The notes below the pieces were generated by a model. It ran no database searches, was not told where the DNA came from, and saw only the letters and a list, made by a program, of their open reading frames with translations. Made by a program: the position numbers and the translations under genes. Positions 1 through 64,000 of a DNA stretch of 64,000 nt are shown piece after piece. How positions within the stretch are numbered: position 1 is the stretch's first letter; the number at the start of each line of letters is the position of its first letter. Origin of the DNA: Neptunitalea lumnitzerae (lineage in GTDB: Bacteria > Bacteroidota > Bacteroidia > Flavobacteriales > Flavobacteriaceae); assembly GCF_027924185.1 (NCBI RefSeq), contig NZ_BRVO01000001.1, forward strand, positions 1,116,001 through 1,180,000, given 5' to 3'.

Positions 1-100
1 CAAAGAAGCGGCAATTTTAATAGCAGAAGTAGGTTTTGATTCCGTTTACGAGCTCTCTGGGGGTTACAAAGGCTGGAAACATAAAAATACTGATAATTAG
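1..100 (+). CDS. Rhodanese-like domain protein, C-terminal end only
   Basis: The window opens inside this gene. The first complete codon is at base 2 and the frame ends at TAG (98-100), giving 32 residues. The piece ELSGGYKGWK is the usual C-terminal end of a rhodanese fold (GG-x-x-W after the last strand). The catalytic-cysteine loop lies upstream, outside the window, so activity cannot be judged. Rhodaneses carry or transfer sulfane sulfur. A strong terminator follows 23 bases later, so this ends its transcription unit. The sulfur theme recurs in the YeeE/YedE genes near 15-16 kb. Confidence 0.7.
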   Translation, partial: KEAAILIAEVGFDSVYELSGGYKGWKHKNTDN

Positions 101-123
101 TATTTTGAATACAAAAAATAAGG

Positions 124-149
124 AAGTCGGAATTTTTTCCGACTTTTTT
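124..149 (+). terminator. Rho-independent terminator after the rhodanese gene
   Basis: AAGTCGGAA (124-132) pairs perfectly with TTCCGACTT (137-145) around a TTTT loop and is followed by a T run. It ends the rhodanese transcript and separates it from the small HMA-like gene at 231. Confidence 0.85.
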
Positions 150-230
150 ATTACATCTTATAATATTGTTAACTATTTATATAACCTAGAATTATTAATT
201 TCATCGGCTAATAACACTAACAACCAAGGT

Positions 231-485
231 ATGAGTTTTATTGATGACATTGTAATTCCCGGAGACAAAGGTCGAACTTTTATGACCAGCGTCAGTGATC
301 CAGAAGAACTTTCTAAACTAAAAAATGCTGTTTTAAAAGTAAATGGCGTAACAGATGTTTCTATTAATACAGAAGTGTTTCCTACAGAGGTGCACGTAAT
401 AGCAGATGTAGTAGTGGATGTAGAAAGTATAGAAAATGAAGTAAATGGCTTAGGTTTTCATTTGTTGCCTAAATCAAATTTATAA
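231..485 (+). CDS. Small HMA-like (heavy-metal-associated fold) protein
   Basis: This 84-residue protein begins MSFIDDIVIPG and has the alternating pattern of a ferredoxin-like HMA domain (KLKNAVLKVNGVTDVSIN, then a second half ending NEVNGLGFHLL). It has no cysteine, so the CxxC metal site of true metallochaperones is absent and metal transfer is doubtful. The reading frame is open back to base 36, but that extension runs through the rhodanese 3' end and the terminator hairpin at 124-149, so ATG 231 is the credible start. Family resemblance is inferred from the pattern. Similar short proteins are common in Flavobacteriaceae beside rhodanese and metal-stress genes. Confidence 0.6.
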   Translation: MSFIDDIVIPGDKGRTFMTSVSDPEELSKLKNAVLKVNGVTDVSINTEVFPTEVHVIADVVVDVESIENEVNGLGFHLLPKSNL

Positions 486-638
486 ACAACGTTGTAGATG
501 ATGATATTCGTCAGCTTTTATAGAATAAAAAAGAGGTAACTTTATTTTCAGAAAGTTTTTATAAAAGTATTGCGTTTGTAAACAGTTGAAAAAATACAAA
601 GTTGTAATTTTTTTTTAATGCTGTTTTTAAGATTGAAT

Positions 639-663
639 AAGGAGCCCTTAACCGGGGCTCCTT
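639..663. terminator. Bidirectional terminator between convergent genes
   Basis: AAGGAGCCC (639-647) pairs with GGGCTCCTT (655-663) around a 7-base loop. T-rich sequence follows on the plus strand and an A-rich tract precedes it, so it can end both the plus-strand HMA-like gene and the minus-strand pncB-pncA operon. Confidence 0.8.
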
Positions 664-668
664 GTTTA

Positions 669-1274
669 TTATATATCGGTAGATTTTAGTATTTGTCCAC
701 CTGATTTTTTAAAATCTGCCTTCGCGTTTTCAAATCCATCGGCTGTTAATGCTCTAGTGGCATCCTCAATTAAAAAGCTTTTAAATCCTTCGTTTATGGC
801 GTCTTTAGCAGAAAAGTATACGCAGTATTCTGCTGCTAACCCTACAAAGTATAATTCGGTTACTTTTTTATCTTTTAGGTATCCCGATAGTCCCGTAGAT
901 TTTAAATGGGCATTATCATAAAAGCCACTGTAACTATCAATTTCAGTGTTGGTACCCTTTCTAAAAATGGCTTCTATTTTTTCGGTTTTAAGATCGGAAT
1001 GAAAAGCTGCTCCTTTTGTATTTTGTACACAATGTACGGGCCAAACAACCTGCGGTGTTCCGTTGAGGTCTACAATATCATAAATGTTTTTTCCCTCATG
1101 CTGAGATATAAAACTACCGTGGTTTTCCGGGTGCCAGTCTTGGGTAGCCACTACCAAATCAAATTGATCTTGTAATTTGTTAATTACAGGAATTACTTCG
1201 TAACCGTTTGGTACAGGTAAGTTTCCCCCAGGAATAAAATCATTTTGAACATCTATAATTACAAGTGTTTTCAT
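669..1274 (-). CDS. pncA: Nicotinamidase PncA
   Basis: Hydrolyses nicotinamide to nicotinate and ammonia in NAD salvage; cytoplasmic. The 201 residues match the isochorismatase-fold family in length. The catalytic triad is visible as Asp8 (IIDVQNDF), Lys106 (FRKGTN) and Cys151 (AAEYCVYF). The metal-binding residues are Asp46 and His48 (QDWHPENHGSF) and His81 (WPVHCVQN). Its ATG overlaps the last bases of pncB by 4 nt (ATGA), so the two are translationally coupled and act in sequence: PncA supplies the nicotinate used by PncB. Confidence 0.95.
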   Translation of the reverse strand: MKTLVIIDVQNDFIPGGNLPVPNGYEVIPVINKLQDQFDLVVATQDWHPENHGSFISQHEGKNIYDIVDLNGTPQVVWPVHCVQNTKGAAFHSDLKTEKIEAIFRKGTNTEIDSYSGFYDNAHLKSTGLSGYLKDKKVTELYFVGLAAEYCVYFSAKDAINEGFKSFLIEDATRALTADGFENAKADFKKSGGQILKSTDI

Positions 1275-2683
1275 TTTTTACCCTTTTTGTATTGACTTAT
1301 TAATAGATCTCTTTCCTGTTTTAGTGCAGAACTAATTCCAATTTTATATATATGCGGATTGTCAAAACGCTTAAATTCCATACTTAACTGTGACAACCTT
1401 TGGGCGCTAAACTCAGCAATTTGAGTAAGCGTGTAATCAGGTATTAGTTTTTTGCCATTTTCCATAACAGCATGCAACAATGGTTCTTGTGTAAAGTTAC
1501 CTACCTCAAGTTGTTTGTAAGGTTCGTGTGGGTGGTGCATTTGGCTTACGTGGTCTTCAGAATGAATAGCAATAGCATCGGCACCAATAAAGTTACCTTG
1601 TGCATCTTTCATTCGATATACCTGCTTGCGATAAGGTAAGGTAGTTTTTATAAGACTTTCCGAAATTTTAATTCGAGGTTTACCAGATGAGTATGTAAGT
1701 TTATAAACCCCATCTAAAGCACCGTTAGGTTTACCAATAACCAAGTTGGTACCCACTCCGTAAATATCTATAGGAGCTTCTTGCTCTTGTAAACTCTTAA
1801 TTACAAATTCATCTAATTGATTAGAAACTGCAATTTGTACGTATTGTAAACCTGCCTCATCTAACAGTTTTCTACATTGCTTTGCATAATACGCAAGGTC
1901 ACCACTGTCTAAGCGTATAGCCAATAACTTTTGTCCTCTGGCTTCCATTTCTTTAGCAACCGTAATGGCGTTTGGCACACCGCTTTTTAAGGTGTTATAA
2001 GTATCTACCAATAACACACAATTTTTAGGTCGGCACTCTGCAAAGTCTCTAAAGGCATCCAATTCATTATCATAACTCTGAATAAAAGAATGCGCCATGG
2101 TACCCGAAATAGGGATGTTATAATCTCTACCAACTACTACATTACTGGTGCCATTAAAACCACCAATAATAGCAGCTTTACTAGCAAAATATCCACCAGG
2201 ACCTTGTGCTCTTCGCAAGCCAAAGTCTAGGAGTGTTTTATTTTTAGTAACCAATTTAACCCTGCTTGCTTTGGTAGCAATAAGCGTTTGAAAGTTCAAT
2301 AGGTTTAAAAGTATGGTTTCAATTATTTGTGCCTCTACCATAGTAGCTTCTACCTGAAGTATTGGCTGCGTTTGAAAAACAAAATCGCCTTCTTGAACTG
2401 AATATATGGTACCTGTGAATTTAAAATTACGTAGATACGCTATAAAGTCATCGTCAAAATCTTGGGTGCTCAGGTAGTCAAGGTCTTCCTTACTAAAGGT
2501 AAGGTTTTCAATAGTTTTTAGTAAATCGCCAAGGCCGGCAAATATAGCATAGCCTCCGTTATAAGGTATTTTTCTAAAGTAATAATCAAATATAGCAGGC
2601 TCATCTTTTTTTCCTTTTTTAAAGTACACTTGAGCCATGCTTAACTGATACATATCAGTATAGGTTGCGGTAAAGTTGAACAT
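1271..2683 (-). CDS. pncB: Nicotinate phosphoribosyltransferase PncB
   Basis: Converts nicotinate and PRPP to nicotinate mononucleotide, coupled to ATP hydrolysis, in the Preiss-Handler NAD salvage pathway. The protein is about 470 residues, normal for the family. Visible family features are the N-terminal TATYTDMYQLSMAQ, RRAQGPGG, and GTMAHSFIQSY carrying the histidine that is phosphorylated in the family. An ATG three codons upstream (2692) is also possible. I prefer 2683 because a TAnnTTTG -7 box at 2699-2706 would leave only about 3 nt of leader before 2692, and because FNFTATYTD is the usual family beginning. First gene of the pncB-pncA operon. Confidence 0.93.
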   Translation of the reverse strand: MFNFTATYTDMYQLSMAQVYFKKGKKDEPAIFDYYFRKIPYNGGYAIFAGLGDLLKTIENLTFSKEDLDYLSTQDFDDDFIAYLRNFKFTGTIYSVQEGDFVFQTQPILQVEATMVEAQIIETILLNLLNFQTLIATKASRVKLVTKNKTLLDFGLRRAQGPGGYFASKAAIIGGFNGTSNVVVGRDYNIPISGTMAHSFIQSYDNELDAFRDFAECRPKNCVLLVDTYNTLKSGVPNAITVAKEMEARGQKLLAIRLDSGDLAYYAKQCRKLLDEAGLQYVQIAVSNQLDEFVIKSLQEQEAPIDIYGVGTNLVIGKPNGALDGVYKLTYSSGKPRIKISESLIKTTLPYRKQVYRMKDAQGNFIGADAIAIHSEDHVSQMHHPHEPYKQLEVGNFTQEPLLHAVMENGKKLIPDYTLTQIAEFSAQRLSQLSMEFKRFDNPHIYKIGISSALKQERDLLISQYKKGKK

Positions 2684-2698
2684 AGAATGCAATTTCTA

Positions 2699-2706
2699 CA
2701 AATTTA
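2699..2706 (-). promoter_or_regulatory. Promoter -7 box of pncB-pncA
   Basis: On the minus strand this reads TAAATTTG, a match to the Bacteroidota -7 consensus TAnnTTTG. No good -33 TTTG is visible at 17-21 bp, so the call rests on this box and its position just before pncB. Confidence 0.45.
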
Positions 2707-2781
2707 ACAATTGCCTATGTTTAAGATTGCTAAAGTTCTATTAAAAATTAGACTAAAATTCATTCTAAATTAAGCAGATTA

Positions 2782-2825
2782 GTAACTTCTGTTACAGAGA
2801 CCTAGCTGGTATTTACGTAAGTTTA
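2782..2825 (+). promoter_or_regulatory. GTAAC-N4-GTTAC site and -7 box of the haem lipoprotein gene
   Basis: GTAACTTCTGTTAC (2782-2795) is a perfect 5-4-5 palindrome centred at 2788.5. TAAGTTTA (2818-2825) differs by one base from TAnnTTTG and is centred 33 bp downstream. The same palindrome-to-box distance occurs upstream of cydA and of the efflux operon. A half-site spacing of four bases is typical of Crp/Fnr-family dimers. Inference: activator site at about -40. Confidence 0.65.
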
Positions 2826-2840
2826 GAGAAAATTGGGGAA

Positions 2841-3809
2841 ATGAAATACAGTATTTTAATTTTATGGGTACTGATGGTAAGTTGCCAAACTGCACCACAG
2901 ACAAAAGAGCCTACAGAACAAGCAAAATTTACGTATGAACCAACAGAAGCAAAACAACTACTTGCTCAAAACTGTTATGTGTGTCATAGTGCTACTGCGC
3001 CAGAGGGAGCAGGACGAATAGCACCGCCTATGGTGGCTGTAAAAACGCGTTATTTAAGAGATAACAAGACTCGAGAAGCGTTTGTGAATAGCATTATTAA
3101 TTTTGTGAACAAACCAACGGAAGACAATGCCATGATGAGAGGTGCTGTTAAAAAGTTTGGGGTAATGCCCGCACAGAAATATCCTGATTCTACACTTTTA
3201 ACCATTGCTAGTTTTATGTATGATTATAAAATTGAAGAACCAGAATGGTTTAAAGCACATTATGAAGAAAAGGGCTTTGGAACCTTTAACCAACCTGGTA
3301 AGCAATTGACGGTTTCACAAAACGGTAGCAGTTATGAAGAAATTGGACTTTCATATGCAATGGGGACAAAAAAAGTTCTTGGTAAAAACTTAATGGGTAC
3401 CATACAGCGCAAAGGTGTTTTAGCTGCTATGGAGTTTTGTAATGTACGTGCAATACCGCTAACAGATAGTATGGCTGCGCATTACAATGCATCCATTAAA
3501 CGAGTGTCAGATAAAAATAGAAACCCAGATAATGCAGCAGATGCTGTTGAGTTAGTGTATTTGGAACAATATAAAGAAGCTATAACTAATGGAGAAGAGC
3601 CTAAACCTGTAGTGGTAGAAAATTCTGAAACGGCACATTTCTATTATCCTATTGTAACCAACTCTATGTGTTTACAATGTCATGGTACCAATAAAACTAT
3701 GGCAGAAGGTGTACAAGCAAAACTACTAGAGTTATACCCCAGAGATAAAGCTACGGGCTATGCAGAAAATGAAGTACGTGGAATGTGGAGTATAACTTTT
3801 GAAAAATAA
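2841..3809 (+). CDS. c-type haem lipoprotein with cytochrome c and DUF3365-type domains
   Basis: A 322-residue exported haem protein. A lipoprotein signal ends at Cys15 (LMVSC). CYVCH at 45-49 is a covalent haem c site in a cytochrome-c-like region. CLQCH at 277-281 is a second haem site, in the C-terminal part, which resembles DUF3365 (Tll0287-like) haem sensor or redox domains (FYYPIVTNSMCLQCHG). It probably faces the periplasm and takes part in electron transfer or redox sensing; the partner is unknown. A methyltransferase gene follows 8 nt later. The promoter carries the GTAAC-N4-GTTAC palindrome shared with cydA, suggesting co-regulation with respiration. Confidence 0.8.
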   Translation: MKYSILILWVLMVSCQTAPQTKEPTEQAKFTYEPTEAKQLLAQNCYVCHSATAPEGAGRIAPPMVAVKTRYLRDNKTREAFVNSIINFVNKPTEDNAMMRGAVKKFGVMPAQKYPDSTLLTIASFMYDYKIEEPEWFKAHYEEKGFGTFNQPGKQLTVSQNGSSYEEIGLSYAMGTKKVLGKNLMGTIQRKGVLAAMEFCNVRAIPLTDSMAAHYNASIKRVSDKNRNPDNAADAVELVYLEQYKEAITNGEEPKPVVVENSETAHFYYPIVTNSMCLQCHGTNKTMAEGVQAKLLELYPRDKATGYAENEVRGMWSITFEK

Positions 3810-3817
3810 GTAATGGA

Positions 3818-4423
3818 ATGAAAGATTTTTGGGATGAGCGTTACGGTGCAGAAGCTTTTGCTTATGGAGAAAAGCCTAATGAGTTTTTGAAAGAAAAACT
3901 GTCTATGATACCTCATGGAGGTACTGTGTTATTTCCAGCAGAGGGTGAAGGCAGAAATGCAGTGTATGCGGCAACCGAAGGATATAACGTAAGTGCTTTT
4001 GATATGAGTGCGCTTGGTAGAGAAAAAGCACTACAATTGGCGGATAAGGCTCAAGTAACTATAGCTTATAAAGTTGCCGATTTAGCATCTATTGCTTATG
4101 ATGAGGAAACCTTTGATGGACTGGTGTTAGTATATAGTCACTTTCCTGCTGCGATTAGGGAGCAGGGTTTTAAAAAATTATGTTCGTATGTAAAACCTGG
4201 GGGTAAAGTAATTTTTGAATGCTTTTCTAAAGCACAGTTGCAATATACTTCAGGCGGACCAAAGCAATTGGATATGCTTTTTTCTTTAGAAGAAGTAAAA
4301 ACAATATTTTCAATGCTAGAGTTTGATGTGTTAGAAGAAAAATTAATAACATTAGAAGAAGGACTTTACCATAACGGTAAAGGTTCTGTTATTAGATTTA
4401 CGGCTACAAAAATAGCCTCATAG
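3818..4423 (+). CDS. Class I SAM-dependent methyltransferase, TehB-like
   Basis: A 201-residue soluble protein with a Rossmann-type methyltransferase fold. It begins KDFWDERYGAEAFAYGEKPN, a start seen in small TehB/thiopurine-type methyltransferases. Motif I appears as VLFPAEGEGRNA (about 38-49), followed by the acidic strand end VSAFDMS and LVLVYSHFP. The substrate is unknown; relatives methylate small molecules such as tellurite or thiols. It follows the haem lipoprotein gene by 8 nt and is closed by a strong terminator, so the two form a two-gene operon. Confidence 0.75.
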   Translation: MKDFWDERYGAEAFAYGEKPNEFLKEKLSMIPHGGTVLFPAEGEGRNAVYAATEGYNVSAFDMSALGREKALQLADKAQVTIAYKVADLASIAYDEETFDGLVLVYSHFPAAIREQGFKKLCSYVKPGGKVIFECFSKAQLQYTSGGPKQLDMLFSLEEVKTIFSMLEFDVLEEKLITLEEGLYHNGKGSVIRFTATKIAS

Positions 4424-4466
4424 TTTTTTAATTTGTATAGTTAGTAGTGGTTTGAAAAAATCATGA

Positions 4467-4500
4467 AAGAGGAGCTACACTCAAGTAGCTCCTCTTGTTT
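4467..4500 (+). terminator. Strong rho-independent terminator
   Basis: A 12-bp perfect stem, AAGAGGAGCTAC (4467-4478) with GTAGCTCCTCTT (4485-4496), has a 6-base loop and is followed by GTTTT. It ends the haem lipoprotein-methyltransferase operon. Confidence 0.9.
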
Positions 4501-4645
4501 TAAACCTGTTTTATAGTATCATAAAATTTATTGATGACTTCAGTGGTAGATATTTGCAATAACACAACGTTAAACATACTAATGTAAGTAACGTAATTAC
4601 CTAACTTCATAAGAGTAAAAGTAAGAATCTTAACAGTGTTTCAAT

Positions 4646-4659
4646 GTTACAATTGTTAC
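4646..4659 (+). promoter_or_regulatory. Upstream GTAAC-N4-GTTAC-like site of cydA
   Basis: GTTACAATTGTTAC matches the palindrome with one mismatch in the left half. It lies 37 bp upstream of the second, promoter-proximal site. It also forms a 9-bp direct repeat (TGTTACAAT twice, 4645-4662). Confidence 0.45.
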
Positions 4660-4682
4660 AATTTTGGTATTTTTGGGGGCAT

Positions 4683-4726
4683 GTAACAATTGTTGCTTAG
4701 AGTGCTCTATATAGGCACTACTTTAG
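4683..4726 (+). promoter_or_regulatory. Proximal palindrome and -7 box of the cydAB promoter
   Basis: GTAACAATTGTTGC (4683-4696) is one base from a perfect GTAAC-N4-GTTAC palindrome, centred at 4689.5. TACTTTAG (4719-4726) is one base from TAnnTTTG, centred 33 bp downstream, the same distance as at 2.8 kb and 9.0 kb. The predicted start point near 4729 leaves a leader of about 27 nt before the cydA ATG at 4756. Confidence 0.6.
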
Positions 4727-4755
4727 CACAACTTCACTTAGAAAAAAAGAGTACT

Positions 4756-6084
4756 ATGGAAGACATGCTTTTTTATGACCGGATTCAATTTGCCTTTACA
4801 ATAACCTTTCACTACCTATTTCCTCAGTTAACCATGGGATTATCGTTAATGATTGTATGGTTCAAATGGAAATTCTTAAGATCTAAAGATGAAAAGTACA
4901 ATGATGCTGCAAAATTCTGGATGAAGATTTTTGCCATCAATTTTGCTATGGGTGTTGTAACTGGTATACCAATGGAGTTTCAGTTTGGTACTAACTGGGC
5001 TAAGTTTTCAGAACTTACCGGAGGTATTATAGGGCAAACATTGGCTATGGAAGGTATGTTCTCTTTCTTTTTAGAGTCTTCATTTTTGGGTCTTTTTCTT
5101 TTTGGAGAAAAACTATTAGGACATAAGCTACATTTTGTAACCGGATTTTTGGTGTTTCTAGGCTCATGGGCTAGTGGGTTTTTAATTATAGCCACCCACT
5201 CTTGGATGCAGTACCCAGTGGGCTATGAAGTACTTGAAAACGGAAGGTTTGTACTCAATAATTTTGGAGCATTGTTTTCTAACCCTTGGTTGTGGCCTTC
5301 GTTTTTCCATAATCAAATGGCATCTGTAGTAACCAGTTCTTTTGTGGTTGCTGCTATTGGGGCTTTCTATCTGCTAAATAATAAGCACAGTGAATTTGGG
5401 AAAATGTTTGTAAGAACGGGTGTTATTTTTGGGGTAGTGTCTTCCATACTAGTAGCTTTCCCTACGGGTGACCTTACCGCAAAAAATGTGGTAAAACATC
5501 AACCGGTAACCTTTGCTGCTATGGAGGGTATTTTTGAAACCGAAGACGGAGGTTCTGAAATTGTATTAATCGGTCAGCCTAATATTCAAGATAAGAAACT
5601 AGATAATAAAATAGCTGTACCTAACTTTTTAAGCTTTCTTACGTATCAGAAATGGGATGCGCAAATAAAGGGGCTTAATGAGTTTAAAGAAGAAGATTAC
5701 CCAACCAATATTCCTGGCTTATACTATGGGTATCATATTATGGTTGGTTTAGGAACTATCTTTATTGGGTTAATGGTGGTAGCTGCATTTTTTATGTGGC
5801 GCAAAAAACTGTACAAAACACAATGGATATTATGGATTTTAATGTTTATGATTCCATTTCCGTATATAGCCAATACTATGGGTTGGTATACTGCTGAATT
5901 AGGTAGACAGCCTTGGTTGGTATATAATCTTTTAAGAACTACTGAAGGTGCATCGCCAACGGTATCATCTGGTAATACATTGTTTACCCTTTTAGGTTTT
6001 GTAGGCTTGTATTTGTTATTAGGAATGCTGTTTGTGATTTTGGTTGGTAAAATTATTAATAAGGGGCCGCACCCTGCAAAATAA
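4756..6084 (+). CDS. cydA: Cytochrome bd oxidase subunit I, CydA
   Basis: Haem-bearing quinol oxidase subunit of the inner membrane; it oxidises quinol and reduces O2 with high affinity. The 442 residues have many membrane helices and a short Q loop. With the start at 4756, the E. coli landmarks fall in place: His19, Glu99 and Glu107 (haem b595/d pocket), His185 (haem b558) and Met329 (YHIMVGLG), with GRQPW at 383-387. The frame is open to 4690, but that start lies inside the predicted operator, and AAAAAGAG precedes 4756. The Q loop has Glu257 but Thr at 252 where E. coli has Lys. cydB follows after 6 nt. Confidence 0.96.
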   Translation: MEDMLFYDRIQFAFTITFHYLFPQLTMGLSLMIVWFKWKFLRSKDEKYNDAAKFWMKIFAINFAMGVVTGIPMEFQFGTNWAKFSELTGGIIGQTLAMEGMFSFFLESSFLGLFLFGEKLLGHKLHFVTGFLVFLGSWASGFLIIATHSWMQYPVGYEVLENGRFVLNNFGALFSNPWLWPSFFHNQMASVVTSSFVVAAIGAFYLLNNKHSEFGKMFVRTGVIFGVVSSILVAFPTGDLTAKNVVKHQPVTFAAMEGIFETEDGGSEIVLIGQPNIQDKKLDNKIAVPNFLSFLTYQKWDAQIKGLNEFKEEDYPTNIPGLYYGYHIMVGLGTIFIGLMVVAAFFMWRKKLYKTQWILWILMFMIPFPYIANTMGWYTAELGRQPWLVYNLLRTTEGASPTVSSGNTLFTLLGFVGLYLLLGMLFVILVGKIINKGPHPAK

Positions 6085-6090
6085 GAAGAC

Positions 6091-7167
6091 ATGGAATTAT
6101 TCTGGTATATAGTATTAATGTTTATGCTTGCCGTGTATGTAATATTAGACGGTTACGATTTTGGAGCAGGAATTATACATTTGTTTTTAGGTAAAAAAGA
6201 GGAAGATAAAAAAGCTATTACCAACGCTATTGGTCCGTTTTGGGATGCCAATGAAGTTTGGATTATAGCCTCTGGAGGGGTTTTGTTTTTTGCTTTCCCT
6301 ACCTTATATGCCTCTTCGTTTAGTGGCTTCTATTTGCCTTTAATCATGATTTTGTGGTTGCTTATTTTTAGAGCTATTGGTTTAGAGCTAAGAGGTCAAA
6401 TACACAACCGTATATGGGAACGTGTTTGGGATAAAGCTTTTGGTGTGGCAAGTTTATTATTAGCCTTGTTTTTTGGTATTGCTTTAGGTAATGTAGTAAG
6501 AGGTGTTAACTTAGGAATGGTAGAAAACGGAGTGTCGGCACATGAGCCGCATTATTTCTTTTTACCATTATGGAATCCCACTTTTAACCCAATGGCAGAA
6601 CACCAAGGTATTATAGATTGGTTCACCATTCTGTTAGGTATTATTGCCGTGGTTATATTATCTATGCATGGGGCTAACTGGATTATTTTTAAAACCAATT
6701 CATCATTAAATGATCGTTTGAAGAAATTGGTATTCCGCTTAAACTTTGTATTGCTTGCGCTTATTGTTGTTTCAGTATCGGTATGGCATATAATAGACCC
6801 GTACCCATTTTGGAACTTTATAAGTGAACCTTGGTTGTTTGTATTCCCTTTAATTATGCTTATTGGTTTAGGGGGTATGTTTAAAGTAAGAAGCTTTAAA
6901 AAAGATATTTCAGGATTTTTATTTTCAAGTTTGTTTTTGCTAGGAGGTTTTGCTTCTACAGCAGCTTCTATTTTTCCGGAGTTGCTTCCATCTACCAATG
7001 AGGTAAACCCGTCTTTAACCATTTACAATGTAGCAGCCGATGAATACGGACTTAACGTTGGGGTGGTTTGGTTTGCAATTGCGGCTATTTTAGTAGGAGT
7101 CTATTTTGTAATACAACATAAAGTATTTAAAGGTAAAATGGATGATGTTGGGTATGGAGAGCATTAA
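6091..7167 (+). CDS. cydB: Cytochrome bd oxidase subunit II, CydB
   Basis: Partner membrane subunit of CydA. The 358 residues begin with the family pattern VILDGYDFGAGIIH and contain GPFWDANEVWII and FRAIGLELRGQ, all typical of CydB. About eight or nine hydrophobic segments are seen. It is 6 nt downstream of cydA. No small CydX-like gene is visible after it; 48 nt later comes the Crp/Fnr-type regulator, with no convincing terminator between, so read-through is possible. Confidence 0.96.
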   Translation: MELFWYIVLMFMLAVYVILDGYDFGAGIIHLFLGKKEEDKKAITNAIGPFWDANEVWIIASGGVLFFAFPTLYASSFSGFYLPLIMILWLLIFRAIGLELRGQIHNRIWERVWDKAFGVASLLLALFFGIALGNVVRGVNLGMVENGVSAHEPHYFFLPLWNPTFNPMAEHQGIIDWFTILLGIIAVVILSMHGANWIIFKTNSSLNDRLKKLVFRLNFVLLALIVVSVSVWHIIDPYPFWNFISEPWLFVFPLIMLIGLGGMFKVRSFKKDISGFLFSSLFLLGGFASTAASIFPELLPSTNEVNPSLTIYNVAADEYGLNVGVVWFAIAAILVGVYFVIQHKVFKGKMDDVGYGEH

Positions 7168-7215
7168 TGTTTAAACCTAGTATTGGCTTAAGGTAATCTA
7201 TAAATTGTATAAGAG

Positions 7216-7785
7216 ATGAAAAATCATCTGCTTACATACGGTTCTTTCTCTGAGTATGAAATAGACAAAATTGTAAATGAGTACTCAGAAGAACTAACTT
7301 TTAAAAAGCGTGATTATATTGTGACGGCTGGGGAGGTTTCCCATTATCAATATTTTATATTGGAAGGCTGTATGCGTGGCTTTATTATAGATTACCAAGG
7401 AAAAGAACATAACATAATTTTTGGCTTTGAAGATTTTTGGTTTGGTGATATGGAGAGTTTCGACTCTGGTAAAGCAGCTATCTATAATTTTCAGGCATTA
7501 GAACCTTTAAAATTGTTGGCTATTTCAAAAGAAAATTGGGATAAAATATCTACAGAAATCCCTTCTTTTATAGCTTATAAATGTAAGCTGTTTCAAAATG
7601 CTATGATGTTTCAGCAAATGCGTATTGCAGAACATCTTACACAATCTGCAGAGCAGCGTTATTACAATTTGCTGCAAAAATATCCGGATGTTATTTTTAG
7701 AATTTCCTTAAAAAACATTGCTAGCTATTTAGGTATCTCACCTGAGTTTGTAAGTATACTTCGCAAAAGAGCTGTGCAAAAGTAA
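7216..7785 (+). CDS. Crp/Fnr-family transcription regulator
   Basis: A 189-residue protein with an N-terminal cyclic-nucleotide-binding-like barrel (about 20-115), a dimerisation helix (about 118-145) and a C-terminal winged helix (about 163-185, LKNIASYLGISPEFVSILRKR, where the recognition helix starts at SPEFV). It has only two cysteines (52 and 123) and no N-terminal cysteine cluster, so it is not an Fe-S FNR. A haem, thiol or ligand signal is possible but not shown. It lies directly after cydAB and amid three promoters carrying identical GTAAC-N4-GTTAC palindromes, which makes it the best candidate to bind them. That assignment is inference. Confidence 0.85.
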   Translation: MKNHLLTYGSFSEYEIDKIVNEYSEELTFKKRDYIVTAGEVSHYQYFILEGCMRGFIIDYQGKEHNIIFGFEDFWFGDMESFDSGKAAIYNFQALEPLKLLAISKENWDKISTEIPSFIAYKCKLFQNAMMFQQMRIAEHLTQSAEQRYYNLLQKYPDVIFRISLKNIASYLGISPEFVSILRKRAVQK

Positions 7786-7869
7786 TTTCTTAAACTACTT
7801 CAAGAATTTAGTTTTTCGGTTTCTTCAATTTTGTTCTCAGATATAATGATTCAGTTAAAAGAATTAAAA

Positions 7870-8271
7870 ATGAAGAAAAATTTAGATGTTGGATTATTAG
7901 TACTGAGAGTAGTAATATCCGTTTTAATGTTATTACACGGTTTAGGTAAATTAAACGGTGGATTAGAGTTTGTAAAAGGAATGCTTGTAGATAAAGGCAT
8001 GCCAGGTTTTATAGCATACGGTGCCATTGTGGGCGAAATCTTAGCCCCTATTGCAATTTTAATAGGTTTTAGAACAAGAATAGCCGCATTAATTTACGCT
8101 ATTAATTGTGTGGTGGCCATTCTTATGGTACACAGTGCTATGGTATTTAGTTTAAGCGAAACCGGTGGATGGGCTATTGAGCTTTTAGGTTTGTACTTAT
8201 TTGGTGCAGTAACACTTTATTTTACTGGTGCTGGTGCAATAGCAGTATCAACAAAAAACAATTGGGATTAA
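7870..8271 (+). CDS. DoxX-family membrane protein
   Basis: A small inner-membrane protein of about 133 residues with four hydrophobic helices. It contains the family start LRVVISVLMLLHGLGKL and GEILAPIAILIGFRTR. DoxX relatives are linked to quinone-dependent or thiol redox reactions; the exact role here is unknown. I chose ATG 7870 because the DoxX domain begins right after it; ATGs at 7831 and 7846 would add a polar N-terminal extension. It is followed after 24 nt by a SnoaL-like lipoprotein and lies between the Crp/Fnr gene and the efflux operon. Confidence 0.8.
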   Translation: MKKNLDVGLLVLRVVISVLMLLHGLGKLNGGLEFVKGMLVDKGMPGFIAYGAIVGEILAPIAILIGFRTRIAALIYAINCVVAILMVHSAMVFSLSETGGWAIELLGLYLFGAVTLYFTGAGAIAVSTKNNWD

Positions 8272-8295
8272 TTAACAATACAACCATCATAAAAA

Positions 8296-8889
8296 ATGAA
8301 AAAGAGAATTATAAAATCAGTAGCACTAAAACTTATGACTGTAGGTTTATTAGGTGCGGCAGTTAGTTGTAGTACCCCTGCAGCAGATACTTCTAAATAT
8401 GAAGATGAAATAGCTGCTTTAAAAGAACAATTGAAGGAAGTAGCTGAAAACAATGCTGTGGTAGCTACCAATTTAAAAACTTTTGATACCCTTGATTTTG
8501 AGGTGTACTCAAACCAAGAGTGGAAAAGATTACATGAAAGTCATGCAGAGGATATTTTAGTTCATTATCCTGACGGACATACCACTACGGGTATTGAAGA
8601 TCATATTAAAGAGCTAGCTCCAATGTTTGTATTTGCTCCTGATACACGAATTGAAGAACACCCAGTAAAAGTTGGTGCTGGTAATTTAACAGCAGTAACA
8701 GGTGTTTTACAAGGTACATTTACAGCGCCAATGCCAATAGGTGGTGGTAAATTTATTCAGCCTACAGGAAAAGCGTTTAAAATACCTATGTGTACCGTTG
8801 GTTTATGGAACGATGAGGGAGTAATGTATGAAGAGTATCTATTCTGGGACAACCAAGCTTTTATGAAGCAAATAGGGTTGGCTGAGTAA
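8296..8889 (+). CDS. Lipoprotein with a SnoaL-like (NTF2-fold) domain
   Basis: A 197-residue exported protein. The signal ends at a lipobox (GAAVSC, Cys about 26), followed by a short coiled coil (DEIAALKEQLKEVAENN), then a SnoaL/ester-cyclase-like region (EVYSNQEWKRLHESHAEDILVHYPDG and the C-terminal EEYLFWDNQAFMKQIGL). Such domains bind small molecules or catalyse aldol-type chemistry, but no function can be assigned. It is probably cotranscribed with the DoxX gene, 24 nt upstream, and ends at a strong terminator. Confidence 0.7.
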   Translation: MKKRIIKSVALKLMTVGLLGAAVSCSTPAADTSKYEDEIAALKEQLKEVAENNAVVATNLKTFDTLDFEVYSNQEWKRLHESHAEDILVHYPDGHTTTGIEDHIKELAPMFVFAPDTRIEEHPVKVGAGNLTAVTGVLQGTFTAPMPIGGGKFIQPTGKAFKIPMCTVGLWNDEGVMYEEYLFWDNQAFMKQIGLAE

Positions 8890-8912
8890 TTATATCTTCC
8901 AATTTTTAACGT

Positions 8913-8945
8913 AAGGTCATTCTGTTTTTCAGAATGACCTTTTTT
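8913..8945 (+). terminator. Strong rho-independent terminator
   Basis: AAGGTCATTCTG (8913-8924) pairs perfectly with CAGAATGACCTT (8930-8941) around TTTTT, followed by a T run. It separates the DoxX-lipoprotein unit from the efflux operon. Confidence 0.9.
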
Positions 8946-8950
8946 GTTAT

Positions 8951-9016
8951 GTAACAACAGTTACAATGCACGGTAACAGTGGTTACTGTTTAAGAGGTGC
9001 TAGGCAACTACTTTTG
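8951..9016 (+). promoter_or_regulatory. Double GTAAC-N4-GTTAC operator and promoter of the RND efflux operon
   Basis: Two perfect palindromes, GTAACAACAGTTAC (8951-8964) and GTAACAGTGGTTAC (8973-8986), lie 22 bp apart, about two helical turns. The consensus -7 box TACTTTTG (9009-9016) is centred 33 bp after the second palindrome. The predicted start near 9019 gives a leader of about 22 nt. This is the clearest instance of the architecture shared with 2.8 kb and 4.7 kb. Confidence 0.75.
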
Positions 9017-9040
9017 TTAAACAAATTAGAATAATAGCAC

Positions 9041-10345
9041 ATGAAATACATAGCAAGTTTATTTTTAGTTGGATTGTTGTTCACTAACGGATATGGACAA
9101 GATACCTTGTCTATATCCGGAACAATGGTTAAAGAAAAGCTGAGGTCTGAAAACCTGCAGTTGAAAATTTCAGAAAAGGCTTATGATGGTGCCAGAGCAG
9201 ATTACCAGCAATCAAATGCATTGTTTTTGCCATCGGTATCGGTATCACATACGGCCATGTTTACCAACAACCCTTTAATGGCTTTTGGGTCTAAATTAAA
9301 TCAGGAAATCTTAACACAAAACGATTTTAATCCGGCTTTACTTAACGATCCGGATGAGGTGCAAAACTACGCTACCAAAGTAGAGGTGTTACAACCGATA
9401 ATTAATGTAGATGGTATTTACGAAAGAAAGGCGGCAAAAGCTAAAATGAATGCTTTTGAATTGCAGAGTGGTCGTACCCAAGAATACTTAGAGTTTGAAG
9501 CAGAGAAAGCTTATATGCAATTGCAATTGGCCTATAAAGCTGTAGCGGTATTAGAAAAGGCACAACAAACCGCCGAAGCTAATTTAAAATTGATTACAGA
9601 CTATTACAATCAGGGATTGGTGAAACAAACTGACGTGTTGAGTGTAAAGGTGCGTGTAAACGAAGTTAAAAATCAGTTGCAGTATGCTAAAAGTAATGTG
9701 CAAAATGCATCTGATTATCTTTCATTCTTAATGGGAGAAGATACCGTAGTAGTGTACAAACCAGAAACGGAATTAGAAGGTGTAATAGAAGTAGAAGACC
9801 CTCAAAATACGGTACCAGAAAGTAGAAAAGATATTATGGCAATGGAAGCCTCTGCGAATGCTTATAAAAGCATGATGAAATCTGGTAACATGAGTTTATT
9901 ACCACGTTTAAATGCTTTTGGTAGTTACGAGTTGTATGACGATGAGGTTTTTCAAATGGGAGCTAAGGGATACACTTTTGGGGCACAACTTTCCTGGGAT
10001 TTATTTGATGGTTATAAAAGTATAGGAAAAGCTAAAAAAGCAAAATACGATTATGAAAAGGCTTCTTTAGAATTGGAACAATATAAAGCTAAGAGCGAAC
10101 TAGAACTACACAAAACTACGCGTCAATTAAACGATGCCGAGAATAATGTACAGTTGGCTAAAGAAGCATTAGAACAAAGTAAAGAAGCTTACCGAATACT
10201 TCACAATAGATTTGAAGAAGGACTAGAAAAAACAACCGATTTATTAAACACAGAAACGCAAATGTATCAAAAAGAGCTTGCTTACTTACAGTCGGTTTTT
10301 CAATACAATACAACTAAATCATACGTACAATTTTTAACCCGATAA
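9041..10345 (+). CDS. TolC-family outer-membrane efflux protein
   Basis: The outer-membrane channel of a tripartite efflux pump. The 434 residues start with a signal peptide ending near GYGQ (about 19-20). The rest has the long heptad-rich helices of TolC proteins, internally duplicated (about 45-230 and 250-430), with the recurring pattern in EEGLEKTTDLLNTETQMYQKEL and QGLVKQTDVLSVKVRVNE. First gene of the operon, followed after 4 nt by the adaptor. It is driven by a promoter with two GTAAC-N4-GTTAC sites. The substrate is not evident. Confidence 0.9.
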   Translation: MKYIASLFLVGLLFTNGYGQDTLSISGTMVKEKLRSENLQLKISEKAYDGARADYQQSNALFLPSVSVSHTAMFTNNPLMAFGSKLNQEILTQNDFNPALLNDPDEVQNYATKVEVLQPIINVDGIYERKAAKAKMNAFELQSGRTQEYLEFEAEKAYMQLQLAYKAVAVLEKAQQTAEANLKLITDYYNQGLVKQTDVLSVKVRVNEVKNQLQYAKSNVQNASDYLSFLMGEDTVVVYKPETELEGVIEVEDPQNTVPESRKDIMAMEASANAYKSMMKSGNMSLLPRLNAFGSYELYDDEVFQMGAKGYTFGAQLSWDLFDGYKSIGKAKKAKYDYEKASLELEQYKAKSELELHKTTRQLNDAENNVQLAKEALEQSKEAYRILHNRFEEGLEKTTDLLNTETQMYQKELAYLQSVFQYNTTKSYVQFLTR

Positions 10346-10349
10346 GAAG

Positions 10350-11432
10350 ATGAAACAAATAATAACTTTTATAGCAATTTTAGCAGTAGCTCAATTCACA
10401 GTGAGTTGTGGAGGAGAAGAAAAGAAACCTACCGCTAAAGAGATTGCCCCTATAAATGTAACGGTAAGTGAAACAACTTCGCAGAATGAGAGTCCATACC
10501 TAATGGCTAGTGGTACCATAGAAGCTGAGCAAAGTGCTGAGCTAAGTACTAGAATGATGGGGTATGTAACCAATGTAAAGGTAAAAGTAGGAGATAAGGT
10601 AAATAAAGGGCAATTGTTAGTTGCTATAAATAGTAGTGATTTAACTGCTAAAAAGGCACAAGCAGAAGCAGGGGTGTTACAAGCACAGGCGGCTTATAAC
10701 AATGCCGCTAAAGACTATGAACGTTTTAAAACCTTGTTTGCTCAAAATAGTGCTTCTCAAAAGGAGTTAGATGATATGACTTCTCGCTACCAAATGGCAA
10801 AAGCTGGGTTAGAAGCTGCTGAGCAAATGAAGAAGGAAGTAATGGCTCAATTTACATATACAAATATTACCGCTCCTTTTACAGGGGTAGTAACTAACAA
10901 GTATGTAAAGGTGGGCGATATGGCAAATCCAGGTATGCCATTGGTAAGTGTAGAATCGCCTTCTAAATTACAGGTAGCTGCTATGGTGCCAGAATCTCAA
11001 ATAGATGAGGTGAAAACAGGTATGGAGGTTTCTGTTTTTGTAAAGTCTGTTGAGGCTACTGTAACCGGTGTAGTATCTGAAGTAAGTATGTCGGCTAAAA
11101 ACACTGGCGGACAGTATATGGTGAAGGTAGATTTAAAAGAAGTGCCAGAGACTATATTTTCAGGGATGTATGTAAATGTAAAGTTTCCGATAGCGTCTAA
11201 AGAGAAAGCAAATACAACGGTATTTATTCCTAAAGAAGCCATAGTAACTAACGGACAATTATCAGGGGTGTATACGGTAAGTAGTCAGCAAACAGCAGTA
11301 CTAAGATGGTTGCGTTTGGGCGAAACCTTTGGAGATAAAGTAGAAGTGCTTTCAGGTCTTTCTGTAGATGAAGCGTATATAATTAAAGCAGAAGGAAAAT
11401 TATACAACGGAGCTAAAGTTAGCATTCAATAA
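10350..11432 (+). CDS. RND efflux periplasmic adaptor (membrane fusion lipoprotein)
   Basis: Links the inner-membrane pump to the TolC-like channel. The 360 residues begin with a lipoprotein signal (QFTVSC, Cys20). They then show a lipoyl-like half (GTIEAEQSAELSTRMMGYV, KVKVGDKVNKGQLLV), an alpha-hairpin (about 105-160) and the returning lipoyl half (ITAPFTGVVTNKYVKVGDMA), followed by beta-barrel and membrane-proximal domains. This is the standard HlyD/AcrA layout and length. It starts 4 nt after the channel gene. Confidence 0.92.
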   Translation: MKQIITFIAILAVAQFTVSCGGEEKKPTAKEIAPINVTVSETTSQNESPYLMASGTIEAEQSAELSTRMMGYVTNVKVKVGDKVNKGQLLVAINSSDLTAKKAQAEAGVLQAQAAYNNAAKDYERFKTLFAQNSASQKELDDMTSRYQMAKAGLEAAEQMKKEVMAQFTYTNITAPFTGVVTNKYVKVGDMANPGMPLVSVESPSKLQVAAMVPESQIDEVKTGMEVSVFVKSVEATVTGVVSEVSMSAKNTGGQYMVKVDLKEVPETIFSGMYVNVKFPIASKEKANTTVFIPKEAIVTNGQLSGVYTVSSQQTAVLRWLRLGETFGDKVEVLSGLSVDEAYIIKAEGKLYNGAKVSIQ

Positions 11433-11462
11433 TCACAATCATTCGATTTAAATTAAAGAAAC

Positions 11463-14400
11463 ATGAAAGAAGGATTAGCAGGTAAAATAGCCAAAGGCTT
11501 TATGAATTCTAAGCTTACGGTACTTCTGATGATTGTATTTATGGTTATTGGAGTGTATAGTTCGTTTTTAATTCCGAGGGAAGAAGAACCTCAGATAGAT
11601 GTTCCTATGGCTGATATTTTTGTGGGATACCCGGGCGCAAGTCCAACTGAAGTGGAATCTCGCGTTATTAAGCCCTTAGAGAAATTAATCTCTAATATTC
11701 CAGGGGTAGAGTATGTGTATTCTACATCAATGAAAGAACAAGGGATGGTTATTGTTCAGTTTTACGTAGGAGAAGATATTGAACGCTCTTTTGTGAAAAT
11801 GTACAATGAGATTAATAAACACATGGATCAAATGCCACAAGGGGTAACCATGCCATTGGTTAAAACCAGAGCTATTGATGATGTGCCTATGTTAGGATTA
11901 ACGTTATGGAGTGAAACCTATGACGATTACAGATTAAAGCAACTAGCTCAAGAACTTGATGCTGAAATTAAAAAGGTAAATGATGTAGCTGTAACGCATG
12001 TAATTGGGGGTAGAAATCGTCAGGTAAGAGTGGTGTTGGATAAAGCGAAGTTAGCTGAAAGTCAATTAGATTTTCTAGTGGTTGCTGAAATGATTAAGGC
12101 TAATAACCAACAAATGAGTGCTGGGAGTTTTACTAAAAATGATACTGAATTTTTAGTAAACACAGGTGATTTTTTACAGTCGGCTAATGAGGTAGGTAAT
12201 TTGGTAGTAGGAGTTTATAAAAATGCTCCGGTATATTTAAAGCAAGTTGCTGATATAAAAGACGGACCAGAATTACCAAAAGAATATGTGAGTTTAGGTT
12301 TTGGTCAGGCTAGTGAAAAGGCAGGAACGTACAGATCTGAATATCCTGCGGTTACTATTTCAGTAGCTAAGAGAAAAGGAGCCGATGCCATGAAAATCTC
12401 TGATGTTATTATTGATAAAGTGGCTCATTTAGAGAAAACCTTAATACCAGATGATGTACATGTAGAAATTACTAGAAATTACGGAGAAACAGCTTCTCAA
12501 AAGGTATCAGAACTTTTAATGCACTTAATAGGTGCTATTGTAGCAGTAACATTTGTAGTAATGTTAGCCATGGGATGGCGTGGTGGTTTGGTAGTATTTT
12601 TATCGGTGCCCATAACGTTTGCACTTACTTTGTTAAGTTACTACATGTTAGACTATACGCTTAACCGTATTACCTTATTTGCTTTGGTGTTTGTAACGGG
12701 TATTGTAGTAGATGATTCTATTATTATTGCCGAGAATATGCACAGACACTTTAAGATGAAGCGATTGCCATTTAAACAAGCAGCCTTGTATGCTATTAAT
12801 GAGGTAGGAAACCCAACCATATTAGCAACCTTTACCGTAATAGCATCGGTATTGCCAATGGCGTTTGTTTCTGGGTTAATGGGGCCTTATATGTCGCCTA
12901 TGCCTATTGGAGCTTCTATAGCTATGTTATTATCGTTGTTTGTAGCGTTAACCATTACACCTTATTTAGGATATATATTTCTACGAGAAAAAGAAAAAAG
13001 AGGTAAGAACGGGGAAATTAAAGAAGAGAAGAAAATGGAGGATACGCTTATCTATAAGTGGTATTCAAAATTTGAAACTCCGCTTATTGAAAGTAAAGCG
13101 AAACGCTGGATTTTCTTAGGTATTACATTTGTTCTTTTAGTAGCTTCTATAGGGATGTTCTTTACAAAATCGGTAGCTGTAAAAATGTTGCCTTTTGATA
13201 ATAAGAATGAGTTTCAGGTAGTAATAGATATGCCAGAGGGAGCTACTTTAGAAAGAACCAATTTAGTAACTAAGGAAATAGCACAATACATTGCTACTAG
13301 AAGTGAGGTAGTTAATTACCAAAGTTATGTGGGTACAGCTTCGCCAATTACGTTTAATGGCTTGGTACGTCACTATGATATGCGTACCGGAAGCAGCGTA
13401 GCCGATATACAAGTAAACCTTACCGATAAACATGATAGAAGTGCTCAGAGTCATGATATAGCTAAAGACTTTAGACCTGAGATACAAAAAATTGCAGCGA
13501 AGTATAATGCAAATGTGAAGATAGTGGAAGTACCACCAGGACCACCTGTGTTATCTACTATAGTGGCAGAGGTGTATGGTCCTGATTACGACAAGCAGAT
13601 TGAAGTTGCAGCTGCGGTTGATAGTATTTTACATGCAACCAAAGATGTAGTAGATATTGATTGGCGAGTAGAAGACCCACAAACCGAATATAACTTTGTG
13701 GTAGATAAGGAGAAAGCTATGTTGTACGGGGTGGCACCACAACAAATTGTGTACACCATGAATATGGCATTGTCTGAAAGACCTGTAACCGTATTGTACG
13801 ATGAAACTTCTGTAGACCAAATTGGGGTGGTATTGTCGTTAGAAGAAAAAGCCAAAGCAAGTGTAGCAGATATCGTAAGGCTCAAAGTTAAATCTAAGCA
13901 AGGAACTATGATTCCTATTTCAGATTTGGTAACCGTAGAAGAAGGTGTGAGAGCAAAAAGTATCTATAGAAAAAACCAAAAACGTGTGGTATATGTAATG
14001 GCTGATATGGCGGGAGAATTAGAAAGCCCTGTGTATGCTATTTTGGGGATGTCTGATAAACTTCAGCAGATAAAATTGCCAGAAGGTTATGAAATGAATG
14101 AGTTGTATATGGAGCAACCAGCGTTTGAAGATGACTACACGGTAAAATGGGATGGAGAATGGCAAATTACACTTGAAGTATTCCGCGATTTAGGAATGGC
14201 ATTTGCCGGGGTAATTGTAATTATCTATATGCTTATTGTGGGGTGGTTTCAAAATTTTAAAGCGCCTGTTGTAATGATGGTAGCTATACCGCTTTCTATG
14301 GTAGGTATTGTAATAGGACACTGGTTGTTAGATGCGTTCTTTACAGCAACTTCATTTATTGGTATGATAGCCTTAGCAGGTATTATGGTGAGGAACTCGG

Positions 14401-14663
14401 TATTGCTTATTGATTTTGTGAATTTAAGATTGGCGGAAGGTATACCGTTAAAGCAAGCTGTAATAGAAGCAGGTGCGGTAAGAACAACACCTATTTTATT
14501 AACAGCAGGAACGGTAGTAATTGGAGCTTTTGTGATATTGTTTGATCCTATTTTTCAAGGATTAGCCATATCTCTTATGGGAGGTACCATAGCATCTACG
14601 GTGTTAACCTTATTGGTGGTGCCATTGGTATATTATTTAATTGAACGCAAAAATTATAAGTAA
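11463..14663 (+). CDS. RND efflux permease (AcrB/MdtB-like)
   Basis: The 1066-residue proton-driven inner-membrane pump. It has an N-terminal helix, a first porter/docking loop, helices with the family motif GIVVDDSIIIAEN (paired aspartates of the proton relay), a second large periplasmic loop (about 570-890) and a C-terminal helix bundle with GIMVRNSVLLIDF. The double-Asp motif and length fit HAE/HME-type RND pumps; CzcA-type metal signatures are not obvious to me, so the substrate is open. It sits 30 nt after the adaptor and is followed by a PII-like small gene, an arrangement also known for metal-exporting RND systems. Confidence 0.93.
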   Translation: MKEGLAGKIAKGFMNSKLTVLLMIVFMVIGVYSSFLIPREEEPQIDVPMADIFVGYPGASPTEVESRVIKPLEKLISNIPGVEYVYSTSMKEQGMVIVQFYVGEDIERSFVKMYNEINKHMDQMPQGVTMPLVKTRAIDDVPMLGLTLWSETYDDYRLKQLAQELDAEIKKVNDVAVTHVIGGRNRQVRVVLDKAKLAESQLDFLVVAEMIKANNQQMSAGSFTKNDTEFLVNTGDFLQSANEVGNLVVGVYKNAPVYLKQVADIKDGPELPKEYVSLGFGQASEKAGTYRSEYPAVTISVAKRKGADAMKISDVIIDKVAHLEKTLIPDDVHVEITRNYGETASQKVSELLMHLIGAIVAVTFVVMLAMGWRGGLVVFLSVPITFALTLLSYYMLDYTLNRITLFALVFVTGIVVDDSIIIAENMHRHFKMKRLPFKQAALYAINEVGNPTILATFTVIASVLPMAFVSGLMGPYMSPMPIGASIAMLLSLFVALTITPYLGYIFLREKEKRGKNGEIKEEKKMEDTLIYKWYSKFETPLIESKAKRWIFLGITFVLLVASIGMFFTKSVAVKMLPFDNKNEFQVVIDMPEGATLERTNLVTKEIAQYIATRSEVVNYQSYVGTASPITFNGLVRHYDMRTGSSVADIQVNLTDKHDRSAQSHDIAKDFRPEIQKIAAKYNANVKIVEVPPGPPVLSTIVAEVYGPDYDKQIEVAAAVDSILHATKDVVDIDWRVEDPQTEYNFVVDKEKAMLYGVAPQQIVYTMNMALSERPVTVLYDETSVDQIGVVLSLEEKAKASVADIVRLKVKSKQGTMIPISDLVTVEEGVRAKSIYRKNQKRVVYVMADMAGELESPVYAILGMSDKLQQIKLPEGYEMNELYMEQPAFEDDYTVKWDGEWQITLEVFRDLGMAFAGVIVIIYMLIVGWFQNFKAPVVMMVAIPLSMVGIVIGHWLLDAFFTATSFIGMIALAGIMVRNSVLLIDFVNLRLAEGIPLKQAVIEAGAVRTTPILLTAGTVVIGAFVILFDPIFQGLAISLMGGTIASTVLTLLVVPLVYYLIERKNYK

Positions 14664-14664
14664 T

Positions 14665-14979
14665 ATGAAATTATTGATTATTACTGCAATAGCAGAATAT
14701 GAGACCGATATAAAACTCATTTTAAAAAAATCGGGAGTAAAGGTATTCTCTTGTCAGGGAGTTACTGGGTATAAAGATGTTACCAATACAGATATTGAAG
14801 GGAACTGGTTTGCTGGTGAAATGGTAGCTACCAACTCTATATTATGCTATGCTTTTGTAGGCGCAGATAGTGTAGATGAGGTAATAACCAATATAGCAGC
14901 ATTTAATGATGAACAAGATTTCTTAAGTAAAATACATGTAGCTGAGGTAGCTATAGAACGAACAAATACGATATTATAA
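14665..14979 (+). CDS. PII-like / ferredoxin-fold small protein
   Basis: A 104-residue soluble protein of alternating strands and helices (MKLLIITAIAEYETDIKLILKK, then HVAEVAIERT near the C-terminus), resembling PII-like (DUF3240-type) proteins that accompany RND efflux pumps. The family call is moderate. The start at 14665 lies one base after the permease stop codon. A TTG at 14641 in frame would overlap the permease and is less likely. Its stop overlaps the next ATG by one base, so the genes are cotranscribed. It may sense a ligand and modulate the pump; that is inference. Confidence 0.5.
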   Translation: MKLLIITAIAEYETDIKLILKKSGVKVFSCQGVTGYKDVTNTDIEGNWFAGEMVATNSILCYAFVGADSVDEVITNIAAFNDEQDFLSKIHVAEVAIERTNTIL

Positions 14980-15167
14980 TGAAAAACAGAATTGTAAGAG
15001 GCATAGCCGGAAGTTTTATATTAATTAGTTTAGTGTTGGCTATCTATGTAAATATTAATTGGTTGTGGTTTACAGCCTTTGTGGGCGCCAATTTATTACA
15101 ATCATCATTAACCAAGTGGTGCTTAATGGATGATATATTGACCAAAGTTTTTAAAATTAAAGACTAA
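14979..15167 (+). CDS. DUF2892-type small membrane protein
   Basis: A 62-residue protein with two hydrophobic helices and one cysteine (SLTKWCLMDDILTKVFKI). The pattern RIVRGIAGSFILISL...W..F..FVGANLLQSSLTKWCLMD is that of DUF2892 proteins, related to the membrane part of the YgaP rhodanese. These often sit beside rhodanese and YeeE/YedE sulfur genes, as here. Its ATG overlaps the previous stop by one base. No enzymatic function can be assigned. Confidence 0.75.
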   Translation: MKNRIVRGIAGSFILISLVLAIYVNINWLWFTAFVGANLLQSSLTKWCLMDDILTKVFKIKD

Positions 15168-15218
15168 AATTTTTATACGGGTTTACATTTAGAATTTCCA
15201 TAGCTAAATTTATACGCT

Positions 15219-15226
15219 TACTTTTG
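15219..15226 (+). promoter_or_regulatory. Possible -7 box upstream of the YeeE/YedE pair
   Basis: TACTTTTG matches TAnnTTTG exactly and lies 19 bp before the YeeE/YedE ATG at 15245. There is no GTAAC-N4-GTTAC palindrome at the -33-bp position and no clear TTTG upstream, so an internal promoter is only possible. Confidence 0.35.
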
Positions 15227-15244
15227 CGCCTTAAATTTGTAGCT

Positions 15245-15799
15245 ATGGATTTTCTTTTTAACCCTTGGCCATGGTATGTATCGGGTTTTTTAATAGCCTG
15301 TACATTGTTGGTGTTGTTATTATTAGGTAAGCGTTTTGGGATGTCTTCTAACCTAAGAACGCTATGTACTATATGTGGAGCAGGAAAAAAAACGTCGTTT
15401 TTCAACTTTAATTGGAAAGAAGAAAGTTGGAACCTAGTGGTAGTATTAGGTGCCATAATAGGTGGTTTTGTTGGTGCACATTATTTATCTGATGGTAGTA
15501 TCCCAGATATTAGTGAAGCAACCAAGGCTTCTTTAGAGCAACTGCACATATCACAAGAAAATGGGTACTTACCGTTAGAATTGTTTGATATACAATCGTT
15601 ATCAGATTTTAAAGTAATCTGTATACTTTTAGTGGGAGGCTTATTAATAGGGTTTGGTACTCGTTATGCGGGTGGGTGTACTTCTGGGCATGCCATTTCT
15701 GGTTTAAGTAATTTACAGTTGCCTTCTCTTATTGCTGTAATAGGCTTTTTTATAGGTGGACTTATCATGGTTCACATCATCTATCCATTTATATTTTAG
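15245..15799 (+). CDS. YeeE/YedE-family sulfur transporter, larger half
   Basis: A membrane protein of 184 residues with about four or five helices. It carries the family signature [16 protein letters not shown] with Cys145, plus CTICGAG (Cys41, Cys44). YeeE/YedE (TsuA) proteins import thiosulfate using conserved membrane cysteines. Here the transporter is split into two genes, this one and the 137-residue partner 5 nt downstream. I chose ATG 15245; the frame stays open to a TTG at 15224 that lies in a likely promoter box. It is the end of the efflux/DUF2892 gene run, so it may share that promoter. Confidence 0.85.
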
Positions 15800-15804
15800 T
15801 AGTC

Positions 15805-16218
15805 ATGAAAAAAATAATCTTATTAATAGTAGGTGTAGTATTTGGTATCATCATGTACAAATCGGAGGCTGCCTCATGGTTTAGAATTTATGAAATGTTT
15901 AGGTTTGAATCTTTTCACATGTATGGTATTATGGGTACGGCTTTGTTTTTTGGTATTATTTTTACCCAAGCAATCAAAAAGTTTAAGATAAAATCTATAG
16001 ACGGAGAACCTATACGTATAGCTAATAAGGAGAAATCTTTTTACCGATACATTATTGGAGGAACCATCTTTGGTTTAGGATGGGCTTTAGTAGGGGCGTG
16101 TCCTGGTCCTATATTTGTAATGATAGGTGCTGGTTTTATACCAATGCTTATTGTGTTTGCAGGAGCCATGTTAGGAACCTATTTGTATGGAGTGTTAAAG
16201 GATAAATTACCCCATTAA
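15805..16218 (+). CDS. YeeE/YedE-family partner protein (DUF6691-like), smaller half
   Basis: A 137-residue membrane protein with about four helices and the second YeeE/YedE signature FGLGWALVGACPGPIF, with Cys99. It pairs with the larger half 5 nt upstream to form what is a single polypeptide in TsuA-type thiosulfate importers. Its stop codon abuts the stop of the convergent DUF456 gene with no gap and no hairpin between. Confidence 0.85.
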   Translation: MKKIILLIVGVVFGIIMYKSEAASWFRIYEMFRFESFHMYGIMGTALFFGIIFTQAIKKFKIKSIDGEPIRIANKEKSFYRYIIGGTIFGLGWALVGACPGPIFVMIGAGFIPMLIVFAGAMLGTYLYGVLKDKLPH

Positions 16219-16716
16219 TTAAAATAGTGTAGCACGGTAATCCCAAACTACTTTTATAAAAATGCCTAGGTAAATGATGCATACCACTAGCTTCATAAAG
16301 GTAGAAGCTAAAAAGCCCATAAACGACCCGAAGGCTGCTTTTGCTGCTTTGTTGGCGGTGTTTTTATTTAAGAGTTCACCTATAAATGCACCTAGGAAGG
16401 GACCAATAATTACCCCGAACGGAATGGGCGCAATAAGTCCTACTATAAGTCCAATGGTGGTGCCATAAATTCCCCATTTACTACCTCCAAATTTTTTGGT
16501 TCCGTAGGCTGGTATGGTGTAATCTAAAATACTTATTACAATAGCCACTACCAATGTAATTACAAGTACATACCAATTGGTACTGATGGTTTTGGTAAGG
16601 TATAGCAATAATATGCCAACCCAACTTAATGGTGGTCCGGGTAGTACAGGTAATATACTACCTACAATTCCTAAAATGATACAACCAAGCCCTATTAGTA
16701 ATAGTACAATATCCAC
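16219..16716 (-). CDS. DUF456-family membrane protein
   Basis: A 165-residue inner-membrane protein with four or more glycine-rich helices. The start GLGCIILGIVGSILPVLPGP, the middle GTKKFGGSKWGIYGTTIGL and the stretch GPFLGAFIGELL are typical of DUF456. The function is unknown; the glycine-zipper-like helices suggest tight packing. It stands alone on the minus strand, between the YeeE/YedE pair and a divergently transcribed MscS gene. Confidence 0.85.
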   Translation of the reverse strand: MDIVLLLIGLGCIILGIVGSILPVLPGPPLSWVGILLLYLTKTISTNWYVLVITLVVAIVISILDYTIPAYGTKKFGGSKWGIYGTTIGLIVGLIAPIPFGVIIGPFLGAFIGELLNKNTANKAAKAAFGSFMGFLASTFMKLVVCIIYLGIFIKVVWDYRATLF

Positions 16717-16788
16717 TGTTTTTTTTGTTTTTTAAGATTAATGACTATTTTATTTTGTAGTTTAGATTAGTTTAATTGTTAGGTTTAC

Positions 16789-18660
16789 ATGATTACTATA
16801 GTAAGAAAGCATATTTATATTCTATTTGTATTGTTATCTGTACATATGTTACAGGCGCAGATAGATTCGTTAATTCAGCAGGACTCAATTAATGAAGCTA
16901 TCATGAATACATTTAATGAGAAAATCTCTAAGATAGAAACGCAGAGATTGGCAGATTCATTAAAAAAAGTAGCGCTAGAAGATGAAATAGCCAAGTTAAA
17001 AACTACCGATAACTTAAAGAAAGAAGAGCTTTTAAAAAAGCTAGAGGAAATAAATAGCAAAGAAGCAGCACGCCTTACCCAAAAGAAGCAAGAGATTGAA
17101 AAGTTGAGAGCTTCCGCTAAGTCGTATCCGGTATTGGGTCCTTTTAAAGATACATTGTTTTACATTTATGCACGTCAGGGTAGCTTTATGCCATATGATA
17201 GGGCAAAGGCCATTACAAAGCGCATAAATGATGTGGCTGGTGTTTTAAAGTTTGATGAATCTACCATAGAAATAGAGGTAGATGATTATGTGAGTTTAAA
17301 GGCAGGAGATGATATTATATTAAGTGTATCTGATGAAGATGCTATTTGGAACAATACCTCTAAAGAAATTTTAGGGCAGCAATATAAGGAGGTTATAGAT
17401 AAAGCCGTTATAAGTTATAAAGACCAAACTAGCTTTACCAATTTAGCCAAGGAAATAGGGTTAGCGCTACTTGTTATTGTGGTGGTGGTACTTATTGTAA
17501 AGTATGCTTCGCGCATGTTTAGATGGCTTTCGGTAAAAATTCAAAAATGGGAAGGTGACAAGCTAAACGGATTTAAGATAAAGAGTTACACACTATTAGA
17601 TTCTCATTTTCAGGTACAGGCACTACTTATTGTAAATAATCTTGTAAAGTGGGCATTTATATTATTGCTCATGTATATAGCATTGCCTGTGCTGTTTGGT
17701 ATTTTCCCTTGGACACAAAATTTTGCGGAGACCATGTTTGGTTATATTCTGCGTCCTGTAAAAAGTATCTTTTTAGGACTGTGGGATTACCTGCCAAACT
17801 TAATTACTGTAGTCGTAATTATTGTGGTGTTTAGGTATGTGGTAAAGGCTTTACGATTTTTTAAAACTGAAATAGAAGAGGGTAAACTTGAAATTACCGG
17901 TTTTTACCCAGATTGGGCTAGTCCAACATTTCAAATTATACGCATATTGCTTTATGCCTTCATGTTTATTTTGGTATATCAGTACTTACCCTTAAGTGAT
18001 TCTGATGCATTTAAAGGCGTATCTGTATTTTTAGGGTTCTTGTTTACGTTTGCTTCGGCAGGATCATTATCTAACATTATAGCGGGTATTGTATTAACCT
18101 ATATGCGTAGTTTTAAAATAGGAGATAGGGTTAAAATTGGTGAAATTACGGGTGATATTATTGAAAAATCTTTATTAGTAACTAGAGTGCGATCTACTAA
18201 AAATGAGATTATTTCTATTCCTAACGCTACCGTAATGAATAGTCATACCGTTAATTATAGTAGTGATGCCCCAGAGAAAGGATTAATTATACATACCACC
18301 GTAACAATAGGGTATGATGTGCCTTGGAAATTAATGCACGAAACTCTTATTGAGGCAGCTAAAAGAACGGACTTAATTCTTAAAGATCCTACACCGTTTG
18401 TACTGCAAACCAGTTTAGAAGATTTTTATGTAGCCTACCAGATTAATGCGTATATAAGAGAAGCTAACAAGCAAGCTGCTATATACTCTAATTTACACCA
18501 GAACATACAAGACGTTTGTAATGAGAATGGTATAGAAATACTATCACCACACTATAGAGCTGCCAGAGATGGTAATAAAACCACCATACCAGAAGATTAT
18601 TTGCCAGAGGATTATAAAACTCCGGGCTTTAATGTAAATATGAATAAAGAGAAAGAATAG
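16789..18660 (+). CDS. MscS-family mechanosensitive channel
   Basis: A 623-residue protein with a signal peptide (to about LQAQ, residue 24), a charged coiled coil (about 35-110), a periplasmic region, four or five membrane helices (about 225-440) and a C-terminal MscS domain. The pore helix is glycine/alanine-rich (FASAGSLSNIIAGIVLTYM), followed by KIGDRVKIGEITGDI and IISIPNATVMNS, both hallmarks of MscS. It is larger than E. coli MscS (286 residues), like YbdG/MscM-type extended members. It protects against osmotic downshock by opening under membrane tension. It ends 2 nt from the convergent recX stop. Confidence 0.9.
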   Translation: MITIVRKHIYILFVLLSVHMLQAQIDSLIQQDSINEAIMNTFNEKISKIETQRLADSLKKVALEDEIAKLKTTDNLKKEELLKKLEEINSKEAARLTQKKQEIEKLRASAKSYPVLGPFKDTLFYIYARQGSFMPYDRAKAITKRINDVAGVLKFDESTIEIEVDDYVSLKAGDDIILSVSDEDAIWNNTSKEILGQQYKEVIDKAVISYKDQTSFTNLAKEIGLALLVIVVVVLIVKYASRMFRWLSVKIQKWEGDKLNGFKIKSYTLLDSHFQVQALLIVNNLVKWAFILLLMYIALPVLFGIFPWTQNFAETMFGYILRPVKSIFLGLWDYLPNLITVVVIIVVFRYVVKALRFFKTEIEEGKLEITGFYPDWASPTFQIIRILLYAFMFILVYQYLPLSDSDAFKGVSVFLGFLFTFASAGSLSNIIAGIVLTYMRSFKIGDRVKIGEITGDIIEKSLLVTRVRSTKNEIISIPNATVMNSHTVNYSSDAPEKGLIIHTTVTIGYDVPWKLMHETLIEAAKRTDLILKDPTPFVLQTSLEDFYVAYQINAYIREANKQAAIYSNLHQNIQDVCNENGIEILSPHYRAARDGNKTTIPEDYLPEDYKTPGFNVNMNKEKE

Positions 18661-18662
18661 TG

Positions 18663-19136
18663 TTATTGAACAAGTTCATTTACTTTTTCATACACTAAGT
18701 GAGATTCCCATCCTCTATATAAGAGATAATCGGCTAGTTTCTTTTTTCGTTTTAGCAGGTTGGTTTCTTTTATTTGGTTATTACGCTTTTCTGCAAGTTC
18801 ATGAAAGCTTTGTAAGTATTCAAATTCAGTTATTTCTTTGAGGGCACTTTTTATTAAGAAAGGCGAAATATCACGTAGTTTTAGTTCCATAGTGATACGT
18901 TTTCTTCCCCATTTTTTATATTTAAACTTACCTCTTACAAAGCTTTTGGCAAAGCGTTCTTCATTTAAAAACTTATCGGCTATAAGCGCATTTATAATAT
19001 GTTCTATAGCTTCCGGAATCATAGACATACCTTTCAGTTTTTCTGTTACTTCCTTGTGGCACCTATCTTGGTAGGCACAATAGCGTTGCATTTTGGTTAA
19101 TGCTTCAGTAACGGTATATGACTTTTTGGTATTCAT
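18663..19136 (-). CDS. recX: Regulatory protein RecX
   Basis: A 157-residue basic, helical protein that modulates RecA filaments. RecX repeat features are visible: ALTKMQRYCAYQDRCHKEVTEKL at the N-terminus, then IINALIADKFLNEERFAKSFVRGKFKYKKWGRKRI in separate parts, and a C-terminal LLYRGWESHLVYEKV. An in-frame ATG three codons upstream (19145) is equally possible. It stands alone; recA is not in the window. It runs convergent with the MscS gene with a 2-nt gap. Confidence 0.88.
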   Translation of the reverse strand: MNTKKSYTVTEALTKMQRYCAYQDRCHKEVTEKLKGMSMIPEAIEHIINALIADKFLNEERFAKSFVRGKFKYKKWGRKRITMELKLRDISPFLIKSALKEITEFEYLQSFHELAEKRNNQIKETNLLKRKKKLADYLLYRGWESHLVYEKVNELVQ

Positions 19137-19183
19137 GAAATGCATAATTACAAAACTTATTAGTTTTATAGCTATTGCAACAT

Positions 19184-19212
19184 AAAAAAACTCCCGTTAT
19201 TAATAACGGGAG
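19184..19212 (-). terminator. Terminator of the BlaI-M56 operon
   Basis: CTCCCGTTA and TAACGGGAG (19191-19212) form a 9-bp stem around TTAA. On the minus strand it is followed by seven T (complement of 19184-19190), 13 bases after the M56 stop. Confidence 0.88.
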
Positions 19213-19225
19213 TCTATACTATGAA

Positions 19226-20968
19226 CTATTTTTCTGGAGCTGGTGGCGCCGGTGGCGCTTTTGGTGCTGGCGGAGCAGGCGGTGGAGGTGGAATTACTTT
19301 ACGAAGTTCGTCGTCGGTTAATTCTTCTCGTAATTTATAGGCCACACTACCGTCTTTATTAGTGATTTTAAAATATGGGTGAGACGGCATTTTAGGAAAT
19401 GGAACCTGAGAGCGGTCTGTAGGAGACATATCACTAAACATCTTTCTTAGGTCATCAAATAGCTCGTCTAGTTTACGCTGTTCCTTTACCTTTTTTTCAA
19501 TGTATTTCGGTTGCTCAGTTCTTAATGCCTCGTATTTCTTATACTTCTTTTTAAATAGTTTGATAAGGTCTTGTGGACTATTCACTCCTTCAGATGTGTA
19601 TTTTTCAAATCTGGTTTTATTATTTTTAGATTTTATTTTTATAAATACGCCTTCAGCTAAGGGTTGTATTCCTTTTTTTATCAATTTATTATATGCTGCT
19701 AAAGATGAGATGCTAACATCATAATCGTACTTGCCATAGTCCTTAGCATTTTCCTTTAGCTTGCTAGTATAGTAATACCCTAGCTCTGATGGTTTGTAGT
19801 TGGTAAGTGTTTCATTGCTAATTCTTTTTCCATCTAACCAAACGGCATATTTACTAGTGTCTGTCCATTCGTTTAATTGTTGTTGTGTGGGTGGGTTTTT
19901 GGTTGGTAATGTGCCAGGCCCATTTAAAGAAGCTTTTTCTTCGTCAGTTAACTCACTAAATGTTTTGGTAAAAGTGTCCCCATTACCTGTATCAAATACA
20001 AATCGTACATTTTTAAAGTACGCTGCCTTTGTCAGCGTTTTTTGGGTTTTGCCAGAATCGATAACTACAAGATGCTGTGGTGTTTTTGAATCTGATTCTT
20101 TAAGAATCTCTTTCTTTTCGCTAAAGCTGTATACCAATAGGCATACCAGCGGTACTAAAGCCACGGTTTTTAACCAAGTGACTCTTCTAGGTGTTTTTGT
20201 CTTCATAATTAAAATTCGTTTTTTGATTGATGAAAAATTAATAGCATTCGCTAATTGATTACTATGCGTTTTTGATGAATGATTGATTAGTAGTTCAAGA
20301 TACTTTTTAGGGTCTGCCCCTTGATTAATAACTTCTTGATCGGCAAGGAACTCATGGTTCATTTTAATTTCGTACTTCAAAAAGTAAATCAGCGGATGAA
20401 ACCAAAATACTATTTGTAGCATTTCTAAAAGTAAGATGTCTAAACTATGTTTTTGACGTGCATGCGTTTCCTCATGCAACAAGACTTCTTTTGATATTTC
20501 TTGTGTGTTAAACTGCTCTTTGTTTAAAAAAATATAGTTTAAAAAAGTATGTGGTGTAATGTGTTTTAAAAGTAATACCAGGGTAAATTCTCCTGATTTT
20601 ACTTTTTGGTTTTTAATTACAGTTTTAATAAGTGAACTTATGTTACTGATAAACCGAATAGCAAATACAGTAACGCCTATAAGGTATAAACTCCATAAAA
20701 TTAGGGCTGTATAGTCAGTTTCTGAACTATTTTGAATACCCTGATTAGAAGTAATGTTTTCTAATGGATAGTAAACTGTTTCAGTAGGATTAGCTACTTG
20801 CTCTATATAGGTATGAAAGGTGATCAAGGGTATTATAAAAGCCAACGCTATAGCTGCTAGTAAATAGAATCTTTTAAAGAGATGTATACTTTCCTTTTCT
20901 AAAAACAGTTTGTACACTGTAAGTAGTATAAGTAAACAGCCGCTGAATTTTAAAAGATAGAATAACAT
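19226..20968 (-). CDS. M56-family (BlaR1/MecR1-like) membrane metallopeptidase
   Basis: A 580-residue sensor-type protease. Membrane helices lie near 1-55, 88-108 and 265-285. The zinc motif HEETH is in LLHEETHARQKHSLDILLLEML, with a third ligand probably in NHEFLADQEV. After the last helix comes a large extracytoplasmic region ending in a proline/alanine tail (PPPPPAPPAPKAPPAPPAP). It pairs with the BlaI-type repressor, whose gene ends 4 nt upstream. In the BlaR1 model the protease triggers repressor cleavage. No penicillin-binding sensor domain is visible, so the signal is unknown. Confidence 0.9.
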   Translation of the reverse strand: MLFYLLKFSGCLLILLTVYKLFLEKESIHLFKRFYLLAAIALAFIIPLITFHTYIEQVANPTETVYYPLENITSNQGIQNSSETDYTALILWSLYLIGVTVFAIRFISNISSLIKTVIKNQKVKSGEFTLVLLLKHITPHTFLNYIFLNKEQFNTQEISKEVLLHEETHARQKHSLDILLLEMLQIVFWFHPLIYFLKYEIKMNHEFLADQEVINQGADPKKYLELLINHSSKTHSNQLANAINFSSIKKRILIMKTKTPRRVTWLKTVALVPLVCLLVYSFSEKKEILKESDSKTPQHLVVIDSGKTQKTLTKAAYFKNVRFVFDTGNGDTFTKTFSELTDEEKASLNGPGTLPTKNPPTQQQLNEWTDTSKYAVWLDGKRISNETLTNYKPSELGYYYTSKLKENAKDYGKYDYDVSISSLAAYNKLIKKGIQPLAEGVFIKIKSKNNKTRFEKYTSEGVNSPQDLIKLFKKKYKKYEALRTEQPKYIEKKVKEQRKLDELFDDLRKMFSDMSPTDRSQVPFPKMPSHPYFKITNKDGSVAYKLREELTDDELRKVIPPPPPAPPAPKAPPAPPAPEK

Positions 20969-20972
20969 ATGC

Positions 20973-21338
20973 TTATTTTTTTTGAATTTCGTTGTCTATT
21001 AATGACTTTAATTCTTCTAGTTCTTCCTTACTTAAATTGGTTTCTTTTGTAAAGAAAGAAGCAAACTGGCTAGCACTGTTGTTAAAAAAGTTTTTTATCA
21101 ATACGTTCATATGATTGGCAAAATAATCTTTCTTCTTAATCAGTGGATAATACTCTCTAGACTTACCATATACTCGATAATCTATCACTCCTTTGTCTTT
21201 CATTCGCTTTAGTAAAGTAGCCAATGTGGTAGGGGCAGGTTTAGGCTCAGGATAGGCTTCTAGAAGATCTTTCATAAAAGCTTTTTCCATTTCCCATAAG
21301 TGGTTCATTAATTCTTCTTCTGAATTAGATAATTGCAT
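20973..21338 (-). CDS. BlaI/MecI/CopY-family repressor
   Basis: A 121-residue winged-helix repressor. The N-terminal DNA-binding half contains LSNSEEELMNHLWEMEKAFMKDLLEAYP and PAPTTLATLLKRMKDKGVIDYRVYGKSREYYPLI (seen in parts), the standard BlaI pattern; the C-terminal half (about 80-121) is the dimerisation and cleavage region. First gene of the operon with the M56 protease. Three operator palindromes lie immediately upstream and overlap its promoter, so autorepression is expected. Confidence 0.93.
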   Translation of the reverse strand: MQLSNSEEELMNHLWEMEKAFMKDLLEAYPEPKPAPTTLATLLKRMKDKGVIDYRVYGKSREYYPLIKKKDYFANHMNVLIKNFFNNSASQFASFFTKETNLSKEELEELKSLIDNEIQKK

Positions 21339-21342
21339 TTTG

Positions 21343-21405
21343 TTCTACAAAATTAGAGTTTGTTCTACAAATATAGAGTAAAATTTTAATTCTACAAATG
21401 TAGAA
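21343..21405 (-). promoter_or_regulatory. Promoter embedded in three BlaI-type operators
   Basis: Three TTCTACA-AA-TGTAGAA-like palindromes are seen: TTCTACAAAATTAGAG (21343-21358), TTCTACAAATATAGAG (21363-21378) and the perfect TTCTACAAATGTAGAA (21390-21405). They match the BlaI/MecI core TACAnnTGTA. On the minus strand the middle one contains the -7 box TATATTTG (21368-21375) and the perfect one contains TTTG (21395-21398), separated by 19 bp. So the operators contain both promoter elements. Confidence 0.8.
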
Positions 21406-21419
21406 GGTGTAATTAACAA

Positions 21420-21448
21420 AAAATCCGATTCTGTTTAGAACCGGATTT
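21420..21448 (-). terminator. Terminator of the M20 dipeptidase gene
   Basis: On the minus strand AAATCCGGTTC pairs with GAATCGGATTT (one G-U pair) around a 6-base loop, followed by TTTG. It lies 11 bases after the M20 gene stop. Confidence 0.75.
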
Positions 21449-21458
21449 TAAAACTTTA

Positions 21459-22847
21459 TTATTTATACAATTCTGTAAAGTACTTATAGAAATGTGGTAT
21501 AGTTTCTATGCCTTTTAGGTAATTCCAGATACCGAAATGCTCATTAGGTGAGTGAATAGCATCAGAATCTAAACCGAATCCCATTAAAATAGTTTTGCTT
21601 TCTAATTCTTTTTCAAAAAGCGCTACAATAGGAATACTACCACCACTACGTTGTGGGATAGGAGTTTTACCAAAAGTAGCTTCATATGCTTTAGAAGCTG
21701 CTTGGTATCCTATGCTGTCTATTGGAGTTACATATGCTTGTCCGCCGTGGTGTGGTGTAACTTTTACAGTAACACAATCAGGGGCAATACTTTCAAAGTG
21801 CTTTTTGAATAATGTAGTAATTTCTTGCCAGTCTTGGTCTGGTACCAAACGCATAGAAATTTTAGCAAATGCTTTACTTGGTATTACCGTTTTAGCGCCT
21901 TCACCTATATAGCCACCCCAAATACCATTTACATCTAGCGTAGGTCTTATAGAGTTACGTTCGTTAGTAGTATATCCTTTTTCACCATGAACGTCTTTAA
22001 TATTTAGAGCGCTTTTATAATTGTCTAAAGAAAAAGGAGCCTCTGCCATTGCAGCTCTTTCTTCAGTAGACAGTTCTTCAACTTTATCGTAAAAGCCAGG
22101 AATGGTAATATGGTTGTTCTCATCGTGTAACGAGGCAATCATTTTATTTAAAATATTAATAGGATTGGCAACAGCACCACCATACAAACCACTGTGTAAA
22201 TCTCTGTTTGGTCCGGTAACTTCAACTTCTACATAACTTAAACCTCTTAACCCTGTAGTAATAGAAGGTGTTTCTTTACTAATCATTCCGGTGTCAGAAA
22301 TCAAAATAACGTCGTTTTTAAGTTTGTCATGGTTTCTTTCAATAAACCAACCTAAGTTAGCGCTTCCAACTTCTTCTTCACCTTCAATCATAAATTTTAC
22401 GTTGCAAGGAAGGTTGTTGTTTTTAATCATGTATTCAACAGCCTTAACGTGCATATACATTTGCCCTTTATCGTCACAAGCACCTCTGGCAAAAATGGCA
22501 CCTTCTGGGTGTAGTTCTGTTTTTTTTATAATAGGCTCAAATGGGTCAGAGTTCCATAACTCAATAGGGTCTGCCGGTTGTACATCGTAATGCCCATAAA
22601 CTAAAACCGTAGGTAACTCAGGGTCTATAATTTTTTCGGCATATACAACAGGATAACCTGGAGTTTCACATATTTCGGTAACATCACAGCCTGCCTCTTT
22701 TAATTTTTCTTCTACCTTTTTTGCGGTGTTCCAAACATCTTGAGAGTATGCAGAGTCTGCGCTTACAGACGGAATTCTCAGTAAATCAATTAGTTCATCT
22801 ATGAATCTTGACTTGTGTTCCCTTATATAGGAAGCTATATTTTCCAT
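21459..22847 (-). CDS. M20-family dipeptidase
   Basis: A 462-residue cytoplasmic metallopeptidase, a normal length. Metal-site motifs: VLVYGHYDVQP (first His and Asp), GACDDKGQ (bridging Asp), MIEGEEEVGSANL (catalytic Glu and ligand Glu), SDTGM and the C-terminal DAIHSPNEHFGI (last His ligand). The region about 200-330 is the lid/dimerisation domain (GPNRDLHSGLYGGAVANP). This is the pattern of carnosinase-like dipeptidases. Single gene with its own terminator; a -7 box lies at 22871-22878. Confidence 0.93.
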   Translation of the reverse strand: MENIASYIREHKSRFIDELIDLLRIPSVSADSAYSQDVWNTAKKVEEKLKEAGCDVTEICETPGYPVVYAEKIIDPELPTVLVYGHYDVQPADPIELWNSDPFEPIIKKTELHPEGAIFARGACDDKGQMYMHVKAVEYMIKNNNLPCNVKFMIEGEEEVGSANLGWFIERNHDKLKNDVILISDTGMISKETPSITTGLRGLSYVEVEVTGPNRDLHSGLYGGAVANPINILNKMIASLHDENNHITIPGFYDKVEELSTEERAAMAEAPFSLDNYKSALNIKDVHGEKGYTTNERNSIRPTLDVNGIWGGYIGEGAKTVIPSKAFAKISMRLVPDQDWQEITTLFKKHFESIAPDCVTVKVTPHHGGQAYVTPIDSIGYQAASKAYEATFGKTPIPQRSGGSIPIVALFEKELESKTILMGFGLDSDAIHSPNEHFGIWNYLKGIETIPHFYKYFTELYK

Positions 22848-22870
22848 GAAGTTTATTTTGTTATTTATTT

Positions 22871-22878
22871 CAAAGTTA
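22871..22878 (-). promoter_or_regulatory. -7 box of the M20 dipeptidase gene
   Basis: Reads TAACTTTG on the minus strand, matching TAnnTTTG, about 24 bp before the ATG. No clear -33 element. Confidence 0.4.
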
Positions 22879-22907
22879 CAAAAAACTGAACTTTTTTTAA
22901 TAACATG

Positions 22908-22937
22908 TTTGTATATTCAAAAAATCAGTTATATTTG
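22908..22937 (+). promoter_or_regulatory. Promoter of tRNA-Leu
   Basis: TTTG (22908-22911), an 18-bp spacer and TATATTTG (22930-22937) match the Bacteroidota vegetative promoter consensus exactly. It lies 26 bp before the tRNA. Confidence 0.75.
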
Positions 22938-22963
22938 CACCCACAATTACCAAAGCAAAGCAC

Positions 22964-23045
22964 GCGGGTGTGGTGAAATTGGTAGACACGCCAGACTTAG
23001 GATCTGGTGCCGCAAGGTGTGAAGGTTCGAGTCCTTTCACCCGCA
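22964..23045 (+). tRNA. tRNA-Leu (anticodon UAG)
   Basis: Acceptor arms GCGGGTG (22964-22970) and CACCCGC (23038-23044) pair fully. The anticodon stem CCAGA/TCTGG encloses the loop CTTAGGA with anticodon TAG. The long variable arm (TGCCGCAAGGTG) marks a class II tRNA, consistent with Leu. GGTTCGAGTCC is the T arm. The 3' CCA is not encoded. A terminator follows within 7 bases. Confidence 0.97.
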
Positions 23046-23051
23046 CTTAAC

Positions 23052-23088
23052 AAAACCCTAATTAGTTTATTGCTAATTAGGGTTTTTT
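23052..23088 (+). terminator. Terminator of tRNA-Leu
   Basis: A 14-bp perfect stem, AAAACCCTAATTAG (23052-23065) with CTAATTAGGGTTTT (23073-23086), has a 7-base loop and is followed by further T. Confidence 0.92.
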
Positions 23089-23320
23089 GTTTTCTTCTAT
23101 TAATGTGCCTAGAAAATTTTCTGTTTTGTACATGGTGCTTTTTAATTTGATTATGTTATTCTAGTTGGGTTTTAAAGTCATTTAGAGAGTTTTTATTGCT
23201 AAAACAGGAACAGCTCCATACCCTAAAGTGTGAAGCTGTGTGATTAATTTATTTTCTAAAACTTGTTTTGACCGTGTGGTTATTTTATGTTCTTGTTGTG
23301 TTTGAATATAAAATCAAGAG

Positions 23321-24484
23321 TTATTCTTTCCATGGAGTTTTTAGGCTATATGAAAATCCGAATCCGAACCATTGTTTGCCGTGGTAATCCCAATTACTAG
23401 ATTTACTTCCAACTCCTATATCCCACCCGGTATAGATTCCTAATTGAAAATTGTATATGTTTAACATGATTCCTGCTCCCGGTGTTACAGTCCCGATTGA
23501 TTGAGTGCTATCATTGGTTATAGGTATTTTACCAGTAGTGGTGTTGTTTTTATCTAAGTTTTCTGTTCCAATGGTAAAAAACGGGCCTATATTGCATGAA
23601 ATACTTGCTAACTTTTCAAAACCAGCGCCTCGTACGTATCTTGCTTTGTAAGTACCTAGTTTATAGGTGGCAAATGCCCCTACATTTAAGTCTCCAACAA
23701 ATTTTTGTCCCACTTTTGTGTTATTGCCTCTTTGTAGTGGTCTAAATTTTATTGGTATTGTCACAGCGCCAAATTCCCAAGCCCTCTCTCCAAAACTAAT
23801 TACGTCTCTATTTTCTAATTTTAAAATGTAATCTGCATTTTTGTCATATTTATTAACTAAATAGTAGTCAGGTTTTGTATTGTTATCGGTTTCGTAAACT
23901 TCTATTATGATGTTGCAGTAATTAAAATAATCTGGTTCAATAATTTCTTCTTTTCCATTGTCATTTTTGAAAGTTATGTCTTTTGTGTCTACTCTCCATA
24001 AATTATATGTACTATCTATTTTAGTGATAACTGTTTTAACTTCTTTTTTGTAGGTCTCGTTGCATTGGAGTTTTTTATTTCTAATAATAATTTTAGTTTC
24101 CTTAGGAATAAAATTTTTGTCATTAAGCCAATAGTTGATATGGATTTTGGATTTGTCATTCTCATCAAGAAATAAGTTAGCTTTACCTTCAAAAGATTTT
24201 AGGTTTAATGAAATTTTTTTGTCAATTGAAATTTCCTCATTAGAACCAGCGATTTTGTGACTTGAAATGGTATAAGTCTTTTCGCCTTTCGAAGTGTCTT
24301 TATAGGTTGTAACTGATTTTATGGAGTCTCCTTTGGTTATTTGTTCTGGGCAAGATTTGACTGTGACAACTTTCGTAAGGTTATAGCCTTCATTGATTTT
24401 TACGTAATCTAGACTTTTGTATTTCTGCCCATATCCAGTAAAGCCTATCAGGCAAATGATTAAAAAAGTGTATAAAATTCTCAT
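23321..24484 (-). CDS. Unrecognised exported protein with a barrel-like C-terminus
   Basis: I do not recognise this 387-residue protein. It begins with a clear signal peptide (LYTFLIICLIGFTGYGQ, cut near residue 19). The N-terminal two thirds are polar, lysine-rich and strand-like. The last third alternates hydrophobic and aromatic residues with glycine (VGAFATYKLGTYKARYVRG, GPFFTIGTENLD, FQLGIYTGWDIGVGS) and ends FGFGFSYSLKTPWKE, like a small outer-membrane barrel or a beta-sandwich. It stands alone, without a recognisable promoter or terminator. No function is proposed. Confidence 0.6.
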   Translation of the reverse strand: MRILYTFLIICLIGFTGYGQKYKSLDYVKINEGYNLTKVVTVKSCPEQITKGDSIKSVTTYKDTSKGEKTYTISSHKIAGSNEEISIDKKISLNLKSFEGKANLFLDENDKSKIHINYWLNDKNFIPKETKIIIRNKKLQCNETYKKEVKTVITKIDSTYNLWRVDTKDITFKNDNGKEEIIEPDYFNYCNIIIEVYETDNNTKPDYYLVNKYDKNADYILKLENRDVISFGERAWEFGAVTIPIKFRPLQRGNNTKVGQKFVGDLNVGAFATYKLGTYKARYVRGAGFEKLASISCNIGPFFTIGTENLDKNNTTTGKIPITNDSTQSIGTVTPGAGIMLNIYNFQLGIYTGWDIGVGSKSSNWDYHGKQWFGFGFSYSLKTPWKE

Positions 24485-24881
24485 AATTAAAAAAGTTAAG
24501 GTTAGTAGTTGCTAATTTAATAGTTGATTATGAGTGCCTGCTTATGTAAAAACACTTAATTTTAATAGGGGAATCCCTAGAGGTGGTTTGTTTAGGTTAT
24601 AGTATGTTCTGCTGTTAATTATACAGGCAAATTATAATCTTCATTTACCTGAATTTTTGCATTTCCGATGACGTTAGCTATGGTAGTTTATTGGAATTAT
24701 TGTCTGTAGATGTAACAATCTTAAAGAATGTGAGGTGGTAATTTGCTGGTATTCTTTGTGGTATGTATATGTGCTGCGGTAGCCTTAGGGTGGTTAATGC
24801 CTAAGGTTTTACAGATAAAATGTAATAGCGTTTACCTTTTAATAAGGGTTAACTGTTTTGTGTATTTGCCCTATTGTATTC
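24485..24881. other. Intergenic stretch without a recognised gene
   Basis: About 400 bases between two minus-strand genes. I see no credible coding frame, RNA gene or consensus promoter. The only structure is a 7-bp hairpin, CCTTAGG/CCTAAGG at 24783-24806, too weak to call a terminator. Confidence 0.5.
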
Positions 24882-26672
24882 TTAAAACCCGTAAATAATA
24901 GGTATTACAAATGTAGATACTATCCAGAATAATAAATTTAAAAGTGTACCTACTTTTAAGAAGTCTTTAAACCTGTATTGTCCGGCACTATATACCATAG
25001 TGTTGGTTTGGTAGCCAATGGGTGTCATGAAACTTGCTGATGCGGCAAATGTAATAGCCATTAAAAATGGAGTGTAGCTTAAGCCTAATGTTTGTGCTGT
25101 AGCTATGGCAATTGGTGCTAATAATGCCGCTGCTGCGTTATTAGACATAATTTCGGTTAATACAGATGTGGTAAGGTAAAGACCTGAAATTACGGCTATA
25201 GGTCCCCAGCTACCCAGTTTGTTTACTAATAGGTCTGCAATGGTGTTATCTAGCCCTGTGTTTTGCATGGCGGTACCTAAGCTTAAAGCTCCTGCTAAGA
25301 GAAAAACTACTTTCCAGTTAATAGATTCGTAGGCCTCTTTCATAGATATAATTTTTAGTAGTACCATACAGATAACCCCACCAATGGCGCCTACCATAAT
25401 ATCTAGTATGTTAAAGGTGGCTAGTGCTATAATGGTAAGCACAATACCCATAACGGCGTAAAACTTCTTTTTATGAAAGTCAATCATGGCATCTTCAGAA
25501 AGCACTACAAAAGGGGCGTCTTGCTCGTTCTCTTGTCTTTTCAGTTCTTTAATAAAGTGATTCTTAACTTCTATCAGCATAACATCTCCTGCCTTTAATT
25601 GTATTTTATAAAGGTCGTCATGTCTAACTTCTTCTCTATGTTTTATAGCTAGTGGTACGGCACGGTATCTTCTTCTAAAGTCAATTTCTTTAAGTGTTTT
25701 ACCTTCAAACTCAGAATTAGAGGTAATTACTACCTCTACTAAAGAAGAGTGTTTGCCGGTTAAGTCGTCATCTCCAATTTTAATATTTGGGTCTAAAACT
25801 TTAGCACGGTCTTTTAGGCTTTTTATTTTTGCCATATCGCAACGAACCTTTAAGGTATCGTCTTGCTGTAAAACAAAATCTCCGGCAGGTAGTGTAAATT
25901 TATTGCCGTTTCTTCTAACTTCAATAATATCCATTTCAAGTTCTTTTACGAGGGTAGAAGACATAATGGGTTTATTAATAGCTTCAGAATTTTCGGTTAG
26001 TTCAATTTCGGTAATGTAGTCCCTAATACCAAACTTGTCTTGTAGGTTGGCGCTGTCTTTTCTATTGGGTAGAATTTTGGTGCCAATAAAAACCATGTAT
26101 AGTGTACCTACAACAACAAAAACCAACCCCATAGGGGCCATTTGAAACATAGATATAGATTCTAATCCTTGTTTTTCGGCTATACCGCTTACTAATATGT
26201 TGGTAGAGGTTCCTATTAAGGTGCAAGTACCGCCTAAAATAGAAGCGAATGATAAGGGAATAAGCATTTTAGATGGGCTTTGCCCGGATGAATGTGCAAT
26301 TTGTATAATAACGGGTATAAATACAGCTACTACAGGGGTGTTGTTTATAAAGGCAGAAATAATACTTATAAGTACCATCATTAAAACAATACCTAGTTTA
26401 AAGTTGTATCTAAAAATTCCTGAGAGTTTATGAGCTACGTACTGCATAGCGCCTGTTTTTAGTATGGCGGCACTAAGCACAAACATAAAGGTTACGGTAA
26501 TAGTAGCCTTATTGCTAAACCCGTCTGCGCCTTGTTGAGGAGTTATTACACCTGTTATAATTAACGAGGTCATAATAATTAACGCTACTAGATCAATAGA
26601 CACTAACTCTGTGATAAAAAGTATTAAAGCAATTATAATAACACCTATGGTTATAATAGCAGGAATGGTCAT
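24882..26672 (-). CDS. SLC13/ArsB-type permease with two TrkA-C (RCK_C) domains
   Basis: A 596-residue inner-membrane transporter. The N-terminal helices include [15 protein letters not shown] and [19 protein letters not shown], the pore motifs of the SLC13/ion-transporter superfamily. Two soluble TrkA-C-like domains follow (about 210-290 and 300-380, with [12 protein letters not shown] and GDVMLIEV). The C-terminal helices repeat the pattern ([13 protein letters not shown]). Such proteins move dicarboxylates, sulfate or other anions with Na+. Because a sulfate-consuming locus lies next door, a sulfate role is tempting but unproven; the gene is transcribed divergently from that locus. Confidence 0.85.
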
Positions 26673-27300
26673 AAACTAAAAATTATCGTAAATATTAGGT
26701 TAAGTCTATAAAATCGAGAATAAGAAAAATCTAAACTCAAATGTATGGAATAGTTTGTTTTCTGAGAAATTTATTTCTTTTTATGGTGGTGTAAAAATAG
26801 AAGTAAGGTGCTTGGTTAGGGTTATTAGTCAGGTGTGTTATGTTTTATTTGTGAATGGTGATAAAAATCGACAACGTGTTAGTTAATTTAGATGAAGTGT
26901 AAAGCGGGTTTTTATTTTAGGTTGCTTAACTTAAAATTAACTAATTGAATATGTATAAATTAATAAATCATAGATAAAAATGTTAGATTTGTAAAAAAGT
27001 ATACGAAAATTATTGAGGCTCGAATTTTTACTTTTTAAGTAATTATTAGTTGGAAATACAATTTTTTTATCGGTATATTTGGAAGAAAGATTTGAAAGAT
27101 TGATTTACTGCGGTACTTAAAGAGGTTATGTCTGACAATGATTTTGTTAGGTTTTAAGTTCTTCTTGTCTTGGTGTTTTTAGAAAGTTAATTTCTTCTCT
27201 TGTGTGTGATTGTCTATGTTGTTTTTTGATTTGGAGGTGGAGTTCTGTTTTTTAGAATAACGATCTTTTGGATATAAAGCTATAAAAAGTTATAAATAAT
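26673..27300. other. Long non-coding region upstream of the polysaccharide locus
   Basis: About 630 bases between the divergent permease gene and cysC, without a credible gene. It holds one good promoter candidate (27050-27081). A 9-codon frame beginning ATGTCTGACAATG (27128-27157) lies in the predicted leader; I cannot tell whether it is translated. Confidence 0.55.
27050..27081 (+). promoter_or_regulatory. Candidate promoter of the sulfation/polysaccharide locus
   Basis: TTG (27050-27052), a 21-bp spacer and the exact -7 box TATATTTG (27074-27081). It would give a leader of about 210 nt before cysC, unusually long for this genome window. Confidence 0.5.
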
Positions 27301-27894
27301 ATGGAGCATATAATTCCACATGATTATGTGGTTAGCCGAAAAGATAGAAATGATAGAAATAAGCATTCGTCTTTTGTGTTGTGGTTTACAGGTTTGTCTG
27401 GGAGCGGTAAATCTACGATAGCTAATCTAGTTGAAAAAGAGCTATTTGCTAAAGGTGTGCAGGTGTATTCTTTAGACGGAGATAATATTCGTGCCGGTAT
27501 TAATAAAGGGTTAACCTTTAGTGCTGAGGATAGAAAAGAAAACTTGAGACGAATCTCTGAAATTGCAAAATTATTTGTTGACTCTGGGTCAGTTGTAATT
27601 GCAGCTTTTGTATCTCCTTTGATAGAGGATAGGGCGTTAATAGCTGATATTATTGGAGCTGATGATTTTGTAGAAATTTATGTAAATACATCTCTAGAAG
27701 AATGTGAGCGACGCGATGTGAAAGGTCTTTATAAAAAGGCTAGAGCAGGCGAAATTAAAAACTTTACTGGGATTTCGGCTCCTTATGAAGCTCCTGTAAA
27801 TCCTTTCTTAGAAATTAAAACGGAAGAATGTTCTGTTTCTGAAGCTGTTCAGGACGTTTTAGCCAATATAAATCAAAAATTAGCATTGAAGTAA
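27301..27894 (+). CDS. cysC: Adenylyl-sulfate (APS) kinase CysC
   Basis: Phosphorylates APS to PAPS, the universal sulfate donor. The 197 residues show Walker A GLSGSGKST (31-39), DGDNIR (59-64), the ENLRRI helix (80-85) and CERRDVKGLYKKARAGEIKNF in the C-terminal part, all typical of APS kinase. First gene of the locus, 2 nt before cysD. With CysD and CysN it converts sulfate to PAPS. No PAPS reductase or sulfite reductase lies in the locus, so the product is probably used by the sulfotransferases downstream. Confidence 0.96.
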   Translation: MEHIIPHDYVVSRKDRNDRNKHSSFVLWFTGLSGSGKSTIANLVEKELFAKGVQVYSLDGDNIRAGINKGLTFSAEDRKENLRRISEIAKLFVDSGSVVIAAFVSPLIEDRALIADIIGADDFVEIYVNTSLEECERRDVKGLYKKARAGEIKNFTGISAPYEAPVNPFLEIKTEECSVSEAVQDVLANINQKLALK

Positions 27895-27896
27895 TT

Positions 27897-28802
27897 ATGA
27901 GTAAGTACTATTTAAATTATTTAGATGAATTAGAGTCTGAGGCAATCTATGTGCTTAGAGAAGTTTGGGCTCAATTTCAAAATCCTGTAATCTTATTTTC
28001 AGGAGGGAAAGATTCTATTGTTGTTACCCACTTAGCAAGAAAGGCTTTTTATCCTTCTAAGATTCCTTTCTCTCTAATGCACGTAGATACGGGGCATAAT
28101 TTTCCTGAAACAATTAAGTTTAGAGATGATTTGGTGAAAGAATTAGGTGCTAATTTATTGGTTGGTTCTGTTCAAGAGTCTATTGATCAAGGTAGGGTAG
28201 CCGAGGAAAAAGGTAAAAACGCTACGCGTAATGCGTTGCAAATTACTACCTTATTAGATGCTATAGAATCTAATAAAGTAGATTGTGCTATAGGTGGAGG
28301 TAGAAGAGATGAAGAGAAGGCTAGAGCAAAAGAGCGTTTCTTTTCGCATAGAGATGAGTTTGGACAGTGGGATCCTAAAAATCAACGTCCAGAATTATGG
28401 AACTTATTTAATGGAAAATATTTTCAGGGAGAACACTTAAGAGCTTTCCCAATTAGTAACTGGACAGAAATGGATGTTTGGAATTATATTTTAAGAGAAA
28501 ATATAGCTATTCCATCATTATATATAGCGCATGAGCGTGAAGTTGTTTGGAGAGGTGGTACATGGATACCGAATTCTGAATTTTTAGTTTTAGAAGACCA
28601 TGAGGAAGTGGTGACTAAGAAAATTAGATTTAGAACTTTAGGTGATATTACAATTACCGGAGGTATTGAATCTGATGCCGATACGCTTGAGAAAATTGTA
28701 GACGAAGTTTCTACAATGCGTCAAACAGAAAGAGGAAACCGAAGTGATGATAAACGTTCGGAATCTGCAATGGAAGATAGAAAACGTCAGGGGTACTTCT
28801 AA
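27897..28802 (+). CDS. cysD: Sulfate adenylyltransferase subunit 2, CysD
   Basis: Catalytic ATP sulfurylase subunit making APS from sulfate and ATP together with the GTPase CysN. The 301 residues carry the PP-loop SGGKDS (35-40), the RRDEEKARAKER segment and the conserved C-terminus ending KRQGYF. Length matches the family (about 302). It lies 2 nt after cysC and 40 nt before cysN. Confidence 0.97.
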   Translation: MSKYYLNYLDELESEAIYVLREVWAQFQNPVILFSGGKDSIVVTHLARKAFYPSKIPFSLMHVDTGHNFPETIKFRDDLVKELGANLLVGSVQESIDQGRVAEEKGKNATRNALQITTLLDAIESNKVDCAIGGGRRDEEKARAKERFFSHRDEFGQWDPKNQRPELWNLFNGKYFQGEHLRAFPISNWTEMDVWNYILRENIAIPSLYIAHEREVVWRGGTWIPNSEFLVLEDHEEVVTKKIRFRTLGDITITGGIESDADTLEKIVDEVSTMRQTERGNRSDDKRSESAMEDRKRQGYF

Positions 28803-28842
28803 ACTAACTAATTAAACAATTTTAAAATAAGAGTTCATAGCT

Positions 28843-30096
28843 ATGATAGATAATAATCAATTACTTCGTTTTACAACAGCTGGTAGTGTAGATGATGGTA
28901 AAAGTACCTTAATAGGAAGGTTGTTGTACGATTCAAAATCAATTTTTGAAGATCAATTAGAGTCTATAGAAAATACAAGTAAGCAAAAAGGGCATGAAGG
29001 TGTAGACCTTGCGTTGTTTACTGATGGTTTAAGAGATGAAAGAGAGCAGGGGATTACTATTGACGTTGCTTATAGATATTTTACCACTCCTAAGCGTAAA
29101 TTTATTATTGCTGATACACCTGGTCATATCCAGTATACAAGAAATATGGTAACAGGTGCTTCTACAGCAAATGCTGCTATAATTTTAGTAGACGCAAGAC
29201 ATGGGGTTATAGAGCAAACTAGACGCCATGCATTTATTGCTTCTTTATTACAAATACCACACATTATTGTGTGTATTAATAAAATGGATTTGGTAGACTT
29301 TAAAGAAGAGGCTTACCAAAATGTGATTGCTCAGTTTGAAGCATTTTCAGCTAAGTTATTAGTGAAAGATGTTCATTTTATTCCTATTAGCGCTTTAATG
29401 GGAGATAACGTGGTAAATAGATCTGAGAATATGGATTGGTACCAAGGTGCTCCGTTGTTACATACGTTGGAAACTATGCATATTAGTAGTGATATTAATA
29501 AAGTAGATGCTAGATTCCCGGTTCAAACGGTTTTAAGACCTCAAAGAGAAGGTTTTATTGATTACCGAGGTTATGCAGGTAGAGTAGCAAGTGGTGTTTT
29601 TAGACCAGGTGATGAAGTAACTGTGTTGCCTTCTGGATTTACATCAAAAATTGCTTCTATTGATACTTATGGTGGTGCGCTAGAGGAAGCTTTTGCTCCT
29701 ATGTCGGTTTCTATTACTTTAGAAGATGATATTGATATTAGTAGAGGTGATATGTTGGTAAGGTCTAATAATAAACCAGAAGTAACTCAAGATGTTGAAG
29801 TGATGCTTTGTTGGTTGAATAGTAGCCCGGCAAAAGATAGAGCAAAATATACTATCAGACATACTTCTAATGACCAGAAAGCCATTGTTAAAGAGATTAT
29901 TTATAAAATAGATATAAATACCTTAGAACGATTAGAGGATGATAAAACTATGAGTATGAATGATATATGTAAAGTGAAGTTGCGTACAACAAAACCTTTA
30001 TGTGTAGATGCTTACAGAGATAATCGTATTACAGGTAGTATTATTTTGGTTGATGATGCAACAAATGAAACGGTTGCAGCAGGTATGATTGTTTAA
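28843..30096 (+). CDS. cysN: Sulfate adenylyltransferase subunit 1, CysN
   Basis: GTPase subunit that drives APS formation by CysD. The 417 residues have the EF-Tu-like G domain: GSVDDGKST (G1), GITIDVAYRYF (G2), DTPGH (G3) and NKMD (G4), followed by two beta-barrel domains (TVLRPQREGFIDYRGYAGRV). It is shorter than the roughly 475 residues of E. coli CysN and has no fused APS kinase, which fits the separate cysC upstream. Confidence 0.97.
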   Translation: MIDNNQLLRFTTAGSVDDGKSTLIGRLLYDSKSIFEDQLESIENTSKQKGHEGVDLALFTDGLRDEREQGITIDVAYRYFTTPKRKFIIADTPGHIQYTRNMVTGASTANAAIILVDARHGVIEQTRRHAFIASLLQIPHIIVCINKMDLVDFKEEAYQNVIAQFEAFSAKLLVKDVHFIPISALMGDNVVNRSENMDWYQGAPLLHTLETMHISSDINKVDARFPVQTVLRPQREGFIDYRGYAGRVASGVFRPGDEVTVLPSGFTSKIASIDTYGGALEEAFAPMSVSITLEDDIDISRGDMLVRSNNKPEVTQDVEVMLCWLNSSPAKDRAKYTIRHTSNDQKAIVKEIIYKIDINTLERLEDDKTMSMNDICKVKLRTTKPLCVDAYRDNRITGSIILVDDATNETVAAGMIV

Positions 30097-30113
30097 TTTT
30101 ATAAAAAACCAAA

Positions 30114-30917
30114 ATGATTACATCATTATTATTAAAAGCTATTAAGGCAAGTATAGTTGCCGGAGAAAAAATCATGTATATATATGATAATGAAGATTTT
30201 GAAGTAGATTTTAAATCTGATGATTCTCCGTTAACAAAAGCAGATCTTGCTTCGCACAATGAAATTGTTGCAATACTTGAAAATACCGATATACCAGTAT
30301 TGTCAGAGGAAGGTAAAAATATACCTTACGCTGATAGAAAAGGTTGGGAACAATTATGGATTGTAGACCCTATAGATGGTACAAAGGAGTTTATTAAAAA
30401 GAATGGCGAGTTTACTGTAAATATTGCTTTAATTGAAAATCAAAAGGCTGTTTTAGGTGTTATTTATGTACCGGTCCTTAAAGAATTGTATTTCTCTTCG
30501 GTGGAACATGGTGCTTTTAAATGCTATGATGTAACAGCATTTGATAAAGAGTCTTTAGAAGATTGGATAGCGGCCTCAGATAAGTTGCCAGTAGATAAGG
30601 GTAGAACTAAATTTACAGTGGTTGCAAGTAGGTCACATTTGTCTCCGGAGACAGAAGCTTTTATTGAAGATTTGAAAAAAGAGCATGGAGAGATAGATAC
30701 CATTTCTAAGGGTAGTTCTTTAAAGTTGTGTATGGTTGCTGAGGGAGAAGCTGATTGCTATCCTAGGTTTGCTCCAACAATGGAGTGGGATACAGCTGCT
30801 GGTCAGGCAATTTGTGAACATGCAGGTTTTGAGGTTATTGACTACAAAACCCAAAAGCCAATGCTTTATAATAGAGAAGAACTTTTGAATAATTGGTTTT
30901 TGGTAAAAAATAAATAA
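30114..30917 (+). CDS. cysQ: 3'(2'),5'-bisphosphate nucleotidase CysQ
   Basis: Hydrolyses PAP, the by-product of sulfotransferases, to AMP. The 267 residues show the Li+-sensitive phosphatase motifs: SEEGK (metal Glu pair), [20 protein letters not shown] (catalytic metal site) and [12 protein letters not shown] in the C-terminal half. PAP inhibits sulfotransferases, so its presence right after cysCDN supports a PAPS cycle feeding sulfate transfer. It starts 17 nt after cysN and is followed 10 nt later by ugd. Confidence 0.95.
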
Positions 30918-30927
30918 ACATTACAAA

Positions 30928-32319
30928 ATGATAAATAAAATCTGTTGTATTGGGGCTGGTTATGTAGGAGGTCCTACTATGGCTGTAATTGCACAAAAAT
31001 GTCCTGAGATTCAAGTTACAGTCGTTGATATAAATGAAACAAGAATTGCACGTTGGAACGATGAGGATGTTAATAATATACCAATATATGAGCCTGGCTT
31101 AGTAGATGTTGTGCGTGAGACTCGAGGAAGAAATTTATTTTTTTCAACAGAAGTAGATAAGGCTATAGAAGAAGCTGAAATGATTTTTATTTCGGTTAAC
31201 ACTCCTACAAAAACGTATGGTGTAGGAAAAGGTATGGCTGCAGATCTTAAGTATATTGAATTATGTGCTAGACAGATTGCACGTGTTGCAAAAACGGATA
31301 AGATAGTTGTTGAAAAATCAACACTACCGGTTAGAACCGCAAGAGCAATAAAAGACATATTAGATAATACTGGTAATGGTGTAAAATACCAAATACTTTC
31401 AAACCCTGAATTTTTAGCTGAGGGAACTGCTGTAGAAGATTTACATGCGCCTGATAGGGTTTTAATTGGAGGGGATACGCAAACGGAAGAAGGTAGAAAT
31501 GCTATGCAGGCATTGGTTGATGTGTATGCTCATTGGGTTCCGAAGGGACAAATTTTAACCACTAATGTATGGTCTTCTGAGCTTTCAAAATTAACCGCTA
31601 ATGCGTTTTTAGCACAACGTGTTTCTTCTATTAATTCATTATCTGAATTATGTGAAGTTACGGAAGCTGATGTAGATGAAGTTGCTAAAGCTATTGGTAT
31701 GGATTCTAGAATTGGTCCTAAGTTTTTAAAATCTTCTGTTGGTTTTGGTGGGTCTTGTTTTCAAAAGGATATACTAAATCTAGTTTATATAGCAAAATCT
31801 TATGGGTTAGATGAAGTGGCAGATTATTGGGAGCAGGTAATTATTATGAATGATCACCAAAAAGCAAGGTTTGCTTCTAAATTAATTAGTACTCTTTATA
31901 ATACTGTTTCTGGAAAGAAAATTGCCTTTTTAGGATGGGCATTTAAAAAGGATACTAATGACACAAGAGAGTCGGCTGCTATATATGTTGCAGATATCTT
32001 ATTATCTGAGCAAGCTAAGCTTTCTGTTTATGATCCTAAAGTACAGGAACACCAAATTTATTTTGATTTGGACTACTTAGCAACAAGATCGGAAGAAGAA
32101 AATAAAAATGGAGTGACGGTAACTAATGATCCTTATGAAAGTTGTAAAGATGCTCATGCAATTGCTGTATTAACTGAATGGGATGAATTTAAAGACCTTG
32201 ATTGGCAACGTATTTATGATAATATGTTGAAACCTGCTTTTGTTTTTGATGGTCGTCGTTTATTAGATGGAGATCAATTAAAAAATATTGGGTTTTCTTA
32301 TCATACTATAGGAAAATAA
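30928..32319 (+). CDS. ugd: UDP-glucose 6-dehydrogenase, long (animal-type) form
   Basis: Oxidises UDP-glucose to UDP-glucuronate with two NAD+. The 463 residues show the Rossmann start [16 protein letters not shown] (5-20), [10 protein letters not shown] (129-138), [10 protein letters not shown] (159-168) and the catalytic loop [11 protein letters not shown] with Cys277. The length and the motifs [21 protein letters not shown] (in parts) match the animal-type UGDH rather than the short E. coli Ugd (about 388). It supplies the substrate for the epimerase at 40.2 kb and the UDP-xylose synthase at 55.9 kb. Confidence 0.94.
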
Positions 32320-32524
32320 GAAACAAAGATATTCTGTTAAAAACTAGTTTACTAGTAGCTATAATAGAAACGTTTGTATAGATGATGAAATGTGTTTTAG
32401 GTATTCCTAACATGTTTGGAAGATGATTTTAGGTGAGTATAAATGTTTTCAAGTAAGTAGAGATGCCCTCTTGGGGTAACTAGTATAACTGAGTCAATAT
32501 TGTTAAAATAATATATAATCAGCT

Positions 32525-33475
32525 ATGGAGAAAACTTCCAAAATTTATGTGGCCGGACACCGTGGAATGGTAGGGAGTGCTATTTGGAGAGCCTTAGAAA
32601 GTAAAGGGTATACAAACCTATTAGGACAAACAAGTAAAGATTTAGATCTTAGAAATCAACAAGCGGTACTAGATTTTATATCTAAAGAAAAACCAGATGT
32701 AATTATTGATGCGGCTGCACGTGTTGGAGGAATTTTAGCTAATAATGATTATCCATTTCAATTTATAATGGAGAATATGCAAATTCAGAACAACCTAATA
32801 GATGCAGCACATAAATTAGATGTTAAGAAGTTTATCTTTTTAGGAAGTTCATGTATTTATCCAAAATTTGCACCACAACCTTTGAAAGAGGAATATTTGT
32901 TAACGGATTCATTAGAGCCTACTAACGAGTGGTATGCAATAGCTAAAATTACTGGTGTAAAAGCCTGCCAAGCAATAAGAAAACAGTTTGGTAAAGATTT
33001 TGTGAGTCTTATGCCTACCAATTTATACGGTACCCATGATAATTTTGATTTAAAAACATCTCATGTGTTACCAGCCATGATTCGCAAATTTCACGAAGCT
33101 AAAGAAAATGGTAATACGCCCGTTACTTTATGGGGTAGTGGAACCCCAATGAGAGAGTTTTTATTTGTAGATGATATGGCTGAAGGTGTTGTTTTTGCTT
33201 TGGAAAATACCTTGCCAGAATATTTGTACAATGTAGGAACAGGTATTGATATTACTATTAAAGAGTTAGCTGAAACTATTCAGGAAAAAGTAGGGCATAC
33301 AGGTGAAATTATTTGGGATAGTTCTAAGCCAGATGGTACACCAAGAAAATTAATGGATGTTTCTAAAATGAATAATGTAGGATGGAAGCATAAAGTTGAT
33401 TTAGAAGAAGGAATTGAATTGACTTATAATTGGTTTTTAGCCAATCAGAACGACTTTAAAGAAGTAAAACTATAA
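32525..33475 (+). CDS. fcl: GDP-L-fucose synthase
   Basis: Epimerises and reduces GDP-4-keto-6-deoxymannose to GDP-L-fucose with NADPH. The 316 residues show the short-chain fold: VAGHRGMVGSAIWR (9-22), LGSSCIYPKFAPQP (catalytic Ser) and YAIAKITG (Tyr-x3-Lys). NEWYAIAK and FLFVDDMAEG are family hallmarks. A 205-nt gap with no clear terminator or consensus promoter separates it from ugd. gmd, the preceding step of the pathway, lies 34 nt downstream. Confidence 0.95.
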   Translation: MEKTSKIYVAGHRGMVGSAIWRALESKGYTNLLGQTSKDLDLRNQQAVLDFISKEKPDVIIDAAARVGGILANNDYPFQFIMENMQIQNNLIDAAHKLDVKKFIFLGSSCIYPKFAPQPLKEEYLLTDSLEPTNEWYAIAKITGVKACQAIRKQFGKDFVSLMPTNLYGTHDNFDLKTSHVLPAMIRKFHEAKENGNTPVTLWGSGTPMREFLFVDDMAEGVVFALENTLPEYLYNVGTGIDITIKELAETIQEKVGHTGEIIWDSSKPDGTPRKLMDVSKMNNVGWKHKVDLEEGIELTYNWFLANQNDFKEVKL

Positions 33476-33509
33476 CGAATTAAGAATTTTTTAAACTCAA
33501 TATTTTAAC

Positions 33510-34637
33510 ATGAAGGTTGCATTAATCACAGGAATTACAGGACAGGACGGTTCTTATTTAGCCGAGTTATTATTAGAAAAGGGCTATATGGTGCATGGTA
33601 TAAAGAGAAGATCTTCTCTATTTAATACTGATAGAATTGATCATTTATATCAAGATCCACACGATCCAAATCAAAGGTTAAAATTGCATTATGGAGATTT
33701 AACTGATTCTATGAATCTAACACGTATCATTCAGGAAACGCAACCAGATGAGATTTATAACCTTGGTGCAATGTCGCATGTTAAAGTTTCTTTTGATTCG
33801 CCTGAGTATGTTGGTAATGTAGATGGATTAGGTACATTAAGAATATTAGAAGCAGTTAGATTATTAGGTTTAGAAAAGAAAACGAGAATTTATCAAGCGT
33901 CTACTTCTGAATTATATGGAGGTTTGCCAGAAAATAAAAATGAAAGAGGTTTTTACGATGAGACTTGTCCGTTTTATCCTCGTTCACCATATGGTGTTGC
34001 AAAAATTTATGGTTTCTGGATAACTAAAAATTACCGTGAAGCTTATGATATGTATGCTTGTAATGGTATTTTATTTAATCACGAATCGCCAAGAAGAGGA
34101 GAGACTTTTGTAACAAGAAAAATTACACGTGCTGTTGCAAAAATAGCATTAGGGCTACAAGATAAAATTTATTTAGGAAACCTTGAAGCGCAACGTGACT
34201 GGGGGCATGCTAAGGATTATGTACGTATGATGTGGATGATTTTACAAGCTGAAAAAGCTCAGGATTGGGTTATTGCTACTGGGGTAACAACTACAGTACG
34301 TGACTTTGTACGTATGGCTTTCTTAGAAGTTGGTATTGAGTTAGAGTTTAAAGGCGAAGGTGTAGATGAAAAGGCATACGTTACTGCATGTAATAATAAA
34401 GATTACCAAGTAGAAATAGGGAAAGAGGTACTTTCTGTAGACCCTTCATATTTCCGTCCTACAGAGGTAGATCTTTTATTAGGAGATCCTACAAAAGCAA
34501 AAGAGCAATTAGGATGGGTGCCTGAGTACGATTTAAAAGGGTTAGTTAAAGATATGATGGAAGGCGATATAAAATTAATGAAACGTGATGTTGATTTATT
34601 GAAAGCTGGACATGAAATTTTGAAACAAGTAGAATAG
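33510..34637 (+). CDS. gmd: GDP-mannose 4,6-dehydratase
   Basis: First committed step of GDP-L-fucose synthesis. The 375 residues begin [20 protein letters not shown] (nucleotide-binding Gly motif) and carry GIKRRSS, the catalytic [10 protein letters not shown] (Thr/Ser-Glu) and [13 protein letters not shown] (Tyr-x3-Lys), then [16 protein letters not shown], all characteristic of Gmd. With fcl it makes the donor for the GT10 and GT11-like fucosyltransferases further on. A 325-nt gap follows. Confidence 0.97.
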
Positions 34638-34961
34638 TATACTGTATTCTATTTGTTAGATAAGATTTTAATAAGTGACAACATAAGTTAAAATTAAATG
34701 ATTCATCTGTTTTAGATAGAATAATTGAATTTAAAAGAATTTATGCTGTCACTTATTAAGTTTTCTAGCTAAGGAGTTGTTAGGTGGATTTACGTGAAAA
34801 GAAAGTTTTTTGTATCATTCTTTTTACATTGAAAGTAACGCAACAAGTTATTTTTAAGTGTCTCCATCTTAACAAATTTCACGAGTAACGAGGTTGTTGG
34901 TTTAGGTTTGCCTGTATTTGATAGGCTAAAATTCTAACCGTTATTATAATTAATATTCTTA
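34638..34961. other. Gap in the polysaccharide locus with a 13-bp inverted repeat
   Basis: No coding frame is credible here. The visible structure is a perfect 13-bp inverted repeat, TTAATAAGTGACA (34668-34680) and TGTCACTTATTAA (34747-34759), with a 66-base interior. No T run follows, so it is not a standard terminator. It could be an RNA structure, a protein site pair, or ends of a small decayed element. Confidence 0.5.
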
Positions 34962-36497
34962 ATGTCGACTGCTAATAGAATTATTAAAAACACTGGATTT
35001 TTATATGCCAGAATGGCTATAACAATCTTTATTTCTCTTTATTCAACACGTCTAATTCTTGAAGCACTAGGTGCTGATGAGTTTGGTATTTTTAATGTTG
35101 TGGGAGGTTCAATAACAATGTTACTCTTCCTTAACAATGCGATGACCGCTGCTTCTCAAAGATTTATGTCTTATGTTTTGGGAGAAGATAAATTAGAAAA
35201 GCTTAAAAGTGTTTTCGTTTCTAGTTTGCTTATACATTTAATTGTTGGGTTACTAATAGTAGTTATTTTAGAAGTTGGGGGCATGTTCCTATTTGATGGC
35301 GTTTTAAAAATTCCGCCGGAAAGTATATCTGCTGCAAAGTTTATTTACCAGGTTTTAATAATAAGTACATTTTTTAATATTATATCTGTTCCCTATGATG
35401 CGGTTATTAATGCACACGAGAATATGTTCTTAGTGGCTATTTTAGGGATATCGCAAGCTTTCTTTAGGTTGTTTATTGCATTATTTTTAATGTATAGTCA
35501 TGGAGGCTTAAAAGTGTATGGGGTGTTAATGGCAAGTATGGCAATTATTTTAATGCTTATAAAAAGAATTTATTGCCATATAAATTATGATGCGATTAGT
35601 TATAAAATTAAAAACTATTTTTCTAAGGATTTATTTTATGAAATGATTGGTTACGCTGGTTGGAATATACTCCAATCCTCTTCAAGAGTTTTAAGTATTC
35701 AGGGAATGTCAATTGTTTTGAATAGTAATTTTGGAGTGTTGGTAAATGCTGCCCAGGGTATTGCAAACCAAGTCAATGGTCAGTTGAATTCATTTTCAAC
35801 AACAATGCTTCAAGCTTTAAATCCTGTAATTGTAAAGAGTGAAGGAGCTAAGAAACGTGATACAATGCTTAAAACAAGTATTGCGGGAAGTAAATTATCC
35901 TTTTTCTTGTTTGCTGTATTAGCTATTCCGTTTATAGTAGAAGCAGATTATATATTGGGTGTCTGGTTAAAAAAGGTCCCTGAATTTGCTGTTATTTTTT
36001 GTAGATTAATATTATTAGTTACTGCCATTAGACAAATTACCATTACACTAAATACGGCTATAGCTTCAACCGGTAGAATAAAAAATTCAAGTATTGTAGA
36101 AGCAATTGTTATGGTTATGTTATTGCCTGTTTCTATTTTATTGTTTTGGGCTGGCGGTAAAGAATATGTTATTTATTTAGTTTTAATAGGAGTAGAGGTT
36201 TGTATTGGCGCCTCTAGAATATGGTTTGCACATAAATATTGTGGTTTAGGTATTGGTTTTTTTGTTAGAAATGTAGTACTGGTTCAGTCGCTAATTTTTA
36301 TCACTACAATAACACTTACATATTTTGTTTCAGGCTTATTTGTAGAAGGCTTTATTCGTTTAATTATTTCAGGAGCAGTAAGTTCTGTAATGATGATATT
36401 TTTAACGTTGTTCTTGGCATTTTCCGCAGAGGAACGAGGTAGTATTAAAAAGGTTATAAATAGCTTAGTTAATAAGGTTAAAGGAGGTAAAAAATAA
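34962..36497 (+). CDS. wzx: Wzx-type polysaccharide flippase
   Basis: A 511-residue protein with about 12-14 hydrophobic helices, of the polysaccharide-export (MATE-like MOP) superfamily. The beginning NTGFLYARMAITIFISLYSTRLIL and ALGADEFGIFNVVGG follows the usual Wzx pattern. It would flip lipid-linked repeat units across the inner membrane before polymerisation. It begins the block of assembly genes and ends 5 nt before the first sulfotransferase. Confidence 0.88.
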   Translation: MSTANRIIKNTGFLYARMAITIFISLYSTRLILEALGADEFGIFNVVGGSITMLLFLNNAMTAASQRFMSYVLGEDKLEKLKSVFVSSLLIHLIVGLLIVVILEVGGMFLFDGVLKIPPESISAAKFIYQVLIISTFFNIISVPYDAVINAHENMFLVAILGISQAFFRLFIALFLMYSHGGLKVYGVLMASMAIILMLIKRIYCHINYDAISYKIKNYFSKDLFYEMIGYAGWNILQSSSRVLSIQGMSIVLNSNFGVLVNAAQGIANQVNGQLNSFSTTMLQALNPVIVKSEGAKKRDTMLKTSIAGSKLSFFLFAVLAIPFIVEADYILGVWLKKVPEFAVIFCRLILLVTAIRQITITLNTAIASTGRIKNSSIVEAIVMVMLLPVSILLFWAGGKEYVIYLVLIGVEVCIGASRIWFAHKYCGLGIGFFVRNVVLVQSLIFITTITLTYFVSGLFVEGFIRLIISGAVSSVMMIFLTLFLAFSAEERGSIKKVINSLVNKVKGGKK

Positions 36498-36502
36498 TAA
36501 AG

Positions 36503-37126
36503 ATGGAAAAATATCAATTAAAGAATTTATATTACTACTACGTAGGGAAACATTTTTATAAAATGTATAATCTCAAGCCAAAAGTTTTTGGTATTGGTCT
36601 TAATAGAACGGGATCAAGTTCGTTAGGGAGGTTTTTTGAAATGCTAGGTTACAAACATTCTTTTGAATGTTATGGTGCAGAAAAATTAAAGATTTTTTTG
36701 AACGATAAAGCGGCGTTGAAAAAAGAAATGGATAAGTTTGAAATGCACGAAGATTGGCCTACGGCTCAAGTGTACAAGCTTTTGGCAGAGTATTATCCGG
36801 ATGCTAAGTTTATACTAACACTGAGAGACACGCCAGAGCAATGGTTTAATTCATTATTAAACACGAGTGGACAAGAGGCGGCTCCTTTTAATAAAACCAA
36901 AGAATTAATATATGGTTATGGTGTAATTACCGAGGCTCAAAGAGAAGAGTTAATTGGTGTTTATGAAAACCATATTAAGGAGGTAACAGAGTTTTTTAGT
37001 AATACTCCTGAGCGCTTATTGATTTTAAAAACATCAGATAAGAATAAGAATGATAAGATTTGCGATTTCTTAAATATTTCGAGAGTGAATTTTGATTTTC
37101 CGCATTCTCAAAAGAGAAGTTATTAA
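36503..37126 (+). CDS. Sulfotransferase (Sulfotransfer_4-like)
   Basis: A 207-residue cytoplasmic protein predicted to move sulfate from PAPS to a hydroxyl. VFGIGLNRTGSSSLGRFFE (28-46) is the 5'-phosphosulfate loop variant seen in Sulfotransfer_4 proteins, and FILTLRDTPEQWFNSLLN (103-120) carries the 3'-phosphate-binding Arg108 and Ser117. The acceptor is presumably a sugar nucleotide-derived or lipid-linked oligosaccharide of this locus. It is tightly linked to the flippase (5 nt). Confidence 0.85.
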   Translation: MEKYQLKNLYYYYVGKHFYKMYNLKPKVFGIGLNRTGSSSLGRFFEMLGYKHSFECYGAEKLKIFLNDKAALKKEMDKFEMHEDWPTAQVYKLLAEYYPDAKFILTLRDTPEQWFNSLLNTSGQEAAPFNKTKELIYGYGVITEAQREELIGVYENHIKEVTEFFSNTPERLLILKTSDKNKNDKICDFLNISRVNFDFPHSQKRSY

Positions 37127-37171
37127 ATTAATTTTTAGGGTGGAACTAACTTTACTAAAAACTAACTGAAA

Positions 37172-38161
37172 TTGAAAAAATTAATAGTACATATAGGGTA
37201 TCCTAAAACAGCAACTACTTTTTTGCAGAACAACATTTTTAATAATCTAGCAGCAAATGGATATTTTAATTATTTAAATAATCCTAAAGACAATGGAAAT
37301 GTTCCTGTAAAAAATATGCTGATGGTTATTCGAGGGGAAGAGGGAGTAGATGAGCAAGCGCTAAAAGATGAATTGAAATTAATAGAAAATTCATCTGATG
37401 AATTGTTTCTTCTATCTGACGAGTCTATTTCTGTGAGATATTCTCAACTAGAATGGAATGATATGAACTCTAATGCTAAGCATAATAGCCATACTATTAA
37501 AGAATTTTTTAAACCCATTTTTGACGATATAGAAATTTTATTTTCAGTAAGAAATCAGGTTAGTATCGTAGCTTCTTATTGTACCGAAATTTATAACCGT
37601 ATTGTTGATTTGTCTGAAGAAGATAGTTTAGGGAGGTGGATGTCAACAAATATTTTTAATAAGGAAGAGAAAGATGTGCTATTTAATTATAATGAGCTTT
37701 ATAATGTTTATATAAAGAACTTTGATGAAACTAAAGTGCATATTCTCTTATATGAAGATTTAAAAAATGATAAACCTAGTTACATTAAAGTATTAACTGA
37801 GGTTTTTAAATTATCGGAGGAAATTATTGCAAATCATTTAGAAGGTAATGCGAAACACACTACAGCAAAACAAAATGATAAATCTGTTAATTTAAGCCAT
37901 ACTCTTAGTGGTAAATTATCAAAATATACTTCCTTAATACGAAAAATGCCTTTCGTTTTTAAGTTCCTTCAAAGTTGTTATCGTTTGGTGGTACCTGAAA
38001 AGGTTCGGCTAAAGCCTGTTAATGATAAATACTTGATAAGACAACAAACGGATAAAGAGTCGAGTTTAATTTTTGATAAATACAAAACTTCTAATGCTGC
38101 TTTTGCTCGTAAGTTAAGTTTAGATATGAATAAAATGATTAGATACAAATATTTTGAATAG
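37172..38161 (+). CDS. Sulfotransferase-like protein, first of a tandem pair
   Basis: A 329-residue protein with the PAPS loop HIGYPKTATTFLQNNIF (7-23; Lys12, Thr15-16) and a 3'-phosphate site in ILFSVRNQVSIVASYCTEIYNRI. The start appears to be TTG at 37172: an in-frame TAA at 37163 rules out anything further upstream except CTG 37166, and the first internal Met would lose the loop. The downstream neighbour is a paralogue with the same N-terminus. The C-terminal half has low similarity to known folds by eye. The substrate is unknown. Confidence 0.8.
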   Translation: MKKLIVHIGYPKTATTFLQNNIFNNLAANGYFNYLNNPKDNGNVPVKNMLMVIRGEEGVDEQALKDELKLIENSSDELFLLSDESISVRYSQLEWNDMNSNAKHNSHTIKEFFKPIFDDIEILFSVRNQVSIVASYCTEIYNRIVDLSEEDSLGRWMSTNIFNKEEKDVLFNYNELYNVYIKNFDETKVHILLYEDLKNDKPSYIKVLTEVFKLSEEIIANHLEGNAKHTTAKQNDKSVNLSHTLSGKLSKYTSLIRKMPFVFKFLQSCYRLVVPEKVRLKPVNDKYLIRQQTDKESSLIFDKYKTSNAAFARKLSLDMNKMIRYKYFE

Positions 38162-38165
38162 AAGT

Positions 38166-39158
38166 ATGAAAAAGCTAATAATACATATAGGTTACCCAAA
38201 AACTGCTTCTACAACTATTCAATTAAATGTATTTAAAAGTCTTTATAAAAATGGTGAGGTAGAGTATTTAAACCATATAGGTGCTCATTCTGAAGATTTG
38301 GGAAGTTATATAGTTAAGGATATTTTTGAATATAGTACAGGATTTACCACTGTCTTGCCCGTTAAGGAATTGGAATTGCTAAAAAATATAGAGTTACCAA
38401 TTTCTATATTGTCAAATGAAAGTTTATCACATGTGTCTGCAAATTGTCCTAATCCATCTTACAGAAGAGGAGTTTATGATAATTTAGAAAGGCTACATAA
38501 TGCTTTTAAGCCATATTATGATAAAATTGAATTGGTAATGGTAATTAGGGATCAATCTACAATGATTCATTCTTATTATACTCAAGAATTTTTCAATATT
38601 GTTAGAGAAGATAGTCGTTATTCAGATATGAAACTTTGGATACAAGACAATTTTGGAGCAGCTATAGATCAAGAGGAATTGATGTTTAATTACTTTAAGA
38701 TGTATCAGTCTGCGGTTAGCTATTTTGGAGAAGACAATACACACGTGTTGCTTTATGAAGACTTAATTCATAATAAAGAGAAATTCATGACTCAATGGGC
38801 TTCAATACTTGGTAAAGATTCAACTGTAATAAAAGATCTGTTTGATAAGAAGGCTCAAAATGTAACGGTGAGAAAATCAAATTCACGATCTACAGATAAG
38901 CCTAGTATAGGTAGTAAGCTTAGTCTTTTAAGTAGACAGCTTAAAGTGCCTAAAGGGGCTAGGAAGTTTGTGAAAACATTAGTGCCTAAGAAGCTTACGA
39001 GTTTAAAGATGGGGAAGGAAGTGGAAATGCAGAATTTATCTAAGGATGATATTGAATTAATAAATAAGCAATTTGGAGCATCTAATTTGCAATTGAGTAA
39101 ACAGGCAGAATTAAATATAGAACAATTAAAATCTTTTGGTTATCCAATAGGTTCGTAA
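38166..39158 (+). CDS. Sulfotransferase-like protein, second of a tandem pair
   Basis: A 330-residue paralogue of the preceding protein. HIGYPKTASTTIQLNVFKSL (7-26) is the PAPS loop and LVMVIRDQSTMIHSYYTQEF carries the 3'-phosphate Arg and Ser. Both paralogues share the DxxxVHxLLYEDL-like element (NTHVLLYEDLIHNK here). ATG 38166 is chosen over an upstream TTG (38154) that would overlap the previous gene. Probably transfers sulfate to a different position or sugar. Confidence 0.82.
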   Translation: MKKLIIHIGYPKTASTTIQLNVFKSLYKNGEVEYLNHIGAHSEDLGSYIVKDIFEYSTGFTTVLPVKELELLKNIELPISILSNESLSHVSANCPNPSYRRGVYDNLERLHNAFKPYYDKIELVMVIRDQSTMIHSYYTQEFFNIVREDSRYSDMKLWIQDNFGAAIDQEELMFNYFKMYQSAVSYFGEDNTHVLLYEDLIHNKEKFMTQWASILGKDSTVIKDLFDKKAQNVTVRKSNSRSTDKPSIGSKLSLLSRQLKVPKGARKFVKTLVPKKLTSLKMGKEVEMQNLSKDDIELINKQFGASNLQLSKQAELNIEQLKSFGYPIGS

Positions 39159-39189
39159 TAGTTAACCAAGGCTTAATAATACTATTTGT

Positions 39190-40167
39190 ATGAATGTTTA
39201 TCTTAACAAGTTGAGAAGGAAGGTATGGAGTACTTTAGGTTCTCGTTTAAGGGGTACTAATTTATATGGCTATTTATATAAATCATACTGGCACTCAGTA
39301 TTTAATAAAAGTAATGAAAATAATGACGGAGAAACTACTTGTTATTTAAGTGCAGTGCCCAACCCAGGTGCAGGTATAGGACATCAGTTAGCAAACTGGA
39401 TTGCTGGTTATTGGTGGGCTAAGCAATTTGGGTTAAAATTTGCTCATATACCTTTTGGTTCAGATTCATGGGAACATGTTTTAGGCTTTGGAGAGGGAGA
39501 TGTTACTTTAACTCAATTAAAAAAAGAAGGTTATAAAGTTAGAAAGCTACCATTATTTGATGAAGATAGACCTAATGAGGTAAGTAATATTAAACGTATT
39601 ATTTCATCTTACAAGGGTAACAAAGTTGTTTTTTTGTGTGAGCAGGATCAATTTTATAAAAATCAATATGGTGTTATAAAAGATATTCAAAATAAATTTT
39701 TTAACGCTCCGGCAAGAGCAGAAGATAAGTTAATTTTTGATGATAATAATTATAATATAGCAATACATGTTAGGCGAGGAGATATAATGACAGATCCTTC
39801 TAATCCTAATTTAGCAATGCGATATATTTCAAATGATTACTTTGAAAAGGTGTTGAGTAATGTGTTACATCACGTAGTTAAAACCAATAAGCCTGTACAC
39901 ATTTATTTCTTTTCGCAAGGAAAGGTGTCAGATTTTCAAGAGTTCGAGAAGTTTGAGAACTTACATTGGTGTTTAGATATGGGAGCAAAAGATTCTTTTC
40001 TTCATATGGTATATGCAGATGCTTTAATAACAAGCAAGAGTTCTTTTTCTTATAAGCCTGCATTATTGAATAAAGGTATTAAAGTATGTCCAGAGAATTT
40101 TTGGCATAGTTACCCAAAATCAAAAGACTGGGTTTTAGTTAATGATAATGGCGATTTTATAAGTTAG
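39190..40167 (+). CDS. Probable fucosyltransferase (GT11/NodZ-like HxRRGD protein)
   Basis: A 325-residue cytoplasmic protein. NPGAGIGHQLANW (58-70) and IAIHVRRGDI (190-199) are the two elements expected of GDP-fucose-using GT11/GT23-type enzymes: a Gly-rich N-terminal loop and the HxRRGD donor-phosphate motif. KSSFSYKPALLNKG near the C-terminus fits the family motif that follows SSFS. Exact family is uncertain. GDP-fucose synthesis by gmd and fcl in the same locus supports the donor. Confidence 0.65.
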   Translation: MNVYLNKLRRKVWSTLGSRLRGTNLYGYLYKSYWHSVFNKSNENNDGETTCYLSAVPNPGAGIGHQLANWIAGYWWAKQFGLKFAHIPFGSDSWEHVLGFGEGDVTLTQLKKEGYKVRKLPLFDEDRPNEVSNIKRIISSYKGNKVVFLCEQDQFYKNQYGVIKDIQNKFFNAPARAEDKLIFDDNNYNIAIHVRRGDIMTDPSNPNLAMRYISNDYFEKVLSNVLHHVVKTNKPVHIYFFSQGKVSDFQEFEKFENLHWCLDMGAKDSFLHMVYADALITSKSSFSYKPALLNKGIKVCPENFWHSYPKSKDWVLVNDNGDFIS

Positions 40168-40230
40168 TAGAATTTATAAGGTTATTTAAAAGAATAATTT
40201 AAGGGTTGAATATTTTTAAATACATATAAA

Positions 40231-41244
40231 ATGAAAGTATTAGTTACCGGAGCTGCAGGTTTTATTGGATATCATTTATCTAAAAGATTAATGGGAGAAG
40301 GGCACATAGTAGTTGGTTTAGATAACATTAACGATTATTATGATGTTAATTTAAAATATGCTAGACTAAATGAATTAGGAATCCAGAGAGGTGATGCTGA
40401 AAGGTGGAATGTGCTTTGTGAATCTGATAAGTTTAAAGGGAGTTTTACTTTTGTTAGGATGCATTTAGAAAATAGAGATGAGTTACCAACATTATTTAAA
40501 AATGAAGGTTTTGATGTAGTATGTAACCTAGCAGCTCAGGCTGGTGTAAGGTATAGTTTAGAAAACCCTGAAGCTTACATAGATAGTAATGTAGTTGGTT
40601 TTTTAAATATATTAGAATCTTGTAGGCATAATAATATAAAGCACTTATTATATGCGAGTAGCTCTAGCGTGTATGGAGAGAGTAATAAGCCAGTGTTTTC
40701 TGTAGATGATAACGTAGATTATCCTATTAGTTTATATGCTGCCACCAAAAAAAGTAATGAGTTAATGGCATTTACATATAGCCATTTATATGGTATACCA
40801 ACCACAGGATTACGATTTTTTACGGTTTATGGCCCGTGGGGAAGACCTGACATGGCAATGTTTTTATTTACTAAAGCTATTTCCGAAAATAATCCGATTA
40901 AAGTATTTAATAATGGGGATATGAGCAGAGATTTTACTTATATAGATGACATTATTAATGGAATTACTATAGCACTAAATAATTTACCCGAAAATAAAGT
41001 TCCATATCGTTTAACAAATATAGGTAATGGAAATCCGCAATCTTTAATGGAGTTTATAGAAGCTATTGAAGAGCATATGGGTAAAGAGGCAGAGAAAGTA
41101 TTTTTGCCAATGCAAGCAGGAGACGTACCTAGAACAGCAGCTGATACAAGTGAATTAGAGAAGCTGGGTTACAAAAGTACTACCAGTATTAACGAAGGTG
41201 TAAAGGCTTTTATAGATTGGTATAAAGGATTCTATAATATCTAG
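40231..41244 (+). CDS. NAD-dependent epimerase, probable UDP-glucuronate 4-epimerase
   Basis: A 337-residue short-chain dehydrogenase-fold enzyme. TGAAGFIGYHLSKRL (6-20) binds NAD, followed by GLDNINDYYDVNLKYARL, a segment characteristic of CapI-type UDP-glucuronate 4-epimerases. YASSSSVYGES and LYAATKKSNELM (Tyr-x3-Lys) complete the active site. It would make UDP-galacturonate from the UDP-glucuronate supplied by ugd. Other UDP-hexose epimerases are possible but less likely. Confidence 0.85.
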   Translation: MKVLVTGAAGFIGYHLSKRLMGEGHIVVGLDNINDYYDVNLKYARLNELGIQRGDAERWNVLCESDKFKGSFTFVRMHLENRDELPTLFKNEGFDVVCNLAAQAGVRYSLENPEAYIDSNVVGFLNILESCRHNNIKHLLYASSSSVYGESNKPVFSVDDNVDYPISLYAATKKSNELMAFTYSHLYGIPTTGLRFFTVYGPWGRPDMAMFLFTKAISENNPIKVFNNGDMSRDFTYIDDIINGITIALNNLPENKVPYRLTNIGNGNPQSLMEFIEAIEEHMGKEAEKVFLPMQAGDVPRTAADTSELEKLGYKSTTSINEGVKAFIDWYKGFYNI

Positions 41245-41283
41245 TTTTATCACTTAATTGAAAGAATTAATAGAATATTTGTT

Positions 41284-42270
41284 ATGAATAAAAACATTCT
41301 ATATACATTAAAGGCTTTTAGAAAGTTATACACTAAGATTGTTGGAGATAAGGAGTCTGCTAAAATAAACTGTGAACAAGACCCTGATGTGGCATCAGAT
41401 TATCTTTTTCAAGAAATGAATAATGAGAAACCTTCTATGATAGCAAGGTTTGGTAGTACAGAGTTAACTACAATGGTTAATTATTTGGGGGTTAATCAAA
41501 CCAATAAGAGTGCTTTAGGTTACATAACGGGGAAAAATCTTCAGTGGTGGTGGAATGAGAATACGCTGCAGCAGATGAATAGATGGAGTGGTTTTTTTCC
41601 GCCAACTAAAGAAAAGGTTTCTGAGTTTTGTGAGTTAATGATGAAAGATATGAAGCTGGTGGATGTATTAGGGAGCTGGGTGCCAGATGAAAAGTACTTT
41701 GTTGATAGTATGAGTTGCAAAGTGGTTCATTTGAGATTATTAGAGCCATTTTGGGCAAAAAATCCATGGACTAAAGCATTAGAAGGTAAAAAGGTGTTAG
41801 TTGTACATCCTTTTGCATCAACAATTTTAGAACAGTATAAGCGAAGAGATCTTTTATTTGACAATCCGGACGTTTTGCCCAAATTTGAATCTTTAGGAGT
41901 TATACAGGCTGTACAAACATTAGGAAGTTCTGATACCGAATTTAAAGACTGGTTTGATGCTTTAGATAGCATGAAACGTAAAATAGATAACTCTGATTAC
42001 GATGTTTGCCTAATAGGAGCCGGAGCTTATGGTTTTCCATTGGCAGCTCATGTAAAAAGACAAGGAAAAAAAGCGGTGCATTTAGGAGGAGCTCTACAAC
42101 TTCTTTTTGGTATAAAAGGAAAGCGATGGGAAGACCCTAACTATGGAGTTAAAGAATGGGGGATACCATATGGTTCCTATTCAGAGTTAATGAACGAATA
42201 TTGGGTTAGACCACAAATTACAGAGAAGCCTAAAACTGCAGATGCCGTTGAGGGAGCATGTTATTGGTAA
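41284..42270 (+). CDS. GT-D-fold-like protein, possible glycosyltransferase
   Basis: A 328-residue soluble protein. MIARFGSTEL (52-61) resembles the R-x-G-D-G-E motif of GT-D (DUF1792-like) enzymes, and YDVCLIGAGAYGFPLAAHVK with KAVHLGGALQLLFGIKGKRW is the C-terminal nucleotide-binding pattern seen in that group. The motif here has Ser-Thr-Glu where Asp-Gly-Glu is usual, so activity is open. Family assignment is by pattern only. It lies between the epimerase and an acyltransferase. Confidence 0.5.
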   Translation: MNKNILYTLKAFRKLYTKIVGDKESAKINCEQDPDVASDYLFQEMNNEKPSMIARFGSTELTTMVNYLGVNQTNKSALGYITGKNLQWWWNENTLQQMNRWSGFFPPTKEKVSEFCELMMKDMKLVDVLGSWVPDEKYFVDSMSCKVVHLRLLEPFWAKNPWTKALEGKKVLVVHPFASTILEQYKRRDLLFDNPDVLPKFESLGVIQAVQTLGSSDTEFKDWFDALDSMKRKIDNSDYDVCLIGAGAYGFPLAAHVKRQGKKAVHLGGALQLLFGIKGKRWEDPNYGVKEWGIPYGSYSELMNEYWVRPQITEKPKTADAVEGACYW

Positions 42271-42295
42271 ATTAAGGTAAATCTATTGAGAGTTT

Positions 42296-42961
42296 ATGAT
42301 AAGTAATAGAATAAAATATATCCCAAAGGGTATTATTAATGGCGTTAAGAACTTCATTATAAAGACCACAAGAGATATTGAAAATAAGAAAAGATATCCG
42401 CAATCAATTATTGATGAGGGTGTAACACTTACTAAAGAAACCATTTTAGGAGAAAGTACCCATATTTTATCCAATTCTATTATAAATCAATGCAAGATAG
42501 GTAAGTATAGTTATGTTGGTAGAAATTGTTTAATTCAAAATTGTACTATAGGTAATTATTGTTCTATTGCTAATGATGTAATGATTGGTTTGGGGCAACA
42601 TCCAATAGACAGAGTATCAACATCTCCATTGTTTTATAGAGTTAAAAATACATTTAACCTAAGTGTTGTTAAGAGCGATTTAGATTTTGAAGAGTACAAG
42701 CCTATTACCATTGGGCACGATGTGTGGATAGGTGCTAGGGTTACAATTATGGATGGTGTAACCATTGGTACGGGAGCTGTAATAGCATCGGGTGCTGTGG
42801 TAACTAAAAATGTAGCGCCTTACTCTATTGTAGGTGGTGTGCCAGCTAAGGTTATTAAACAGAGATTTGAAGCAGAAAGAATGGATGACTTACTTCACTC
42901 TGAATGGTGGAAATTACAACCTCAGGAGGCTTTAGAATATATGAACTCTGTTAATTTATAA
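42296..42961 (+). CDS. Hexapeptide-repeat acyltransferase, CatB-like
   Basis: A 221-residue left-handed beta-helix protein. Hexapeptide repeats (I-G-x-x-x-x) run from about 50 to 190, interrupted by the loop GQHPIDRVSTSPLF with the catalytic His. The C-terminal VIASGAVVTKNVAPYSIVGG and PAKVIKQRF are typical of CatB/xenobiotic-type O-acetyltransferases. It probably acetylates a sugar of the repeat unit or its nucleotide precursor. It starts 25 nt after the GT-D-like gene. Confidence 0.88.
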   Translation: MISNRIKYIPKGIINGVKNFIIKTTRDIENKKRYPQSIIDEGVTLTKETILGESTHILSNSIINQCKIGKYSYVGRNCLIQNCTIGNYCSIANDVMIGLGQHPIDRVSTSPLFYRVKNTFNLSVVKSDLDFEEYKPITIGHDVWIGARVTIMDGVTIGTGAVIASGAVVTKNVAPYSIVGGVPAKVIKQRFEAERMDDLLHSEWWKLQPQEALEYMNSVNL

Positions 42962-42969
42962 TTGATTAT

Positions 42970-43578
42970 ATGTTTAGTTTAGTTTATAAGGCAACCAGAA
43001 AGATATACGGAACATTTCTAAAGTTTTTAGAAAAGATAGTAACACTTGTAGTTTTAAAAGGGAATAAGGTTATTTTTTCAAGTGTTAATTCAGTAGGGGT
43101 GCCTTATGTAGTGGTAGCTAAAGGGGGTAGTCTTTCTTTAGGTGTTAATTTTTCAATGAATAACGGCATAAAGGGGAATCCAATAGGTTGTTACCAAAAG
43201 TGTACTTTTTTTGTAGATAGAGGTGCCGTAATGAAAATAGGCTCTAATGTTGGTATTTCACAAGCAGCGCTTATCTGTCATACACAAATAACCATAGGAG
43301 ATAATGTGAAAATAGGAGGAGGAGTTAAAGTTTTTGATACAGATTTTCATTCCTTGGATCCTGTTATTAGAGCTAGTAAAGATGATTTTAAATATAAGGA
43401 GAAAGCTCCGGTAGAGATTAAAAGTAATGCTTTTATAGGTGCTGATTCTATTATATTAAAAGGGGTTACAATAGGATGTAATTCTATTGTTGGCGCAGGT
43501 TCTTTAGTTGCAAAATCAATTCCAGACAATCAAATATGGGCTGGAAATCCTGCAAAGTTTATTAAGAATATTGAATGA
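42970..43578 (+). CDS. Hexapeptide-repeat acyltransferase, maltose-O-acetyltransferase-like
   Basis: A 202-residue protein with left-handed beta-helix repeats (about 60-195), the metal/active-site loop FDTDFHSLDP with the catalytic His, and a C-terminal VGAGSLVAKSIPDNQIWAGNPAKFI. It differs in layout from the CatB-like neighbour 8 nt upstream. Probably an O-acetyltransferase of the polysaccharide. Its stop overlaps the next start by 4 nt (ATGA). Confidence 0.87.
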   Translation: MFSLVYKATRKIYGTFLKFLEKIVTLVVLKGNKVIFSSVNSVGVPYVVVAKGGSLSLGVNFSMNNGIKGNPIGCYQKCTFFVDRGAVMKIGSNVGISQAALICHTQITIGDNVKIGGGVKVFDTDFHSLDPVIRASKDDFKYKEKAPVEIKSNAFIGADSIILKGVTIGCNSIVGAGSLVAKSIPDNQIWAGNPAKFIKNIE

Positions 43579-44837
43579 AGTTAAGTAGTATAGTATATAA
43601 ATTATTGCCGTATGCTGTAATTTTAATTACAGTTTCTTCTATAGTACCATGGGCTAAGATACCTATTGGTAATACCTATATTTGGTATACTATTTATGTG
43701 CTTATTTTACGATTACTTTTTTTAGGTAAAAGATTTTTTAACTGTACAAAAAAGAAAGAAGTATGGGTTATTAATTTGTTCTTATTTTGTGTGGTAGCAT
43801 CTTTTGTACATGGAATAGTAATATCAGAGAATTATTGGGATTGGAAGCAGTTGATGCGGAATTTTATGATTTTTCTGTTACCTATAACTGTGTATTCGTA
43901 TAGTAATCCTGAATTATTGGTCAAAACTTTAAAATTTTGGTTGAAATACGGATTGGCACTTTTTCCTGTTTTTTTTCTGTTTGTAGGTACTGAGGCCTAT
44001 GGTAAATATTTGTTACCCATAAGTTTCTTAATGCTTTTTTTTCCTAAAGTGCCTAGGGTTTGGAAGCTGATAGGTTTGGGAGTTATTTTATTTTTAATAA
44101 TAATAGCACCAGACTCACGTAGTAATGTAATTAAGTTTGTGGTTCCATTAGGGTTCTCGCTTCTTTTATTTTTAAAAGGAGCTGTGCTAAAGAATATATT
44201 AGTACTTGGTAGGGTTGTCTTTTTAAGCTTACCATTTGTTTTATTTGCTTTAGCAGCTTCGGGTATATTTAATGTATTTAATATGTCTGAGTATTTAGGA
44301 GGGATAAGTGAAGATGCAGTTATTATAAATGATGAAGGTAGAGAACAGTCATTACTAAATGATACTCGAACATTTTTATATATAGAGGAAATTTCTTCTG
44401 CCTTAAAAAATGATTATTGGTTATTTGGTAGGTCTATGGCTAGAGGATATGATACTGTTTCTTTTGCAAAGTTTGGAAATATTATGCAAGAGGAAACTAA
44501 TAGAAATGAGCGGCCAAGTTCAGAAGTATCCATCTTAAATATTTTTAATTATTTTGGAATTGTTGGAGTACTCTTATACTTTTTCATTTTTGTAGCAGCT
44601 TCTTATTATGCCATTAGCAAATCAAATAATAAATATATAAAGTTAATAGGTCTTTATGTCTCGTTTAGGTGGGCGTATGCATGGGTAGAAGATTTTAACA
44701 GTTTTGATTTGAATTATTTTCTGCTTTGGGTAATTGTAGGTATTTGTTTTTCTGTGGCCTACAGAGGCATGACAAACCGAGAATTTGAAAATTGGTTAAA
44801 TAGTATTTTAGGAACAAAAAGATGGGTGTTTAAATGA
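43575..44837 (+). CDS. wzy: Candidate Wzy polymerase / O-antigen ligase-like protein
   Basis: A 420-residue inner-membrane protein with about ten hydrophobic helices and one long loop (about 235-325, containing NDTRTFLYIEEISSAL and LFGRSMARGYD), the usual site of the periplasmic loop in Wzy/WaaL proteins. No strong sequence signature exists for this group, so the call rests on topology and on the locus, which otherwise has no polymerase. Start overlaps the previous stop by 4 nt; its stop overlaps the next start by 4 nt. Confidence 0.7.
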   Translation: MKLSSIVYKLLPYAVILITVSSIVPWAKIPIGNTYIWYTIYVLILRLLFLGKRFFNCTKKKEVWVINLFLFCVVASFVHGIVISENYWDWKQLMRNFMIFLLPITVYSYSNPELLVKTLKFWLKYGLALFPVFFLFVGTEAYGKYLLPISFLMLFFPKVPRVWKLIGLGVILFLIIIAPDSRSNVIKFVVPLGFSLLLFLKGAVLKNILVLGRVVFLSLPFVLFALAASGIFNVFNMSEYLGGISEDAVIINDEGREQSLLNDTRTFLYIEEISSALKNDYWLFGRSMARGYDTVSFAKFGNIMQEETNRNERPSSEVSILNIFNYFGIVGVLLYFFIFVAASYYAISKSNNKYIKLIGLYVSFRWAYAWVEDFNSFDLNYFLLWVIVGICFSVAYRGMTNREFENWLNSILGTKRWVFK

Positions 44838-45658
44838 AACTAATAGCAGCACTTCTAACAGTATATAATAGAAAAGATAAAACTCTAAAATGTTTAGAGC
44901 AATTGTTTAATAACAATATGCCTCAGGGATATTTATTAGATGTGTATTTAGTAGATGATGGGTCTACCGATGGTACAGCAGAAGCAGTTAAAAATAATTT
45001 TCCGCAAGTAAATATTATTACTGGTAGTGGAAATTTGTTTTGGAATCGTGGAATGCACCGAGCATGGGAAGGTGCTGTTGCAGCTAAAACATACGACTTT
45101 TATCTTTGGTTAAATGACGATACCTTTATTTTTAATGATACTGTTGAACATTTATTAAAATGTTCTGAGGAATTAAATTATAAGTCTATTGTTTGTGGGG
45201 CTTTATGCTCAGAAAACGACCCTTCTAAGGTAACTTATGGGCCTAGAACTAAAAATACGCTTATAGTGCCTAATGGAACTTTACAAGAGGCTTTTTTGAT
45301 TAACGGAAATGTGGTTTTAGTACCTAAAGTAGTTTATGATAATGTAGGGATGCTAGATCCTATATTTCCGCATGCAATAGGAGATTTTGACTATGGATTA
45401 CGAGCCAAACGTAAAGGGTTTAAAAGTTATTCTACAAAGAAGTTTATAGGTACTTGTGAGAATAATGTAAGTTTACCAAAGTGGTGTTATGCTAAAACAC
45501 CTATAAGAGAAAGATTTAAGGCTTTGTATTCGCCATTAGGTAATGCACATCCTAGATACTTTTTTATTTATGAAAATAGGAATTTTGGTTTTTTACAAGC
45601 TTTTAAACATTATATATCTATTCATTTAAGAGTAATATTACCGCAATTATGGAAGTAA
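44834..45658 (+). CDS. GT2-family glycosyltransferase
   Basis: A 274-residue inverting GT-A enzyme. LTVYNRKDKTLKCLEQLF starts the nucleotide-binding fold, VDDGSTDGTAE (40-50) binds the donor, and LWLNDDTFIF (91-100) is the DxD-type motif. ITGSGNLFWNRGMHRAW is the pattern of rhamnosyltransferase-like GT2 proteins. Donor and acceptor are unknown. It overlaps the polymerase gene by 4 nt and the next gene by 10 nt. Confidence 0.9.
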   Translation: MKLIAALLTVYNRKDKTLKCLEQLFNNNMPQGYLLDVYLVDDGSTDGTAEAVKNNFPQVNIITGSGNLFWNRGMHRAWEGAVAAKTYDFYLWLNDDTFIFNDTVEHLLKCSEELNYKSIVCGALCSENDPSKVTYGPRTKNTLIVPNGTLQEAFLINGNVVLVPKVVYDNVGMLDPIFPHAIGDFDYGLRAKRKGFKSYSTKKFIGTCENNVSLPKWCYAKTPIRERFKALYSPLGNAHPRYFFIYENRNFGFLQAFKHYISIHLRVILPQLWK

Positions 45659-46509
45659 ATAATAGGCCTTATGTTTTTCAAGTAGATTCAGATCTTGTAA
45701 AAGATGTGTATAAGACTCGTGATAACTATAAAATAGTGCATGATGATTCTTGTATAGATAAGTCCTTATGTGCTATTTATTTTAGTAGTAACGATATTTA
45801 TTATCCAAATGAGGCGGCTGTTTTTAAAGCAAGAATAGTAGATAAAGATGCTTTTGAGTGGTATGGTACGCGTGTACAAGGTGCTTATAAACATATATTT
45901 ATTAGAGATGTTTTTAAGCAGTGGTATCTTCATGGGATTAATAGTGAGTTAAATTCTATAGAAAAAGTTTTAGAGTTTTTAAAAAGAGAAACCGAAGGTA
46001 AAGAAGTGGTTATTGTTGGTAGTTCTGCTGGGGGATATGCAGGGATGCTTTTTGGTCAGTTATTGCAGGCAAAAAAGATTATTTCTTTTAATGGGCAAAC
46101 ACAATTATATGATTTGTTAGAAACTACCTCTGAAGATAAGAACCCTATAGTTTTTAGAGAACAGGATAATTCAATTATAAATAAGTATTATTCAATTTTA
46201 AAGTTTGTCAATAATCCTAAGTCTATTTTTTATTTTTATTCAAATAAAAGTGCTTGGGATTTAATTCAATACAACCATATTAAAGAGAAAGAAATAACTT
46301 TTCTTAGTTATAAAACTAAAAATCATGGAATTCCTTTTGTTAAGATTAGCTTACCTAAGGTTATAAATTTACCAGAGGAAGAGTTAGTTAAATTATCTAA
46401 TAAGGAGCAACATCCAATTATGTTTTCTATAAAAATTAATGGCTTGATACCTGTTTATAAGGCATTGAAAAGTCAAGTGATTAAAAAGTTAAAAAGTAAA
46501 CTAAGGTAA
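45649..46509 (+). CDS. Unrecognised alpha/beta-hydrolase-like protein
   Basis: A 286-residue soluble protein. VVIVGSSAGGYAGMLFGQLL (120-139) has the nucleophile elbow G-S-S-A-G-G (124-129) of an alpha/beta hydrolase, and KNHGIPFVK near residue 226 could give the catalytic His. The N-terminal 100 residues are unusual and the C-terminus is basic. I cannot name its family. An esterase that trims or transfers acyl groups, or a phosphonate/choline-type enzyme, are guesses. It starts inside the GT2 gene (10-nt overlap), so it is coexpressed. Confidence 0.5.
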   Translation: MEVNNRPYVFQVDSDLVKDVYKTRDNYKIVHDDSCIDKSLCAIYFSSNDIYYPNEAAVFKARIVDKDAFEWYGTRVQGAYKHIFIRDVFKQWYLHGINSELNSIEKVLEFLKRETEGKEVVIVGSSAGGYAGMLFGQLLQAKKIISFNGQTQLYDLLETTSEDKNPIVFREQDNSIINKYYSILKFVNNPKSIFYFYSNKSAWDLIQYNHIKEKEITFLSYKTKNHGIPFVKISLPKVINLPEEELVKLSNKEQHPIMFSIKINGLIPVYKALKSQVIKKLKSKLR

Positions 46510-46514
46510 GTTTT

Positions 46515-47624
46515 ATGGAAAAACCAAAAGCAATCATATTTTTTCAGTACTTACCCCCGTGGCGTATTGATGTTTTTAATTCAATGGCTAAGTTTTATAA
46601 TTTAACCATTGCTTTTACTAATGCAAATTCAGAAGGCTTTACCTATAATAGAGAAGAGCTTTTAAAAAGGTTAGATAGAAGTATTGATACCATATTTTTA
46701 GATAATGGATTTGAAGTGGGGCATTATAAGTTTAGGTTTGGAGTATATAAACTTATAAAGCGTATTCAACCTGCCATTATATTTTCTCATGAATACAACC
46801 CTACAAGCATTATTTTAGCGCTATATCGTAAATTAGGGTTATGCTCTTTTAAGTATGTTATAACTACTTCAGATAATTTGAGTATTGCTCAAAAAGTTGG
46901 TGGAGCAAAGGCAAAAGCTAGGAAATTTGTATTAGAGAATTCAAATGGTATAGTAGTTTATAGTGAAGATGTAAAAAAATGGTATCAAGGGGCTTTTAAA
47001 AACCTTGAAGTAAAGATTTGTCCTAATATACAGAATCCTCAAACCTTGTTAAGTTTTAGAAACCAATTTCCTCCAATTGTAGAGACATACAAGGAAGACT
47101 ATGCTCTTAACAATTGTAACGTGTTATTGTATACAGGTAGGCTTGTAGATGTAAAGGGATTAGATTTATTACTAGATGCTTTTGCAAAGTCTGATAATGA
47201 TAATTGGAAATTAGTAATTGTAGGGGAAGGTAAAGAGTTAGAGTCTCTAAAGCAACAGTGTAATAGGCTACATATAACTGAAAAAGTTGAATATGTAGGT
47301 TTCTGTTCAGGTGTTAATTTGTATGCGTGGTATGATGTAGCAGATTTTTATGTTTTACCAAGTAGGTTTGAGCCTTTTGGAGCAGTTATTAACGAGGCTT
47401 TGGTGTTTGGCGTGCCAGTATTGGCAAGTAAATACATTGGTGCTGTTGATTTTGTAAAGCATAGTAATGGTGTATTGTTTGATCCGTTAAACGAAACAGA
47501 ATTTGTTGCTGAGCTTAATAGTTTTTATAAACGTGTTTCTAATGAGAGTAGCTTTAAAAGTAAAGAGAATTTAATGCCAGTTTCTTTTGAAAGCTATGTT
47601 AGTGTATTTAATGAATTTTTATAA
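46515..47624 (+). CDS. GT4-family glycosyltransferase
   Basis: A 369-residue retaining GT-B enzyme. GRLVDVKGLDLLLDAF (about 210-225) begins the donor domain, and SRFEPFGAVINEALVFGVPVLAS carries the E-x7-E motif of GT4. The N-terminal acceptor half includes FSHEYNPTSIILAL. Start is 5 nt after the preceding stop. The donor is unknown; UDP-glucuronate, UDP-galacturonate and UDP-xylose made by this locus are candidates. Confidence 0.92.
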   Translation: MEKPKAIIFFQYLPPWRIDVFNSMAKFYNLTIAFTNANSEGFTYNREELLKRLDRSIDTIFLDNGFEVGHYKFRFGVYKLIKRIQPAIIFSHEYNPTSIILALYRKLGLCSFKYVITTSDNLSIAQKVGGAKAKARKFVLENSNGIVVYSEDVKKWYQGAFKNLEVKICPNIQNPQTLLSFRNQFPPIVETYKEDYALNNCNVLLYTGRLVDVKGLDLLLDAFAKSDNDNWKLVIVGEGKELESLKQQCNRLHITEKVEYVGFCSGVNLYAWYDVADFYVLPSRFEPFGAVINEALVFGVPVLASKYIGAVDFVKHSNGVLFDPLNETEFVAELNSFYKRVSNESSFKSKENLMPVSFESYVSVFNEFL

Positions 47625-47641
47625 GTATAAATCTTGTTTTA

Positions 47642-48205
47642 ATGTTTAATATTCAATTTACAAATATGCCAAAAGGCGCCAATAAGCTTTCATTTATAGC
47701 TAATTATATAATGAACAAGGTGCGTACTTGGATTATTTTTAAGCTAAAATACCGTTGGGTTAAGTATAATGGTTTTGTTAGAATTAAATGGGATACTCAA
47801 ATATTAAAGGGAGATGTAAAAATAGGAGACAGAGTTCAGTTTGGTAGAGAGTGTAAAGTTTCTTCAGATGTTCATTTTGGCAATCACATACTTATGGGTG
47901 GTTCTGTAAGTTTTGTAGGTAGGGCAGATCATACCTTTGATGTACCTGGTAGGTATATATGGGATGGTCCAAGAGGAGAATCTAAAATTACTGTGGTAGA
48001 AGATGATGTATGGATTGGTTTTGGAACTATAGTTTTATCAGGGGTAACTATTGGTAAGGGTTCAATAGTAGCTTCTGGTTCTATTGTTACTAAAGATATT
48101 CCTCCATGTGAAATTTGGGGAGGAAGCCCGGCAAAGAAAATTAAAGATAGATTTGAATCTTTAGAGGATAGCAATAAACATTTAGAGTTTATAGAGTCAA
48201 AATAA
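47642..48205 (+). CDS. Hexapeptide-repeat acyltransferase
   Basis: A 187-residue left-handed beta-helix protein. Hexapeptide repeats run about 60-170 (GDVKIGDRVQFG, EDDVWIGFGTIVLSGVTIGK), and the end CEIWGGSPAKKIKDRF is typical. The His of FVGRADHTFD may be catalytic. Third O-acyltransferase of this fold in the locus; specific target unknown. Confidence 0.85.
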   Translation: MFNIQFTNMPKGANKLSFIANYIMNKVRTWIIFKLKYRWVKYNGFVRIKWDTQILKGDVKIGDRVQFGRECKVSSDVHFGNHILMGGSVSFVGRADHTFDVPGRYIWDGPRGESKITVVEDDVWIGFGTIVLSGVTIGKGSIVASGSIVTKDIPPCEIWGGSPAKKIKDRFESLEDSNKHLEFIESK

Positions 48206-48215
48206 TATAAAAATT

Positions 48216-49247
48216 ATGAGCGCAACTAATAGAATTCATCATATAGATGTGTTAAAAGGAATTGCTATTTTTTTAGTGGTTTTTGGGCATACTATACGTC
48301 AAACAGAAAGTTTGGTTTTTATTTATTCATTTCACATGCCTTTGTTTTTTATTATTTCAGGTTTGTTTTTTAATGAAAAGAAATTTCAAAATTTTGGAGA
48401 TGTAATTATTAAAAAAGCGCGAACATTATTATTGCCTTATGTTACCTTTTATGTATTAGGCTATTTATATTGGTTTTTTGTTGAAAAGAATGTTAGACCA
48501 GGGCTTGATCTGCCTTTTTACAATCCGTTGGTAGCCTTTTTATATGGCTCTGATATTGGAGAGTTTAAAAGTGTAAATGGTATTTTGTGGTTTCTTCCGG
48601 CACTTTTTGCTGCGGAGAGTATATTGTATTTGTTATTACAACTCAATAAAAGAATTCTTATAATTATAGGACTTATATTTTCTTTAGTTGTAGCTGCTGT
48701 ACTTTCTTATATTAAAACATTGCATTTGCCTTTTTGTTTAGGAGCCTCTTTTGTAGCTGTTTTCTTTATGGGGGTTGGTTATTATGGCAAAGGTTTGTTA
48801 ACATTAGATTTAGCTATAAAAAAGAGAATTATCTACTTTATCATTTCTATGGTACTTTTTGTAGTTACTTTTAAGGTTGCTCAATATAATCCCGGGATTA
48901 ATGTGAAATATGCAGGGCTTCAAAACCCTTTATTATTTGTAGTTACTTCATTTACAGGTTCTATAGCAACTATGTTGTTAGCATTTGCAGTTTTTAAAAT
49001 GCCATTGTTAGAGTACTTTGGCCGAAACACTTTATATTTTATAGGTTTTTCAGAGCCGATAAAAAGAGTGGTAATTTATTTAAGTGCTAAAATATCACCT
49101 CTAAGTGTCGAAGAATTAAGATCGTCAGTACCGTTTTCATTAGGAATGGTTATAGTCTGTTTTATATTAATGGTGCCAGTTATATTTATTTTTAATAAAT
49201 ACTTATTCTTTGCAGTGGGTAAAAGAAAAAAGAAAATAGCTGTATAA
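48216..49247 (+). CDS. Acyltransferase-3 family membrane O-acetyltransferase
   Basis: A 343-residue inner-membrane protein with about ten helices. RIHHIDVLKGIAIFLVVFGH begins the acyltransferase-3 domain, and FIYSFHMPLFFIISGLFF is its second signature, with the functional His pair. Such OafA/WecH-type proteins pass acetyl groups across the membrane to polysaccharide units on the periplasmic side. It complements the three cytoplasmic hexapeptide acyltransferases. Confidence 0.92.
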   Translation: MSATNRIHHIDVLKGIAIFLVVFGHTIRQTESLVFIYSFHMPLFFIISGLFFNEKKFQNFGDVIIKKARTLLLPYVTFYVLGYLYWFFVEKNVRPGLDLPFYNPLVAFLYGSDIGEFKSVNGILWFLPALFAAESILYLLLQLNKRILIIIGLIFSLVVAAVLSYIKTLHLPFCLGASFVAVFFMGVGYYGKGLLTLDLAIKKRIIYFIISMVLFVVTFKVAQYNPGINVKYAGLQNPLLFVVTSFTGSIATMLLAFAVFKMPLLEYFGRNTLYFIGFSEPIKRVVIYLSAKISPLSVEELRSSVPFSLGMVIVCFILMVPVIFIFNKYLFFAVGKRKKKIAV

Positions 49248-49264
49248 AAAAGATAAAGAAAAAT

Positions 49265-50275
49265 ATGAGTTCAAAGATGTATAAAGTTAAATTATCAATA
49301 GCTAACGACAATAAAGGCTGTGCTAGGCAAACCCCTTCTGGTAAAGCGCAATGGGGTAATTATCAGTTTTACATTAATCAAGAAGTTCAAGACCCTGATT
49401 TTTGGGCGGTTTACAGTAAAGGTGAGCGTAAAACAGAAACTTGTTTTATAGCACCAGAAAATACCGTGTTTGTTACTGGCGAACCTGAAACTGTATATCA
49501 TTATTCTAAAGGGTATGTAAATCAGTTTGGTAAAATTGTGGTTTGTCAAAATGGGTTAATGCATCCTAACCAATTACCATATCAGCCAGCGCAACCATGG
49601 CATATTGGTAAAATTACGGGTAAAGACGGTAATGTTACTTTTACAAAGAATTATGATGATTTAAAATCGACTAAACCTGAAAAAACGAAGTTGATTTCTG
49701 TTATATCTAGTAATAAGGCCTTTACCAAGGGCCATCAAGAGCGTATAGATTTTGTGCAAAAATTGAAAGCTCACTTTGGAGATCAGTTAGATTTATTTGG
49801 GCATGGATTTAATTCCTTTGATGACAAATGGGATGTTATGGCGCCTTATAAATATCATATTGTTTTAGAGAATTCATCCTATGCTGATTATTGGACAGAA
49901 AAGTTAGCTGATTGTTATCTTGGCAATACATTTCCTATATATTATGGTTGTACCAATGTAGATAAGTATTTCAATAAAGAAGCTTATGTAAACATTGATA
50001 TTAAGAACTTTGACGCAGCTGTTAAAACAATTGAAGAAGTTATTGAGAATGACTATTACGGAAAACGAGAAGCATTAATTGACGAAGCTAAAAATTTGGT
50101 GTTAGATAAGTACAATTTGTTTCAAGTATTAGCAGAGCAGTTTGACCAAATGAACCCAGAGGCTCCGAAGAAAGAAGTTACATTAAAGCATGACACAGCC
50201 TTTATGGACCTCGCTAAAATACGTATCATGATTATATCGCGTATTGTAAACAAACTAAAAATGAAACTAAAATAA
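49265..50275 (+). CDS. GT10-family alpha-1,3/1,4-fucosyltransferase
   Basis: A 336-residue cytoplasmic enzyme that transfers L-fucose from GDP-fucose. The GT10 signature is clear in YKYHIVLENSSYADYWTEK (195-213), followed by NTFPIYYGCTNVDKYF. The N-terminal acceptor half starts near residue 5. ATG 49265 is taken; ATG 49277 is possible. gmd and fcl in the same locus make its donor, so the product should carry L-fucose branches or backbone residues. Confidence 0.92.
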   Translation: MSSKMYKVKLSIANDNKGCARQTPSGKAQWGNYQFYINQEVQDPDFWAVYSKGERKTETCFIAPENTVFVTGEPETVYHYSKGYVNQFGKIVVCQNGLMHPNQLPYQPAQPWHIGKITGKDGNVTFTKNYDDLKSTKPEKTKLISVISSNKAFTKGHQERIDFVQKLKAHFGDQLDLFGHGFNSFDDKWDVMAPYKYHIVLENSSYADYWTEKLADCYLGNTFPIYYGCTNVDKYFNKEAYVNIDIKNFDAAVKTIEEVIENDYYGKREALIDEAKNLVLDKYNLFQVLAEQFDQMNPEAPKKEVTLKHDTAFMDLAKIRIMIISRIVNKLKMKLK

Positions 50276-50280
50276 TTGTA

Positions 50281-51582
50281 ATGGCAACTTACAGTAAAAA
50301 AGAGAGAATAATAGCTTCTGTGTTATCTGCAACACCTGGATTAAAATTGTTTATAAAGGATATGTATATCAGGGTAAATGCGATAGCTTTTAAAAAGAAT
50401 TATCGAGTTAAGCTGATGGAAAGTCCGGTAGCTATAAATATTGAAGATCCGCTACAATCTTATCATCCAGATAAAGATGCTTTTGGCGGTTATTATGATA
50501 TAGCTACTTTAAATAGTAACGGGTTGTTGCTAACGCATGTGAGTACTAATTTATCATCGGTAAAGTTGCCATCTGCTGATAAGCCTGTTGATATTGTTGT
50601 AACTAATGTGTTTACTGGAGAATCTGAGAAAGTAGCAGAAACTTCTGCTTATAATTGGCAACAGGGAGCCCGTTTACATTGGGTTACAGATGATTTATTT
50701 ATGTTCAATAGTTTTGATGCAAGGAGTAGGGCTTATAAAACAAAAGTGTATTCGCTTGCAGCTAAAGCAGTAGTTAAAGAGTTTGATTACCCTGTTCAAG
50801 CATCTTATAAAACCGATTATTTTTTATCTATCAGCTATCGTCGTCTTTTAAATATGCGTCCTGATTATGGGTATCGTGATTTGCCTTTGTTGTCTAATGA
50901 AGAAATGCATGATTTAGAGAATGATGGAATCTGGAAAACAGATTACAATACAGGGCAAACTACTATGTTACATACTTTAAAAGAAGTAGCTTCAATAGCT
51001 CCTAAAGATATATTTGATAAATGTACTCATAAGGTAAATCACTTAATTATTAGTCCTGATGGAAAAGGGTTTATGTTTATTCACCGTTATTATTTAGGAA
51101 AGAGACGTTTTGATAGATTGATGTATTCAGATTTTAAATCATTACGCGTATTGATTGATGAGGAATATGTGAGTCATTGTTTTTGGGTAGATACAAATAC
51201 TATAGTAGGATATTTAAAAGCCCATGGAGAAAATGGATATTATTTTCTAGATTTAAAAACGGGTGAGGCTACTTTGTGCAAAGAAATGAGTAGTTTAAAC
51301 TTAGGAGATGGCCATCCTTCTGTATTTAAAGATTGGATAGTGTTTGACTCTTACCCTGATAAAAGTAGAATGCAACGTTTGTTAGTTTTTAATTATAAAA
51401 CAAAACAATTGTGTGAGTTGGCAGAATTATATCAGAGCACAAAATATAAAGGTGAAACCCGAGTAGATTTACATCCGAGATTTTCTACTGATGGAAAGTT
51501 TATCAGTTTTGATGGTGTTCATGAGAATAAGCGTAGACAATACATAACTAATATTGAATCGTTAATAGCTCAAAAAAAATAG
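50281..51582 (+). CDS. Unrecognised beta-propeller-like protein
   Basis: I do not recognise this 433-residue protein. It has no signal peptide. The body shows recurrent blades of strand-turn-strand ending in D or N (TDDLFMFNSFDARSRAYK, ISPDGKGFMFIHRY, VDTNTIVGYLKAHGENGYYF, HPRFSTDGKFISFDGVHENK), like a PD40/WD40 or oligogalacturonate-lyase-type propeller. HPRFSTDGKFISFDG resembles the blade pattern of that group. The locus suggests sugar binding, lyase or scaffold activity, but nothing proves it. It starts 5 nt after the GT10 gene and ends on the base before the next ATG. Confidence 0.5.
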   Translation: MATYSKKERIIASVLSATPGLKLFIKDMYIRVNAIAFKKNYRVKLMESPVAINIEDPLQSYHPDKDAFGGYYDIATLNSNGLLLTHVSTNLSSVKLPSADKPVDIVVTNVFTGESEKVAETSAYNWQQGARLHWVTDDLFMFNSFDARSRAYKTKVYSLAAKAVVKEFDYPVQASYKTDYFLSISYRRLLNMRPDYGYRDLPLLSNEEMHDLENDGIWKTDYNTGQTTMLHTLKEVASIAPKDIFDKCTHKVNHLIISPDGKGFMFIHRYYLGKRRFDRLMYSDFKSLRVLIDEEYVSHCFWVDTNTIVGYLKAHGENGYYFLDLKTGEATLCKEMSSLNLGDGHPSVFKDWIVFDSYPDKSRMQRLLVFNYKTKQLCELAELYQSTKYKGETRVDLHPRFSTDGKFISFDGVHENKRRQYITNIESLIAQKK

Positions 51583-52422
51583 ATGTTTATGAATAACAGT
51601 AGTGTTGCGGTTTTAATGTCTGTATATCGCAAGGAGCAGCCTAAATATTTAGATTTGGCTATGCATAGTATTTGGACAGATCAGGTTTTAAAACCAACTC
51701 AAATTATTTTGGTAGAGGATGGTGCACTTACACCAGAACTATATGACTCATTAGAGCGATGGAAACAAGAGTTAGGAGATGTTCTGATAATTCATAAGAA
51801 TAAAGAGAATTTAGGACTTACTAAATCTTTAAATATAGGTATTACTTATGTGACTGCTAAATACGTTGCTCGTATGGACTCTGATGATGTTTCGCTACCA
51901 GAACGTTTTTCTAAACAAGTAGCCTTTTTAGAAGCGCATAAAGATATTTCTGTAGTAGGGGCAAATGCACAAGAAATAGATGAAGATAATAATTACACAG
52001 ATATTAGAGTGTACCCTGAAACAAATGATAAAATTTTGAGTTATATATGTAAAGCAACACCTTTGCAGCACTCTTTAGTAATGATTAGGAGAAGTATTTT
52101 TGATGAGGGTATTAAGTATAATGAAGAATACAGAATGACTCAGGATTTGGCACTATGGTTTGATGTGTTAGCAGCAGGGCATAAAATAGCTAATATTCCT
52201 GAAATTTTGTTTCTTTTTAGAATTACCAAAGATACTTTTTCAAGAAGGAATAAATCTAAAGCCTTTCATGAATTTAAAATTTATATGAAAGGGATAGCTA
52301 AGCTTAAGGGCTTTAGTTTAAGATATATTTACCCCATTAGCAGATTGATTTTAAGGTTGATGCCTCAAAAAATAATAAAGCTAGTTTACGATAGTAAATT
52401 TAGGAAGCAAGTTTTAAAATAA
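51583..52422 (+). CDS. GT2-family glycosyltransferase
   Basis: A 279-residue inverting GT-A enzyme: VLMSVYRKEQPKYLDLAM begins the fold, IILVEDGALTPELYD is the donor region, ARMDSDDVSLPERF carries the DxD motif and QDLALWFDVLAAGHKI completes the C-terminal part. The pattern is that of amylovoran-AmsE-like GT2 proteins. The start abuts the previous stop; ATG 51589 is an alternative. Last glycosyltransferase of the run, before an intergenic region and Wza. Confidence 0.9.
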   Translation: MFMNNSSVAVLMSVYRKEQPKYLDLAMHSIWTDQVLKPTQIILVEDGALTPELYDSLERWKQELGDVLIIHKNKENLGLTKSLNIGITYVTAKYVARMDSDDVSLPERFSKQVAFLEAHKDISVVGANAQEIDEDNNYTDIRVYPETNDKILSYICKATPLQHSLVMIRRSIFDEGIKYNEEYRMTQDLALWFDVLAAGHKIANIPEILFLFRITKDTFSRRNKSKAFHEFKIYMKGIAKLKGFSLRYIYPISRLILRLMPQKIIKLVYDSKFRKQVLK

Positions 52423-52503
52423 TAGTTGAAAATAACTTGTATTAAAAGAACTATTGGTGTAATTACAGTTAGTTACATTTAGTAGTTTATTAATTAAAAC
52501 CGT

Positions 52504-52511
52504 TATATTTG
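52504..52511 (+). promoter_or_regulatory. -7 box of a possible wza-wzc promoter
   Basis: TATATTTG is an exact TAnnTTTG match. There is no clear TTTG at 17-21 bp; TTTA at 52478-52481 gives a 22-bp spacer. The predicted start near 52515 would leave about 4 nt before ATG 52519 and about 22 nt before ATG 52537, favouring the latter. Confidence 0.5.
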
Positions 52512-52536
52512 TCTGAACATGAAAACAAGATTAACC

Positions 52537-53307
52537 ATGAAAAGAAGGTTTTATTTTCTTCTTGTAGTTTCCATTTTTTTAATGCAGTCATGTGTTTCAA
52601 AAAAAGAAGTAGTTTATTTTCAAGATGCCAATGAATCTGAACAAGCAATTCCTGTTATTTCTACTAAAATAGAACCAAATGATATTTTGAGTATTCAGGT
52701 GAGTGCACAAGATCCTATTGCTGCTGCACCTTATAATTTAGGGTCTGGTAATGCCACAGGCGGGGCTTTAAATAATATAGAAATCTTAAAATTAAATGGA
52801 TATTTAGTATCTCCAGAGGGGATGGTGACATTACCTGTTTTAGGTGAATATGAAGCAAAAGGTAAAAATATTGAAGAGATACGACTAGAGATAGAAAATA
52901 TGCTTATCGAAGGAGGGCATTTAGTAGCTCCCACTGTTAATGTTAGACTTTTAAATGCAAAGGTTACTGTTATGGGAGAGGTAAAAGTGCCAGGTACATA
53001 TACTTTTACTGAACAAAGAATAACATTACCTCAAGCTCTTGGTTATGCTGGAGATTTAACCATTAATGGTAAGAGAGATGATATTTTAATAATAAGAGAA
53101 GAAGACGGTAAAAGAACTATGAAGAGAATTGATATGACCACAACAGATTGGTTTAATTCTCCTTATTTTTATATCAAACAGAATGATGTAATTGTTGTTA
53201 GTCCAAATAATGCTAAAGTAAAAAGTGCTGGTTTAATAGGTAATGCAGCGACAGTTCTTACTGCTGTATCGGTTATGTTAAGTGCTATAGTGATAATTAC
53301 AAGATAA
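52537..53307 (+). CDS. wza: Polysaccharide export lipoprotein Wza
   Basis: Outer-membrane export channel of the Wzx/Wzy pathway. The 256 residues begin MKRRFYFLLVVSIFLMQSC with a lipobox Cys19, then a poly-export domain (IEPNDILSIQVSAQDP) and a SLBB-type domain (VTVMGEVKVPGTYTFTEQRITLPQALGYAGD, seen in parts), and a C-terminal hydrophobic helix. An in-frame ATG at 52519 would add six residues; I prefer 52537 because of the -7 box at 52504-52511. It is followed 3 nt later by wzc. Confidence 0.92.
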   Translation: MKRRFYFLLVVSIFLMQSCVSKKEVVYFQDANESEQAIPVISTKIEPNDILSIQVSAQDPIAAAPYNLGSGNATGGALNNIEILKLNGYLVSPEGMVTLPVLGEYEAKGKNIEEIRLEIENMLIEGGHLVAPTVNVRLLNAKVTVMGEVKVPGTYTFTEQRITLPQALGYAGDLTINGKRDDILIIREEDGKRTMKRIDMTTTDWFNSPYFYIKQNDVIVVSPNNAKVKSAGLIGNAATVLTAVSVMLSAIVIITR

Positions 53308-53310
53308 TCT

Positions 53311-55728
53311 ATGAAAAAGAATCAAGATTTTTCCTTGTCGGAAGTACAAGATGATACGACTATAGATATTAAGGAAATACTTTTTAGGTATTTATCTTTT
53401 TGGCCATGGTTTGTTCTTAGTTGCATGATTAGTTTAGTATGTGCATTTGTGTATATATACTATACACCTAATGTATATAATTCTGAAGCTAAAATTAAAG
53501 TGATAGATGACTCTAATGAAATGGAAGTAGCATTTGACTACAGGTCTTTATTAGGGGGCTCGCGTATTAATCTAGATAATGAGATAGCGGTTTTAACTTC
53601 ATTTAGACTATTAGATCGGGTTGTAGATTCGTTAGATTTGGATGTAAGGTACAGAGCAGAAGGAAAAATTAAGAGTGCAGAACTTTTTAAAGCACCCTTT
53701 GTTGTAGAGAAAATAGAACCTGAAAATGGAGGCGATGTAAGTGGGTTATTTACTATTAATTTAAAGCCAGATCATTTTGAAATTACAGACGTTGAAGATT
53801 TAGTATACAAAGTTCCGTATACTGATAATAATGTTGAAGGATTACCATTTACTATTGATTTATTAAGGGAAGTTGATAATGTTGAGAAGTATTTTGAAAC
53901 TAAATACCTTGTTTATCTTACAACAAATAAGCGGGCAGTACTCTCTTTAAGAGGGGGGTTAAATGTTAGGCCTACTACTCAAGAAAGTGAGATTTTAACT
54001 TTGAGTTTGGCGGGTGAGAATCCAAGAAGAACAGAAGAAATATTAAATACCATTGTTTACGAGTTTAATCTTGATGGGGTTCGTGATAGGCAATTGGTAA
54101 GTAAGCGTACAATTGATTTTATTGATAGTCGTTTTAGTGGTTTAGTAGAGGAATTAGATTCTATTGAGGTAGAAAAAGAAGATTATAAAAAGAATAGTGA
54201 TTTATCTTTTATCGAGGCAGATGTGCAGGCTACAATTGAAAAACGAGCTGCTTTAGATGATCAATATTATACACTGCAAACTCAAATTTCTTTGGTGAAG
54301 TTATTGAAAGATTCTTTAGAAGAGGAGCCAGAGTTTTCTTTGTTACCAGCCGATATAGGTATAGAAAACCCTTCTGTTAATACTCAGGTTACAGAGTATA
54401 ATGCGTTGGTTTTAAATCGTCAGAAGTTATTAGATGTTGGTGCTGGTGAAAATAATCCGGAGATTAAAAGTCTAACATTTCAATTACAAACTCTACGAAA
54501 AAATATTATAGCGTCTTTAAAGGTTTATAGAGAGCAGTTAAATGTTAGTTTAAAACAAGTTAAAGATATTAGAGGTGGGGCTTATGGTGCTTTTTCTAAT
54601 ATACCTAAAAAGGAAAGGGTTTTAAGAGAAATTGTAAGACAACAAAATCTTAAAGAAGCCTTGTATCTTATGTTGCTACAAAAAAGAGAAGAGGCAGCCA
54701 TTAGTTATGCTGTTACTGCACCTTCAATAAAAGTTGTAGATTACGCAGTAACTAATGATGTTCCAGTATCTCCAAAGAAAAAGATTATACTGGCAATAGG
54801 TTTAATTTTTGGACTAGCCGTTCCTTTTGTAATTATCAATGTAATTTTTCTCTTGGATAATAAAGTGCATGATAGAGTTGATGTTGAAAAAGAAAACCCT
54901 GAAATACCTGTATTGGCAGAAATTCCTTTTATTCCAGACGATAATAAGATGTTCAATACTGTTGATGACCGTTCTGTTTTAGCCGAATCATTCAGGATTT
55001 TGTCTACTAACGTAGATTATGTGTTGGGTAATAAAAATGAAGATGGTACTGGTAAAGTAGTTTTTGTAACTTCTACTATTAAAGGAGAAGGTAAAACCTT
55101 TGCTGCTATAAATATGTCGTTGGCTTTTGCAAGTGTTAATCATAAGGTGCTGTTAATTGGAGCAGATTTACGTAACCCGCAGCTTCATAAATATTTTAAA
55201 GTAAGTAAAGATCATAACCGTGGACTTAGTGCGTATTTACATAGTAACGATATGGATTTTGATGAGTGTGTTACTAAGCAAATAGGAATTAGTGAATATT
55301 TTGATGTGTGTTTTAGCGGGATAGTGCCTCCTAATGCACCTCAGTTATTAACTAGTGCACGCTTTGCTCAATTTGTAGAAGAAGCTAAACAGCGTTATGA
55401 TTATGTGATTTTTGATTTAGCACCTACATTGTTGGTTACAGATACACTTATTGTGTCTAAATATGCAGACGAAACTGTGTACTTAGTTAGAGCAGGATAT
55501 ACAGAGAAGAAAATATTGAAATTCTCTAAAGACCTTAATCATAGAAACAAGCTTAATAATATGGCTTATATTATCAATAATGTTGGAGAGAAGAAGTCTT
55601 ACAAGTATGGTTATGAGTATGGTTATAATTATAGCTATAGTTATAATTATGGATATGGATATGGATATGGTAATGATGTGAGGCAAAGAAAAAAACCTTG
55701 GTATAAAAGGTTGTTCGGAATTAAATAA
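53311..55728 (+). CDS. wzc: Chain-length determinant / BY-kinase Wzc
   Basis: An 805-residue inner-membrane co-polymerase with a cytoplasmic tyrosine kinase. Two membrane helices (about 30-50 and 490-515) flank a periplasmic coiled-coil domain (PCP region). The kinase has Walker A TSTIKGEGKTFAAI (near 586-599), Walker A' LLIGADLRNPQ and Walker B YVIFDLAPTLLVTD. The C-terminal tail has twelve Tyr-x dipeptides in a row (55600-55671), the autophosphorylation cluster, then a basic end. CpsB at 56.9 kb would dephosphorylate it. It controls polymer length and export with Wza. Confidence 0.94.
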   Translation: MKKNQDFSLSEVQDDTTIDIKEILFRYLSFWPWFVLSCMISLVCAFVYIYYTPNVYNSEAKIKVIDDSNEMEVAFDYRSLLGGSRINLDNEIAVLTSFRLLDRVVDSLDLDVRYRAEGKIKSAELFKAPFVVEKIEPENGGDVSGLFTINLKPDHFEITDVEDLVYKVPYTDNNVEGLPFTIDLLREVDNVEKYFETKYLVYLTTNKRAVLSLRGGLNVRPTTQESEILTLSLAGENPRRTEEILNTIVYEFNLDGVRDRQLVSKRTIDFIDSRFSGLVEELDSIEVEKEDYKKNSDLSFIEADVQATIEKRAALDDQYYTLQTQISLVKLLKDSLEEEPEFSLLPADIGIENPSVNTQVTEYNALVLNRQKLLDVGAGENNPEIKSLTFQLQTLRKNIIASLKVYREQLNVSLKQVKDIRGGAYGAFSNIPKKERVLREIVRQQNLKEALYLMLLQKREEAAISYAVTAPSIKVVDYAVTNDVPVSPKKKIILAIGLIFGLAVPFVIINVIFLLDNKVHDRVDVEKENPEIPVLAEIPFIPDDNKMFNTVDDRSVLAESFRILSTNVDYVLGNKNEDGTGKVVFVTSTIKGEGKTFAAINMSLAFASVNHKVLLIGADLRNPQLHKYFKVSKDHNRGLSAYLHSNDMDFDECVTKQIGISEYFDVCFSGIVPPNAPQLLTSARFAQFVEEAKQRYDYVIFDLAPTLLVTDTLIVSKYADETVYLVRAGYTEKKILKFSKDLNHRNKLNNMAYIINNVGEKKSYKYGYEYGYNYSYSYNYGYGYGYGNDVRQRKKPWYKRLFGIK
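55600..55671 (+). repeat. Hexamer repeat encoding a (Tyr-x)12 tail of Wzc
   Basis: Twelve successive 6-nt units, each TAT or TAC followed by a small-residue codon (GGT, GGA, AAT, AGC, AAG, GAG), encode YKYGYEYGYNYSYSYNYG then three more YG. The unit length keeps frame, so gain or loss would change the number of phosphoacceptor tyrosines without breaking the gene. Confidence 0.9.
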
Positions 55729-55743
55729 CACAAAGTTTTTCAT

Positions 55744-55781
55744 AAAAAAACCTCATTGAATCATTTCATTGAGGTTTTTTT
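55744..55781 (+). terminator. Terminator after wzc
   Basis: AAAAAAACCTCA (55744-55755) and TGAGGTTTTTTT (55770-55781) pair fully, extended by TGA/TCA after a one-base mismatch. A T run ends the structure. It closes the wza-wzc unit. Confidence 0.82.
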
Positions 55782-55794
55782 ATTTTTAATCGAT

Positions 55795-55802
55795 TAGATT
55801 TG
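55795..55802 (+). promoter_or_regulatory. Possible -7 box upstream of UDP-xylose synthase
   Basis: TAGATTTG matches TAnnTTTG. It lies after the wzc terminator and about 79 bp before the start codon. No TTTG is visible at the right distance. Confidence 0.35.
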
Positions 55803-55880
55803 TATTGAAGGTATAATTTCACTTATAAATATTAAAATTGTACCTAATTGTTTTTTAAATCTTAATCATTTTTTTCAGGC

Positions 55881-56813
55881 ATGAGGATATTAGTTACCGG
55901 AGGTGTTGGTTTTATTGGGTCTCATTTATGTGAAACATTGTTAAACCAAGGACATGAGGTATTGTGTTTAGATAATTATTTTACAGGTTCTAAACGTAAC
56001 ATTGTTCATTTGTTAGAGCACCCTTATTTTGAACTTATAAGACACGATGTAACGAGTCCGTATTATGCAGAGGTAGATCAGATTTATAATTTAGCTTGTC
56101 CGGCAAGCCCAATTCATTATCAGCATAACCCTATTAAAACGGTTAAAACATCGGTTATAGGGGCTATAAATATGCTAGGGTTAGCCAAAAGGGTAGGAGC
56201 TACCATTTTACAGGCTAGTACAAGTGAGGTGTATGGCGATCCGTTAATTAATCCTCAGGTAGAGTCTTATTGGGGTAATGTGAACCCTATAGGTGCAAGA
56301 TCATGCTACGATGAAGGTAAAAGATGTGCTGAAACATTGTTTGTTAATTATCACGAACAAAATAATGTAGATGTTAGAATTGTGAGAATATTTAATACCT
56401 ACGGACCAAACATGAGTGTGAATGATGGTAGAGTGGTTTCTAATTTTATAATTCAGGCCCTAAAGAATGAGCCGATAACTATTTTTGGAGACGGACAGCA
56501 AACACGTTCTTTTCAGTATGTTGATGATTTGGTGAATGGAATGATGTTGATGATGAATAATGATGGTTTTACAGGGCCCGTTAATATTGGTAATCCTGGT
56601 GAGTTTACAATGATTGAGTTGGCAGAGAAAATAATTCAATTAACAGGGTCTGCTTCTAAGCTTAGCTTTTTACCATTGCCACAAGATGATCCTAAGCAAA
56701 GAAAACCAGATATTACACTTGCAAAAGAGAAATTGGGTTGGGAGCCTACTGTGCCCCTTGAGGCTGGCTTAATTAAAACAATTTCTTATTTTGATAAAGT
56801 GTTGTCAGAGTAA
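55881..56813 (+). CDS. UDP-glucuronate decarboxylase (UDP-xylose synthase)
   Basis: Converts UDP-glucuronate to UDP-xylose and CO2 with bound NAD+. The 310 residues show [16 protein letters not shown] (6-21), [19 protein letters not shown] and the active-site [14 protein letters not shown], all specific for [12 protein letters not shown] and [10 protein letters not shown] follow family patterns. It uses the product of ugd in the same locus, so D-xylose is an expected component of the polymer. It follows a terminator, so it belongs to a separate unit with the phosphatase gene. Confidence 0.95.
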
Positions 56814-56849
56814 AAATAAAGGAGTAATTGACGAAAGAAGTTTAGCGGT

Positions 56850-57590
56850 ATGTTGTTTGGTTTTAAGAAAAAGTATCTTTTAAAAGATGTGTTATTAGAT
56901 AATTATGTAGATATTCATTCTCATATTTTACCAGGAATAGATGATGGGGCCGATTCGGTAGAAACTTCTGAGGATCTGTTGAAGTCCATGCGGTCTTTGG
57001 GTTTTTCAAGAATAATAACTACGCCTCATACATTACCAAATGTTTGGGATAATACAACAGAATCTATTACTGGTGCTTATACTAAGCTCATAAAGGAAAA
57101 ACAAGATTTAACTAGCCAAGTACAGCTAAAGGTAGCCTCTGAGTATTTTTTAGATAATGAGTTTTTAGAAAAAACCTTGGAGCAGAATAATCTGTTAACA
57201 TTAAAAGATAATTATCTTTTGGTAGAGTTGTCTTATTTAAATCCGCCGATAGCCTTAAATGAGATATTGTTTGCCATACAAATGAAGGGCTATCAGCCCG
57301 TTTTAGCGCACCCAGAGCGCTATTTGTACTATCACAATACAAAGGACACCTATGAGGCTTTAAAAAATGCAGGTTGTCTATTTCAGTTAAATTTACTTTC
57401 GGTTGTTGGGTACTATGGTAAAGGTGTTATGGAAACGGCAGATTACTTGCTGAAAAATGGTTTTATAGATTTCACAGGCTCAGATATACACCATAAGAGG
57501 CATATTGCAGCTTTTGACAGGAAGGTGATGATAAAATCGATAGAGGCATTAAAAGTGGCTATGAGTAAGAATCAGTTTTTTGCTGACTAA
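56850..57590 (+). CDS. cpsB: CpsB/YwqE-type PHP tyrosine phosphatase
   Basis: Dephosphorylates the BY-kinase Wzc, cycling it between states that control chain length. The 246 residues carry the PHP-fold metal motifs YVDIHSHILPGIDDGA (16-31), TPHTLPNVW, LAHPERYLYY and DFTGSDIHHKRH. Length matches the CpsB/CapC family (about 245-255). It is 36 nt after the UXS gene and ends the polysaccharide locus. Confidence 0.93.
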   Translation: MLFGFKKKYLLKDVLLDNYVDIHSHILPGIDDGADSVETSEDLLKSMRSLGFSRIITTPHTLPNVWDNTTESITGAYTKLIKEKQDLTSQVQLKVASEYFLDNEFLEKTLEQNNLLTLKDNYLLVELSYLNPPIALNEILFAIQMKGYQPVLAHPERYLYYHNTKDTYEALKNAGCLFQLNLLSVVGYYGKGVMETADYLLKNGFIDFTGSDIHHKRHIAAFDRKVMIKSIEALKVAMSKNQFFAD

Positions 57591-57856
57591 ATTCTTAGCA
57601 TCCTTATTTATTCTTAATCTTTCACTTTAAAGCGTAGCCTTGACCTTTTAAAATGTTTTTAAAAGGTTTCTATTGTTGTTTCTGTTATTTAGATGCTGAA
57701 ATAGTTTTACTTCTATTTGTTTTAACTTTCGTTTAATGTTTATGTAAGCTTCTATTGAGGGTTAGAAATTGTACTAATTTATTATTATTGAAAGTATTAG
57801 TGAACGGAGTTTCTGTTTTCTAATAGGTAGGGTGTATTTGGGGTAGCTATATAATA
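57591..57856. other. Non-coding stretch after the polysaccharide locus
   Basis: About 265 bases between cpsB and the tRNA-Phe terminator. I see no gene, tRNA, consensus promoter or strong hairpin. Confidence 0.5.
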
Positions 57857-57889
57857 AAAAAACCTGATAACAGTGTTATCAGGTTTTTT
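57857..57889. terminator. Bidirectional terminator beside tRNA-Phe
   Basis: AAAAAACCTGATAAC (57857-57871) and GTTATCAGGTTTTTT (57875-57889) form a 15-bp stem around AGT. Its A and T flanks serve both the tRNA transcript (minus) and any cpsB read-through (plus). Confidence 0.9.
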
Positions 57890-57892
57890 ATG

Positions 57893-57965
57893 TGGTACCT
57901 CCAGGAATCGAACCAGGGACACAAGGATTTTCAGTCCTTTGCTCTACCAACTGAGCTAAGGTACC
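57893..57965 (-). tRNA. tRNA-Phe (anticodon GAA)
   Basis: On the minus strand GGTACCT pairs with AGGTACC in the acceptor arm. GCTCAGTTGGTAGAGC is the D arm, AGGACTGAAAATCCT the anticodon arm with loop CTGAAAA and anticodon GAA, and CCTGGTTCGATTCCAGG the T arm. Discriminator A, no encoded CCA. 73 nt, class I. Confidence 0.97.
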
Positions 57966-57987
57966 AGTTGATTGCTTATTGCGGGTG

Positions 57988-58018
57988 CAAATATAGGAGC
58001 AAATTTTAATTATGCAAA
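57988..58018 (-). promoter_or_regulatory. Promoter of tRNA-Phe
   Basis: On the minus strand TTTG (58015-58018), a 19-bp spacer and TATATTTG (57988-57995) match the consensus exactly, about 23 bp before the tRNA. Confidence 0.75.
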
Positions 58019-58022
58019 ACAT

Positions 58023-58051
58023 TTTGAAAAAAAAATGGTTTTGTACCTTTG
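58023..58051 (+). promoter_or_regulatory. Promoter of coaX
   Basis: TTTG (58023-58026), a 17-bp spacer and TACCTTTG (58044-58051) fit the consensus. Its -33 element lies only 4 bp beyond the -33 element of the divergent tRNA-Phe promoter. Confidence 0.65.
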
Positions 58052-58066
58052 GTTTTCTAACAAAAC

Positions 58067-58798
58067 ATGATGAATCTAATTATAGATATTGGAAATACGT
58101 TTTCCAAAGTTGCTGTTTTTCAAAATGATATGATAGTGTCCGTTGTTTCGGTGTCCTTTGGAGAACTGCAAAAAAAAATTTTAAAAATTTTTGAAACAAA
58201 TTCTATTTCTCGTTCAATTGTATCTTCTGTAGCGGAAATTCCTTCAGATGTATTAGCATTGCTTAAATCAGAAACAGGAATGGTTTTAATGTCTAATGAC
58301 TTAAAAATGCCATTTAGTAATAAGTATAAAACTCCTGAGACTTTAGGAGAGGATAGGTTGGCGTTAATTGCAGGGGCTGTAAAGAGCTATCCTAAAAAGA
58401 ATGTTTTAGTAATAGATGCTGGTACATGCGTTACTTACGATTTTGTAAATAGTAATGCAGAGTATTTAGGTGGAGCTATTGCACCTGGTTTGCAAATGCG
58501 TTTAAATGCAATGCATGAATTGACTAAGAGATTGCCAAAGCTTGAGTTTTCTGAAATAGAATTTGTTACTGGTGCATCTACTAAAGAGTGTATGATGTCG
58601 GGTGCTGTAAATGGTCTTATTTATGAAATAAATGGGTTTATTTCAGATTACTATAATAATTTTAAAGATTTAACAGTTATTTTAACAGGAGGTAATGCCT
58701 TATTTTTGTCAAAAAGATTAAAAAATGGCATATTTGCCAATTCAAATTTCCTTTTAGAGGGTTTGAATTTTATTTTGGAATATAATAAACTCGAATGA
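58067..58798 (+). CDS. coaX: Type III pantothenate kinase CoaX
   Basis: Catalyses the first step of coenzyme A synthesis, pantothenate phosphorylation. The 243 residues show the ASKHA-fold motifs NLIIDIGNTFSKVAVF (phosphate 1), VLVIDAGTCVTYDFV (phosphate 2) and TVILTGGNALFLSKRL (adenosine), plus GEDRLALIAGA. Length fits the family (about 245). Two adjacent ATGs (58067 and 58070) could serve. Its stop overlaps the next start by 4 nt. First gene of an envelope gene run whose order is typical of Flavobacteriaceae. Confidence 0.96.
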   Translation: MMNLIIDIGNTFSKVAVFQNDMIVSVVSVSFGELQKKILKIFETNSISRSIVSSVAEIPSDVLALLKSETGMVLMSNDLKMPFSNKYKTPETLGEDRLALIAGAVKSYPKKNVLVIDAGTCVTYDFVNSNAEYLGGAIAPGLQMRLNAMHELTKRLPKLEFSEIEFVTGASTKECMMSGAVNGLIYEINGFISDYYNNFKDLTVILTGGNALFLSKRLKNGIFANSNFLLEGLNFILEYNKLE

Positions 58799-60069
58799 TT
58801 AAAAGATTAATAGCAATTGTAGCCTTTATAGTATTGGGGAATATTACTGCTACAGCGCAAGTAGGAACAGCATCTCCTTATTCATTTTACGGAATAGGAA
58901 GTTTGAAGTTTCAAGGAACGATGGAGAATAGAGCTATGGGCGGGTTAAGCCTTTATCCAGATAGTTTATCGTTAAGTATTCAAAACCCAGCTTCGCTTGG
59001 CGAGCTTAATATGACGAACTACTCCGTAGGAGCAACTTTTACAAGATTGAATTTGGAAAGTGATTTTGGAGATGAGACGGCTAAGTCTGCTTCTTTTGAT
59101 TATTTAACCTTGGGTTTTCCTATTAGCCGTAAACTAGGTGTTAGTTTTGGGCTTTTACCTTATACTTCTGTGGGGTATGCTATACAAAGTATTACTGGAG
59201 AAGATGGAAGTCAAGAATTGACAAGGCTTGAAGGAGAAGGAGGAATGAATAAAGTTTTTGTTGCCTTTGGGTATGAGATTACCAAGAATTTAAGTATTGG
59301 TGCTAGAGGTAGCTATGATTTTGGTAAGATAGATAATAGTATTATTAATAGTGTTCAGGGTGTAGAGTTAGGTACTAAGGAAATTAACTCTTCATCTTTG
59401 AGTGGTTTAGATTATACCATTGCTTTAAATTATTCTCAGCCTTTAAAGAATGATTATGTTTTGTATAGTACAGTACAATATACACCAGAGGCTAAGATAA
59501 GTTCTACTAACGATAGATATTTTCAGACTATTTCTATATATGATAACGGGGCTGAAGATGTGCGAGAAGAGTATGATGTTGATTTAGACGCCTTAGGTTT
59601 AGCTGAAACCGACGTAACACTGCCATCAAGAGGAACCTTTGGTTTAGGGGTTGGTAAAAGAAATGTATGGTTTTTTGGTGGAGAGTATGAATATGTAAAC
59701 ACCAGTAATTTATCTAATCCGTTTCTTTCTGTAAATGGTGTAGATTATCAAGATGGTTCTGAGTTTAGATTTGGAGGAATGTTTACGCCTGATTATGATT
59801 CTTATTCAAGTTACTTTAAACGAGCAACTTACCGTGCGGGTGTTAAGTTTCAGAATACCGGGATGATAATAAATGGTGAAGAGGTAAATGACTTTGGCAT
59901 ATCTTTTGGAGTAGGATTACCGGTTGGAAAAATTTCTAAACTTAATTTAGGGTTAGAAATAGGTTCTAGAGGAACTACTAACAGTTCTTTAATTCAAGAA
60001 AATTATGTGAATTTTAGAGTTGGATTGTCGTTATTAGACAGATGGTTTATAAAGAATAGAATTAATTAA
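58795..60069 (+). CDS. Outer-membrane beta-barrel protein
   Basis: A 424-residue exported protein: signal peptide (to ATAQ, about residue 22), then ASPYSFYGIGSLKFQGTMENRAMGGLSL, the start seen in the OmpP1/FadL-like family, and alternating aromatic/glycine strands to a final hydrophobic strand (NFRVGLSLLDRWFIKNRIN). It may transport hydrophobic compounds or act as a structural porin. It is translationally coupled to coaX (4-nt overlap) and precedes the TPR-like gene. Exact family unsure. Confidence 0.75.
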   Translation: MIKRLIAIVAFIVLGNITATAQVGTASPYSFYGIGSLKFQGTMENRAMGGLSLYPDSLSLSIQNPASLGELNMTNYSVGATFTRLNLESDFGDETAKSASFDYLTLGFPISRKLGVSFGLLPYTSVGYAIQSITGEDGSQELTRLEGEGGMNKVFVAFGYEITKNLSIGARGSYDFGKIDNSIINSVQGVELGTKEINSSSLSGLDYTIALNYSQPLKNDYVLYSTVQYTPEAKISSTNDRYFQTISIYDNGAEDVREEYDVDLDALGLAETDVTLPSRGTFGLGVGKRNVWFFGGEYEYVNTSNLSNPFLSVNGVDYQDGSEFRFGGMFTPDYDSYSSYFKRATYRAGVKFQNTGMIINGEEVNDFGISFGVGLPVGKISKLNLGLEIGSRGTTNSSLIQENYVNFRVGLSLLDRWFIKNRIN

Positions 60070-60082
60070 TTATATATTTTTA

Positions 60083-61429
60083 ATGATGAAAAACAGATTT
60101 GCATTATTGATGGTTGCCTTAATTGGGTTTTTAGGTGCATTCAGTGCTAATGCTCAAGATGATTGTAACACAAACCTATCGTTGTTTTATAACGATGCGA
60201 AAGTGAAGAATTATGAGTCTGCATACCCAACATGGAAAAAGGTATTTGATAACTGTCCTCAAGACTTTCACGTGGCGGTATATGCTTACGGAGATAAAAT
60301 TCTTGAGTACAAAATGGAAAATGACGCGGCAAACAGAGCTGAATATGTAAAGCTGTTGTTGGAGCTTTACGATAGATATCATGCAAATTTCCCAACGGGG
60401 AAATATGAGTATACGTATGCTGAAATGGTTATCGATAAAACGAAATTAATGAAGCAGGAAGGTATGCTTACCGATGAGGAGCTTTATAATATGTATAAAG
60501 ATGCTTTTGAAAAAGATAAAGCAAACTTTAATAGTGAAGTTTCTTTGTATTCGTACTTTACAACTACTGTAGATTTATACAAGGCTGAAAAATTAGATCT
60601 TCAAACGGTGTTTGATACTTATGATGGAGTAGGTTCAAAAATTGAAGAGTTAAGAAATGAGCAGTCTGAAATTATGAATCCATTATTAGAGGCTCAAGAA
60701 GCGGGTACAACATTAACTGCTAAACAAGAAAAGTCTTTAGGTAGAGCTCAAAAAAGAATGAGTAACTACGAAGGTATTTCTGAGAGCTTAGAAGCTTACA
60801 TGGGGCAATTAGGTAACTGTGAAAACTTGATTCCTTTGTTTACTAAGAATTTTGAAGCAAATAAAGATAATGAGGAGTGGTTAAATAGAGCTGCAAATGC
60901 TATGACAGAGAAAGAGTGTACAGGTGATCCTTTATACGCTCGGATTGTTGAAAAATTACACAACTTACACCCTTCTGCTAAGTCTGCAAAATACTTAGGT
61001 GTATTAGAGTATAAGAAAGGTAATAATGCTAAGGCTAAAGAGTGGTTTAAGGAATCTGTAGATTTAGAAACAGATAAATTTGAAAAGTCTAAAACTTTAG
61101 TAACTGTAGCTAGTTTGTCTTCAGGTTCTACTGCTGCAAGTTATGCTTACCAAGCATTGAAGTTTAACCCTTCAAACAAAAAAGCCTACGAAGTTATAGC
61201 TAGAGCTTACGCTGCATCTGCAAACAGTTGTGGTAGTACACCTTTCGAAAAAAGAGCTGTATACTGGTTAGCAGAAGAAATGGCTAATAAAGCAGGTAAT
61301 AGTTCTTTAGCTAGTTCTTATAAAGGGTTAGCGCCAAGTAAATCAGATATTTTTAATTCTGGTATGGCTGGTAAAACTATTAAAGTTGGATGTTGGATTA
61401 ACAAATCTGTAAAAGTTCCTAACTTATAA
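60083..61429 (+). CDS. Exported TPR-like protein
   Basis: A 448-residue protein with a signal peptide (to SANAQ, about residue 24). The rest is helical with tetratricopeptide-like periodicity (KNYESAYPTWKKVFDNCP, LGVLEYKKGNNAKAKEWFKES, SYAYQALKFNPSNKKAYEVIARAY in parts) and several cysteines that may form disulfides. No enzyme signature. Probably a periplasmic or outer-membrane scaffold. ATG 60086 is an alternative start. lptC follows 1 nt later, so readthrough through the hairpin at 61463-61497 decides lptC expression. Confidence 0.75.
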   Translation: MMKNRFALLMVALIGFLGAFSANAQDDCNTNLSLFYNDAKVKNYESAYPTWKKVFDNCPQDFHVAVYAYGDKILEYKMENDAANRAEYVKLLLELYDRYHANFPTGKYEYTYAEMVIDKTKLMKQEGMLTDEELYNMYKDAFEKDKANFNSEVSLYSYFTTTVDLYKAEKLDLQTVFDTYDGVGSKIEELRNEQSEIMNPLLEAQEAGTTLTAKQEKSLGRAQKRMSNYEGISESLEAYMGQLGNCENLIPLFTKNFEANKDNEEWLNRAANAMTEKECTGDPLYARIVEKLHNLHPSAKSAKYLGVLEYKKGNNAKAKEWFKESVDLETDKFEKSKTLVTVASLSSGSTAASYAYQALKFNPSNKKAYEVIARAYAASANSCGSTPFEKRAVYWLAEEMANKAGNSSLASSYKGLAPSKSDIFNSGMAGKTIKVGCWINKSVKVPNL

Positions 61430-61430
61430 G

Positions 61431-61994
61431 ATGTTCCGCATCATTAAATATAAATTTATTTGCATTGTCACAGTTTTTGCTGTGACAATGTTTTTTTCTT
61501 GCGAAAATAATTTGGGAGCTTTGCAAAAGTTAACCTTACAGGAAAAATTTCCTATGGGAGAGGCTACCAATTTCACGCTTACCTATACTGACTCTCTTAG
61601 AGTTGTTGCTATCTTAAAAAGTCCGTTAAATTATGATTACGGAAATCAAGAGTTTCCTTATTCTGAATTTCCTGATGGGGTGCATATTGATTTTTTTAAT
61701 GAACAAGAAAATAAAACTACGGTAGATGCTAGGTTTGGTATTTTGTATAATAATACCGATTTGGTTGAATTACGAGATAGTGTGGTTATTAAAACGCATG
61801 AAGGAAAAATATTAAAGACTGATCTTTTGTATTGGGATCAGCGAACGGAATGGATTTATACCGATGATCCGTTTACATTTACAGATCCGGTAGAGGGTAC
61901 TGTAATGAATGGTGTTGGTATGGATTTTAATAAAGATTTTACGGTAGTTAATGCACATAAAACAACTGGTGTAATTTCTATTAAGGGAGAATAA
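61431..61994 (+). CDS. lptC: LPS export periplasmic protein LptC (lipoprotein form)
   Basis: Part of the LptBFGC-A bridge that carries LPS to the outer membrane. The 187 residues begin with a signal ending at a lipobox (VTMFFSC, about Cys24) rather than the membrane anchor of E. coli LptC. They continue with the LptC-like beta-jellyroll repeats (DSLRVVAILKSPLNYDYGN, FPDGVHIDFFNE, LLYWDQRTEWIYTDDPFTFT, GVGMDFNKDFTVV). The first 60 bases of the gene contain a perfect terminator-like hairpin. It starts one base after the TPR gene stop. Confidence 0.8.
   Translation: MFRIIKYKFICIVTVFAVTMFFSCENNLGALQKLTLQEKFPMGEATNFTLTYTDSLRVVAILKSPLNYDYGNQEFPYSEFPDGVHIDFFNEQENKTTVDARFGILYNNTDLVELRDSVVIKTHEGKILKTDLLYWDQRTEWIYTDDPFTFTDPVEGTVMNGVGMDFNKDFTVVNAHKTTGVISIKGE
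61463..61497 (+). terminator. Terminator-like hairpin within the lptC signal-peptide codons
   Basis: CATTGTCACAG (61463-61473) pairs perfectly with CTGTGACAATG (61480-61490) around TTTTTG and is followed by seven T (61491-61497). This meets the form of a rho-independent terminator, 34 nt after the TPR stop. The same bases encode CIVTVFAVTMFF of the lptC signal. Whether it acts is unproven; a ribosome on lptC would melt it. Confidence 0.65.
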
Positions 61995-61996
61995 AT

Positions 61997-62191
61997 ATGG
62001 TTAAGTATTTAAAATTTTTCGAAATAGTATATTTGATAATCGCTATTATTTCTATCTTCGAAGTGATTAGAGAGTATATAAGTTTTCAACAGATAAACTA
62101 TTTATTTTTAATGTTTGGTGTGGTATCTATTGGTATGTACTTCTTTAGGAGGTTTATGCGTAAGAAGATGGAGCGCCGAAACCAGGAATAG
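61997..62191 (+). CDS. Small membrane protein
   Basis: A 64-residue protein with two hydrophobic helices (about 8-25 and 33-50) and a basic tail (RRFMRKKMERRNQE). It starts 2 nt after lptC and ends 17 nt before the CNNM/CBS gene. Similar small proteins occur at this place in Flavobacteriaceae. No function can be assigned. Confidence 0.65.
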   Translation: MVKYLKFFEIVYLIIAIISIFEVIREYISFQQINYLFLMFGVVSIGMYFFRRFMRKKMERRNQE

Positions 62192-62208
62192 TTTAAATTT
62201 AATAAGTT

Positions 62209-63453
62209 ATGGAGATTTCCATTATTGTAATTTGTTTGGTTTTATCTGCGTTTTTTTCGGGGATGGAGATAGCTTATGTGTCTTCTAACAAAATACATTT
62301 GGAGATTGAGAAAAAGCAAGAAACCTTACTTGCTAAGGTGTTAACATGGTTAACACGCCGTCCATCAAAGTATATTGCTACTATGTTAGTAGGTAATAAC
62401 TTGGCTTTGGTGATTTACGGTTTTTACATGGGAGATTTAATTACTACAATGCTCCCAATGCATTTGCAAAATCTTTTGGTGCAAACAATTATTTCAACCA
62501 TTGTAATTTTAATTACAGCAGAGTTTTTGCCTAAAGTATTCTTTCAGATTTATGCTAATAATTTTTTAAAGATATTATTACTGCCTGCATTTGTTTTCTA
62601 TTTACTTTTTTGGCCAATTACTGAGTTTATCATCTGGATGTCTGATATTATTTTAAAATATGTGTTTAAGTCAGATGGTGATAATGTGCAGCTTGCGTTT
62701 ACAAAATTAGAGTTAGGAGATTATATTTCTGAACAAATGGAGTCTGTGGATGAGGATGAGAATGTAGATTCAGAGATACAGTTTTTTCAGAATGCGTTAG
62801 AGTTTTCTGAGGTAAAGGCTAGAGATGTGATGGTGCCTAGAACCGAGATATCGGCTGTTGATATAAACGAATCTATTCAAACAGTGCGTAATGTTTTTAT
62901 TGAGACGGGTTACTCTAAAGTATTGGTTTTTGATGAATCTATAGATGATATAGTGGGGTATGTGCACTCGTTTGATTTGTTTAAAAGGCCTCAAACAATT
63001 AAAGAAGTTTTAATGCCTGTGGGTTTTGTGCCAGAGACAATGTTGATAAGTGAAATTTTAAATGTGCTTATTAAAAAACGAAAGAGTATTGCTGTGGTTA
63101 TTGATGAGTATGGTGGTACTAGTGGTATTTTAACGGTAGAAGATATTGTGGAGGAGCTGTTCGGAGAGATTGAAGATGAACATGATACGGTTGATTTTAT
63201 AGAAGAACAGCTGGCAGATGATGAGTTTAAATTCTCGTGTAGATTAGAGGTGGATTACCTTAATGAAAAGTATAAGTTAGAGATACCAGAGAGTGAGAAT
63301 TATGGTACTTTAGGTGGTTTTATTGTAAATGATATAGGCGAGATTCCGCAGTTGAATGAGGTTATTACTATTGAGAATTTCCGTTTTACAATTTTAGATG
63401 TTACTTACACTAAAATAAAATTAGTGCATCTTAAAATACTTGACACAGAGTAG
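62209..63453 (+). CDS. CNNM/CBS-domain (hemolysin-C/CorC-like) membrane protein
   Basis: A 414-residue protein with an N-terminal CNNM/DUF21 membrane domain (SAFFSGMEIAYVSSNKIHLE and LVGNNLALVIYG are its motifs), two CBS domains (about 205-320: RDVMVPRTEISAVDI, VVIDEYGGTSGILTVEDIVEELFGEIEDE in parts) and a C-terminal CorC/HlyC domain. Members move or regulate Mg2+/Co2+; the historical hemolysin name is not evidence of toxin activity. It lies in the coaX-lptC gene run. Confidence 0.9.
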   Translation: MEISIIVICLVLSAFFSGMEIAYVSSNKIHLEIEKKQETLLAKVLTWLTRRPSKYIATMLVGNNLALVIYGFYMGDLITTMLPMHLQNLLVQTIISTIVILITAEFLPKVFFQIYANNFLKILLLPAFVFYLLFWPITEFIIWMSDIILKYVFKSDGDNVQLAFTKLELGDYISEQMESVDEDENVDSEIQFFQNALEFSEVKARDVMVPRTEISAVDINESIQTVRNVFIETGYSKVLVFDESIDDIVGYVHSFDLFKRPQTIKEVLMPVGFVPETMLISEILNVLIKKRKSIAVVIDEYGGTSGILTVEDIVEELFGEIEDEHDTVDFIEEQLADDEFKFSCRLEVDYLNEKYKLEIPESENYGTLGGFIVNDIGEIPQLNEVITIENFRFTILDVTYTKIKLVHLKILDTE

Positions 63454-63548
63454 TCTAATAAAAAAAATGTAATCCCTTATTTTATTTTTATTATTTCAAA
63501 GAAAATGGTATTTTCGCCCACATTAATTTTTATAATTGTTTAAGCACA

Positions 63549-64000
63549 ATGGCAGTTTTAGAGAAAATAAGAAAGCGTTCCATGTTACTAATTGTAATTA
63601 TTGGACTTTCGTTATTAGCGTTCATTTTATCTAGTTTAGTAGGTAAAGGAAGTTTTACCTTGTTTGGAGATGCAAATAAAATAGGTGAAGTAAATGGAGA
63701 GACTATTAGTTTAGCAGAATTTTCTAATTCTGTACAAGCAGTAACAAGTAATAATCCGAATGCGAGTATTATGAATGCTGTGAACTCTGTATGGAACCGT
63801 GAAGTAAATAACATTATATTAGAAAAGCAATTTGATGATTTAGGAATTCAAATTGATGGAGACCGTATTATGAATCTTGTAAAGCAAAATCCACAAATTG
63901 CTCAAGATCCAAGATTTTTAAATGAGAATGGGGTTTTTGATCCTCAAAAATTCAGAAATTTTATTGCTGATATGAAAGCTGGTGATCCTGCTGGTTATGA
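63549..64000 (+). CDS. ppiD: PpiD/SurA-N-type peptidyl-prolyl isomerase, N-terminal part
   Basis: The gene starts at ATG 63549 and runs off the window (150 complete codons, no stop). It begins MAVLEKIRKRSMLLIVIIGL with one membrane helix (about 11-32), as in PpiD, then KIGEVNGETISLAEFSNSVQ and DRIMNLVKQNPQIAQDPRFL, the SurA-N-type chaperone region. Predicted to be anchored in the inner membrane and to help fold outer-membrane proteins; the rotamase domains would lie beyond base 64000. Confidence 0.9.
   Translation, partial: MAVLEKIRKRSMLLIVIIGLSLLAFILSSLVGKGSFTLFGDANKIGEVNGETISLAEFSNSVQAVTSNNPNASIMNAVNSVWNREVNNIILEKQFDDLGIQIDGDRIMNLVKQNPQIAQDPRFLNENGVFDPQKFRNFIADMKAGDPAGY

Follow-up and report, generated by a model that had tools for sequence, protein, structure and literature searches.

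Why should a structure with the outline of a transcription terminator lie within the first codons of a gene, that is, in letters that at the same time encode a signal sequence? The question is raised by lptC of Neptunitalea lumnitzerae, located in the stretch of 64,000 nucleotides analysed here as a whole and referred to as the window (contig NZ_BRVO01000001.1, positions 1,116,001 to 1,180,000). In this gene the original prediction had placed an 11-bp perfect stem, a 6-base loop and seven T, 34 nt past the stop codon of an upstream TPR-like gene and 32 bases into the lptC reading frame, and all of these elements were confirmed by direct reading of the letters. The analysis presented below suggests, with a probability of roughly 0.75, that they form an intrinsic (Rho-independent) terminator located in lptC codons 11-23 at the TPR-lptC junction, which would be maintained by selection and probably acts only partially.

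The hairpin and its gene neighbourhood

The arms of the stem, CATTGTCACAG (61463-61473) and CTGTGACAATG (61480-61490), enclose a loop of 6 nt (61474-61479); when G-U pairs are counted, a hairpin scan of the window gives 13 pairs and a 4-nt loop. The frame is counted from the ATG at 61431, and the signal sequence of LptC is read as lipoprotein-type because its hydrophobic stretch is closed by a lipobox-like FFS-C, with the Cys codon at 61500-61502. Upstream of lptC and in the same direction lie coaX, bamG and the TPR-like gene (Table 1), which are taken as one transcription unit from the gene order. BamG of F. johnsoniae (Fjoh_1412) is a BAM subunit according to the accessible part of PMC12611786. 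The stop codon of the TPR gene ends 1 nt ahead of the lptC ATG.

Table 1. Positions of the lptC element, of the surrounding genes in the window and of three further in-gene hairpins from the genome sample
Feature	Position	Strand	Basis or remark
coaX, type III pantothenate kinase, upstream	58067..58798	+	family match
bamG (BAM complex subunit), upstream	58795..60069	+	NF053685
TPR-like protein gene, 448 aa, upstream of lptC	60083..61429	+	TPR_2 weak, E 0.005, under Pfam cut-off
lptC, 187 aa, lipoprotein-type signal sequence	61431..61994	+	TIGR04409, PF06835
Terminator-type stem-loop, 11-bp perfect stem, 6-nt loop	61463..61490	+	sequence, folding, covariation, synonymous null
T7 tract immediately 3' of the stem (U-tract in RNA)	61491..61497	+	encodes Phe-Phe and base 1 of Ser
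Hydrophobic ORF, 64 aa, downstream of lptC	61997..62191	+	no family match
CNNM/CBS/CorC-HlyC protein gene, downstream	62209..63453	+	family match
Gene with SurA-like N-terminal domain (SurA_N), 5' part	63549..63998	+	family match
Hairpin in an oppC-type permease gene, 34 nt into it	L271:19871-19903, C1	-	terminator-type
Hairpin 25 nt into a 444-aa gene with membrane start, abutting a 644-aa gene	L262:17949-17983, C1	-	-23.1 kcal/mol
Hairpin in signal codons of an aldose-epimerase lipoprotein gene	L336:4632-4653, C2	-	start overlaps upstream stop

Folding of 61420-61510 yields -24.8 kcal/mol, whereas shuffled sequences average -11.5 (z -5.1), and none of 200 shuffles was as good. The hairpin itself accounts for -17.1 kcal/mol over 28 nt or -19.1 over 30 nt, and the T7 tract follows it directly on the 3' side. 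As in intrinsic terminators, a stable stem with a short loop is followed at once by a run of T, and both its energy and a terminator score are among the highest of the sites in a genome sample. Specifically, among the 187 sites that 864 kb of sampled genome contain, the lptC hairpin stands at the 98th percentile of this score, which amounts to 31-36 here, with a median of 13.7 and a minimum of -6.4 in relatives (n=130). What sets the lptC hairpin apart from known intrinsic terminators is that it forms part of the downstream gene's coding sequence and is conserved there with compensatory changes.

In the 64-kb window, 12 sites fit a strict definition of hairpin and T-run; 9 of these are intergenic, and two loci contribute a site on each strand. 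At 57857-57889 and 23052-23086 of the window, intergenic hairpins have a T-run on either strand and are likely two-way terminators. With an RNA model built on the element, the lptC site reaches 58 bits and the next-best place in the genome 26 bits. Searching Rfam over 60900-62300 returned 11 matches at E up to 10, every one of them under its gathering score, and a known Rfam element was set aside on these grounds.

Signs of selection on the stem and the T-run

When the lptC 5' ends of 30 members of the family, that is, Flavobacteriaceae-type relatives, are aligned, most of them share the stem, the loop and the T-run, placed immediately ahead of the lipobox. Covariation was followed in 22 of the 30 rows, the others having been dropped for an extra Phe codon in the run (L008-L011), an insert in the loop (L012), the lack of a hairpin (L014 and L021) or a shift (L029). 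In these chosen rows, two-sided compensatory changes are found at 12 of 12 stem pairs and 97.3% of the cells pair, against 20-52% in slid controls, while compensatory cells number 64 against a mean of 16.9 in shuffles that ignore kinship. As many as five different pair types are seen at a single stem position, so that one inherited change cannot account for the covariation. With all 30 rows (alignment A1, 463 columns), RNAalifold predicts the lptC hairpin as the sole structure, with two-sided changes at 13 of 13 pairs. In other words, the structure is kept despite sequence change, as is expected of an intrinsic terminator.

The same alignment bears on two readings in which RNA folding would have no role. 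A DNA operator, that is, an inverted repeat bound by a protein, would agree with a dyad that is perfect both here and in the sister species. However, none of the stem pairs is constant across the 22 aligned relatives and yet pairing persists, no half-site sequence is conserved among them, and a search allowing up to 3 mismatches found no further copy of the hairpin elsewhere in the genome; an operator is thus hardly credible and was set aside. As for a coding coincidence, in which the signal-peptide residues themselves would force the inverted repeat, the residues are indeed partly symmetric (IVT...VTM), and resampling synonymous codons with each species' amino acids fixed gives by itself 5.6-9.2 of 12 pairs. 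Nevertheless, the 22 sequences contain 240 Watson-Crick pairs against 170.8 expected from this synonymous null, which is rejected for pair number at p < 0.05 in 21 of 22 (the exception, L006, has 0.07). The longest run of pairs reaches p < 0.05 in only 18 of 22 sequences, and 4 of the 12 stem pairs of L022 are G-U. Moreover, amino acids differ among the relatives while the stem remains paired. A coincidence of coding is extremely improbable in the light of the covariation and of the synonymous null, and it was likewise set aside: the hairpin is not a product of chance.

Codon usage in the T-run points in the same direction. Among the 63 family genes, 48 carry an F/L-F-x-C motif, and in these the Phe codons of the T-run are TTT in 84 of 84 cases, compared with 375 of 471 in the remaining lptC sequence (96 TTC); the longest T run in these 48 genes measures 5-9. 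In named genes (78 of 80), the corresponding figures are 154 of 154 in the T-run and 552 of 703 elsewhere. With respect to the sister species, the 36-nt element is identical, with 0 of 12 third positions differing, compared with 83 of 176 elsewhere. Transcriptional slippage on the T-run was also considered; both shifted frames (+1 and -1) run into a stop after distances that vary and are mostly short, which suggests no alternative product.

A stem that slows ribosomes during synthesis of the signal sequence, as an aid to targeting and with no role in transcription, would fit the position of the lptC hairpins in signal-sequence codons. This reading leaves the T-run unexplained, and such a hairpin is missing from 299 of the 300 other gene starts in the family loci that encode a hydrophobic segment. 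In addition, L029 (G007, 1401-1440) retains the hairpin in frame after loss of the lipobox, whose Cys reads Phe, a second hydrophobic segment ending in Cys following it. Slowing of ribosomes as the sole function is accordingly very unlikely. Taken together, the covariation, the synonymous null, the TTT codons and the comparison with the sister species make the stem and the T-run look selected at the nucleotide level, and the prediction of a terminator-type hairpin within the signal-sequence codons is upheld.

Distribution among relatives and a possible link to the upstream gene

The occurrence of the same hairpin in related lptC genes, proposed at the outset as a check, was found in the aligned relatives, in matches of an RNA model and in counts under a strict criterion, requiring at least 6 pairs, 3 G-C, a loop of 3-10, -9 kcal/mol or lower and a T-run. 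Of 60 relatives drawn regardless of hairpin, 59 have a recognised LptC. The strict hairpin is present in 44 of these 59, namely in 34 of 37 from the family and 10 of 22 from other families of the order. When the 37 family members are joined by the 24 closest LptC matches and 2 more, strict hairpins are counted in 53 of 63 family loci. For other families of the class the figure is 13 of 59 lptC loci, hand-picked from 116 matched genomes by score and then for family coverage, and in one of them (L123) the hairpin is upstream of the gene. A count of 77 of 80 in named records is biased upward, as this set was partly found by a signal-sequence peptide pattern. Algibacter luteus, Mariniflexile fucanivorans and Formosa maritima (loci L157, L170 and L208), all culturable, are examples of species with the hairpin in lptC.

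The strict criterion misses hairpins: 8 of the 10 family misses (L025, L065, L076, L077, L080, L081, L107 and L108) show the stem by eye, some with a shorter or displaced T-run. No hairpin was seen on inspection of lptC in L014 and L021, nor, in the loci inspected, in 6 of 14 other families of the order, and the hairpin is therefore dispensable. A wider search with the RNA model R1, accepting E up to 0.1, matched 258 of the 299 family genomes, a count that includes the 22 sequences contained in R1 itself; LptC was found in 292 of the 299. Among the best 19 matches listed, 16 could be compared with LptC rows and, by eye, all 16 lie at the lptC 5' end. At the same loci, strict hairpins occur at 1 of 421 other gene starts and in 0 of 3159 gene-body windows of 150 nt, a contrast that is not length-matched, the control windows spanning 130 and 150 nt and the lptC region up to about 270 nt. 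One genome (G022:C1:1688005-1690319) contains, about 2 kb after its first lptC match, another that is partial, has internal stops and carries an equally scoring hairpin.

The hairpin also appears to follow the identity of the gene in front of lptC. Outside the family, the strict hairpin is found in 22 of 46 loci where a TPR gene precedes lptC (one of the 22 being L123) and in 0 of 26 where bamG does (Fisher p 7e-6), while inside the family it is found in 52 of 60 loci behind the TPR gene and in 0 of 2 behind bamG. The link is not strict, because four loci with bamG directly before lptC and no TPR gene (L099, L101 (f5), L107 and L108) keep a hairpin that is weaker or has its T-run displaced; two of these, L099 and L101, are among the 26 non-family bamG loci, with the weaker hairpin recognised by eye. 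As a quick LptC tree contains just 2 supported independent pairs for it, the association with the TPR gene is regarded as a lead.

Hairpins can protect 3' ends generated by nucleases. The lptC hairpin might in this way stabilise the 3' end of the upstream mRNA, or mark a site of its processing, rather than terminate transcription, and outside the family the difference between TPR-preceded and bamG-preceded loci would favour such a role. However, an unbroken T-run at the stem and the total absence of TTC codons from it are expected for termination and not for protection, and a stabiliser or processing site is considered unlikely.

Proposed partial termination, translation and a possible class of gene-start terminators

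If the hairpin is a partial intrinsic terminator, RNA polymerase leaving coaX-bamG-TPR would reach the hairpin and U-tract 34-68 nt past the TPR stop, and part of it would stop there. Termination would supply an mRNA 3' end for the upstream genes, and being partial it would lower the level of lptC and of the genes that follow. Read-through is assumed because full termination at lptC, a presumably essential gene, should be lethal. We infer that partial termination, with an effect on expression, takes place in vivo, and the proposal that it lowers expression of lptC and of the downstream genes is plausible. Judging from the general reach of ribosomes, the stem would be free to form before lptC is read, being just out of reach of a ribosome on the TPR stop or on the lptC start, while a ribosome several codons into lptC should open it.

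The genome sample mentioned above (22% of the genome, 686 ORFs) indicates how common such an arrangement is. Of its 187 strict sites, 167 lie between genes. Seven sense sites fall inside ORFs, 5 of them within 120 nt of the start and 2 farther in; a further 7 sites are antisense and 6 straddle the end of an ORF. Four in-gene sites are strong (dG of -14.9 or lower), namely lptC and the three listed last in Table 1. They begin 21-34 nt after the start codon, and the gap to the upstream gene is -1 to 1 nt, or about 10 nt by eye in the case of the oppC-type gene. The other three in-gene sense sites are weaker, with -9.1 at a gene start and -12.6 and -9.8 deep inside genes. The oppC hairpin recurs in 14 of 23 loci examined out of 30 fetched (L296-L308 and L312, its own locus included), the remaining 9 being without it. 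In 12 of these 14 aligned rows, L307 and L312 having been dropped as misaligned, folding energy beats synonymous recoding at p < 0.05 in 11 and pair number in 6; few of the stem pairs covary because the protein is conserved. In the other species of the genus, whose protein is 36% identical, the 444-aa gene likewise has a hairpin at this place, in different letters; the remaining 38 of 40 genomes gave no homologue of this gene. The aldose-epimerase hairpin is absent from 15 homologues inspected, one of which is a paralogue in the same genome, and L347 has a stem without a T-run.

That translation of lptC might control its own transcription, as the original prediction had also put forward, is a special case of the terminator explanation and not exclusive of it. 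Prompt translation of lptC, for example through re-initiation by ribosomes finishing the TPR gene, would open the stem and allow transcription, and slow or blocked initiation would let termination occur. The geometry permits this: the stem edge lies about 30 nt after the ATG, and the TPR stop and lptC start abut or overlap. Measured from the guessed start codon, the stem edge falls at 27-35 nt in most family members; the distances of 67-75 nt that form another cluster are attributed to wrongly guessed starts. In 47 of 63 family loci the upstream stop and the lptC start are separated by -1 to 4 nt. The four strong sites lie similarly at the start of closely packed genes, and the two deep sites are weaker. 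On the other hand, this geometry is in part imposed by signal-peptide architecture, and RNAalifold, predicting one hairpin over the 463 columns, gives no conserved antiterminator fold mutually exclusive with it; nor does Rfam offer an element. A separate leader peptide is likewise absent, as the single nucleotide between the TPR stop and the lptC ATG could not accommodate one. Gating by translation is possible, though less likely than not, and the findings agree with a constant partial terminator as well.

The lptC hairpin may be the clearest of a small class of start-proximal in-gene terminators. A more doubtful extension would be a class in Bacteroidota in which near-gapless genes carry a terminator within the first 10-25 codons, usually in a signal or membrane segment, acting as translation-gated valves, that is, transcription would continue solely where a ribosome promptly begins to read the new gene. 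The lptC hairpin would be its best conserved member, its signal-peptide residues having co-evolved with the RNA stem.

Several known systems resemble parts of this picture, as described in the accessible portions of the papers. In an archaeal survey, operon-internal terminators give neighbouring genes unequal expression (PMC10450193); likewise, the lptC site lies between genes of the same direction and would lower the distal ones, although, unlike the terminators in the accessible text of that survey, it occupies the distal gene's own codons and its conservation is traceable across families. RNA 3' ends within ORFs or in 5'-proximal positions have been mapped in E. coli (PMC7815308), Borrelia (PMC10319736) and Pseudomonas (PMC8297930), and some are scored as intrinsic termination in the E. 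coli study. These 3' ends are experimental and many are ascribed to Rho or to processing; the accessible parts of the three papers describe no covarying gene-start terminator. In bmrCD of Bacillus subtilis, transcription attenuation is mediated by the ribosome (PMC4191407). As in bmrCD, use of the terminator could depend on a ribosome at lptC; unlike it, as far as the accessible text of that paper goes, lptC lacks a separate leader peptide and a conserved antiterminator fold, and the translated gene would be lptC itself. In the same bacterial family, the 3'-PT transcripts of Flavobacterium psychrophilum lie downstream of a predicted intrinsic terminator, with partial termination deduced from RNA data (PMC9723704, accessible part), a likeness to the partial termination proposed here; a term search of the main text of that paper returned no mention of lptC. 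Nothing on lptC or on termination in Bacteroidota was found in the accessible parts of PMC12578637 and PMC13323073, and nothing on a terminator in lptC in the literature searched, which has most subscription journals outside its scope. In-gene 3' ends and partial intrinsic termination, by contrast, are already described, as the available portions of PMC7815308, PMC10319736, PMC8297930 and PMC9723704 attest.

For these bacteria, the hairpin is probably a built-in brake, kept through matched base changes in many related species, and expression of lptC, a step of LPS export, would thereby probably be held down at the junction with genes for outer-membrane assembly. With respect to the interplay of transcription and translation in Bacteroidota, the hairpin should be silent or active according to the time at which a ribosome arrives. 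If this is true, a terminator written in the same letters as a signal peptide, and maintained by compensatory changes over the family and beyond, would show that control of transcription can shape the protein sequence where a gene begins.
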